Of a stretch of DNA of 37,401 bases, positions 1 to 37,401 are shown in pieces. Both the position numbers and the translations under genes were made by a program. The notes beneath the pieces were generated by a model that searched no databases, was not told the origin of the DNA, and worked only from the letters and a program-made list of their open reading frames with translations. The stretch's first letter is position 1. The number at the start of each line of letters is the position of its first letter. The stretch comes from Leptolyngbya sp. (GTDB taxonomy: Bacteria > Cyanobacteriota > Cyanobacteriia > Leptolyngbyales > Leptolyngbyaceae): contig QBMH01000020.1 in NCBI GenBank assembly GCA_003249025.1, positions 1 through 37,401 on the forward strand. Direction: 5' to 3'.

Positions 1-34
1 AAACAGCAATGATAAACTCGTCCATAGTAAACAT
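1..34 (-). CDS. Transposase N-terminus, cut by window edge
   Basis: On the minus strand an ATG at 34 opens MFTMDEFIIAV and runs off the left edge. GGAG lies about 8-12 bases upstream as a Shine-Dalgarno. The opening resembles the first residues of small cyanobacterial IS transposases (IS982/IS4-like from memory). Only 11 codons are visible, so the family is a guess and completeness cannot be judged. Confidence 0.35.
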   Translation of the reverse strand, partial: MFTMDEFIIAV

Positions 35-92
35 AAGTCCCACTCCAGCTAGATAGGTTCTACTTCTAGCATCGCCCAGCGGGACTTTTCTT

Positions 93-121
93 GTGCAACC
101 TTAGTTGCACATCGCGTTTTT
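93..121 (+). terminator. Hairpin with short T tract
   Basis: GTGCAAC (93-99) and GTTGCAC (104-110) form a perfect 7-bp stem around a 4-base loop. A run of Ts follows at about 117-121. It could be a weak terminator or a subterminal hairpin of the element that starts at the left edge. No function is shown. Confidence 0.35.
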
Positions 122-148
122 AATCGTTTTCTAGCTATATCCATTGCG

Positions 149-174
149 GAGATCGCGGCAACTCACGCGATCTC
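149..174 (-). terminator. 9-bp inverted repeat 3' of small gene
   Basis: GAGATCGCG (149-157) and CGCGATCTC (166-174) are exact inverted repeats with an 8-base loop. They sit just past the restored stop of the frameshifted small gene on the minus strand (180-182). There is no T tract, so it is either a 3'-end hairpin without a classical terminator tail or a HIP1-related repeat. Confidence 0.35.
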
Positions 175-179
175 TAGCA

Positions 180-403
180 TTAGCCCGTCTTCAGTTGCTC
201 TAACTTTTGCCTAATCAAGATTTCAATTTCCTCAACTTCAGCATTTGATTTGGGACATCAAAAGTCTCTGGAGATGCGTCAGAGGTAAAGCGATCTACGA
301 AGGCATGAAACGCCGTTTTATCGGCAGGATGAGCAACGACATACGTGCTTAGCTCCATCTTGGTCGGAGAAGCGCACTTCTCTATCCAAACGCTAGGTTT
401 CAC
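180..403 (-). pseudogene. Frameshifted small protein, DUF6887-like
   Basis: A GTG start at 403 overlaps the 3' end of csaB by 11 bases. The frame as read gives 62 residues and stops at 215. Near 252-256 the other frame takes over cleanly with PKSNAEVEEIEILIRQ and ends naturally in EQLKTG at 180. The joined 73-74 residue product, with ELSTYVVAHPADKTAFHAF followed by an acidic helix, looks like the small cyanobacterial family I remember as DUF6887; its function is unknown. A one-base deletion or a sequencing error would explain the break. The overlap suggests translation coupled to csaB. Confidence 0.5.
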
Positions 404-1463
404 TTACTTTGCTATCCCCAGATTGTAGAATTGCTTTTTCTAGGACTTCTGCATGGATGAGAGCGCGATCGATGAGAAATTGAATTTGGTCGGGCGACAG
501 CGGTTCACCATTGGCATAGTGTTCTAGCCAGGTTTGGCAAATAGCGTTAGGGTCGGTGGGGATGTGGTTGAGTTCCCATCCTGCTAAATCGAGATCCTTC
601 ATTAACTGGCTCACCTTCGGATCATAGCTAAGGGCAAAGCAGCGACATTCAGAGGCAGCAGCCATAATCAGCCCGTGAAAGCGCATGGCGATCGCCATTT
701 CCACGCCCCGAAACAATCCCTTTAGCTGCTGGGGATCTTCTAGCATCAGCACTTTGGAACCAGGAATTTGTGGCTGAATGGCTTCAGCGATCGCCAAATC
801 CTGCGATCGTTGAAACGGCACCAGCAAAATACAGGCTTGGGTTGCTTTCTGAAACAAAATCAAAGCTTGGGTCAACGCCGCTAGACGCGCTGGGGTAAGT
901 TGAGGGTGAACACGAAGATTGACGGCAATTCTGGGAGCAGGCAAGTCCCAAAGTCCCTGAACGGGGCTACCTGTCATCGCCCAGACTGGATCGGGTGCCA
1001 GCGTAAAGGGGATGCCCCATTCCGAAACCCAGCCAGCAGAACGGCTATCACGCACACTGACCGCAGTACAACGGGAAAAGGTTTGTTGCGCCAACCATTG
1101 GGTAATAGGACGGTGAAGCGGTCCAATTCCCTGTGCCCAGGCGATCGTGATTAACCCCATGCGCTGCGCTAACTGCATCAGTCCGGTGTAGTAAAGCGGG
1201 CTGAGGGCGCTAGTAGTATCCTGGATCAAGCTGCCGCCGCCCCAAATGAAAACTTGAGATTGACGGAGAGCATTGACAACCGCGATCGCGTTGTTTCGAT
1301 CAATCGCTTCTACCCCAAAGCGATCGCGCGTTTGGCTAGGATTACCCGACAGCACCAGCGGCGTGACCGTTTTGGGCAACTGTTGCAACAGCGATGCTAA
1401 TAGCGCTTCATCACCGCCATTGCCCTTGCCATAGTAGCCACATAACACCGCTCGTATTTCCAT
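393..1463 (-). CDS. csaB: Polysaccharide pyruvyl transferase CsaB
   Basis: This is a 356-residue protein of the CsaB family, which transfers pyruvate from phosphoenolpyruvate to cell-wall polysaccharide. In S-layer bacteria that ketal is the anchor for SLH-domain proteins. Visible family signatures are an N-terminal GYYGKGNGGDEA loop, WGGGSLIQD near residue 75, an AWAQGIGP segment, and a C-terminal RFHGLIMAA segment followed by an SYDPKV stretch. It looks full length and starts at an ATG. No SLH-domain gene is nearby. The small frameshifted gene downstream overlaps its stop and may be in the same transcript. Confidence 0.9.
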   Translation of the reverse strand: MEIRAVLCGYYGKGNGGDEALLASLLQQLPKTVTPLVLSGNPSQTRDRFGVEAIDRNNAIAVVNALRQSQVFIWGGGSLIQDTTSALSPLYYTGLMQLAQRMGLITIAWAQGIGPLHRPITQWLAQQTFSRCTAVSVRDSRSAGWVSEWGIPFTLAPDPVWAMTGSPVQGLWDLPAPRIAVNLRVHPQLTPARLAALTQALILFQKATQACILLVPFQRSQDLAIAEAIQPQIPGSKVLMLEDPQQLKGLFRGVEMAIAMRFHGLIMAAASECRCFALSYDPKVSQLMKDLDLAGWELNHIPTDPNAICQTWLEHYANGEPLSPDQIQFLIDRALIHAEVLEKAILQSGDSKVSET

Positions 1464-1630
1464 AAATAAATAGTTATAAAATTAATTGCCGCCAATTTTC
1501 AACTGCGCTCAGTCCTCAGTTTTGGGTGAGTTGAGAGAGTCGAAATTTGCCATTCTGCCCAAGAATGGCTCCCTTACTAAACTATCCTGAAGACAGCCCC
1601 GATCGATATATTTGTCCTGCATTCATTTCT

Positions 1631-1939
1631 ATGAACGCTTTGTCAATTCCCACCTGGATTATTCATATCTCAAGTGTTGTCGAATGGATTGTTGCCATTT
1701 GGTTAATTTGGACGTATGGCGAAGTAATCAATAACCCGGCTTGGAAGGCGCTCTCGTTTGGCATGTTACCTGCTCTCGTTGGCGCAATGTGTGCCTGCAC
1801 TTGGCACTTTTTTGATAATTCTCCATCGCTCGGTTGGCTGGTGACGCTACAGGCAACAATGACGGTTTTGGGAAATGTGACCGTTATGCTAGCAGCCTGG
1901 TGGATTTGGCAAAGCGCTCGAACCAAGATAGATAGCTAA
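1631..1939 (+). CDS. DUF2499 membrane protein (Ycf49-like)
   Basis: The 102-residue hydrophobic protein opens with IPTWIIHISSVVEWIVA and contains the CTWHFFDN segment typical of DUF2499. From memory this family is called Ycf49-like and is shared by cyanobacteria and plastid lineages. Three membrane segments can be seen. An open frame reaches back to 1547, but those extra 28 residues are hydrophilic and proline-rich and are not membrane-like, so the ATG at 1631 is preferred. The EamA-type gene follows 41 bases downstream on the same strand and may be co-transcribed. The molecular role is unknown. Confidence 0.8.
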   Translation: MNALSIPTWIIHISSVVEWIVAIWLIWTYGEVINNPAWKALSFGMLPALVGAMCACTWHFFDNSPSLGWLVTLQATMTVLGNVTVMLAAWWIWQSARTKIDS

Positions 1940-1980
1940 TAGTTCATGATTGGGGTGTGTATTAAAAGAGTAGGGTGTTT

Positions 1981-2391
1981 ATGAAAGATTGGCTGGTGCC
2001 AACGCTGGGAGCAATGATTTTTTGGGGGTTCTGGGGTTTTTTACCAAAAATCACAACGACCTATCTCACGCCTCGGAGCGCCATTGTTTATGAGGTTCTA
2101 GGTGCCATTATATTGGCGATCACCGTGCTGATTTCCCTCAACTTTCAGCCCCAAGTTCATCCCATTGGCATCGGCTTAGCCATGACCACCGGAATGCTGG
2201 GATTTGCCGGTGCCTTCTGCTTTCTCACGGCTGTGCTGACTGGTCCCGTAACGCTGGTCGCAACCGTTTCCGCCCTATACCCAACGGTGAGCATTTTCCT
2301 CGCGATCGCCTTCCTCCACGAAACCATCACCCTCCAACAAGGAATCGGGATTGCGCTGGCAATCATCGCAATGATCCTGGTGGCAGCATAA
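1981..2391 (+). CDS. Half-size EamA/DMT-family membrane protein
   Basis: The 136-residue protein has about five hydrophobic helices and one EamA-type repeat; GAFCFLTAVLTGPVTLVATV and LYPTVSIFLAIAFLHE match the second half of drug/metabolite transporters. Standard EamA transporters have two such repeats (about 300 residues), so this one probably works as a homo- or hetero-oligomer, as SMR-type proteins do. A GTG at 1975 is also in frame, but the ATG at 1981 has a purine-rich AGAGTAGGG upstream and is preferred. The substrate is unknown. Confidence 0.75.
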   Translation: MKDWLVPTLGAMIFWGFWGFLPKITTTYLTPRSAIVYEVLGAIILAITVLISLNFQPQVHPIGIGLAMTTGMLGFAGAFCFLTAVLTGPVTLVATVSALYPTVSIFLAIAFLHETITLQQGIGIALAIIAMILVAA

Positions 2392-2396
2392 GGAAG

Positions 2397-2520
2397 GTGC
2401 GAATGCCGAGGTGCGATGTACGAATGAGAATACAAAATCTAGAACTCATCATTCACCACTCGTCATTCACCACTCGTCATTCGCCACTCGTCACTCGCTA
2501 TTCGCCACTCGCATGTTGCT
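2397..2520. repeat. Degenerate CATTCGCCACTCGT tandem repeat
   Basis: From about 2450 a 14-15 base unit, close to CATTCACCACTCGT or CATTCGCCACTCGT, repeats about five times. Upstream (2397-2430) the opposite orientation appears (GTGCGAATGCCGAGG and ACGAATGAGAA), so the block can fold back on itself. A related block lies at 29949-30045. The stop codon of the DUF2237 gene falls inside this repeat. Confidence 0.75.
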
Positions 2521-2866
2521 TCAGTTGCTCTAGGCTGACGTGTTTCAACGCGGCGGCATGGGTGGAGGCGAGAATTACGCGCGGTGCAACTCCATCGTCT
2601 AGGGCTTCTTTCCAGCGGGAGGCGCATAAACACCAGCGATCGCCGGGTTTCAAGCCGGGAAAGCCATAGGCAGGCATGGGCGTTGATAGATCATTGCCTT
2701 GCGCTTTAGTGTAGGTCAAAAATTCTGCGGTGACTTGGGCACAGACCACATGCACACCCACATCGCCGTCGCCTGTGGTGCAATATCCATCGCGGTAATA
2801 GCCCGTCATGGGAGAGGTGCAGCAAAGCTCTAGCGATTCACCCAATACGTTTTTGGCTCCAGTCAT
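2498..2866 (-). CDS. DUF2237 family protein
   Basis: The 122-residue soluble protein matches the DUF2237 pattern over its whole length: NVLGESLELCC, MTGYYRDGYC, VHVVCAQVTAEFL, YGFPGLKPGDRWCLCA and SRWKEALDDGVAPRV. The family is widespread in bacteria and of unknown function; the conserved cysteines suggest metal binding or redox chemistry, which is inference. The ATG at 2866 has GAGG eight bases upstream. A second ATG at 2896 and a TTG at 2917 would add 10-17 residues not expected in the family. The last residues ASGE and the stop come from the tandem-repeat block. Confidence 0.8.
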   Translation of the reverse strand: MTGAKNVLGESLELCCTSPMTGYYRDGYCTTGDGDVGVHVVCAQVTAEFLTYTKAQGNDLSTPMPAYGFPGLKPGDRWCLCASRWKEALDDGVAPRVILASTHAAALKHVSLEQLKQHASGE

Positions 2867-2996
2867 GATGATTGCCTCGTTAAACCCTTGATTCATCGTA
2901 ATCAAATTTGTTACCAATACTCAGCAATCAGGGTTTGGAGGCATGGCTAAAAAACGCGATCGCCTATCATCGAAGCACCGTTAAGCAGGCGAGATC

Positions 2997-5900
2997 GTGG
3001 CAGTTCCCAATAAAGTCCTTGAGTTGGTGAAACAGTTTCGGGAAAATGAGAGCGTTTATCGATCGCCCGACTACAAAGAAGCCCATATTCGCCAAGACTT
3101 TATTGATCCGTTTTTTGCTGAGCTAGGCTGGGATCTGCGGAATGAGCAAAATGCCTTAGAAGTCTACAAGGAAGTAATTTTTGAGGATGCGATCAAAGTG
3201 GGTGGCTCTACGAAAGCGCCCGATTATTGTTTTCGGGTGGGCGGCAACCGCAAATTTTTTGTGGAAACGAAGAAGCTATCGGTCAATTTGGCGGATATCG
3301 TCAGTGCGGCGTTTCAGGTGCGGCGGTATGGCTGGTCGGCAAAATTGCCTGTCAGTATTCTGACGGATTTTGAAGAGTTTGCGGTGTATGACTGCCGGGT
3401 GATGCCAAATAAGCAGGACAAACCAACAACTGCGCGATCGCTTTATTTGTCCTACACCGACTATGCCGATCGCTGGCATGAAATTTACGATTTGTTCTCA
3501 AAGAAAGCAGTGTTAGCCGGATCGCTGGAGCAATTTGCCGATGGGCATAAACAACGGAAAAGAGCTACCACAGTAGACGCGGCATTTTTGAAGGAGATTG
3601 AAACGTGGCGGGAACGATTGGCGATCGCGCTATCGAGTAGCAACCCAGATTTGTCGTCACGGGAATTGAATTTTGCGGTGCAGATGACAATTAATCGACT
3701 GATCTTTCTGCGAATTTGTGAGGATCGGGGGATTGAGCCTTATGAACAGTTGCGATCGCTGACTGAGAAAGCAGAAGTCTATCAGCAATTGTGTGGGCTG
3801 TTTCGGCAAGCGGACGATCGCTATAATTCTGGACTATTCCACTTTAAGCCGGAGAAAGGCAGACTGGAAGCCGATGAATTTACGCTGACGCTGACGCTTG
3901 CCGATGCGCCGCTTCAGCAAATCATCCAAAATTTCTACTATCCCGACAGTCCCTATGAGTTTTCAGTGATTCCGATCGAGATTTTGGGGCAGGTATATGA
4001 GCAGTTCTTGGGCAAGGTGATTCGGCTGACCCCAGCACAAGAGGCTGTGATTGAGGATAAGCCAGAGGTGCGGAAGGCTGGCGGAGTCTATTACACGCCG
4101 ACGTACATTGTCGATTACATTGTGGAGAACACGATCGGGCGATCGCTGGCAGGAAAAACGCCCAAACAAGCTGAAAAAATTCGAGTGCTTGATCCGGCGT
4201 GTGGCTCCGGCTCATTTTTGATTGGGGCATATCAGTTTTTGTTGAACTGGTATGTGCAGCAGTATTCCGAGAATCCGACGAAGTATAGGAAGCAACTGTA
4301 TCAGGGTAGTGGCGGCGACTGGCGGTTGACTTCGGCAGAAAAAAAGCGGATTTTGCTGAACCACATTCATGGCGTAGATATCGACCTGCAAGCCGTGGAA
4401 ACCACGAAGCTGTCTCTGCTGCTGAAAGTGTTGGAAGGAGAATCCCAGGAAACGCTATTTAAGCAACTCTCGCTCTTGCAAGAACGCGCCTTACCTAACC
4501 TAGAACAAAACATCAAATGCGGCAATTCCTTGATCGGTTCAGACTATTACGACACTGTGCAAATTAATTTACCAAACAAGGAAGAATTGTATCGAATTAA
4601 TGTGTTTGATTGGGATGAAGGTTTCCCCGAAATTATGCAAGCTGGTGGCTTTGATGTCGTCATTGGCAATCCCCCGTATATCCGAATTCAAGCGTTAAAA
4701 GAATGGGCACCGATTGAAGTTGAAATTTACAAGCAAAAATACACAACTGCTAGTAAAGGAAATTATGATATTTACGTTGTTTTTGTTGAAAGAGGAATCG
4801 AACTACTCAATCAGAAAGGTTTTTTAGGATTTATTCTTCCTCACAAGTTTTTCACTGCTCAATATGGTCAATCTTTACGTGCTTTAATTTCAGAAGGGAA
4901 GCATATTCAAAATATTGTACATTTTGGTGAACAGCAAGTATTTACGGGAGCAACGACTTATACCTGTTTGATGTTCTTAAACAAATCTGGTAATGATGAA
5001 GTTGTTATTTCAAAAGTTGATGATTTAGTTTCATGGCGTATTAGCCAACAAGCAACAGAGAGTAAAATTATTAGCACTACTATTACTGATTCAGAATGGA
5101 GCTTTTCAGTAAAGGAAAACTCGGAAATACTATCAAGAATTAGTAGAGTTCACCCAAAACTAGGCAGTGTAGCTCATATTTTTGTTGGAACTCAAACAAG
5201 TGCCGATGACGTTTATGTCTTGGATGAATGTTCTCTGGATGGTCAGTACATTACAGGAAAGTCTAAGTCCTTAGGGAAAGTAGTTAGAGTTGAAGCTGAG
5301 TGCGTCAAACCCTTTCTTCGAGGCAAACAAATCCGTAAATATGAGCCACCCAAAACAAGCTCTTACTTGATATGTCCTTATAATATTTCAACCCATGAAT
5401 ACATTCTTCTTTCAAAGATAGAAATGCTGGATAAATTCGCTTTAGCAATGAACTATTTAGAAGCAAATCAGGAGAAGCTAGGCTTACGGGAAAAAGGGAA
5501 ATTTCAAGGTCAGAATTGGTATGCTTTTGGCTATCCAAAGAGCATGACTCTGTTTCAGAAACCTAAAATTATTGTTCCTGATTATAATAATGTTGCTTCA
5601 TTTACATTAGACCAGGAAGGGCACTTTTATAAGACAGGATATGGTGTAATTCTCAAGGATAATCTTACCTCGTATTTCTACATTCTGGGTCTGCTTAATT
5701 CAAAGCTTCTATTCCAATATCTGCTGTCTATAGGTACTTTCTTACGAGGCGGCTATATTCGTTTTTGGACACAGTACATACAGCAAATCCCTATTAAATT
5801 GATTGATTTCTCAAGTCCCGATGAAAAAGCGAAACACGATCGCATTGTGCAACTCGTCGAGCAAATGCTGGCATTGCACAAGCAACTTGCTGAGGCAAAA

Positions 5901-6023
5901 ACGCCGCCGCAAAAGAGCATGATTCAGAAGCAAATTAACGCCAGCGATCGCCAGATTGATCAACTGGTCTATGAGTTGTATGAATTGACGGCGGTGGAGA
6001 TCGAGATCGTCGAAGGGATGTGA
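2997..6023 (+). CDS. Type IIG-like restriction-modification enzyme
   Basis: One 1008-residue polypeptide carries cleavage, methylation and recognition functions. The N-terminus resembles HsdR-type nucleases, with a PD-(D/E)xK site (P75-D76 and E90-T-K92). The centre is an N6-adenine methylase, with motif I DPACGSG at 399-405 and NPPY at 558-561. The C-terminal part (about 570-950) has the TaqI/Eco57I-type specificity-domain look, followed by a short helical tail. The start is GTG with AGGCGAG upstream. No separate hsdS, hsdM or hsdR gene is nearby. Codons from about 4550 to 5800 are AT-rich and no HIP1 octamer occurs between about 4148 and 5944, unlike both ends of the same gene. The recognition sequence cannot be read from the DNA. 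Confidence 0.88.
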   Translation: MAVPNKVLELVKQFRENESVYRSPDYKEAHIRQDFIDPFFAELGWDLRNEQNALEVYKEVIFEDAIKVGGSTKAPDYCFRVGGNRKFFVETKKLSVNLADIVSAAFQVRRYGWSAKLPVSILTDFEEFAVYDCRVMPNKQDKPTTARSLYLSYTDYADRWHEIYDLFSKKAVLAGSLEQFADGHKQRKRATTVDAAFLKEIETWRERLAIALSSSNPDLSSRELNFAVQMTINRLIFLRICEDRGIEPYEQLRSLTEKAEVYQQLCGLFRQADDRYNSGLFHFKPEKGRLEADEFTLTLTLADAPLQQIIQNFYYPDSPYEFSVIPIEILGQVYEQFLGKVIRLTPAQEAVIEDKPEVRKAGGVYYTPTYIVDYIVENTIGRSLAGKTPKQAEKIRVLDPACGSGSFLIGAYQFLLNWYVQQYSENPTKYRKQLYQGSGGDWRLTSAEKKRILLNHIHGVDIDLQAVETTKLSLLLKVLEGESQETLFKQLSLLQERALPNLEQNIKCGNSLIGSDYYDTVQINLPNKEELYRINVFDWDEGFPEIMQAGGFDVVIGNPPYIRIQALKEWAPIEVEIYKQKYTTASKGNYDIYVVFVERGIELLNQKGFLGFILPHKFFTAQYGQSLRALISEGKHIQNIVHFGEQQVFTGATTYTCLMFLNKSGNDEVVISKVDDLVSWRISQQATESKIISTTITDSEWSFSVKENSEILSRISRVHPKLGSVAHIFVGTQTSADDVYVLDECSLDGQYITGKSKSLGKVVRVEAECVKPFLRGKQIRKYEPPKTSSYLICPYNISTHEYILLSKIEMLDKFALAMNYLEANQEKLGLREKGKFQGQNWYAFGYPKSMTLFQKPKIIVPDYNNVASFTLDQEGHFYKTGYGVILKDNLTSYFYILGLLNSKLLFQYLLSIGTFLRGGYIRFWTQYIQQIPIKLIDFSSPDEKAKHDRIVQLVEQMLALHKQLAEAKTPPQKSMIQKQINASDRQIDQLVYELYELTAVEIEIVEGM

Positions 6024-6065
6024 TTCAGAGTAAGATGCATTCGGAGTTTGCACCCTGCCACTGAT

Positions 6066-6095
6066 GTAAAGTTGGGCGATCGCACGCAACTTTAC
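6066..6095 (+). terminator. 9-bp stem, probable 3' end of R-M gene
   Basis: GTAAAGTTG (6066-6074) pairs exactly with CAACTTTAC (6087-6095). The 12-base loop contains a HIP1 octamer. It lies 43 bases past the stop of the restriction-modification gene. The tail is only mildly T-rich, so termination is plausible but not certain. Confidence 0.5.
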
Positions 6096-6192
6096 TCTCA
6101 ATTTCTATCGTGACAGTAATTTTCAGAACGTGGCTTCAGCCTAATGGGATGCTAGTGTAAGCAACATTTACCCAATGCAACGCTACCCTGCA

Positions 6193-6717
6193 CTAAAAAT
6201 CTAGGCAACTGCGTTTAGAGGGTTTAAGGTTACCAGACATAGCTTGTACGATTGACTGTTCTGCCGACTGCACCAATTTCAACGCCACTTGCGCTGCACA
6301 GGGGCGCATCAGCGACCATAATACTGGAGCTAACCACCCACGCAGCGTCACCGAGTAAGAGACACAGGTTCCACAAACAGTTGATTCCACCCGATAAGTT
6401 ACTTGTTCTTCTAATCCAGGGAAAACCAAAATTCGTATGCTGAGTGCCTCTTGCGGACGAACCCGTTCTACAAAAATTTGAATTGGAATTGGAATCAGTC
6501 GAGTAAATGCTTGATAAATCAAACCAGGCTTTATCACCAATCCATAAGGTACATTGGTACTTGCAATAATTGGATGCCAGGATACGTCTTCAAGATCTGT
6601 AATCTTGTTCCATAATTCTTCAACTGAAGCGAAACTCAGCGCTTGATAAGTTCTAACAAGAGCAGTTTGCGAGAGACCTCTCTCAGGAGGGTTGAAATTA
6701 AATAGACTGCTAGACAT
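6193..6717 (-). CDS. SRPBCC-fold protein
   Basis: This 174-residue protein has the SRPBCC (polyketide cyclase/START-like) pattern. An SFASVEELWNKITDLEDVSWHP segment begins the ligand-binding fold, central strands include IQIFVERVRPQEALSIRIL and a TYRVESTVCGTCVSYSVTL pair, and a long C-terminal helix ends about residue 160. The family binds hydrophobic ligands; no ligand can be inferred here. The ATG at 6717 is preceded by AGAGGA. It is convergent with the restriction-modification gene and has no operon partner. Confidence 0.7.
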   Translation of the reverse strand: MSSSLFNFNPPERGLSQTALVRTYQALSFASVEELWNKITDLEDVSWHPIIASTNVPYGLVIKPGLIYQAFTRLIPIPIQIFVERVRPQEALSIRILVFPGLEEQVTYRVESTVCGTCVSYSVTLRGWLAPVLWSLMRPCAAQVALKLVQSAEQSIVQAMSGNLKPSKRSCLDF

Positions 6718-7292
6718 CGCTAAGTCCTCTTTATCAAAGCCTGTCTTAGAAACCTTTATTGTATTTGGAACTCCATACTTAACAACAGTCCGGACAATTT
6801 TAAATTGCTAACGGTAGAATGCGGGTTTTAGCCTCCTCAGGGAGGTCAAATGCCAACGGCAGAATGGGGGTTTCAGCCTCTGTCTCAAAAACTGTCCGGA
6901 GTATTGACTTAAGAGATCGTCCTAATGTGGGTTTTCTATAACCCCATTCGTTTAGCGGAGGGATTGCTCGAATGAATTATCTGCAAAATTATTGACTTAC
7001 CCGTTTGTAAAGTTTAAACCACTGCAACAATCCAGTTGGTTGTAGCCCCAATTCACGGTAGGCTTAGAAAGCTTGAATACCAAAATAGAGACGTTCAATA
7101 CTTTACCTATTGGTTCTTGAAACTTTTTAGCATGACTCTGAAGTTGCTGAGCGGATAGGGTTTTAAGGAAGAATAAAGTTTCAATTTGAGTTCTATCGGA
7201 TTGAAATGGGCAAGAACCGCAGAAAATATCTGTTTTTGGGGTAGCAAGTTCCAGCACACTACACATTAGTTTGTATCAGGAATTGGGTGGGT
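6718..7292. other. 575-base stretch without a supported gene
   Basis: It holds the divergent control regions of the SRPBCC gene and hemF plus a MITE-like element (6778-6913). An 89-codon minus-strand frame (6997-7266) exists but has no recognisable domain and no HIP1 site. Another GTGGGGTT-like remnant at about 6925-6950 echoes the direct repeats of the element. No RNA gene was recognised. Confidence 0.5.
6778..6913. mobile_element. MITE-like element with inverted ends
   Basis: The ends are imperfect inverted repeats: the 24 bases from 6778 match the reverse complement of the last 26 bases (6888-6913) at 21 positions with a 2-base gap, sharing CTTAA, CAA, TCCGGACA and TTTT. Inside, a 29-base unit occurs twice in direct orientation (6807-6835 and 6852-6880, 25 of 29 identical), with a CCTCC/GGAGG hairpin between them. 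It has no coding capacity. Size and structure suggest a non-autonomous miniature element; no clear target duplication was found. Confidence 0.5.
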
Positions 7293-8345
7293 ATGACAGC
7301 TTTTTTTACTTCTGAAGCAGCCATCGTCGATAATGCTCTTCCTCCTAGTAACTCTCGTGAGCGGGTCAGTCAGCTATTACGCGATCTGCAAGATGAAATT
7401 TGCAGTGGCTTAGAGCAAGCCGATGGAATTGGCAAGTTTCGGGAAGACAGTTGGGTTCGGGAAGAAGGGGGGGGCGGGCGATCGCGTGTCTTACGGGATG
7501 GCAACATAATCGAGCAAGGCGGCGTGAACTTTTCTGAAGTCTGGGGAAAAGATTTGCCGCCTTCTATTCTGGTTCAGCGTCCTGAAGCCGCTGGGCATGG
7601 GTTTTATGCCACAGGCACTTCAATGGTGCTTCATCCTGGCAATCCCTACATTCCCACGGTTCACTTGAACTATCGCTATTTTGAAGCGGGTCCCGTGTGG
7701 TGGTTTGGCGGTGGCATTGATCTCACGCCCTACTATCCCTTTGCCGAAGACGTAGTGCATTTTCATCGCACTCTCAAGCAAGCGTGCGATGCTCATAATC
7801 CTCACTACTACCCCGCCTTTAAGCTGTGGTGTGACGAATATTTTTATCTAAAGCATCGCAACGAAACGCGTGGCGTAGGTGGGTTATTCTTTGACTATCA
7901 AGATAATCAAGGGAAGCTTTATCCCATCTCTTATCCCGGATCTCATAGCGATACCCCTGCCGCTCACTATAGTCAAACGGTGGGCGATGTCCAAGGACGC
8001 AGTTGGGAAGATATTTTTGCCTTTGTGAAAGATTGCGGAAAAGCCTTTTTGCCTGCCTATGTGCCGATCGCGGAACGTCGTCAAGCCACGGAATACGGCG
8101 ATCGCCAACGCAACTTCCAGCTTTATCGGCGCGGACGGTACGTCGAGTTCAATCTCGTATACGACCGAGGCACCATTTTTGGATTGCAAACGAATGGTCG
8201 CACTGAATCTATTCTGATGTCTTTGCCGCCCCTCGTGCGTTGGGAATACGGCTATGAACCTGAACCCAACACTCCAGAAGCTGACCTTTACACAACTTTC
8301 CTCAAGCCTCAAGATTGGATTAACTGGACTCTGCCAAATTCCTAG
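7293..8345 (+). CDS. hemF: Aerobic coproporphyrinogen III oxidase
   Basis: HemF oxidatively decarboxylates coproporphyrinogen III to protoporphyrinogen IX with O2, feeding haem, chlorophyll and bilin synthesis. The 350-residue protein is full length with the expected [38 protein letters not shown] and GVGGLFFDY segments and the C-terminal [15 protein letters not shown]. The ATG at 7293 gives the usual N-terminus; an in-frame GTG lies two codons upstream. An eight-G run at 7467-7474 encodes the glycine string. It is monocistronic here. Confidence 0.97.
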
Positions 8346-8483
8346 GGGGTGGGTTAAACTACAGGTGAACAAATTTGATTGATGAAAGTTTGTTTGCCTT
8401 TTGATAGATTTGTGTCGAAGCTTAGGTTGAGCCGTCGCTGTCATCCACATACCCACAGCATTTAGGAGAAGGGACTGATTCCT

Positions 8484-8864
8484 ATGGAGCAAAAATCGAT
8501 TCATATGGAGCAAAAAAACCATACGACCCAAGATGGCACCACTGTGATTGTCCTAGTTCCAACTGGGCGCTTAGACATTACCACGGCATGGCAATTTCGT
8601 CTTAAGTTGCAGGAATGCATTTCTAAGCTAAGCCACCATGTTGTGGTTAATCTAGGTCAGGTCAATTTTATTGATAGTTCTGGCTTAACCTCTTTGGTTG
8701 CTGGAATGCGGGATGCTGACAAGGTAAGAGGCAGCTTCCGCATTTGTAACGTCCATCCTGAAGCTCGGCTAGTGTTTGAAGTAACCATGATGGATTCGGT
8801 ATTTGAGATTTTTGATACTGAAGAAGAGGCTTTAGAAGGCGTTCCTCGTGGAATTGCGAGTTAG
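8484..8864 (+). CDS. STAS-domain anti-sigma factor antagonist
   Basis: This 126-residue SpoIIAA/RsbV-type STAS protein has the GRLDITTAW strand and the NFIDSSGLTSL phosphorylation loop, in which one of S65/S66 should be the kinase target. Such proteins release sigma factors or other partners from a switch kinase; no partner gene lies nearby. AGGAGAAGGG sits 10 bases before the first ATG. The first seven codons are nearly repeated by the next block (MEQKSIH then MEQKNHT), giving a second possible ATG at 8505. Its stop overlaps the stop of convergent cpcT. Confidence 0.88.
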   Translation: MEQKSIHMEQKNHTTQDGTTVIVLVPTGRLDITTAWQFRLKLQECISKLSHHVVVNLGQVNFIDSSGLTSLVAGMRDADKVRGSFRICNVHPEARLVFEVTMMDSVFEIFDTEEEALEGVPRGIAS

Positions 8865-9478
8865 TCCTCTGTGATCTTTTTAGATCTTTCTTGGCTGTAA
8901 TCTTGAGTCTTCGTGTATTGATAGGGACCCATCATTGCTCCCCACAAAGCCTTATTGGTTTTTGGGTCAACTCCTTTGTCGTAGGTTAAGTACTTGTCGG
9001 CACTGGCTTCAAAACCAAGGACAACCTGCCGTTCTTCTCCTTGATAAGTAAAGCAGCAACGGGCACCTTCTGGCGGCTCTGCGATGAAGCGATCGCCCTC
9101 CAGCAAACTCACATTTAAAATGCAGCCCGGTAATAGATTGATCTGTTCAAGCGTTACCGATTTGAGCAAATCTGGATTATTTCCAGCCCCCTTGACCATG
9201 GCTGGATCTTTAAATTCGTAATACTGAACCTGTAATATGTGAAGTGGCTCTGACGCAGGCTGTAGCCGCATTAAACGCTGGCGATAGGGATTTTGCAAAT
9301 TCATAACGTTTGCCTGTTCTGCAAATAGCGTAATGCTGTCCTCGCCAAAAAGCGCCATTGGACGCTGCCATAGCCGTAGGTGAACATACCAAACAGGTTC
9401 AGCCGCCGCTTGCTTAGAATTCTCAAATTCACCCGTGAGATAGGAAGCAAGGTTTAAAAGATTGGACGAAAGGGGCAT
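8861..9478 (-). CDS. cpcT: CpcT/CpeT-type phycobiliprotein lyase
   Basis: The 205-residue protein has the CpeT/CpcT pattern: NLASYLTGEFEN at the start, VHLRLWQRPMALFGEDSITL, NPYRQRLMRL, a central FKDP and LLPGCILNV segment, and SADKYLTYDKGVDP near the end. CpcT attaches phycocyanobilin to the second cysteine of the phycocyanin beta subunit (about Cys-153/155); other members act on phycoerythrin, so substrate is inferred. It supports a phycobilisome-bearing cyanobacterium. It is divergent from thf1 (133 bases) and convergent with the STAS gene, with 4 bases shared. Confidence 0.87.
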   Translation of the reverse strand: MPLSSNLLNLASYLTGEFENSKQAAAEPVWYVHLRLWQRPMALFGEDSITLFAEQANVMNLQNPYRQRLMRLQPASEPLHILQVQYYEFKDPAMVKGAGNNPDLLKSVTLEQINLLPGCILNVSLLEGDRFIAEPPEGARCCFTYQGEERQVVLGFEASADKYLTYDKGVDPKTNKALWGAMMGPYQYTKTQDYSQERSKKITED

Positions 9479-9611
9479 AGTGAAAGGGTGAAGAGGTAAA
9501 GGAGTGGGGGAAAAGGGACGAACTTAATGATCCGCTGCTTCTTTCACAAAACTTGGCAAACGTCTCATCACGAGCGAGAATGAAGAAGAGATCAACCACC
9601 AAAATTCTACT

Positions 9612-10355
9612 GTGAATACTGTCCGTACCGTTTCAGATACTAAGCGAGCGTTTTACTCCTGCCATACTCGCCCAATTAATTCGATTTATCGTCGGGTGGT
9701 TGAAGAATTAATGGTGGAGATGCATTTACTTGCTGTAAATGTGGATTATCACTATGATCCGATTTATGCTTTGGGCGTAGTCACTTCACTCGATCGTTTC
9801 ATGCAGGGATATCGCCCTGAGCAAGATAAGGATTCCATTTTTAATTGTCTTTGCCAATCGCTGCCAGATGATCCTCAACGGTATAAAAGCGATGCCGAGC
9901 GGTTGACAACTTTTGCTCACTCAGTCGGCTCAGCGAAAGAGTTGGTGTCTTGGTTGGAAAACGCTGCCACGATCGCATCGGGGGATGAGTTACAAGAACA
10001 GGTCAAAGCGATCGCCAACAATCCCAAATTTAAATACACTCGATTATTTGCCATTGGGTTATTTACATTATTTGAATTGGCAGATTCGGAAGCGGTACAA
10101 AACGAAGCTCAGCGTCAAGAATTTTTGAAGGAAGTTTGTGCGGCTCTGCGGTTACCTGAAGACAAAATCCAGAAAGATTTAGAGCTTTACCGTAGCAATC
10201 TAGAGAAGATGGCTCAGGCTCAGGCAGTAATGGCAGATATTTTACAAGCCGGTAAGAAAAAGCGGGAAGAACGGCTTCAGGCAAATAGCGGGAATGGTTC
10301 TAGTTCCGTTGATGTGACTGAAACTCCTAAAAACGAAGCCGCTTCAGGTTCTTAA
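9612..10355 (+). CDS. thf1: Thylakoid formation protein Thf1/Psb29
   Basis: This 247-residue protein matches Thf1 (Psb29): TVSDTKRAFYSCHTRPINSIYRRVVEELMVEMHLL at the start (quoted in parts: TVSDTKRAFY, HTRPINSIYRR, VEELMVEMHLL), VDYHYDPIYALGVVTS, then YTRLFAIGLFTLFE and a charged coiled-coil C-terminus. Thf1 is needed for photosystem II repair and thylakoid organisation and is known to work with FtsH proteases. The start is GTG at 9612. The lipoxygenase begins three bases past its stop, so the two are very likely one transcript. Confidence 0.95.
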   Translation: MNTVRTVSDTKRAFYSCHTRPINSIYRRVVEELMVEMHLLAVNVDYHYDPIYALGVVTSLDRFMQGYRPEQDKDSIFNCLCQSLPDDPQRYKSDAERLTTFAHSVGSAKELVSWLENAATIASGDELQEQVKAIANNPKFKYTRLFAIGLFTLFELADSEAVQNEAQRQEFLKEVCAALRLPEDKIQKDLELYRSNLEKMAQAQAVMADILQAGKKKREERLQANSGNGSSSVDVTETPKNEAASGS

Positions 10356-10358
10356 TGT

Positions 10359-12254
10359 ATGTCCCCTCATACGTCTTCAACCCCTCAGCAAGGTCACTAT
10401 CGGTATGATCCGACTGCCTTAGATCAACAAGGTCCGGCACGTCTTTTTTCTCATGTTGGGGAGGATGGCATTGCACGATATATTGCAGCGCAATTAGGAC
10501 AAGCGGCTGTTGAACAGGGCAAGTTATCCCATCCTTTAAGCTTGCTGGGCAACCAGTTAAAGCGTACAGTTCACAAAGCGGACGAACTTTGGAACTTCAT
10601 AACAACCCGGCTAGTCAATCTAGAAATTTTTCAATCAGGCTGGTTTAATTTTGACTTGCCGCCGGATGAGCAATTTGGAGTAGGATTTGTTCGCGATCGC
10701 CGCGACATGATGGAGGCATTATTATCAGCGCGACAAGCAGCGGTAAAGGAAACTCAGCCAACCCAATCTAGGGGGCGATTTTACCAGGTTTTGGAGCAGC
10801 ATCGGAGATCGCGCCCAATCGTCGTTCACATCCATGAGCGGGAAGGCGGGTTAAGCGATCGCGAGTTTGCTCGTCAGCGTCTTGCTGGACAAAACCCAAT
10901 GGTATTGCGTCGCATCCAGACTGCTGATCAACCGTTGTTGCAAAGCTGGGCGGCTGTAGATTGCTTGCTTGCTAGTGGCGATCGCGTTGATCTGGAGCAA
11001 GCGGCAACGGATAATCGCTTGTTTGTGGCAAAGTATCCACTGCTGCAAAGCTTGACGGTTGCCGACTTGCAGCCTGGACGATATGTCGGTAGTCCTATTG
11101 CACTGTTTTATCGCACTCAAAACGAGCTAGAACCGCTGTTGATTCAGCTTGAAACTGGGCATGTCGTCACGCCACACAATGCATCCGGTGATGCCTGGAT
11201 GCAAGCAAAATTATTTGTGCAAGTGGCGGATGTGACCCATCACGAGTTGATTAGCCATCTGTGTGATACGCACCTGGCAATGGAAGCCTTTGCGATCGCG
11301 ACTCCGCGTCAGTTGCCCACTACCCACCCATTGTATCGACTGCTGCGTCCCCATTTTCAGTTTTTGTTAGCCATTAATAATCGAGGTAACACCGTGCTGT
11401 TAGGCGAAGGAGCCGCGATCGATAACTTAATGGCTCCGACGCGCCAAGCTTCAATTGGACTGATCAATCGCGCCTATCGAGAGCGATCGTTTGGGGATTA
11501 TGCCTTGCCGAAAAATATCCGACAGCGAGGGATTGAACCTGAATTTTTGCCAGAGTTTCCCTATCGAGATGATGCGATGTTGCTGTGGGATGCAATTCAG
11601 CGGTACGCGACTCAGTTTTTACAGCAGTACTATCCAACGGATGAATCGGTACAGCAGGATTTTTATCTGCAAGCTTGGGCGGCGGAATTAGGCAGTTCTC
11701 TCTGCGATCGCCCCCTGAGTGATTTTCCTCAAGCTCCTGCTTGGCTCCCGACCGAAGCGATCGCCCAAGCAGGGCTTGATCTACACGAACTACCCGACTA
11801 CCCGCGAGTGCCAGGGTTCCCGACCGAGATTTCTAGTTTTCACGATCTTGTTGAAATTACCACTCAACTGATTTTTACCTGCGGTCCTCAACACGCAGCG
11901 GTGAACTTCAGCCAGTTTGACTATGTGGGCTATGCGCCAAATGCACCACTAGCAGCCTATTGTCGTCCTAGCTCCTGCACTTCCATAGAGCAACTACTGC
12001 CGTCGCTGACACAAGACTTAGGACAAATCGAGTTGAGTTTTGCCCTTAGCGGCATTCGTTGGGGCAGATTGGGTAATTCTGACTTGATCGACTTCAAAGA
12101 TAGTGGCGATCGCCAAGTATTAGAGCAGTTTCGGGCAGAGCTAGTCGCGATCGAGCAACAAATCACGCAGCGTAACCACAAGCGAGTCGCGTCTACAGGA
12201 ATAGCCTATCCTTATCTGCTCCCGCCCCGCATTCCCAACAGTATTAATATTTAG
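10359..12254 (+). CDS. Lipoxygenase (catalytic domain only)
   Basis: Lipoxygenases add O2 to polyunsaturated fatty acids. The 631-residue protein shows the iron site: HELISH (H295, H300), HAAVN (H512, N516) and the C-terminal isoleucine I631 in NSINI, whose carboxylate is a ligand. The stretch WMQAKLFVQVAD, the TH and LLRPHF motifs, and FDYVGYAPNAP also fit. Plant enzymes have Q where E296 stands. No N-terminal PLAT/C2 domain is evident. The ATG is three bases after the thf1 stop, implying co-expression. Its stop is three bases from that of the convergent HEAT gene. Regiospecificity cannot be predicted. Confidence 0.92.
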   Translation: MSPHTSSTPQQGHYRYDPTALDQQGPARLFSHVGEDGIARYIAAQLGQAAVEQGKLSHPLSLLGNQLKRTVHKADELWNFITTRLVNLEIFQSGWFNFDLPPDEQFGVGFVRDRRDMMEALLSARQAAVKETQPTQSRGRFYQVLEQHRRSRPIVVHIHEREGGLSDREFARQRLAGQNPMVLRRIQTADQPLLQSWAAVDCLLASGDRVDLEQAATDNRLFVAKYPLLQSLTVADLQPGRYVGSPIALFYRTQNELEPLLIQLETGHVVTPHNASGDAWMQAKLFVQVADVTHHELISHLCDTHLAMEAFAIATPRQLPTTHPLYRLLRPHFQFLLAINNRGNTVLLGEGAAIDNLMAPTRQASIGLINRAYRERSFGDYALPKNIRQRGIEPEFLPEFPYRDDAMLLWDAIQRYATQFLQQYYPTDESVQQDFYLQAWAAELGSSLCDRPLSDFPQAPAWLPTEAIAQAGLDLHELPDYPRVPGFPTEISSFHDLVEITTQLIFTCGPQHAAVNFSQFDYVGYAPNAPLAAYCRPSSCTSIEQLLPSLTQDLGQIELSFALSGIRWGRLGNSDLIDFKDSGDRQVLEQFRAELVAIEQQITQRNHKRVASTGIAYPYLLPPRIPNSINI

Positions 12255-12257
12255 TGA

Positions 12258-12929
12258 TCAGGACTCCGCACCCAACCGCTCTAGAGAAATTCGGGCAGCT
12301 TCAGCGACCTGTGGATGGCTATCTTTTGCCAGATATTTCGCAGCGGAAACACTTTTTGGGGTGGGCAAGTGTCCCAACGCTTCCGCAAGCCGCTGACGAA
12401 CCAGCCAATCTTCCGACTGAGCAAAGCGGAGAATATGGTCTACAGAGTCGATCGCTTTAATTTCACCCAATGCCGCGATCGCCGCCTGCTGCAATACCAC
12501 TTCCTGACTATCCAATGCTTGGATTAGTACATCATAAGCACGCGGATCTTTCAAATTACCCAAGGAGACCGCCGCACTAAACCGCACCAACCATTCTGTG
12601 TCTTCATAAAAAGTGCGAACCAGTGGCTCCAAGGCACGAATGTCTTCCAAATAACCCAACGCTCCCGCCGCATCAGCTCGAATGCTATAGTCCGATTCAT
12701 TCGTTAAAACATCCAGCAGTAACGGATAGCATTCATCAGTCTGCTTGATTCCTAAAGCAAACACCGCCATCGATCGCACTTGTAAATTTTCATCGTGCAG
12801 CACTTTTTTAATCAAGGGCACCGCGTCAATCGCCGGCACATCTCGCAGAGTTGCCAACGCAATCCGGCGATCGCGCACATTCTCGCTTTCCAAATCCGCC
12901 GCAATTTTTTCTAAATTTGGCTGAGTCAC
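12258..12929 (-). CDS. HEAT-repeat protein
   Basis: The 223-residue protein is built of about six HEAT/PBS-lyase-like repeats with the recurring pattern of VRxxAAxALG: VRSMAVFALG, IRADAAGALG, VRFSAAVSLG, LQQAAIAALG, VRQRLAEALG. Cyanobacterial relatives include bilin-lyase subunits (CpcE/F) and NblB-like factors, but this sequence lacks features that would assign it to one. It lies 99 bases downstream of the GPH symporter on the same strand and could be in its transcript. A scaffold role is inferred. Confidence 0.85.
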   Translation of the reverse strand: MTQPNLEKIAADLESENVRDRRIALATLRDVPAIDAVPLIKKVLHDENLQVRSMAVFALGIKQTDECYPLLLDVLTNESDYSIRADAAGALGYLEDIRALEPLVRTFYEDTEWLVRFSAAVSLGNLKDPRAYDVLIQALDSQEVVLQQAAIAALGEIKAIDSVDHILRFAQSEDWLVRQRLAEALGHLPTPKSVSAAKYLAKDSHPQVAEAARISLERLGAES

Positions 12930-13028
12930 TTTAAGGAATCTCGTTACAAAACTTTACTATTTCGCCATTATAACGGAGATAGTAGGGAGTGCGGAGTGAT
13001 CACCAAGACCAGGAAACTCAAAACTTCT

Positions 13029-14477
13029 TCATTCACTCTCTCCACTTGCTTGCTTCTTTCGCTCTTGCAGTTTCAACAAAATCTCGGCATGGACTTCGCG
13101 GGTAATCGGGTAAAAATAAGCCAGTACGAGTCCAATCAACAAAATTACGGCGGGGATAGGACCAATCATCAGCCGAATTGCCCACAGTGCTGATTCTGGC
13201 TGGGTTGGACTCGGCTGACCCGCAGTAGTTTTTAAGAAACCTGAAACTTGCAGCGCTTGCCCAACCAAAAACACCCCGATCGCTAGCGCCACCTTTTGCA
13301 ACAACACCATATATCCATAAAACAGCCCTTCCCGGCGTTGACCAGTATTCAGTTCATCCAACTCAATCACATCGGGAATCATCGACCAGGGCACTAGATA
13401 AGCAGTGGACACCCCAAACCCCGCCATTACCGCCAACACATACATCCCAATAACCTGTCCGGGCTGCAAGAGAAATAAACCAATCTGGGCAATCACCCAT
13501 AGCGACATCCCCATAAAATAGACCGCTTTTTTGCCGACCCGCTTGCTTACCGCCGTCCAAACAAACAGCATAACCAAGCCAGTCACCTGCACCGCAATCA
13601 CGACTTTAGTGAAGTCTTGTGCCGTTAGACCCATCCAGTTTTGGACAAAGTAGGGAATGATAGCGACAGTATTTTGCACTGCCAGCCAAGAACAGAGATA
13701 GATGCCCACTACATAAAGAAAAGGACGATTGCTAAAGGCAGCTTTTAGCTGTTCCACATAAGACATCGTTTGGGGCGGTGATGGATTCGCTTGGCGGCGG
13801 GCTTCTCCTTCTAGCACTCGTTTACGAATCCCAAACACGCACCAATACAAGGGCAAGACTGAAATGACTGCACATACGCCGCCAATTAGTAGATATTGCT
13901 TGATTGGATCGTTCGGAAAGACTCCAAACAGAACCAGCGCAATAATTAAAGACACAATGCTGCCGCTAATGGAAAAGGCAAACCGAAAACTATTCAGGGT
14001 AGTTCGCTCATCATAGTTTTGAGTCAGTTCGGGCGTTAGAGCGGTATATGGCAGGTTGACAACCGTATAGAAGGCGTTGGAGAAGATACTAATGGCGACG
14101 TAATACCAAAACAGCCCCCACTGATTGGTGCTGGGATTGTCGCTGAAGTGAGGAACAACCCATTGCAAAAAGAAAAAGATGCCAAAGGGCACGGCTCCCC
14201 AGAGTATCCAGGGTAAGCGCCGCCCCCATTTGCTTTCGGTGCGATCGCTCATCGCCCCCACCATCGGATCATTAATCGCATCCCAAATCTTGCCAATCAG
14301 CAAAATACTGCCTGCTAAGCCAGGATCTAACCCCGCGACATTGGTAAAAAAGACGAGTAAAAACACCACCACAATGTTGGCAGTAATCGCAGGCCCTAAA
14401 TCGCCTGCTCCATATGCCATTTTTGTCCAAAAACTGAGTGGGCGAGAATCAAAGCGTTCAGAATCAGAATTGTTCAT
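13029..14477 (-). CDS. GPH/MelB-type sugar:cation symporter
   Basis: The 482-residue, roughly 12-helix transporter belongs to the glycoside-pentoside-hexuronide family of the MFS. The diagnostic loop after helix 2 reads KIWDAINDPMVGAMSDR and continues to WGRRLPW, with the aspartates that bind Na+ or H+ in MelB. A mid-protein cytoplasmic loop (about 225-240) separates the two halves. It probably takes up a sugar or glycoside with a cation; the substrate is unknown because no sugar-metabolism gene adjoins. It is divergent from the phosphoribosyltransferase gene by about 70 bases. Confidence 0.88.
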   Translation of the reverse strand: MNNSDSERFDSRPLSFWTKMAYGAGDLGPAITANIVVVFLLVFFTNVAGLDPGLAGSILLIGKIWDAINDPMVGAMSDRTESKWGRRLPWILWGAVPFGIFFFLQWVVPHFSDNPSTNQWGLFWYYVAISIFSNAFYTVVNLPYTALTPELTQNYDERTTLNSFRFAFSISGSIVSLIIALVLFGVFPNDPIKQYLLIGGVCAVISVLPLYWCVFGIRKRVLEGEARRQANPSPPQTMSYVEQLKAAFSNRPFLYVVGIYLCSWLAVQNTVAIIPYFVQNWMGLTAQDFTKVVIAVQVTGLVMLFVWTAVSKRVGKKAVYFMGMSLWVIAQIGLFLLQPGQVIGMYVLAVMAGFGVSTAYLVPWSMIPDVIELDELNTGQRREGLFYGYMVLLQKVALAIGVFLVGQALQVSGFLKTTAGQPSPTQPESALWAIRLMIGPIPAVILLIGLVLAYFYPITREVHAEILLKLQERKKQASGESE

Positions 14478-14548
14478 GACAAGATGAGTAAAATTTCGTC
14501 AACAGTTGTATTATTCTTTTCGACTTCTGCAATGCAAAGAGCTTGACC

Positions 14549-15073
14549 ATGCCAGATCTTTATGTCTCTTGGGAAGATTACCATGACACGATTGAGCGAC
14601 TCGCCGTAAAGGTGCATCAATCCGATTGGCAGTTTAATCAGATCATCTGTTTGGCAAAGGGAGGTTTGAGAGTGGGAGATATTTTGTCCCGTTTATATGA
14701 CGTGCCCTTAGCCATTTTGTCCACTGCGTCTTATGGAGGCAGCAATAACCAATCTCGTGGTGCGCTGATTTTTTCCCATGATCTCACCAAAACTACTGCA
14801 AATTTGGGCAGTCACATCTTATTGGTGGATGATTTAGTGGATTCTGGGGTAACGCTGAAGAAAACTCTCGACTGGCTCGATCGCAAATACGGATTCTACA
14901 TCGAAGAAGTTCGCACTGCCGTTCTTTGGTACAAACAGTGTTCCGTCATAACTCCCGACTATTATGTAACTCATTTGCCAGACGATCCTTGGATTCATCA
15001 GCCCTTTGAACCCTATGAGCAGATGACCATCACCGATCTGGTAGCGGCTCATGTTACTTCTTCAGAAAAGTAG
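14549..15073 (+). CDS. Phosphoribosyltransferase (PRTase I)
   Basis: The 174-residue protein has the type I PRTase fold: an IICLAKGGLRVGDILSRL loop and the PRPP-binding motif ILLVDDLVDSGVTL at 90-103. A C-terminal hood with DPWIHQPFEPYEQM resembles xanthine/hypoxanthine-type PRTases, so purine salvage is the likely reaction; the base is not certain. The ATG at 14549 is preferred to a TTG two codons upstream. It is a single-gene unit, divergent from the GPH symporter. Confidence 0.87.
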   Translation: MPDLYVSWEDYHDTIERLAVKVHQSDWQFNQIICLAKGGLRVGDILSRLYDVPLAILSTASYGGSNNQSRGALIFSHDLTKTTANLGSHILLVDDLVDSGVTLKKTLDWLDRKYGFYIEEVRTAVLWYKQCSVITPDYYVTHLPDDPWIHQPFEPYEQMTITDLVAAHVTSSEK

Positions 15074-15148
15074 CTTCAGAGCTTTGGTGATAGCCGTTTT
15101 CACAATAACTCTAGAACCTGAATCCTATTAACCCAGGGATACTACGTT

Positions 15149-15180
15149 GCCTTGCAAGCCGCGATCGCGGCTGGCAAGGC
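15149..15180 (+). terminator. Near-perfect palindrome centred on HIP1
   Basis: Thirty-two bases read GCCTTGC-A-AGCCGCGATC and return as GATCGCGGCT-G-GCAAGGC, with only one mismatched pair. The centre is a GCGATCGC octamer. It lies 75 bases after the phosphoribosyltransferase stop. The following bases are not T-rich (ACAATCTTTAAA). It may form a strong 3' hairpin or be a HIP1-associated repeat. Confidence 0.55.
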
Positions 15181-15330
15181 ACAATCTTTAAATACAACAA
15201 GCTTCTGTGGAGGTTTTGCTAAGATACCAAAGGGATGGTTGGATTGCAGTAACTTTCTGTAGACAACGGGGCACTCTATCGCTACCCAATTGATATTGAT
15301 CCGAACTTTGGATGTATGTGAGCAAAATCT

Positions 15331-15630
15331 ATGGCTGCAAATGACACGTCCCAAGAATCTCAAGCTCCCTCATCGTTCCGCACTAAACGAATTGGTGGCT
15401 ATTTGGTCGATGCTGGATTACTTACGCCTGCTCAAGTCAACGTGGTGCTGGATGACCAGAAGGTAAATGGTCTGCGTTTTGGAGAAATTTTGGCAGCACG
15501 AGGTTGGGTGAAGCAGGAAACCATTGAATATCTCATGGAAAAGGTCATTTTGCCTGAGCAAGCGTCTTTGAATCAACAAGATACTCTGGATAATTCTACT
15601 CATCAATCTGATGATATGGATACGCTTTAG
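15331..15630 (+). CDS. Small protein with MshEN/GspE-N-like domain
   Basis: The 99-residue protein has one compact domain (about 20-70) of the MshEN/GspE N-terminal type: RIGGYLVDAGLLTPAQVNVV, then LRFGEILAARGWVKQETIEYL. Such domains bind c-di-GMP in some secretion ATPases; here there is no ATPase attached, and the key residues for nucleotide binding cannot be verified. The tail is acidic and disordered. It stands alone between the phosphoribosyltransferase and the convergent AEC gene, 26 bases away. Function unknown. Confidence 0.72.
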   Translation: MAANDTSQESQAPSSFRTKRIGGYLVDAGLLTPAQVNVVLDDQKVNGLRFGEILAARGWVKQETIEYLMEKVILPEQASLNQQDTLDNSTHQSDDMDTL

Positions 15631-15656
15631 CCAGTTGGACAAGGTGAGATTGCGGC

Positions 15657-16649
15657 TTACAGATGTCCGCTAAAGAGCCACAGCCAAAACGGTAAAGTCA
15701 GCAGTAAGGTGAGGCTGCCGATCGCGATCGCGGTTACCGCCATTTCATAATCTAGTTCATAGGCTTCTGAAATCACCAGTGTGGCAAAGGCAGGCGGCAT
15801 CGCCATTTGCAGCAAGATTGCCCGATGCACCAAGCCATGCACTCCTAAACACCAGAGACCACTGCCGATCACCAGCGGCACCAACAGCATTTTAATACTG
15901 AGACTAAAAGCCGCTGGTTGGATGCTGTTCAACGAAGACAGTTGGCTGAGGCGCATTCCTACTAGCACTAGAGAGAGCGATACCACGCTCCAAGCAAATC
16001 CGCGTAGGCTTGCTTCTGCTAGCGGTGAAATCACCACATCTCTGACTGCCAGACCCACACAAAATCCCCACAGTGCAGGATTCATTAAGAGTGGGCGGCA
16101 GAGTATGCAGAGCGATCGCTGCCAATTCACCGGTTCACTTGCTGAATGCTTGCCCCAGCGCGAAGCCACTGCCACACCCAAACCATAGGCTCCTGGAGTA
16201 GAGCCGAGCATGTCATAAAATATCGCCCAAGCAAAATAGTCTGAACCCACCAACGCTAGAGAGACGGGAAATCCAATGTAGCCCGTATTGCCCACCATTG
16301 AGGTCAGTAGGAAGCTCGCTTGGGTTTTGCGATTCCAACGGGCGCGATCGCGCTCAAGGTCTTTTCCAAACCGTTGATCAATCCATGGGTGCCCGTATCG
16401 CATCCAACTCCAGGCAAGACTGCTGCCCAATAAAATCGCCGCCCAAGCCGTCACGGGTGCAATCCACAGCGATGAAGAAATGAGGGCATGGCGCAGAAAC
16501 GCCACAATCCCAATGGGCACTCCAATCCAAAAAAGAAATTTACCAAGCAGAACAGGCGCTCTAGCGGGCAAGAATCGCCCCAACAGCCAGCCCAAACCTG
16601 TCCAACTTAACAATGGAATATAGATTGCTAGCAGTTTTGAAAATGGCAT
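15657..16649 (-). CDS. AEC (auxin efflux carrier) family permease
   Basis: The 330-residue integral membrane protein has about ten helices in the AEC arrangement, with the conserved SMVGNTGYIGFPVSLALVG helix in the first half and LLQMAMPPAFATLVISEAY in the second. Bacterial members export or import small organic acids such as malate; the substrate here is unknown. The start is an ATG at 16649, with 58 bases to the divergent peptidase gene, so the two share a control region. Confidence 0.87.
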   Translation of the reverse strand: MPFSKLLAIYIPLLSWTGLGWLLGRFLPARAPVLLGKFLFWIGVPIGIVAFLRHALISSSLWIAPVTAWAAILLGSSLAWSWMRYGHPWIDQRFGKDLERDRARWNRKTQASFLLTSMVGNTGYIGFPVSLALVGSDYFAWAIFYDMLGSTPGAYGLGVAVASRWGKHSASEPVNWQRSLCILCRPLLMNPALWGFCVGLAVRDVVISPLAEASLRGFAWSVVSLSLVLVGMRLSQLSSLNSIQPAAFSLSIKMLLVPLVIGSGLWCLGVHGLVHRAILLQMAMPPAFATLVISEAYELDYEMAVTAIAIGSLTLLLTLPFWLWLFSGHL

Positions 16650-16707
16650 GGATTGACTGAATTATTTGTTGGGAAATCGATTTCAGTCTACAGTTCCTAA
16701 TGCTAAG

Positions 16708-17565
16708 ATGTTGCCTGTTAAACAGGCACTCAACAGAGCAGGGGTCAAACGCTTGGATAAGGTTAGCGCACCAGACAACTCCTCGAATGTCACGAAACAC
16801 CTGCCAGACGATATTCCGGTGGCGCTGCGCGACAGTCCCAGTGTTGCACCAGCTACGGTTGATCGGTCTATGTTAGTAGCAGGATTAACGACGCTAGGCG
16901 CGATCGCCCTTGCCGCAGTAATTCTGGTGGCAGTTCAGCTTCAGCGTTCTCAGCAAGCTCAATCTAACAGCGCTGCGATTGCAGCCAATTCTGCCCAATC
17001 CCCAACGCCTCCCAATCCAACGACATCTCCAACTGCCGCATCGGTCAATGCAGACATCATGCTGGGGCATTTTCGCTATCCAGAAGCTCCCCTAGCCGAA
17101 TTAACGCCAATCGCTTCGGATGGCTCGCTCAAGCTGCGAAAGTCGGCTGCCAAAGCCTATCAAGAGATGCAATCCGCTGCCCAGCAGGAGGGCGTGAGTC
17201 TCGTGCCGCTCTCTGGCTTTCGTACCCTCACCGATCAGGACTATCTTTTCTTTGGCAAGAAAGCCGAACGGGGACAAGTCGCCGCCGAACGGGCAAAGGT
17301 AAGCGCGCCTCCCGGCTACAGTGAGCATCACACGGGTTATGCCTTGGATATTGGCGATGGCGCGGTGCCTGCCACCAACCTCAGCCCAGATTTTGAAAAT
17401 ACGCCTGCCTACAAGTGGCTCAAGGCAAATGCACCATTCCACAGCTTCGAGCTATCGTTTCCTAAAAATAATAAGCAGGGTGTGAGCTATGAACCCTGGC
17501 ATTGGCGCTTTGTTGGCGATCGCGCTAGCCTGGAAACGTTTTATAAAGCACGGGGCAAAAAATAG
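16708..17565 (+). CDS. VanY-type D,D-carboxypeptidase, membrane-anchored
   Basis: The M15B peptidase trims D-alanine from peptidoglycan stem peptides. Counting from the ATG at 16708 (285 residues), a membrane helix lies at about 53-77, then a Pro/Thr-rich linker, then the zinc domain with SEHHTGYALD (205-214: S205, H207, D214) and EPWHW (E262, H265). The LSGFRTLTDQ loop is also typical. A TTG at 16666 would add 14 residues; relatives usually begin close to the DDIPVALRDSP segment, so the later start is preferred. The active site should face the periplasm. Confidence 0.88.
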   Translation: MLPVKQALNRAGVKRLDKVSAPDNSSNVTKHLPDDIPVALRDSPSVAPATVDRSMLVAGLTTLGAIALAAVILVAVQLQRSQQAQSNSAAIAANSAQSPTPPNPTTSPTAASVNADIMLGHFRYPEAPLAELTPIASDGSLKLRKSAAKAYQEMQSAAQQEGVSLVPLSGFRTLTDQDYLFFGKKAERGQVAAERAKVSAPPGYSEHHTGYALDIGDGAVPATNLSPDFENTPAYKWLKANAPFHSFELSFPKNNKQGVSYEPWHWRFVGDRASLETFYKARGKK

Positions 17566-17650
17566 CGATCGATCAGTATTGGTGATCCAAGCTAGTCGGG
17601 CGTTTAACGCATTCTCGCGATCGCAGATTGTCCATTAGTAGGAGTGACCC

Positions 17651-18184
17651 ATGTTCAACCTTCAAGCATGGTGTTCAAAGGGGCTGCTTGGAGCCTTGAT
17701 TATCCTTGCTGCCTGTACCGCGAACTCTCAGCCAGAACCTTACCAGCCAAGCTCAGTCATAAGAAAGACGGCTCAATCTAAGCCAGAATTAGCACGAGCA
17801 GTGCTCTCTGAAATCGGAACCGCCCAGCATTATGACCAATACCTGGGTAACATTGTTGACTTTGCATTTGCACCCGCCACCTATAAACCCAAATTTCATG
17901 CATGGCTGCAAGGAGTTTTGGCGCGAGAAGCAGGATGGAAACACGCGGAATCCAACTATATTGCGCGGCTAGAAGCTACCTTTTCAGAAGCAGAACTGAA
18001 AGAATTACTGACTCTATCCAAGCAACCCCTAGTAAAAAAATTGCTGCAAGCTGAGGTTCAAGCCTATGCGGATGCAGCCCCAGAACGGCGCAAACGGCTT
18101 GACAAGGTATGGAATGATTACAATTCAAGTCGAATTCCAATGCCACCAGAGGTGATGAAAGAAACCGAGCAGCCACGCAAATAA
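17651..18184 (+). CDS. Lipoprotein with DUF2059-like domain
   Basis: This 177-residue protein has a lipoprotein signal, with hydrophobic GLLGALIILAAC and lipobox cysteine C22. The mature part is helical, with LARAVLSEIGTAQHYDQYLGNIVD and FSEAELKELLTLSKQPLVKKLL, like DUF2059 proteins. AGGAGTGACCC precedes the ATG. It follows the VanY-like gene by 85 bases and may be in the same envelope-related unit. Biochemical role unknown. Confidence 0.75.
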   Translation: MFNLQAWCSKGLLGALIILAACTANSQPEPYQPSSVIRKTAQSKPELARAVLSEIGTAQHYDQYLGNIVDFAFAPATYKPKFHAWLQGVLAREAGWKHAESNYIARLEATFSEAELKELLTLSKQPLVKKLLQAEVQAYADAAPERRKRLDKVWNDYNSSRIPMPPEVMKETEQPRK

Positions 18185-18296
18185 AGTTGAAGTCATCCGT
18201 CTGATTTCAAGTCTACAAGCAGATTTAGCCTCAGTCATTCGCTACCGCTGCGTTTGTTGTTAGGCTGAATCAATCGCACATTACCAACCTTGCTGA

Positions 18297-18998
18297 ATGA
18301 GTCAGTTATCTCTTAATCTGGTTGCCATTTCTATCTTTGTGATCACCATGTCTGCGTTGCTGGGACCGCTGGTGCAGTTGTCTCCAGTCGTGCCCGCGAT
18401 CGCCACTGCAAGCGTTTTAGGATTGGCAGCACTGGATACTTTAAGTTGGCAGGGACGCGGCTCCACTTTGATGCTGGATTGGTTGGCGGGGTTTTCTGCC
18501 GAGCATCGGGCGCGGATTATTCGGCATGAAGCAGGGCATTTTTTGGTGGCTCGTCAGTTAGACATTCCCGTCACAGACTACACCCTCAGCGCTTGGGAAG
18601 CTTTGAAAAAGGGGCATCCAGGGCAAGGTGGCGTTCAATTTGATACCCAAGTTTTAGATGCAGAATTGCAGCAGGGTAAGCTATCGGCACAAATGCTTGA
18701 CCGCCTCTGCACGATTTGGATGGCGGGAGGAGCAGCGGAAGCGATGATCTATGGCACTGCGGAAGGAGGCGAGGACGATCGCGGAAAACTGCGTGCCCTG
18801 CTAGCCCAAATTCGCTTTTCAGCCGCCGACACTCAACAAAAAGAGCGGGTTTCTGTCTTACGGGCTAAAACTTTACTAGAAACCAATTGGGTTGCCTATG
18901 AAGCGCTAGTGGCTGCAATGGAGCGGCGAGACCCTGTAGAGGACTGCGATCGCATTATCACTTCTGCGATCGCAGCCACAGAAAGTCCCTCAGTCTAA
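18297..18998 (+). CDS. FtsH-like M41 peptidase without AAA domain
   Basis: The 233-residue protein has two N-terminal hydrophobic helices (about 7-28 and 32-48), then an M41-like zinc peptidase domain with IIRHEAGHFLVARQL (HEAGH at 77-81). MAGGAAEAMIYG and the acidic GGEDDRGKL segment correspond to the third-ligand region of FtsH. The AAA+ ATPase module of FtsH is missing, so it cannot unfold proteins by itself and may act on loose substrates or with another FtsH. The family is common in cyanobacteria. No Shine-Dalgarno is obvious before the ATG. Confidence 0.83.
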   Translation: MSQLSLNLVAISIFVITMSALLGPLVQLSPVVPAIATASVLGLAALDTLSWQGRGSTLMLDWLAGFSAEHRARIIRHEAGHFLVARQLDIPVTDYTLSAWEALKKGHPGQGGVQFDTQVLDAELQQGKLSAQMLDRLCTIWMAGGAAEAMIYGTAEGGEDDRGKLRALLAQIRFSAADTQQKERVSVLRAKTLLETNWVAYEALVAAMERRDPVEDCDRIITSAIAATESPSV

Positions 18999-19105
18999 AT
19001 AATTTTTAAGATGATGAAAAGCGCGTCTTGAGAGGAACACGCTACAGTAGTGGGAGCCAATGACACAATCGTAAGCGCTAGAACCATTGGAGGAGACGAC
19101 CTGAA

Positions 19106-19486
19106 ATGAATCAATCAAAACTGGAATTCACTCGCTATTCTGTTTACTATCTTCTAGGTGGGCTAATCGCCGCAGCGATTCCTTGCTTCACGACTGTTTC
19201 GGTTCAGGCTCAAATCGCTGCCCCAATACAAGACTCACGGGCAAAAGACGATGCCAATTTCTTCTCTGGGCAGTCTGGAGATGCAAAGAATAGCTTTACA
19301 AACCTCATGCTTCGCGCCTTACAAGGTCCTTCTGTGAGCGCTGAAGAATTTGCCTCCGATAAACGGGAAAGTCTAGATAAAGAAACCGCTAACTTTCGCA
19401 AACAGCAGGCAGATCGCCTCCGGCAACAAGCGCCTCAATCGACTACACCCGCCGTCTTAGAAGTAGGCACTCCCAAATCTAATTAG
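19106..19486 (+). CDS. Secreted hypothetical protein
   Basis: This 126-residue protein starts with GGAGGAG about ten bases upstream. Residues 15-36 form a signal peptide, probably cut after VQA. The mature part is polar, glutamine-rich and probably helical or disordered (SLDKETANFRKQQADRLRQQ). No domain is recognised. Location between other envelope proteins suggests a periplasmic product. Confidence 0.65.
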   Translation: MNQSKLEFTRYSVYYLLGGLIAAAIPCFTTVSVQAQIAAPIQDSRAKDDANFFSGQSGDAKNSFTNLMLRALQGPSVSAEEFASDKRESLDKETANFRKQQADRLRQQAPQSTTPAVLEVGTPKSN

Positions 19487-19549
19487 TGACATCCCAAAAA
19501 GCAACTGATAGGCTGGATGCGAATACTTTCTCTGTGTGAGGTATATTGC

Positions 19550-19981
19550 ATGAAAATTCAAAAAGCCCATTGGATTTTTGTCTCAGCTTTAGTGGTTGGA
19601 TGCGGAATTGATAGTTTTGGGATGACCAATGCTGCGATCGCGGTGCCATTAGAAGCCGTATCTGCTCAAGCTGCGCCGATTGAACTCGCTCAAGCAACCA
19701 CCGTTTGTCGGCGGATTTTGCCAACTCCCGCACTCATTAGAACGAACGGAGTTTTGCTGCGTTCCCAAGCCTCTAGAAATAGCAAAATTGCCGGAATCGG
19801 TTACGCCCCCGGTGAAAAATTCGATACCGCTCTGAATGTACGCAAATCCAGTGATGGGTTAGTCTGGCTGGAAGTGAAGGGTCCTCGTGCAGGGTGGGTT
19901 TGGGCAGGTAATGGCAACAAGGCGACCAGCATTAGTGATCTAAGTGGCAGCAAGATTACTAATATTGGTGTCTGCCTGTAA
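19550..19981 (+). CDS. Secreted SH3-like domain protein
   Basis: The ATG at 19550 has GAGG eight bases upstream and opens a signal peptide (MKIQKAHWIFVSALVVGCG) ending near the AIA/VSAQA region. The mature part holds a bacterial SH3 domain: GVLLRSQASRNSKIAGIGYAP, FDTALNVRKSSDGLVWLEVK and GPRAGWVWAGN. Such domains bind cell-wall or protein ligands. An upstream in-frame ATG at 19517 would prepend residues that spoil the signal peptide. Two cysteines (in TVCRR and GVCL) could form a disulfide. Confidence 0.8.
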   Translation: MKIQKAHWIFVSALVVGCGIDSFGMTNAAIAVPLEAVSAQAAPIELAQATTVCRRILPTPALIRTNGVLLRSQASRNSKIAGIGYAPGEKFDTALNVRKSSDGLVWLEVKGPRAGWVWAGNGNKATSISDLSGSKITNIGVCL

Positions 19982-19997
19982 GAAGTCCTGCAATTTT

Positions 19998-20048
19998 CAC
20001 CCTAGTCCTCTCCCACTGGGAGAAGGCTAGGGTGAGGGTAGTTTTTTT
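19998..20048 (+). terminator. Strong hairpin terminator, repeat-derived
   Basis: CACCCTAG (19998-20005) pairs with CTAGGGTG (20027-20034), and CTCCCA pairs with TGGGAG inside, followed by seven Ts (20042-20048). The stem belongs to the widespread CCCTAGCCCTCTCCCA repeat type. It should end transcription of the SH3 gene. On the other strand the convergent kinase gene reads its last six codons and stop from this same hairpin. Confidence 0.75.
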
Positions 20049-22405
20049 GGTGTGGTTGCCGTGGGGAAACGCGGGTTTAACGGGGTAAATAGATACCGCT
20101 TCGTAGAGCCTATCGTGAGTGGTGCAACGGTGATATAGCTCGGTGCTTGACCGCGATCGCGCTTTACCTGAAAGCTGACCATTCCCTTGGCTCCGGCTAC
20201 TGAAAAACCAGGCTTCGATAGGGCGCGATATACTCCATCCCGCGTCGGATCTTGGTTTAAGCCTTTAATCAGAGCTTGAGTGGCATCATAGGCAAGGGCA
20301 GTGCGCCAGCTGAGCAGGTCTTTTTGCCCCCAAAGTCTTGTAGCTTGCTGTAAAAATGGCGTGTTAGTCACATCTACGGGCACTGCCAGCACAATTCCCA
20401 CCGCTTTCTCTTTGGCAATTTTAGGAACTCGTGGAGTAAACATGCTGTCTCCACCCAAAATGGGGATTCGTCGGTTGGCGCTTTCAATCACACGAATGGC
20501 TTTATCCATCACTTCATTGTCGGGTGCCAACATTAGCACTTCGGCTTTGTTGGCGATCGCCCGATTAACGCTATCTTCCGCATCAAAATCAGGGCGGGAC
20601 AAGTCGATTTCTTCCGTTATCGCCACATCGGTCACCCCGCTATAATCCAGCGCCGTTTTAAACTCCCTAGTTAGCGACTGGCTATATTGACTATTCGGAT
20701 TGGAGAAAATGACTACTCGGCGTTTTCGCAAAACACTGACCATATAGTCTTTCAACGCTCTCGCGGTTTGCTGATCAGTTGGCATCGTCCGAAAAATATG
20801 GTCGCCAATCTCTCCGAGCTTCATGGCTGAACTGACTGGCGCAATCATCACCAGTTGCTGATCTTGGTAAACCTGGGCAGCGGCAAAACTGGTGTCACTG
20901 GTGCCATGTCCGATCACTCCCAGCAGGTTGGGATCTTTTGCCAAACTCTCCGCCACTTGTTGGGCAACCTCACGCTGATTGCTGTCATCCGCGATCGCGA
21001 CCTTCAGGGGCACACCCCGAATTCCTCCCGATTGATTGATTTCATTCTGGGCGGCTGCCACACCCCGCAAAATCTCCTGAGCAGAATCTAACGTATTACT
21101 CAACGGCACGGCGGCGGCAATTAAATAGGCTTTATTGTCTCCAATCCGAGCATTGTTTAAGTAGATCAGGGTTTCAGGATCGCTAGGATTTTCTGACCGA
21201 GCGGCTTCTAAGGCAGCAACGGCTTTGTCATAATTTCCGGCGGCGATGTGATCAATTCCTTGCTGCTTTTGAGGATTGGACGACCACCGATTAAGTTGTT
21301 TACTCCCCGTACTAATGCGATCGCTATCTAGAGAAGCCCCCAGTGGTGTGCTCTGGCTTGCTTGCCACGGGAGATTGTTAGGAGAATCAGACAAACTGCG
21401 AACTAAAACTGCGACTGCCAAAGTTCCCACGATAGCAAGACCCATTCGAGCGAGGGATGACTTGTTGGAAGTCGTAAACATCCGGGTTATCTGGCTAGAA
21501 TTTCCACTCGATAGGGTAGGTTCACTGATTAAAGTGGTGGGAGGTGATTCTGTTGGTGAACTGGTTAATAAAGTAGGAGCCGCTGAAATTACCTTTCGTA
21601 ACGCTTGCAGTGCTTCACTGGCGGAGTGAAAACGCTCCATAAAATGAAAGCGCGTCATTTTATGAAGTATGGTAGCTAGTTCGTCGCTGGCGATCGCCTG
21701 ATCTTGCCAAATCAACTCAGACGTTTCATAGTCATGGGGCAATTGGGTTGGATGAATTCCTGTTAAGGCTTGAATCCCAACCATTCCGAGGGAATATAAA
21801 TCACTGCTGAAGCGGGGTCGCCCCAAGCATTGCTCACTCGCCGCATAGCCCGTGGTGTAGATTGGCATACTTAAGCTAGTTTCACCCGTCGCTTCGGCAA
21901 CCGTATTTCCAATCGTTTTAACGGCTCCAAAATCAATTAGAACGAGCTTGCTGTCTTGGCGACGGCGAATTAAATTGGCAGGTTTGATATCTCGATGAAT
22001 CACCCCTTGAGCATGAACATATTCCAAAATACTCAAAACATCTTCCAGTAAAGGAACTACTTCCACTTCACTCAGTTGAATCCCTCTAGCCAGTTCCGTG
22101 CTAAGCGTGTTCCCCTCAATAAATTCTTGAACTAAATAAAACTGCTGGTTTTCCTCAAAATATGCCAGCAAACGGGGAATCTGGTCATGCTTACCTAACT
22201 GCTCCAAGGTTTCGGCTTCTGCCTGAAATAAGCGCCTGACCTGTTGCAAAACAATAGTATCGCTGCTATTGAAGGTCAAATGCTTAAGAACACAACGAGG
22301 ATTGCCAGGTCGCTGAGTATCTTCTGCAATATAGGTATGCCCAAATCCACCGGAGCCTAAAACCTCAATGACCCTGTAGCGTGCACCAATCAGTTCACCT
22401 ATCAT
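20027..22405 (-). CDS. Receptor-like Ser/Thr kinase with SBP domain
   Basis: The 792-residue protein joins a cytoplasmic Hanks-type kinase to an outside ligand-binding domain. Numbered from the ATG at 22405: glycine loop GSGGFG 17-22, K41, HRD 137-139, DFG 158-160, Ser/Thr/Pro-rich linker, single membrane helix about 320-338, TPR-like pair 382-422, then a type I periplasmic binding fold (about 425-782) of the branched-chain amino-acid family (LRGVAAAQNEINQSGGIRG, GVIGHGTSDTSFAAAQVYQ, RTALAYDATQALIKGL). It probably reports a small periplasmic ligand, likely amino-acid-like, by phosphorylation. A GTG three codons upstream is possible. The C-terminus is encoded by a repeat hairpin. Confidence 0.92.
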   Translation of the reverse strand: MIGELIGARYRVIEVLGSGGFGHTYIAEDTQRPGNPRCVLKHLTFNSSDTIVLQQVRRLFQAEAETLEQLGKHDQIPRLLAYFEENQQFYLVQEFIEGNTLSTELARGIQLSEVEVVPLLEDVLSILEYVHAQGVIHRDIKPANLIRRRQDSKLVLIDFGAVKTIGNTVAEATGETSLSMPIYTTGYAASEQCLGRPRFSSDLYSLGMVGIQALTGIHPTQLPHDYETSELIWQDQAIASDELATILHKMTRFHFMERFHSASEALQALRKVISAAPTLLTSSPTESPPTTLISEPTLSSGNSSQITRMFTTSNKSSLARMGLAIVGTLAVAVLVRSLSDSPNNLPWQASQSTPLGASLDSDRISTGSKQLNRWSSNPQKQQGIDHIAAGNYDKAVAALEAARSENPSDPETLIYLNNARIGDNKAYLIAAAVPLSNTLDSAQEILRGVAAAQNEINQSGGIRGVPLKVAIADDSNQREVAQQVAESLAKDPNLLGVIGHGTSDTSFAAAQVYQDQQLVMIAPVSSAMKLGEIGDHIFRTMPTDQQTARALKDYMVSVLRKRRVVIFSNPNSQYSQSLTREFKTALDYSGVTDVAITEEIDLSRPDFDAEDSVNRAIANKAEVLMLAPDNEVMDKAIRVIESANRRIPILGGDSMFTPRVPKIAKEKAVGIVLAVPVDVTNTPFLQQATRLWGQKDLLSWRTALAYDATQALIKGLNQDPTRDGVYRALSKPGFSVAGAKGMVSFQVKRDRGQAPSYITVAPLTIGSTKRYLFTPLNPRFPTATTPKKLPSP

Positions 22406-22561
22406 CGTATTCACGGAGTGCAGCAGAATGATGCTTCTGCCAGCGAAGCGCTTGTTGTAAAGGACTCTATCGCAACTTTACGTATACTGCCAGCATTAAA
22501 AGGCTAGTTTATCAGACTACTATGAATCCTAGACAACGATGCCGTGCAACCCCTCCTCGTA

Positions 22562-23428
22562 ATGAACCCAATTTCTTTAGAGTTAGACCACCAGATTCGT
22601 GCGATCGTTCGGCACTGTGGGCTGCAAATTATTCAGATGGCGAGTAAAAAGTTCGAGGTTTTTGAAAAGGGACCTGAAGATTACGTGACAACCATTGATC
22701 AAGCACTGGACGCACAGCTTTCGGCAGGGTTTTCTGATCTATTTCCCACGGATGGGGTGATTACGGAGGAAGATATTCAGTCGCGCCAACAGTTTTATCA
22801 ACAGTACGATCGCCTGTGGTGCATCGATCCCTTAGATGGCACGGAAGATTTTATCAAGGGACGAAGCAATTACTCAGTGATGGTAGGGTTGCTAGAACAT
22901 TATCAACCGATCGCGGGTTGGATTTACGCGCCCGTGTATGACCAACTGTATTATGGCGGTGTCGATTGGGGGCTATTTCAAACTTCAGCGGATGGGGCAC
23001 CGATGCCTTTGGCGATCGCGCCCCAAAGATTTTCAGCGTTTTCAGCCGAATCCTGCCGGATCATGATTGGGCACCGAGATCAAACACGCTATGGAGCCGC
23101 GATCGCCCGTCAAATTCCCAATGTGGAGTTTTCCTCCATTGGCAGTTTTGGTTTAAAGGTATTAGAAGTAATTACCGGGAATGTAGGGCTATATCTTTAC
23201 CTCAATGGACGAGTTAAATTGTGGGATACAGTGGGTCCCTTAGCGCTGGCAAAAGCGGCAGGACTCACCTGTTGTACGCTGGAAGGAGAGCCAATCCGAT
23301 TTTCGCCCGATGCCATTGATCCCGATACGCTTGCTCATCATCAGTCCATTGTGATTGGCTGGTCAGATTATGTGGACGCATTCCGACCCAAGCTAGAACT
23401 GGCTGTGAAGCAGGTTGGGGAAAAGTGA
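22562..23428 (+). CDS. Inositol monophosphatase-family phosphatase
   Basis: The 288-residue Mg-dependent phosphatase has DYVTTIDQALD, ITEED (metal ligands), IDPLDGTEDFIKG and, near the end, the VKLWDTVGPLALAKAAG motif. Members hydrolyse inositol phosphates, histidinol phosphate, PAP or fructose bisphosphate; the ITEED and DPLDGTEDF forms are shared by several, so substrate is open. The ATG at 22562 is chosen over a GTG at 22544, neither having a good Shine-Dalgarno. It is divergent from the receptor kinase across about 150 bases. Confidence 0.85.
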   Translation: MNPISLELDHQIRAIVRHCGLQIIQMASKKFEVFEKGPEDYVTTIDQALDAQLSAGFSDLFPTDGVITEEDIQSRQQFYQQYDRLWCIDPLDGTEDFIKGRSNYSVMVGLLEHYQPIAGWIYAPVYDQLYYGGVDWGLFQTSADGAPMPLAIAPQRFSAFSAESCRIMIGHRDQTRYGAAIARQIPNVEFSSIGSFGLKVLEVITGNVGLYLYLNGRVKLWDTVGPLALAKAAGLTCCTLEGEPIRFSPDAIDPDTLAHHQSIVIGWSDYVDAFRPKLELAVKQVGEK

Positions 23429-23616
23429 GCGTTGCACGTCCTGCAAGACTGTTTATACTAATAACTTCCTTATCTTTGCTTTCATCCATCGAAACGGTTT
23501 TGGAAATGCTTAAATTAAGTGACCTGACGGCTATTTGAATAATCAAGTGTCGTTATTCACCGGTTCAAGATTGCTAGTATTTTTGAAGCCCCATTATTCT
23601 ATTTCAACCATTTTTC

Positions 23617-24309
23617 ATGCAGACCGAAGCGTTTAGTGAGCTTTTTCCCCTATTAGCGGCTGCCAATCCAGAAACCTTGGAGTGGCTACTATCTGTTGCT
23701 GTTGAACATGAATATCCTGCTAATCGGGCAGTGCTGATGGAAGACGCATGGGGAAATGCGGTGTATTTCATTGTGTCTGGCTGGGTTAAAGTGCGTCGAT
23801 TATCGGGTTCTGGCGAAGATAATGTGGTTACTCTCGCTATTTTAGGCAAGGGTGATTTCTTTGGGGAAATGGCAATTTTAGACGAGTCGCCGCGATCGAC
23901 GGATGTCAGTGCCCTCTCTAGCGTGAAGCTGATCAGCATTTCAGCTCAGCGATTTATCCAAACCTTGTTCAAAGATCCTCAACTGCATCACCGCATGTTG
24001 CAGCTAATGGTGAGACGATTACGGCAAACCAACATTCGGTTTCAACTGCGCCACAAACCGCCTGCGGTGAAGCTGGCAAACACATTGGTAGCACTGGGTG
24101 AAAATTATGGGCAGGACTCCAATAACGGCACTGAAATTTTTAATATTCCACCCAAAGACTTAGCAGATGTGAGCGATATTGGGGTGGAAGAGACCTCCAA
24201 AATTATGGAAAAGCTAGATAGCAAAGGGTGGATTAAGATCGACCATGCCAATCAATCCATGCATTTGATTAATATGAAGCAACTGATGCATTTAGCAGGC
24301 AAAGTTTAG
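23617..24309 (+). CDS. CRP/FNR-family regulator, atypical HTH
   Basis: The 230-residue protein has an N-terminal cyclic-nucleotide-binding domain with a good phosphate-binding cassette, FGEMAILDESPRSTDV (82-97), containing the E and R that hold the cyclic phosphate in CRP. A long dimer helix follows (about 108-135), then a winged helix. The recognition helix (GVEETSKIMEKLDSKGWIKI) lacks the usual RETVSR pattern, so the DNA target may differ from a standard TGTGA site. A 188-base leader precedes the gene. The effector, likely cAMP or another cyclic nucleotide, is inferred. Confidence 0.87.
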   Translation: MQTEAFSELFPLLAAANPETLEWLLSVAVEHEYPANRAVLMEDAWGNAVYFIVSGWVKVRRLSGSGEDNVVTLAILGKGDFFGEMAILDESPRSTDVSALSSVKLISISAQRFIQTLFKDPQLHHRMLQLMVRRLRQTNIRFQLRHKPPAVKLANTLVALGENYGQDSNNGTEIFNIPPKDLADVSDIGVEETSKIMEKLDSKGWIKIDHANQSMHLINMKQLMHLAGKV

Positions 24310-24359
24310 AGAACTTCTTGTAAAGTAATATTACCGTTGCTAGAAAAGCGCTACTACTG

Positions 24360-26246
24360 ATGAATCGAGAAACCTGGGAACGTGAGGCAGGGGAGCAGTT
24401 CGATCGCCCAAACCCGTCTAAGGTTCATCCTGATCTGGATAAGGACTTGGAGGGCGCGATGCCCGAAGGGATCGTGTCACGAATTGCCACCATTCCTCAC
24501 CCTTTCCAGATGCAGTATCAGGTTGCGATGTCTCAACCTGATACTCATTTATTTGAAGTGACTTTATCGATTAGCGATTGGCAACCAGAGGTAGCGCTTA
24601 ACTTAAAGATGCCCGTCTGGACTCCAGGCTCCTACCTGATTCGAGAATATGCCCGCCATCTACAAAACTTTAGCGCCGTTAGCTCCGCAAATTCTCCCTT
24701 GCCTTGGCATAAGGTGGGTAAAAACCACTGGCAGATTGATCCTCAAGACAATACGGCGATCACAATCTCCTACCAAATTTATGCTAACGAACTGTCTGTG
24801 CGGACTAACCATTTGGATAGCTCCCATGGCTACTTCAATGGTGCAGCGCTATTTTTCTACATTCCTGAATATCAGCAACAGCCAATTCAGGTGAAGATCA
24901 TTCCTCCCAAACCAGATTGGCAAGTCACTACAACGTTGCCAGTCATTGCTGAAGCGGCGAATACGTTTGAGGCGATCGATTTTGATACGCTAGTCGATAG
25001 TCCCTTTGAGATTGGCAACCATCAACTCTTTGAGTTTGAAGCGCTCGGAAAACCCCACCAGCTTGCTGTGTATAGAGAGGGCAATTTAGAGAGCGATCGC
25101 CTGATTCACGACATTCAACGCATCATTCAAGTCGAAGCCAATCTGTTCGGTGGCTTACCCTACGATCGCTACTTGTTTTTGCTGCACCTTGCATCCCATG
25201 GCTTTGGTGGATTAGAGCATAAAAACAGTTGCTCCCTAATCTATCAGCGCTTCGGTTTCCGCAATAAAGACAAATACGATCGCTTCATTCAACTGGTTGC
25301 CCACGAATTTTTTCACCTATGGAACGTTAAGCGTATTCGTCCGAAAGGGCTGGAAGTCTTTGATTATGAACAGGAAAACTACACGCCTTCTCTTTGGTTT
25401 AGCGAAGGAACCACCAGCTATTACGACTTGATCATTCCCTATCGAGCCGGTATCTACGATATTCGCACCTATCTCAATTCTCTTAGCAAGGAGATCAGTC
25501 GCTTCCAGACCACTCCCGGAAGATTGGTACAGCCACTCGCGGAGTCTAGCTTTGATGCTTGGGTCAAACTCTATCGGCAGGATGCCAACAGCCCAAACAC
25601 CCAGATGTCTTACTATCTCAAAGGCGAAATGGTGTCGTTGCTGCTGGATTTATTGATTCGATCGCGCCATAGCAACAAGCGATCGTTTGATGATGTGTTG
25701 CGTTTATTGTGGGAACAATTTGGCAAATCAGAAATTGGCTTTACGCCAGAACACCTTCAACAAACGATTGAATCCGTGGCAGGTCTAGACCTGAGCGATT
25801 TCTTCCATCACACGCTCCACACCACCGAAGAACTGCCGTTTAACCAATATCTAGAGCCGTTTGGAATGCACCTGTTGCCTGATCGGGATGACAGCCTCCC
25901 AGTTCTGGGTCTAACCCTGAAAAACGAACATGGACGTGAGGTGATCAAGTTTGTGGAAGGTGGCTCTGCTGCTCAGCAGGTTGGTATTGATGCAGGCGAT
26001 GAACTGCTGGCAATCAACGGCATTCGCATCAGTGCTGATCAATTGAGCGATCGCCTGCGTGACTATCAATCCGGTGACTCGCTGCAAGTTGCCTGGTTTC
26101 ATCAAGATGAATTGCGCCAAGCAGCGCTAACCCTGGCAGCGCCTCGCCCCACCCGCTTTCAACTCATTCCCTGCGATCGCCCCACTCGCAAACAAGAGCA
26201 ACTTTTCCACGGTTGGCTGGGCGTGTCTTTGGGCGAGATTATGTAG
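24360..26246 (+). CDS. M61 family metallopeptidase with PDZ domain
   Basis: The 628-residue zinc peptidase belongs to the M61 (glycyl aminopeptidase) family. The N-terminal beta domain is followed by a thermolysin-like domain with HEFFH (315-319), the WNVKRIRP extension, and LWFSEGTTSYY carrying the third zinc ligand E349. A PDZ domain follows (about 515-600), with GGSAAQQVGIDAGDELLAING. No signal peptide is seen, so it is probably cytoplasmic. The first 35 residues are polar and not conserved in my memory of the family; a later start near 24459 cannot be excluded. Confidence 0.9.
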   Translation: MNRETWEREAGEQFDRPNPSKVHPDLDKDLEGAMPEGIVSRIATIPHPFQMQYQVAMSQPDTHLFEVTLSISDWQPEVALNLKMPVWTPGSYLIREYARHLQNFSAVSSANSPLPWHKVGKNHWQIDPQDNTAITISYQIYANELSVRTNHLDSSHGYFNGAALFFYIPEYQQQPIQVKIIPPKPDWQVTTTLPVIAEAANTFEAIDFDTLVDSPFEIGNHQLFEFEALGKPHQLAVYREGNLESDRLIHDIQRIIQVEANLFGGLPYDRYLFLLHLASHGFGGLEHKNSCSLIYQRFGFRNKDKYDRFIQLVAHEFFHLWNVKRIRPKGLEVFDYEQENYTPSLWFSEGTTSYYDLIIPYRAGIYDIRTYLNSLSKEISRFQTTPGRLVQPLAESSFDAWVKLYRQDANSPNTQMSYYLKGEMVSLLLDLLIRSRHSNKRSFDDVLRLLWEQFGKSEIGFTPEHLQQTIESVAGLDLSDFFHHTLHTTEELPFNQYLEPFGMHLLPDRDDSLPVLGLTLKNEHGREVIKFVEGGSAAQQVGIDAGDELLAINGIRISADQLSDRLRDYQSGDSLQVAWFHQDELRQAALTLAAPRPTRFQLIPCDRPTRKQEQLFHGWLGVSLGEIM

Positions 26247-26279
26247 ATACAATTCATCAACGGTTTGTTGATATTAGAA

Positions 26280-26366
26280 CGGAGAGAGAGGGATTCGAAC
26301 CCTCGTTAAAGTTACCCCTAAACAGCATTTCCAGTGCTGCGCCTTCAACCACTCGGCCATCTCTCC
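26280..26366 (-). tRNA. tRNA-Ser (GGA anticodon)
   Basis: On the minus strand GGAGAGA (acceptor 5' arm) pairs with TCTCTCC, followed by discriminator G. The D-arm reads GGCCGAGTGGTTGAAGGC, the anticodon stem CAGCA/TGCTG encloses CT-GGA-AA with the anticodon at 26330-26332, a long variable arm follows as in class II tRNA, and GGTTCGAATCC is the T-loop. It decodes UCC/UCU. CCA is not encoded. It is 33 bases after the M61 stop on the opposite strand. Confidence 0.97.
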
Positions 26367-26446
26367 AAAAGGTTGTGCTGTGTAAACAGCCGTGAGAGAA
26401 CTATATTAGCAAAACAAGTGTCATTTTGGTAACAAAGACTGAATTC

Positions 26447-26812
26447 ATGCCTCTTCATACCATTCAAATTCGTGATCGCCGCACCAACACACTCCACACC
26501 GTCCAAATTCCTGAAGACCGTTACATCCTGCAATCGGCGGAAAATCAAGGAGTCCCATTACCCTTCGCCTGTCGCAATGGAGCTTGCACGACCTGTGCCG
26601 TGCGGGTAATTTCTGGCGAACTCTATCAACCTGAAGCGATGGGGCTATCTCCAGCTTTGCAGCGCCAAGGGTATGCCTTGCTTTGTGTCAGCTATCCGCG
26701 TTCTGATTTAGAAGTAGAAACTCAAGACGAAGATGAAGTGTATGAGTTGCAATTTGGGCGATACTTTGGCAAGGGCAAAGTCAAACGCGGACTTCCCCTT
26801 GACGAAGAATAG
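26447..26812 (+). CDS. Plant-type [2Fe-2S] ferredoxin, extended C-terminus
   Basis: The 121-residue protein has the plant-type cluster ligands C42-x4-C47-x2-C50 and C80 (FACRNGACTTCAVR and LLCVSYPR). It is longer than the usual 97-99 residues: a 20-residue tail (LQFGRYFGKGKVKRGLPLDEE) follows an acidic EDEDEV-like stretch. C-terminally extended relatives in cyanobacteria and plants are called FdC2, a role in chlorophyll metabolism having been proposed for the plant form; assignment is by memory. The ATG at 26447 is used rather than GTG at 26426. Confidence 0.85.
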   Translation: MPLHTIQIRDRRTNTLHTVQIPEDRYILQSAENQGVPLPFACRNGACTTCAVRVISGELYQPEAMGLSPALQRQGYALLCVSYPRSDLEVETQDEDEVYELQFGRYFGKGKVKRGLPLDEE

Positions 26813-26843
26813 TTTGCCATTCATCCCTCCGTCCTTAGTTTCT

Positions 26844-27686
26844 ATGCCTGTTTCTCCTAGTCAACTTCAAATCTTTCTTGATATTGCCACCGAAGCCGCC
26901 CTAGCCGCAGGTGCAATTTTGCAACAGCATTGGGGCAACCTAGAAAGTGTGGAAGAAAAAGGTCTTTCTGGAAATCTCGTTACGATCGCAGATCGCGATG
27001 CGGAAGCGGCTATTTTACAGGTACTTCAGCGCCATGTGCCCGATCACAAGATTTTGGCTGAAGAATCGGGGCAACTGGGAAATTTGGAGAGTGAATTCTT
27101 GTGGGCGATCGATCCCCTTGATGGCACCACCAACTATGCCCACTCCTACCCCGTCTCTGCCGTGTCGATCGGTCTCATGCTTAACGGAGTACCCATCGTT
27201 GGAGCCATTTTTGATCCGTTTCGGCAAGAGTTATTTTGCGCGGCGACAGGGCAAGGAGCCACCTGTAACCGTCGCCCGATTCGCGTCTCTAAAACGGTTG
27301 ACCTGAGTCAAAGTTTGCTTGTGACTGGCTTTGCCTACGATCGCCGTCAAACCACCGATAATAACTACGCTGAATTTTGCTACCTCACCCACCTCACTCA
27401 TGGCGTGCGGCGCAGTGGCTCTGCCGCCATGGATTTAGCCTATGTTGCCTGTGGTCGGCTGGATGGCTATTGGGAGCGGGGCTTGGCTCCTTGGGACATG
27501 ACCGCTGGAGTGATTTTGCTGCAAGAAGCTGGCGGCAAAGTCACCGGCTACGACCAATCCCCTTTACAAATCGAATCGGGACGTATTTTGGCAACCAATG
27601 GAGCCATCCACGCCAGTCTTAGCCAAGAACTGCACCGGGTTCCCTCCTTAGAAACTTGGGCAGATTCCACCAAGTTTGTTGGCTGA
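26844..27686 (+). CDS. Inositol monophosphatase (SuhB-like)
   Basis: The 280-residue phosphatase has LVTIADRDAEAAIL, LAEESG, IDPLDGTTNYAHSYP and the closing ERGLAPWDMTAGVILLQEAGG, the full metal-binding set of the family. It dephosphorylates inositol-1-phosphate or a similar substrate. It starts 31 bases after the ferredoxin stop, so both may be in one transcript. An upstream open frame extends into the ferredoxin gene and is not used. A second enzyme of the same family lies at 22562. Confidence 0.88.
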   Translation: MPVSPSQLQIFLDIATEAALAAGAILQQHWGNLESVEEKGLSGNLVTIADRDAEAAILQVLQRHVPDHKILAEESGQLGNLESEFLWAIDPLDGTTNYAHSYPVSAVSIGLMLNGVPIVGAIFDPFRQELFCAATGQGATCNRRPIRVSKTVDLSQSLLVTGFAYDRRQTTDNNYAEFCYLTHLTHGVRRSGSAAMDLAYVACGRLDGYWERGLAPWDMTAGVILLQEAGGKVTGYDQSPLQIESGRILATNGAIHASLSQELHRVPSLETWADSTKFVG

Positions 27687-27753
27687 CCTTAGCGCAGACC
27701 ATGAGCGGTCAGATTACACTAGAGAAAATTCCACGGCAGGCAGCAAGTACACC

Positions 27754-28710
27754 ATGTCTTTTCAATTTGAGCGAGGGTTGTTTTTATTAGATTTTGTAGA
27801 CCATCACGCCATATTAGGGGTGCCAATTGATGCAGACGTTGCAACCATTCGGAAGCGCTACCTTAAGGTTGCTCGTAAGCTACACCCTGACAGCGGTGCA
27901 TTAGACAATGAAGCAGATAAAAAACTGGCTAGCGAATTTTTATCAAAGCTTGTAAACCCTGCCTGGGAAAAGCTTTCTCAAGAAAAAGACCGCACGGAAT
28001 ATGGCATTGTCTTGAACTTGAAGGGACAACAAGCCAACCGTCAAGGAAACTGGGATTTGGGCAATTTGGGTAAAGAGATTGCTAATGCGAGCAATCCTGA
28101 GCATTTTTATCGCGCTTCGTTGAAAGGGCTTGCCGATAAACAGTATGAGCAATTAGAACAAGCGCTAGAAGTCACGGGGCAAATTAGCGAACTCAATATG
28201 GTTTATCTGATGCGGAAGGAGCGTCAAGGTGGGTTTAGTACGGGTGACACCTCGCGAACAATTTACACAGGCAGCAATCTGCCAGATTCATCGCAATCCT
28301 CCACTAGACCCTCAGCTACAAAGCAACCGCAAGCAGCGCGTCCAGAGTCAGTAGCCGATCAATATTACCGTCGTGCAGAGGGCTACATGGCGAAAAACAA
28401 TTATGCCAAAGCAGTTTTAGAACTGCGCGATGCACTTCAGCTTGAACCCAGAAATGGCAGTTGTCATGCATTACTCGGAGCCGTTCATCTAAAACAAGGT
28501 CAAGGAACCATGGCAAAAATTCACTTTAACAAAGCGCTGGAGTTTGATCCGACTAATGCGATCGCGCTGGAAGGCAAACAAAAGCTAGACAAAACAACTG
28601 GCACTTCAGCAAACTCCAAAAACTCGACTCAAAAGCCGAACTCCAAAACGAATAAACCTGACGATAAAGCAGGTGGCGGTCTATTTGGTTTATTTGGGAA
28701 AAAGAAATAA
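27754..28710 (+). CDS. J-domain protein with TPR repeats
   Basis: The 318-residue protein starts with a J domain (about 15-80; HPD at 44-46), the Hsp70-stimulating motif. A helical middle, a Ser/Gln-rich linker, then TPR units (VADQYYRRAEGYMAKNNYAKA and ALLGAVHLKQGQGTMAKIHF, about 200-275) suggest substrate binding. The tail is Lys/Ser/Asn-rich and ends in GLFGLFGKKK. It probably brings a client to DnaK. The ATG at 27754 fits the J-domain start; an upstream frame from 27676 is unlikely. Its stop codon TAA abuts the hisZ ATG. Confidence 0.85.
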   Translation: MSFQFERGLFLLDFVDHHAILGVPIDADVATIRKRYLKVARKLHPDSGALDNEADKKLASEFLSKLVNPAWEKLSQEKDRTEYGIVLNLKGQQANRQGNWDLGNLGKEIANASNPEHFYRASLKGLADKQYEQLEQALEVTGQISELNMVYLMRKERQGGFSTGDTSRTIYTGSNLPDSSQSSTRPSATKQPQAARPESVADQYYRRAEGYMAKNNYAKAVLELRDALQLEPRNGSCHALLGAVHLKQGQGTMAKIHFNKALEFDPTNAIALEGKQKLDKTTGTSANSKNSTQKPNSKTNKPDDKAGGGLFGLFGKKK

Positions 28711-29946
28711 ATGGTCTATCAACCGCCTGCTGGAGCGAGAGATCTCCTTCCCTTAGATGTTGCCCAAAAGCGTTGGATTGAAGACCGCTTGCAGCAGATG
28801 TTTCATCAGTGGGGCTATCACCGCATTATCACTTCAACCCTAGAGCGGTTGGATACCTTAATGGCAGGGGGAGCCATCCAACGATCAACCGTGTTACAGC
28901 TACAGGGGCTAGATGAGGAAGACTTGGGGTTACGCCCTGAGTTGACCGCCTCGATCGCCCGGACTGTCGTAACACGCATGGCAGGAGCAACTTACCCGCT
29001 CAGGCTTTACTATAATGCCAACATCTTTCGCCGCGCCCAAGAAACCAGCCACACACGCCAGCAGGAATTTTACCAGGCGGGTGTAGAGCTACTGGGCAGC
29101 GGTGGATTGCTGGCGGATGCGGAAACGTTGCTGCTGTTGATGGATTGCCTGCAAAGCCTTGAATTACGCCAGTGGTCGATTGTCCTAGGTGAAGCGGGGT
29201 TAACCCGATCGCTGCTGTCTGTGTTTCCATCCCCAATTCAATCCAGGGTGCGGCAGGCGATCGCCACCCTCGATCGCATTGCCCTAGAAACTTTACCCAT
29301 GAGTCAGGAACTCCGCGATCGCGCCTTGCTATTGCTCGATCTACGCGGCACTCCGACTGAAGTCTTTCAAAAAATTTCTAGTTTAGATCTCAACCCAACA
29401 CAGCAAACCGCCCTAGATAACCTCAAATCCCTCATCGACCTATTACAAACCACACCAGACACCGGACACCGGACACCTTATTCCCTCGTTCTAGACCTCA
29501 GCTTAATTCAAACCCTGGATTACTACACCGGCATTGTGTTTGAGGTGATTGGTGATACTCCCAATGGGCGACAAGTATTGGGGCAAGGCGGACGCTACGA
29601 CCAACTGTTGGGGTTATATCATCCCCAAGGTGAAACCGCTCCGGGTATTGGCTTTGCTTTGCAAATTGAGCAACTCCATCAGGCGATCGCCCTAACTAAT
29701 CAGATCCCTCAGCACATTCCAACCAGCGATTGGCTCGTGGTTCCAGTAAGCCCTCAAGCTTACACTGCGGCTCTTGCCCATACCCAACAACTTCGGACAA
29801 CTTCAGATACAGTAAGAGTCGAACTGGATTTAGGAGGACGCACTCCCGCCGAAATTCATGATTACGCCCAACACCGTCAGATTGCCGCGATCGCTTGGAT
29901 TTCGCCAGACGGCACCGCCAAGATTGAACCCGTCAAACTGGAATAA
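28711..29946 (+). CDS. hisZ: ATP phosphoribosyltransferase regulatory subunit
   Basis: HisZ is a histidyl-tRNA-synthetase-like paralogue that binds short-form HisG in the first step of histidine synthesis and has no aminoacylation activity. The 411-residue protein shows GARDLLPLD, LRPELTASIARTV, YYNANIFRRAQ, QEFYQAGVELLG and LDYYTGIVFEV. A small repeat-rich insertion (about residues 248-256, TTPDTGHRTP, from GGACACC units) interrupts a variable loop. The ATG directly follows the TAA of the J-domain gene, so translation may be coupled. Confidence 0.95.
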   Translation: MVYQPPAGARDLLPLDVAQKRWIEDRLQQMFHQWGYHRIITSTLERLDTLMAGGAIQRSTVLQLQGLDEEDLGLRPELTASIARTVVTRMAGATYPLRLYYNANIFRRAQETSHTRQQEFYQAGVELLGSGGLLADAETLLLLMDCLQSLELRQWSIVLGEAGLTRSLLSVFPSPIQSRVRQAIATLDRIALETLPMSQELRDRALLLLDLRGTPTEVFQKISSLDLNPTQQTALDNLKSLIDLLQTTPDTGHRTPYSLVLDLSLIQTLDYYTGIVFEVIGDTPNGRQVLGQGGRYDQLLGLYHPQGETAPGIGFALQIEQLHQAIALTNQIPQHIPTSDWLVVPVSPQAYTAALAHTQQLRTTSDTVRVELDLGGRTPAEIHDYAQHRQIAAIAWISPDGTAKIEPVKLE

Positions 29947-29948
29947 TT

Positions 29949-30045
29949 GAATGACGAATGACGAAGTGCGAATGACGAAGTACAAAGGCTACATTCATTC
30001 GCCATTCGCTACTCGCCATTCGCCGCTTGCCCCTCGCCCATCGCC
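29949..30045. repeat. Inverted/tandem GAATGACGA repeat block
   Basis: GAATGACGAA units occur three times at about 29950-29982, and the opposite sense (CATTCGCCATTCGC, CTACTCGCCATTCG) repeats at about 29993-30030. This gives a fold-back like the block at 2397-2520. It lies between hisZ and the dicluster ferredoxin and overlaps that gene's upstream region. Confidence 0.7.
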
Positions 30046-30062
30046 CTTTCTGGAGACCCCCT

Positions 30063-30290
30063 GTGCCCCATTCAATTGTGACTGAAACCTGTGAAGGCGT
30101 GGCAGATTGTGTTGATGCCTGCCCTGTTGCCTGCATTCATCCAGGTTCTAGCAAAAACCTGAAAGGAATGGATTGGTACTGGATCGATTTTTCCACCTGC
30201 ATCGACTGCGGTATTTGTCTGCAAGTGTGCCCGGTGGAAGGCGCGATCGTGCCCGAAGAACGCCCCGATTTACAAAAAACACCCGAATAG
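30063..30290 (+). CDS. Small dicluster ferredoxin
   Basis: The 75-residue protein carries two cluster motifs: CEGVADCVDACPVACI (C-x5-C-x3-CP) and CIDCGICLQVCPVEGAI (C-x2-C-x2-C-x3-CP). The second is a standard 4Fe-4S site. The first lacks one cysteine of the canonical spacing and is closer to a 3Fe-4S or 7Fe-type arrangement. The GTG at 30063 has TGGAGA upstream; an upstream TTG at 30027 would add residues from the repeat block and is rejected. The redox partner is unknown. Confidence 0.83.
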   Translation: MPHSIVTETCEGVADCVDACPVACIHPGSSKNLKGMDWYWIDFSTCIDCGICLQVCPVEGAIVPEERPDLQKTPE

Positions 30291-30301
30291 CAAAAAGTTT
30301 T

Positions 30302-30434
30302 CAGTTTTGAATTTTTAGTTTTGAATGAGCTTGAAAGCAAATCAATATGCATTCAACTTAAAACTGAGACCTTAAAACTCTCTTTTCCGCCCATGGCATT
30401 TAACTCAAAACTAAGAACTTAAAATTCAAAACTC
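30302..30434. repeat. AGTTTTGA inverted repeat block
   Basis: Left arm 30302-30330 (AGTTTTGAATTTT then AGTTTTGAATGAG) pairs with the reverse complement of 30403-30434 (CTCAAAACTAAG and AAAATTCAAAACT), with a 6-base insertion. A further CTTAAAACTGAG/CTTAAAACTCTC pair lies between. The block is AT-rich and has no coding signal. It is upstream of the NatE-type ATPase gene and could shape its leader. Confidence 0.65.
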
Positions 30435-30452
30435 TCTCTTCTCCTCTTTGCC

Positions 30453-31181
30453 ATGCCCGACTCTGCTCCCCTACTCGAAGTTGAAAACGTTTACGCCGGA
30501 TATGTCAAAGATCTAAACATTTTGCAGGGCGTGAATTTTCGGATTTATCCAGGGGAACTGGTGGCGGTGATTGGTCCTAATGGAGCCGGAAAATCAACCC
30601 TAGCAAAAACGATTTTTGGCTTGTTGACTCCTAATACGGGCAGCATGGTGTTTGCTGGCAAAAGCATTGTGGGTTTGAAGTCAGACGAAATTGTGCAGCA
30701 GGGCATGTGTTATGTGCCGCAAATCTCCAACGTGTTTCGATCGCTCACTGTGGAAGAAAACCTAGAAATGGGTGCCTTTGTGCTAGATCAGCCCATTCAA
30801 CCGCTAAAAGATGAGATTTTCACGCGCTTTCCTAAACTGGCAGAACGCCGTAACCAACGTGCTGGAACCTTGTCTGGTGGCGAACGGCAAATGTTAGCAA
30901 TGGGCAGAGCGTTAATGCTAAAACCCAAACTGCTGCTGCTGGATGAACCGTCTGCGGCGTTATCGCCTTTGCTAGTAGATAGTGTATTTGAGCAAATTCG
31001 AGAAATTAATCGAACTGGAACCGCGATCGCCCTAGTGGAACAAAACGCCCGGAAAGCGTTGAAAATGTCAGATCGGGGCTATGTGCTAGAGGCAGGACGC
31101 GATCGCTTTGAAGGACGCGGCATCGATCTGCTCAATGATCCCAAGATCGGCGAATTGTATTTGGGAGCCACCAGACGATGA
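30453..31181 (+). CDS. natE: NatE/LivF-type ABC transporter ATPase
   Basis: The 242-residue ATPase has Walker A GPNGAGKST, the LSGGERQML signature and LLLLDEPSAALSP Walker B, with FRSLTVEENLEMGAF. The YVKDLNILQGVNF region fits the LivF group, to which cyanobacterial NatE of the neutral amino-acid (N-I) transporter belongs. The other Nat subunits are not in the window, which is normal for the scattered nat genes. The JAMM gene overlaps its stop by four bases (ATGA), so the two are translationally coupled. Confidence 0.82.
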   Translation: MPDSAPLLEVENVYAGYVKDLNILQGVNFRIYPGELVAVIGPNGAGKSTLAKTIFGLLTPNTGSMVFAGKSIVGLKSDEIVQQGMCYVPQISNVFRSLTVEENLEMGAFVLDQPIQPLKDEIFTRFPKLAERRNQRAGTLSGGERQMLAMGRALMLKPKLLLLDEPSAALSPLLVDSVFEQIREINRTGTAIALVEQNARKALKMSDRGYVLEAGRDRFEGRGIDLLNDPKIGELYLGATRR

Positions 31182-31693
31182 CGCTAAGCCTGAGTACCGC
31201 CCACATCCAAGCCATGAATGCTCATGCCGAACGCACTTATCCTGAAGAGTGTTGTGGTTTGATGCTCGGACACATCCAGGAAGGCGATACGGGCTTTGTC
31301 CAGATGAATCAACTCGCCAAGTCCCCCGTTCGGGTCGTGACCGCGCTCTACCCTGTTGAAAATAGCTGGGATCAGCAAGTAGCTACCGATTTGCAAGATG
31401 AATCCTCTTCCAAAACTCGCCGCTACGCGATCGCCCCCGAAGAAATGTTAAAGGCAATGCAAGATGCACGCCGCCGCAATTTAGCTATTATTGGGATCTA
31501 TCACTCCCATCCCGACCATCCAGCAGTGCCCTCAGAGTGCGATCGTCGCCTTGCATGGCAACACTATTCCTACAGTATTATTTCTGTTCAGCAGGGAAAA
31601 GCCAGAGAGTTTTATAGTTGGTGTTTAGATGCCAATCATCAGTTTCAACCCGAATTAATACAAGAAGCCATCCCTCATAACGCTGTACTCTGA
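31178..31693 (+). CDS. JAMM (Mov34/MPN+) metallopeptidase
   Basis: The 171-residue protein has a full JAMM zinc site: a catalytic glutamate in YPEECCG (21-27), H109-S-H111, S119 and D122 (HSHP...SECD). Bacterial stand-alone JAMM proteins trim the C-terminus of ThiS/MoaD-like sulfur carriers, exposing GG. It overlaps natE by four bases and is followed 36 bases on by a MoeB-rhodanese gene, which is the classic functional context. No sulfur-carrier gene is in the window. Confidence 0.9.
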   Translation: MTLSLSTAHIQAMNAHAERTYPEECCGLMLGHIQEGDTGFVQMNQLAKSPVRVVTALYPVENSWDQQVATDLQDESSSKTRRYAIAPEEMLKAMQDARRRNLAIIGIYHSHPDHPAVPSECDRRLAWQHYSYSIISVQQGKAREFYSWCLDANHQFQPELIQEAIPHNAVL

Positions 31694-31694
31694 C

Positions 31695-31722
31695 CCCCTA
31701 TTTCCTATTCCCTATTCCCTAT
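31695..31722. repeat. TTCCCTA heptamer repeat
   Basis: CCTATT(T/C) units repeat four times between the JAMM and moeB genes, a short tandem repeat of the kind common in filamentous cyanobacteria. It replaces a recognisable ribosome-binding site before moeB. Confidence 0.7.
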
Positions 31723-31729
31723 CACCGTC

Positions 31730-32902
31730 ATGCTAAATCCAAATCTGGATGACATCCAGTTAGACAAAGAAGAATATGAGCGCTATTCACGCCACTTGAT
31801 TTTGCCCGAAGTGGGTCTGGAAGGACAAAAACGCCTCAAAGCTGCCAGTGTTTTGTGCATTGGTAGCGGTGGCTTAGGTTCACCCCTACTGCTCTATCTT
31901 GCCGCTGCTGGCGTTGGGCGAATTGGGTTGGTGGATTTTGATGTCGTTGATCGCTCCAATTTGCAACGTCAAGTGATCCATGGAACTTCCTGGGTCGGCA
32001 AACCTAAAATTCAATCTGCCAAAGATCGCATTTTAGAAATCAATCCCTACTGCCAGATTGATTTGTATGAGACGCGCCTGAGTTCCGAAAACGCCCTGCA
32101 AATTATGGAACCCTACGACATCGTAGTCGATGGCACCGATAATTTTCCCACTCGCTATCTCGTCAACGATGCCTGTGTTCTGCTGAACAAACCCAATGTT
32201 TACGGCTCCATCTACCGGTTTGAAGGACAGGCAACTGTTTTCAACTATGAGGGCGGACCCAACTATCGCGATCTCTACCCCGAACCACCCCCACCTGGAT
32301 TAGTTCCATCCTGTGCTGAAGGTGGCGTATTGGGCATTTTGCCGGGGATCATTGGCGTGATTCAAGCCACGGAAACGGTCAAGATTATTTTGGGCAAGGG
32401 CACCACGTTGAACGGTCGGTTGTTGCTCTATAACGCTCTGGATATGACCTTCCGTGAATTGAAATTGCGCCCCAATCCGGTGCGTCCCGTGATCGAAAAG
32501 CTGATTGACTACGAAATGTTCTGTGGCATTCCGCAAGCAAAAGCAGAAGAAGCAGAGCAGCAATCCGCGCTCAAGGAAATGACCGTTACCGAGTTGAAAC
32601 AACTCCTCGACAGCGGCGCGGATGATTTCGTGTTGATTGATGTTCGCAATCCAAACGAGTATGAAATTGCCCGGATTCCAGGAGCGGTGCTAATTCCACT
32701 CCCCGATATTGAAAACGGTACGGGCGTACAGCAAGTTAAGGAGGCATTGAACGGGCACAAGTTGATTGCTCATTGTAAATTGGGTGGGCGATCGGCGAAG
32801 GCACTGGGCATCCTCAAGCAGGCTGGCATCGATGGGATAAACGTCAAAGGTGGTATCACAGCTTGGAGTCGAGAAATCGATCCGTCGGTGCCGGAATACT
32901 AA
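31730..32902 (+). CDS. moeB: MoeB-type adenylyltransferase with rhodanese domain
   Basis: The 390-residue E1-like enzyme adenylates the C-terminus of a sulfur carrier (MoaD/ThiS) and its rhodanese domain supplies sulfur. The ATP site is GSGGLGSP (45-52), the adenylation residues DNFPTRYLVND follow, and C195 is in PSCAEGGVLG. The rhodanese domain (about 285-388) has C349 in CKLGGRS. The two CxxC zinc motifs of E. coli MoeB are absent: GPNYRDLYPEP stands where CYRC would be. A hairpin follows the stop. It is probably co-transcribed with the JAMM gene. Confidence 0.93.
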   Translation: MLNPNLDDIQLDKEEYERYSRHLILPEVGLEGQKRLKAASVLCIGSGGLGSPLLLYLAAAGVGRIGLVDFDVVDRSNLQRQVIHGTSWVGKPKIQSAKDRILEINPYCQIDLYETRLSSENALQIMEPYDIVVDGTDNFPTRYLVNDACVLLNKPNVYGSIYRFEGQATVFNYEGGPNYRDLYPEPPPPGLVPSCAEGGVLGILPGIIGVIQATETVKIILGKGTTLNGRLLLYNALDMTFRELKLRPNPVRPVIEKLIDYEMFCGIPQAKAEEAEQQSALKEMTVTELKQLLDSGADDFVLIDVRNPNEYEIARIPGAVLIPLPDIENGTGVQQVKEALNGHKLIAHCKLGGRSAKALGILKQAGIDGINVKGGITAWSREIDPSVPEY

Positions 32903-32908
32903 AAGACG

Positions 32909-32942
32909 AGAGTAGAGACCTGATATTTCGCGTCTCTACTCT
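32909..32942. repeat. AGAGTAGAGAC inverted repeat
   Basis: AGAGTAGAGAC (32909-32919) and GTCTCTACTCT (32932-32942) are exact inverted repeats around a 12-base loop. This resembles the frequent cyanobacterial GTAGAGACGCG repeat. There is no T tract, so it is a hairpin rather than a proven terminator between moeB and the ABC gene. Confidence 0.7.
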
Positions 32943-32962
32943 TGCGGCTAGGAGGCTGTTTG

Positions 32963-33634
32963 ATGGCAACGATGATCTGGATGGAAGACATCACGAAAAC
33001 TTACCGTTTGGGTGAGGTGGATGTGCCTGTGTTGAAAGGGATTGACCTAACGATTGAAGAAGGGGAATATGTCTCGATTATGGGGGTTTCTGGGTCGGGC
33101 AAATCCACGCTGATGAATATCTTGGGGTGCCTCGATCGCCCAACCCAAGGTCATTACGTGCTGGAAGGCAGAAACTTAACCACGCTCAACAATGATGAAT
33201 TGGCTTACATTCGCAATCGCCGGATTGGGTTTGTGTTTCAGCAGTTCAACCTGTTGGCGCGCGCCACGGCGCTGGATAATGTGATGCTGCCGATGGTGTA
33301 TGCCAATGTATCCAAGTCGCAGCGCAAGCAACGGGCGGAGGAAGCGTTGAGCCGAGTGGGTTTGGCAGAACGGATGAAAAATCGCCCCAGTCAGCTTTCA
33401 GGTGGACAACAGCAGCGAGTGGCGATCTCCCGTGCGTTGGTCAACCGTCCCGCATTGGTGCTGGCAGATGAACCCACAGGAGCCTTAGACACCGAAACCT
33501 CTCAAGAAGTAATGACTCTGCTGGCAGATCTAAACCATCAGGGAATCACCATTATCATCGTCACTCACGAACCCGATATTGCGGCTCAAACCCAGCGCGT
33601 CATCCATGTCAAAGATGGCTTAGTCGTAGATTAA
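32963..33634 (+). CDS. MacB/LolD-like ABC ATPase, orphan
   Basis: The 223-residue ATPase has GVSGSGKST (Walker A), QLSGGQQQR (signature) and [12 protein letters not shown] (Walker B), with the [21 protein letters not shown] run of the MacB/DevA/LolD group. These work with an FtsX-like permease in export or lipoprotein release; none is adjacent, so partners lie outside the window. AGGAGG is 6-7 bases before the ATG at 32963, fixing that start. It is convergent with the second kinase. Confidence 0.88.
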
Positions 33635-33667
33635 AGCACACCAAATACCCAATATAGATAGGCTTTC

Positions 33668-34834
33668 TTAGCGGCTGATCGGCACTTTCAGCCAAGTGGA
33701 AAGCTCGTAGGTCAGCCAGTCCAGTTCCGGTTTGGTGAAGGATGGGGTACTCTTGAGTTCATATTTTTGAGTACCCGCCCAGATGAGTAGCATAGTCTCT
33801 CCATCTGCCGATTGAGAACACTCCAACTGGGTGATGTCTTTACGGGGTGAGGTTTGCGATCGCCCCGTCTGAATGCCCAATCGTTTTTGCGTCATAGAAA
33901 TTTGCTGCTGGTCAATCTGAAGCTGGACTTGCCCCAGGCGAGAGGGCAACGTGATTTCTAAAAAGGTGGGTTCCTTCTTCAGCGTGATTTTGGTATCAGC
34001 AGGTTTTCGGGCTGGGGCAATTTTGGCGGGTGCTGCCACAGCCTGCCGTCCATGCTCTAAGGCATGCAAGGCTTCTTGGGCGGACTTCGCCCGCCGATCC
34101 AAATTGGGGTCATAAAGCCAGCCGAGCCAATCGGCAAACTCTGGGCTGACGTTCGGCAGCTTGGCATAGTCGATTTTAGTCCCCACACGCGGCAGGCTGG
34201 AGGGGTGGGTGCCAGAGACCAACGCTAACAGAGTTGCGCCCAAGCTAAATAAATCGGATGCGGTCACGGCTCTGCCACTGAACTGTTCCGGTGCCATGTA
34301 GCCATAGGTGCCGACGACCGTAAAGGCGGTGGTTTCGTTACCAGAGACGCGCTTGACCGAGCCGAAATCAGTCAGGTAAAGCTGACGATTGGCGAGTAAC
34401 ACATTGCTCGGTTTCAGATCTCGGTGAATGATCGACGGTTGCCGTCCGTGCAAATAGGTCAAAATTCCCAACAGCGCTTTGGCAATCTGCTTCGTTTCCG
34501 CTTCTGTGAACAGTCGCCCCTGTTGCAAGCATTGCTCTAGGGATTTGCCTTCCACATAGGTTTGAATCAGCGTCAAAGCTTTGGCATTGGGTAGCTCGTG
34601 TTCAAAGTAGCCCAAATAGGATGGGATGGAGGGGTGAGAGAGGGATTTGAGGATTTCGACCTCGCGCTCAAATAGCTTCAGATCATCCCATTGCAGTTGC
34701 TCATCAATAAACAGCAGCTTCAGAACCACTAATTCTTGGGTCTGGAGATCGCGGGCAAGCAGCGTCCAACGCCCGGTTTGTTTACCGATCTGCCGCTCAA
34801 CTTGGTAGCGATCGCCCAAAATTTGACCCGCCAT
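33668..34834 (-). CDS. Ser/Thr protein kinase with C-terminal domain
   Basis: The 388-residue protein is a Hanks-type kinase, with K39, HRD (137-139), DFG (156-158) and APEQ (181-184). The glycine loop (IGKQTGRW) is degenerate, lacking the usual GxGxxG. After a linker (about 270-285) a C-terminal domain of about 100 residues follows (FLEITLPSRLGQVQLQI ... WLTYELSTWL) whose function I do not recognise; its alternating strands suggest a beta-rich sensor or binding domain. No membrane helix is seen, so it is cytosolic. Confidence 0.87.
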   Translation of the reverse strand: MAGQILGDRYQVERQIGKQTGRWTLLARDLQTQELVVLKLLFIDEQLQWDDLKLFEREVEILKSLSHPSIPSYLGYFEHELPNAKALTLIQTYVEGKSLEQCLQQGRLFTEAETKQIAKALLGILTYLHGRQPSIIHRDLKPSNVLLANRQLYLTDFGSVKRVSGNETTAFTVVGTYGYMAPEQFSGRAVTASDLFSLGATLLALVSGTHPSSLPRVGTKIDYAKLPNVSPEFADWLGWLYDPNLDRRAKSAQEALHALEHGRQAVAAPAKIAPARKPADTKITLKKEPTFLEITLPSRLGQVQLQIDQQQISMTQKRLGIQTGRSQTSPRKDITQLECSQSADGETMLLIWAGTQKYELKSTPSFTKPELDWLTYELSTWLKVPISR

Positions 34835-34918
34835 ATCCCCTCCCGCGCCTATAGCGTCCTATCTAATTCTGATTTTTGCCCTGAGACAATCAACAATGCT
34901 GTAGTGAAAGATTTTATT

Positions 34919-36214
34919 CTAGTTGAGATTGTGGATGCGATCGGCTTCTCGCCAGCCTGAAAGCAGCGCCCCATGAACCGTTGCGGCATATTGCCGGGAA
35001 GTGGCTTCTCCGGCAAAAAAGAGGCGATCGCCCACGGGTTCCGCCAACATATCGTAATCTTCATCGGTGGCGTGAGTTGCCAGAAACGAGTAGGCACCGT
35101 GACTAAACGGATCAGCACCCCAGCGAGTAATGGCGTAATGGGTTGGGTCAGGGACTTTTGCGCCGTAGATCGTTCGCAGGGTTTGCATCGCGGCTGCCAC
35201 AATCTTCTCATCCGACCAGTCTTCTAGGGCTTGAGCATAGCTACCTGCATTAAACTCAACCAGAATCGGCTTTCCGGTGACGGGATGAAGATTAAAAAAC
35301 TCGACCCATTCCCCTTTTTTCTTCGGAATGTAACCAATTACTTCTGCCGACTTCTCCCAAAACACCTTGGAAAAGCGCAAAACGACTTTGTTCAACATAC
35401 CCATGCCCAAGCGGTGGATTGCTTTTTGTTTATCATCCGGCAAGGCTGGAGAGAACACGACGGAACCTGCCTTCAACACGCCCAGTGGCACCGTGACGAT
35501 CGCATAATCTGCGGCAAAAGTTGCATCGCCACACTGCACCCGCACGCCTGTTTGTTCATACTCCACCGTTTGCACAGAATGCTTTAACCGAATATCCAAA
35601 TCCTTTGCCACTGCATTCACAAGCTGATCGTAGCCTTGGGGGAACAGGCAATCCTCACCATCAAATTCTTCGCCTTCATCCCAGTAATACGCAGACAACT
35701 CACCACTGTCGGCGGCATACTCATGCTCGATCAAAGAGGCGATCGCATAATCCAACTCGCGCCGATCCTGGTCGGATAGCTCCCATTTACTCAACACAAT
35801 ATCCAAGGCAGTTTGCAAGGAAATATCCGCTTCATCTGCCTCATCCATCTGCTCAACGAGTTCTTCCACCTCATCCAGCGCTTCCCAAAACTGCTCTTCT
35901 AGCTCCACTTGATCGTCATCTTCCAAGACCACGCCCTTGGTGTCGTGCAGCCAAAGATTTTCGTAATCCGTGATCACCGTTTCCAGATCCCACTGCTGCG
36001 CCAGATCCATTACTGGGTTGCCATCCATGCCATGCACCCAAGTTGCCCCCAGTTCCACCGGAACCCCCCAGCCGCGATCGGTGTGAATCCTGCCGCCAAT
36101 GCGATCGCGCCCTTCCAGCACCGTTACGGTATACCCAAAGGACTGGAGCCTGCTAGCCGCCGCCAGCCCCGCAATTCCAGCACCCACCACAATCACACTG
36201 CTCGTTTTAGACAT
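34919..36214 (-). CDS. FAD-dependent amine/polyamine oxidase
   Basis: The 431-residue flavoprotein has the dinucleotide-binding VIVVGAGIAGLAAASRL, the GGRIHTDRGWGVPVELGATWVHG segment, a long acidic helix (about 98-130) and the closing DRLFFAGEATSRQYAATVHGA (quoted in parts: LFFAGEATS, YAATVHGALLSGW). This matches the monoamine/polyamine oxidase and LSD1-like family. The unusual acidic insertion could be a substrate-binding or regulatory segment. The ATG at 36214 is used. It is transcribed leftward toward the kinase gene, 84 bases away. The substrate is inferred only. Confidence 0.87.
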   Translation of the reverse strand: MSKTSSVIVVGAGIAGLAAASRLQSFGYTVTVLEGRDRIGGRIHTDRGWGVPVELGATWVHGMDGNPVMDLAQQWDLETVITDYENLWLHDTKGVVLEDDDQVELEEQFWEALDEVEELVEQMDEADEADISLQTALDIVLSKWELSDQDRRELDYAIASLIEHEYAADSGELSAYYWDEGEEFDGEDCLFPQGYDQLVNAVAKDLDIRLKHSVQTVEYEQTGVRVQCGDATFAADYAIVTVPLGVLKAGSVVFSPALPDDKQKAIHRLGMGMLNKVVLRFSKVFWEKSAEVIGYIPKKKGEWVEFFNLHPVTGKPILVEFNAGSYAQALEDWSDEKIVAAAMQTLRTIYGAKVPDPTHYAITRWGADPFSHGAYSFLATHATDEDYDMLAEPVGDRLFFAGEATSRQYAATVHGALLSGWREADRIHNLN

Positions 36215-36439
36215 ATGCTCAACTCAATCCACAGCCGCTTGCACCAACGCCTTTAATCCTATTACAAAGACTTGACACAACTACGGCATATGTTGAAGGG
36301 CGATTATGCTTCTCCACTAACCACAGCAAATCCTCAAGAACCATAGGTTAAAAATTGTTGACAAGGGTAGCACTCCAATCGCTGGCGCAGCTTATCAGCT
36401 AGATTGGTTCATTAACTATGTTTCAATTGTCGTAAAAGT

Positions 36440-37207
36440 ATGGATCAAGCTTCTATGAAGAATGTCGCTAAAAATATGCGGCGAACGGGAATGTTCCTCT
36501 TTCGAGATGCCTTTATAGAAGCTGTACAGGGTGAAAAACCTATGTGTGTAGTACATGCGGCTCATGCAGCAGAAATTTTGTTGAAAGCTCGAATAGCTCA
36601 AGAACATCCGCTCTTGATTTTTTCCAAACTACCTAAAGCAGATCCCAACAAAAATACTCTTAAACTGATCGATTTGTTAGAAAATGGTCGCACCCTATCT
36701 TATGAAGAATTACCTGATCAACTATGGGCAACCACAGGAATTAAGATTGAGCGAATTAATCAGTACTGTGAATTTGGTAGGCTAAGGAATCAAATTGTTC
36801 ACCTTTCAATGGCAAATGCAGACACGCTAGATGTGTTAGCGGTACGTTATTCTCTCGAAGTGCTAGACCCTCTAGTAGAAAGCTTTTGGGGAAGGTCAGT
36901 GATTGACTTCATAACAAAAGATCCCCATGATGAATACAATAATTTGGTAAGCTCTGGACTACTTGAAGACTCAATCAGAAACGTCTTTACGATAGATCAA
37001 AGATTAAGACGATTATTGGGGGAAGTTAGTAGAAAAGGTTGGGAAACTATGCGCGCGCATTTGGAAGAAACGGATAGGCTGGACAGATCTAAAACTAACA
37101 AGGATTTGGAGGCTGAATGCGAAGCCTGGGAAGAATCACGGGCTTCGCATACTAACGATGATCAAGATGATGGTAATGTTATAAACTTGTTGTTTTGCCC
37201 TAAATAG
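36440..37207 (+). CDS. HEPN-type protein, C-terminus replaced by IS
   Basis: This 255-residue protein has a HEPN-like region: helix HAAEILLKARIAQEHPLLIF (about 41-60) and R116-N-Q-I-V-H121, fitting the Rx4H motif of HEPN ribonucleases. The rest is helical with an acidic tail. From codon 245 (37172) the last 11 residues and the stop are read from the end of an IS1-family element, so the native C-terminus is lost. The region is AT-rich and has no HIP1 octamer. HEPN proteins often serve as toxins or antiphage RNases; no antitoxin is visible, so that role is not shown. Confidence 0.72.
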   Translation: MDQASMKNVAKNMRRTGMFLFRDAFIEAVQGEKPMCVVHAAHAAEILLKARIAQEHPLLIFSKLPKADPNKNTLKLIDLLENGRTLSYEELPDQLWATTGIKIERINQYCEFGRLRNQIVHLSMANADTLDVLAVRYSLEVLDPLVESFWGRSVIDFITKDPHDEYNNLVSSGLLEDSIRNVFTIDQRLRRLLGEVSRKGWETMRAHLEETDRLDRSKTNKDLEAECEAWEESRASHTNDDQDDGNVINLLFCPK

Positions 37208-37401
37208 ATAAGCCGAACTCATAGCGATTAATAAACAACCCAATGACCACATCATGCATCAGCACTGACTTGGAAAAGCAAATGGTTTTGCGAGCCAGTC
37301 GTTTAATCCGAGTCCGTAAGGTTAAATGCTTGCGTTCAATCTTCTGAGTATTGCGTTTACCCACCGTGTGCAGACTTGGGTCGAGATGTCTTTCATAAGC
37401 T
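37172..37401 (-). mobile_element. IS1-family element, right end (partial)
   Basis: GGTAATGTTATAAACTT at 37172 resembles the IS1 terminal repeat (GGTAATG-type start), and the transposase stop lies 28-30 bases inside it. The element continues past the window edge, so its other end and target duplication cannot be seen. It is inserted in the HEPN gene. Confidence 0.7.
37200..37401 (-). CDS. IS1-family transposase C-terminus (partial)
   Basis: Minus-strand translation gives 66 residues: AYERHLDPSLHTVGKRNT, QKIERKHLTLRTRIKRLARK, TICFSKSVLMHDVVIGLFIN and RYEFGLSI, then a stop at 37200. This is the conserved C-terminus of IS1-family transposases, including the KIERKHLTLR block that carries the catalytic glutamate. 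The rest is beyond the window. Its stop overlaps the HEPN gene end by eight bases. Confidence 0.92.
   Translation of the reverse strand, partial: AYERHLDPSLHTVGKRNTQKIERKHLTLRTRIKRLARKTICFSKSVLMHDVVIGLFINRYEFGLSI

Follow-up and report, generated by a model that had tools for sequence, protein, structure and literature searches.

A thf1–lipoxygenase gene pair in Leptolyngbya: probably an inherited gene order tightened into a two-gene unit

Overview

In the 37,401-nucleotide stretch of Leptolyngbya sp. DNA analysed here (contig QBMH01000020.1; hereafter the window), a lipoxygenase gene follows thf1 (psb29) on the same strand after only three bases. The arrangement is probably an inherited gene order that was locally tightened into a co-directional two-gene unit, with no dedicated functional module behind it. 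What the locus holds is apparently an ordinary ancestral neighbourhood carrying a clade of a known enzyme family that seems to be uncharacterised. By title, no report of a thf1-lipoxygenase gene pair was found in the open-licence literature searched; PMC8705820, in the portion consulted, concerns plant THF1 and lipoxygenase.

The junction and the likely transcription unit

Among the open reading frames of the window, thf1 occupies positions 9612-10355 (+ strand; GTG start, 247 amino acids). Its product was identified as Thf1/Psb29 by profile search (PF11264, E = 1.1e-94) and scored well above the cut-off of the curated model TIGR03060 (255.3 versus 139.3 bits). The lipoxygenase gene (10359..12254, +; ATG start, intact, 631 amino acids) matches PF00305 (E = 3.5e-57; 194.8 bits versus a gathering score of 23.6), and no PLAT domain was matched by Pfam in its product. 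Both genes are under purifying selection, with dN/dS near 0.1 relative to the sister species (0.097 for thf1 and 0.118 for the lipoxygenase). The preliminary description placed the lipoxygenase ATG three bases past the thf1 stop, and the sequence bears this out: the junction (10353..10361, +) consists of the TAA stop at 10353-10355, a TGT spacer and the ATG that begins at 10359. The same spacing occurs in the sister species (L066, the sole other genome of the genus compared), where the stop is TGA and the lipoxygenase is 86% identical; it was seen in this genus only.

The pair is flanked by genes on the opposite strand. Upstream and divergent lies a CpeT/CpcT-family gene, cpcT (8861..9478, −; PF06206, E = 2.7e-55), and downstream and convergent lies a gene for a HEAT-repeat protein of NblB/PBS-lyase-like type (12258..12929, −; PF13646, with NF045915 below its cut-off), the end of which is three bases from the lipoxygenase stop. 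The layout is that expected of an operon, since the two genes are co-directional, are separated by three bases and leave no space between them for a promoter of the lipoxygenase's own. With genes of the opposite strand on either side, transcription of the lipoxygenase in the window is probably a continuation of that of thf1. Immediately upstream of the pair, intergenic DNA is limited to a divergent region of 133 bases (9479..9611, +), bounded by the start of cpcT (9478, −) and by the thf1 GTG (9612), so that, barring a promoter inside thf1, the lipoxygenase would depend on the promoter of thf1. This region is likely to be the promoter region of the thf1-lipoxygenase unit and, on the other strand, of cpcT. 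We envisage a co-directional two-gene unit that collapsed to a three-base junction in the window's genus, in which the lipoxygenase would most probably be transcribed from 9479-9611, and ribosomes that reach the thf1 stop would re-initiate there on the lipoxygenase. A sigma-70-like match is present at 9553-9581, but it has little meaning as the region contains four such matches versus 5.4 expected; promoter-like and terminator-like scans of the region were at chance level and decide nothing.

Further upstream, hemF (7287..8345, +; oxygen-dependent coproporphyrinogen oxidase, PF01218, E = 8.5e-130) and a STAS-domain gene of anti-sigma antagonist-like type (8484..8864, +; PF01740, cluster c6) complete a hemF-STAS-cpcT-thf1 block. 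Among genomes of the family, cpcT adjoins thf1 in 11 of 35, and hemF adjoins cpcT in 15 of 36 genomes.

Distribution of the gene pair

A lipoxygenase of the window's clade is present in 26 of the 42 genomes compared from the window's family. A genome was scored as adjacent when its lipoxygenase began no more than 5 kb past thf1 and shared its strand. By this measure the lipoxygenase lies just downstream of thf1 in 11/26 genomes, spanning nine of the 14 genera and co-directional in all 11; the pair is apart in the other 15. The gap beyond the stop in the adjacent genomes ranges from 3 to 586 bases. With the stop codon included, the window's genus has a gap of 6 bases and Pantanalinema (L070) one of 11, and the values for the remaining eight genomes run from 53 to 589. 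Six of these eight have a gap of more than 100 bases. A second family, f24, contributes four genomes in which thf1 and the lipoxygenase are separated by one further ORF (ApbA-like and on the other strand in three, a co-directional ORF of 387 amino acids in one). Gene order in the two families thus disposes of the possibility that the adjacency is unique to the window's genome. Cultured strains with the adjacency include Leptolyngbya sp. FACHB-36 and Myxacorys almedinensis A, and Stenomitos frigidus ULC18 is an example of a non-adjacent strain.

Nor is the adjacency general to lipoxygenase-bearing cyanobacteria. In genomes with other lipoxygenase types only, thf1 was found within 10 kb of a lipoxygenase in none of 75, the closest distance being 76 kb (among the matches listed, which stop short of weaker second copies; G133, G161, G202, G249 and G266, with no thf1 or no lipoxygenase place listed, were left out). 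The adjacency is therefore more than chance, given 11/26 in the family against 0/75 with other types among the matches listed.

The genes beyond the lipoxygenase, in neighbourhoods derived from a simple ORF picker (locus L193 gave no thf1 ORF, and L118 is shown beside L095), point to the history of the locus. In G299 the order is THF1-LOX-c12-c9, where c12 is polysaccharide-export-like and c9 has no Pfam match. In the g6 genomes LOX-c12-c9 is found away from thf1 in seven of seven, and in the six with a resolved thf1 locus the genes after thf1 are c16 and c14 (in five also c17), all of which lie just past c9 in G299. G122, which has no lipoxygenase, shows THF1-c12-c9. A second series runs in parallel: G034 has THF1-LOX-c49-c40 (c49, cyanate lyase; c40, cation efflux), G095 has LOX-c49-c40, and G115 and G062, both without lipoxygenase, have THF1-c49-c40. 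Since these downstream genes are shared, the simplest reading is an old thf1-lipoxygenase order from which the lipoxygenase was later lost or moved several times. The gene order would then represent an inherited ancestral neighbourhood, common to Leptolyngbyaceae-type and Oculatella-type cyanobacteria and broken many times. On the lipoxygenase tree the adjacency label needs at least six changes, two of which are forced by well-supported branches; as the backbone of the tree is partly open, the tree alone does not establish that the adjacency arose once and early. Against this reading, a search behind thf1 at 20 loci where the two genes are not adjacent gave no lipoxygenase remnants (best E = 0.71).

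The lipoxygenase clade and its neighbours in Nostocales

The window's enzyme belongs to a distinct cyanobacterial clade. Among the best 80 matches in named genomes, 53 loci (L105-L157) are 54-86% identical to it over the best segment, and the next group falls to 40%. In the lipoxygenase tree (built without L090 and L098, without L118 and other duplicates, and with L087 and L099 as single fragments) 55 clade rows are split from six outgroup rows with full support. Its named members fall in five orders, among them Leptolyngbyales, Oculatellales and Nostocales. We know of no settled physiological role for cyanobacterial lipoxygenases. The clade is apparently without a characterised member in the literature searched; among the cyanobacterial enzymes that PMC10177866 gives as characterised, NpLOX1 (630 amino acids) could in principle belong to it.

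Within the tree, one clade of 25 rows consists of Nostocales in all 19 rows of known order; of the remaining six rows, five are genomes from a single family and one is an unplaced record. In none of these 25 loci was thf1 found in the DNA around the lipoxygenase, although flanks are short for a few (1.7 kb upstream in L113). Other neighbours recur here. A gene for a photolyase-like flavoprotein lies divergently upstream of the lipoxygenase in 20/25 loci (one member of this cluster was scanned with Pfam and gave the photolyase FAD-binding domain only), and an AhpC/TSA peroxiredoxin gene (likewise one cluster member scanned) lies downstream on the same strand in 13/25, at 68-315 bases in five of them (L097, L119, L122, L127 and L138) and at up to 4.2 kb elsewhere. 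The photolyase-like protein, encoded for example at L096:5202-6038, is 274-323 amino acids long in that locus and the 19 further loci. Such neighbours are in keeping with a function in light or peroxide responses but prove nothing; the lipoxygenase may have a role of that kind.

Retention of the linkage compared with other gene pairs

If the linkage of thf1 and the lipoxygenase were that of a conserved functional operon, it should be kept above the level of ordinary neighbours, and it is not. Among lipoxygenase-bearing genomes thf1-LOX is retained in 11/26, cpcT-thf1 in 10/22, hemF-cpcT in 11/22 and LOX-HEAT in 3/25, a comparison of few pairs in genomes that are not phylogenetically independent. 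The latter three are opposite-strand pairs, for which operons are impossible. The co-directional control was one cluster chosen from the window, a tight group of inositol phosphatase, DnaJ/TPR and histidyl-tRNA synthetase-like genes (26733-29946) searched by its two outer genes; it is kept in 21/23 lipoxygenase-bearing genomes and in 29/39 genomes of the family, and its failures among the former are G304 (gene at contig edge) and G299 (genes far apart). As thf1-LOX is retained like the opposite-strand pairs, we regard it as part of an ordinary, slowly eroding neighbourhood. A single conserved module reaching from hemF through STAS, cpcT, thf1 and LOX to HEAT can be dismissed on the 3/25 retention of its last pair. 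The persistence of thf1-LOX where cpcT lies elsewhere (G034, G048, G073) or has no close match (G309, G313) would fit a pair-specific constraint; these counts are few and not independent.

The enzyme encoded in the window

Residues H295, H300, H512, N516 and I631, which we take to be the iron ligands (the three His, the Asn/His and the C-terminal Ile of lipoxygenases), are all present in the window's lipoxygenase and are kept in 32/32 aligned clade sequences. The AlphaFold2 model (mean pLDDT 80.8; residues 1-36 below 50) has the lipoxygenase fold. Its top solved match is CspLOX2 of Cyanothece (PDB 5med; Z = 37.5, 499 residues, rmsd 2.8), which is the closest solved match both by sequence and by Foldseek, shares the conserved iron ligands and is about 36-37% identical over the structural alignment; the Pseudomonas aeruginosa lipoxygenase is tied with it (Z = 37.4). 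The catalytic fold is also common to the coral 11R- and 8R-lipoxygenases (3vf1 and 3fg1; Z = 35.1 and 36.2, respectively). The enzyme is a typical iron lipoxygenase. From its ligands and fold, polyunsaturated fatty acids or acyl lipids are the predicted substrates for O2 addition, and dioxygenation of fatty acids or galactolipids is the activity expected. Its genome contains one lipoxygenase place and eight matches to the desaturase family PF00487, which makes polyunsaturated substrates plausible; the desaturase-family proteins could supply them.

At the Coffa position the window's lipoxygenase has Gly343, whereas CspLOX2 has Ala. The position was assigned by alignment to the coral 11R-LOX, in which the Gly of 'AINTLG' aligns with Gly343, and Gly occupies it in the window's enzyme and in no fewer than 90% of the 22 sequences in set A1. 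With this assignment the idea that the enzyme is odd because of Glu350 was dropped. Because exceptions are on record for the Ala/Gly (Coffa) rule, which predicts S or R products from this residue (PMC6612559), R-stereochemistry of the products is only a guess.

A possible model for the role of a thylakoid-linked lipoxygenase is LiLOX of Lobosphaera incisa, a plastid 13-lipoxygenase which, according to the part of PMC9813749 consulted, works in the photosynthetic compartment and oxidises MGDG, DGDG and PC. It is a green-algal enzyme closest to those of vascular-plant plastids, and that part of the paper mentions no Thf1 link.

Alternative explanations

The window's Thf1 resembles the Psb29/Thf1 proteins of Synechocystis and Thermosynechococcus through family membership above the curated cut-off. 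We know of no lipoxygenase beside thf1 in those strains. In Synechocystis, normal accumulation of FtsH2/FtsH3 requires Psb29 (PMC5566888), and a word search of that source gave no occurrence of operon, gene cluster, adjacent, lipid or neighbour. Lipoxygenase added to isolated spinach thylakoids damages PSII (PMC3531424). With these two observations and the oxidation of MGDG by LiLOX, a link between PSII repair and lipid oxidation is conceivable, but nothing in the genome comparisons requires it. We weighed an adaptive coupling in which the lipoxygenase is made together with a PSII/FtsH maintenance factor and helps with photo-damaged thylakoid lipids, with their turnover or with oxylipin signalling in high light. 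Several observations speak for it, namely the restriction of the adjacency to this lipoxygenase clade among the matches listed, the constant orientation in the 11 adjacent genomes, the tightening of the gap in two genera (to 3 and 8 bases beyond the stop) and the flavoprotein and peroxiredoxin neighbours in Nostocales, besides the published roles of Psb29 and effects of lipoxygenase just cited. However, the pair is split in 15/26 genomes of the family and was not seen at the 25 Nostocales-clade loci, the control cluster is better kept, and the gaps above 100 bases in most adjacent genomes outside the two tightened genera leave space for a separate promoter. Moreover, as added lipoxygenase harms PSII, there is no evident benefit in always expressing it together with a repair factor. 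We judge such a coupling rather unlikely, and the functional link that had been proposed behind the pair is not supported by a retention like that of the opposite-strand neighbours and below that of the control cluster; the retention controls show that a three-base junction alone is no ground for a functional link. A wider version, in which the whole clade acts on thylakoid lipids under light or oxidative stress, tied to Thf1 in Leptolyngbya-like lineages and wired to the flavoprotein and peroxiredoxin in Nostocales, with lipid peroxidation as an active signal or turnover step in photodamage repair, is in our estimation unlikely. The recurring neighbours (Thf1, the photolyase-like flavoprotein and the peroxiredoxin) do provide concrete genes and strains with which a link to photodamage can be tested.

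A fortuitous meeting of the two genes in a single lineage, each with its own promoter and with a spacing devoid of regulatory meaning, would agree with the many other contexts in which the lipoxygenase occurs and with the chance level of promoter- and terminator-like matches; it is at odds with an order and orientation common to nine genera, and with a junction that has no promoter space outside the thf1 coding region, and we consider it quite unlikely. That the lipoxygenase ORF is decayed or inactive is very improbable: some relatives do show decay or assembly error, with the reading frame split in G309, G254 and G247 and a stop present in G322, but the window's ORF is intact, retains every ligand and has the low dN/dS given above. 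Inheritance of an old gene order with local tightening is the reading we retain.

Additional observations

The lipoxygenase is split over two reading frames in L087, L098 and L099, where it is adjacent or nearly adjacent to thf1 (decay or assembly error). The thf1 gene of G299 (L085:7257-8055) is spread over two frames, with profile positions 1-24 in one and 25-215 in the other, through a frameshift or an assembly error. Elsewhere in the window, a gene for an Eco57I-like restriction-modification methylase of 1008 amino acids lies at 2997-6023. At 30453-32902 an ABC ATPase gene overlaps a JAB-domain gene, which is followed by a ThiF-rhodanese gene; the latter two resemble a sulfur-carrier activation pair.
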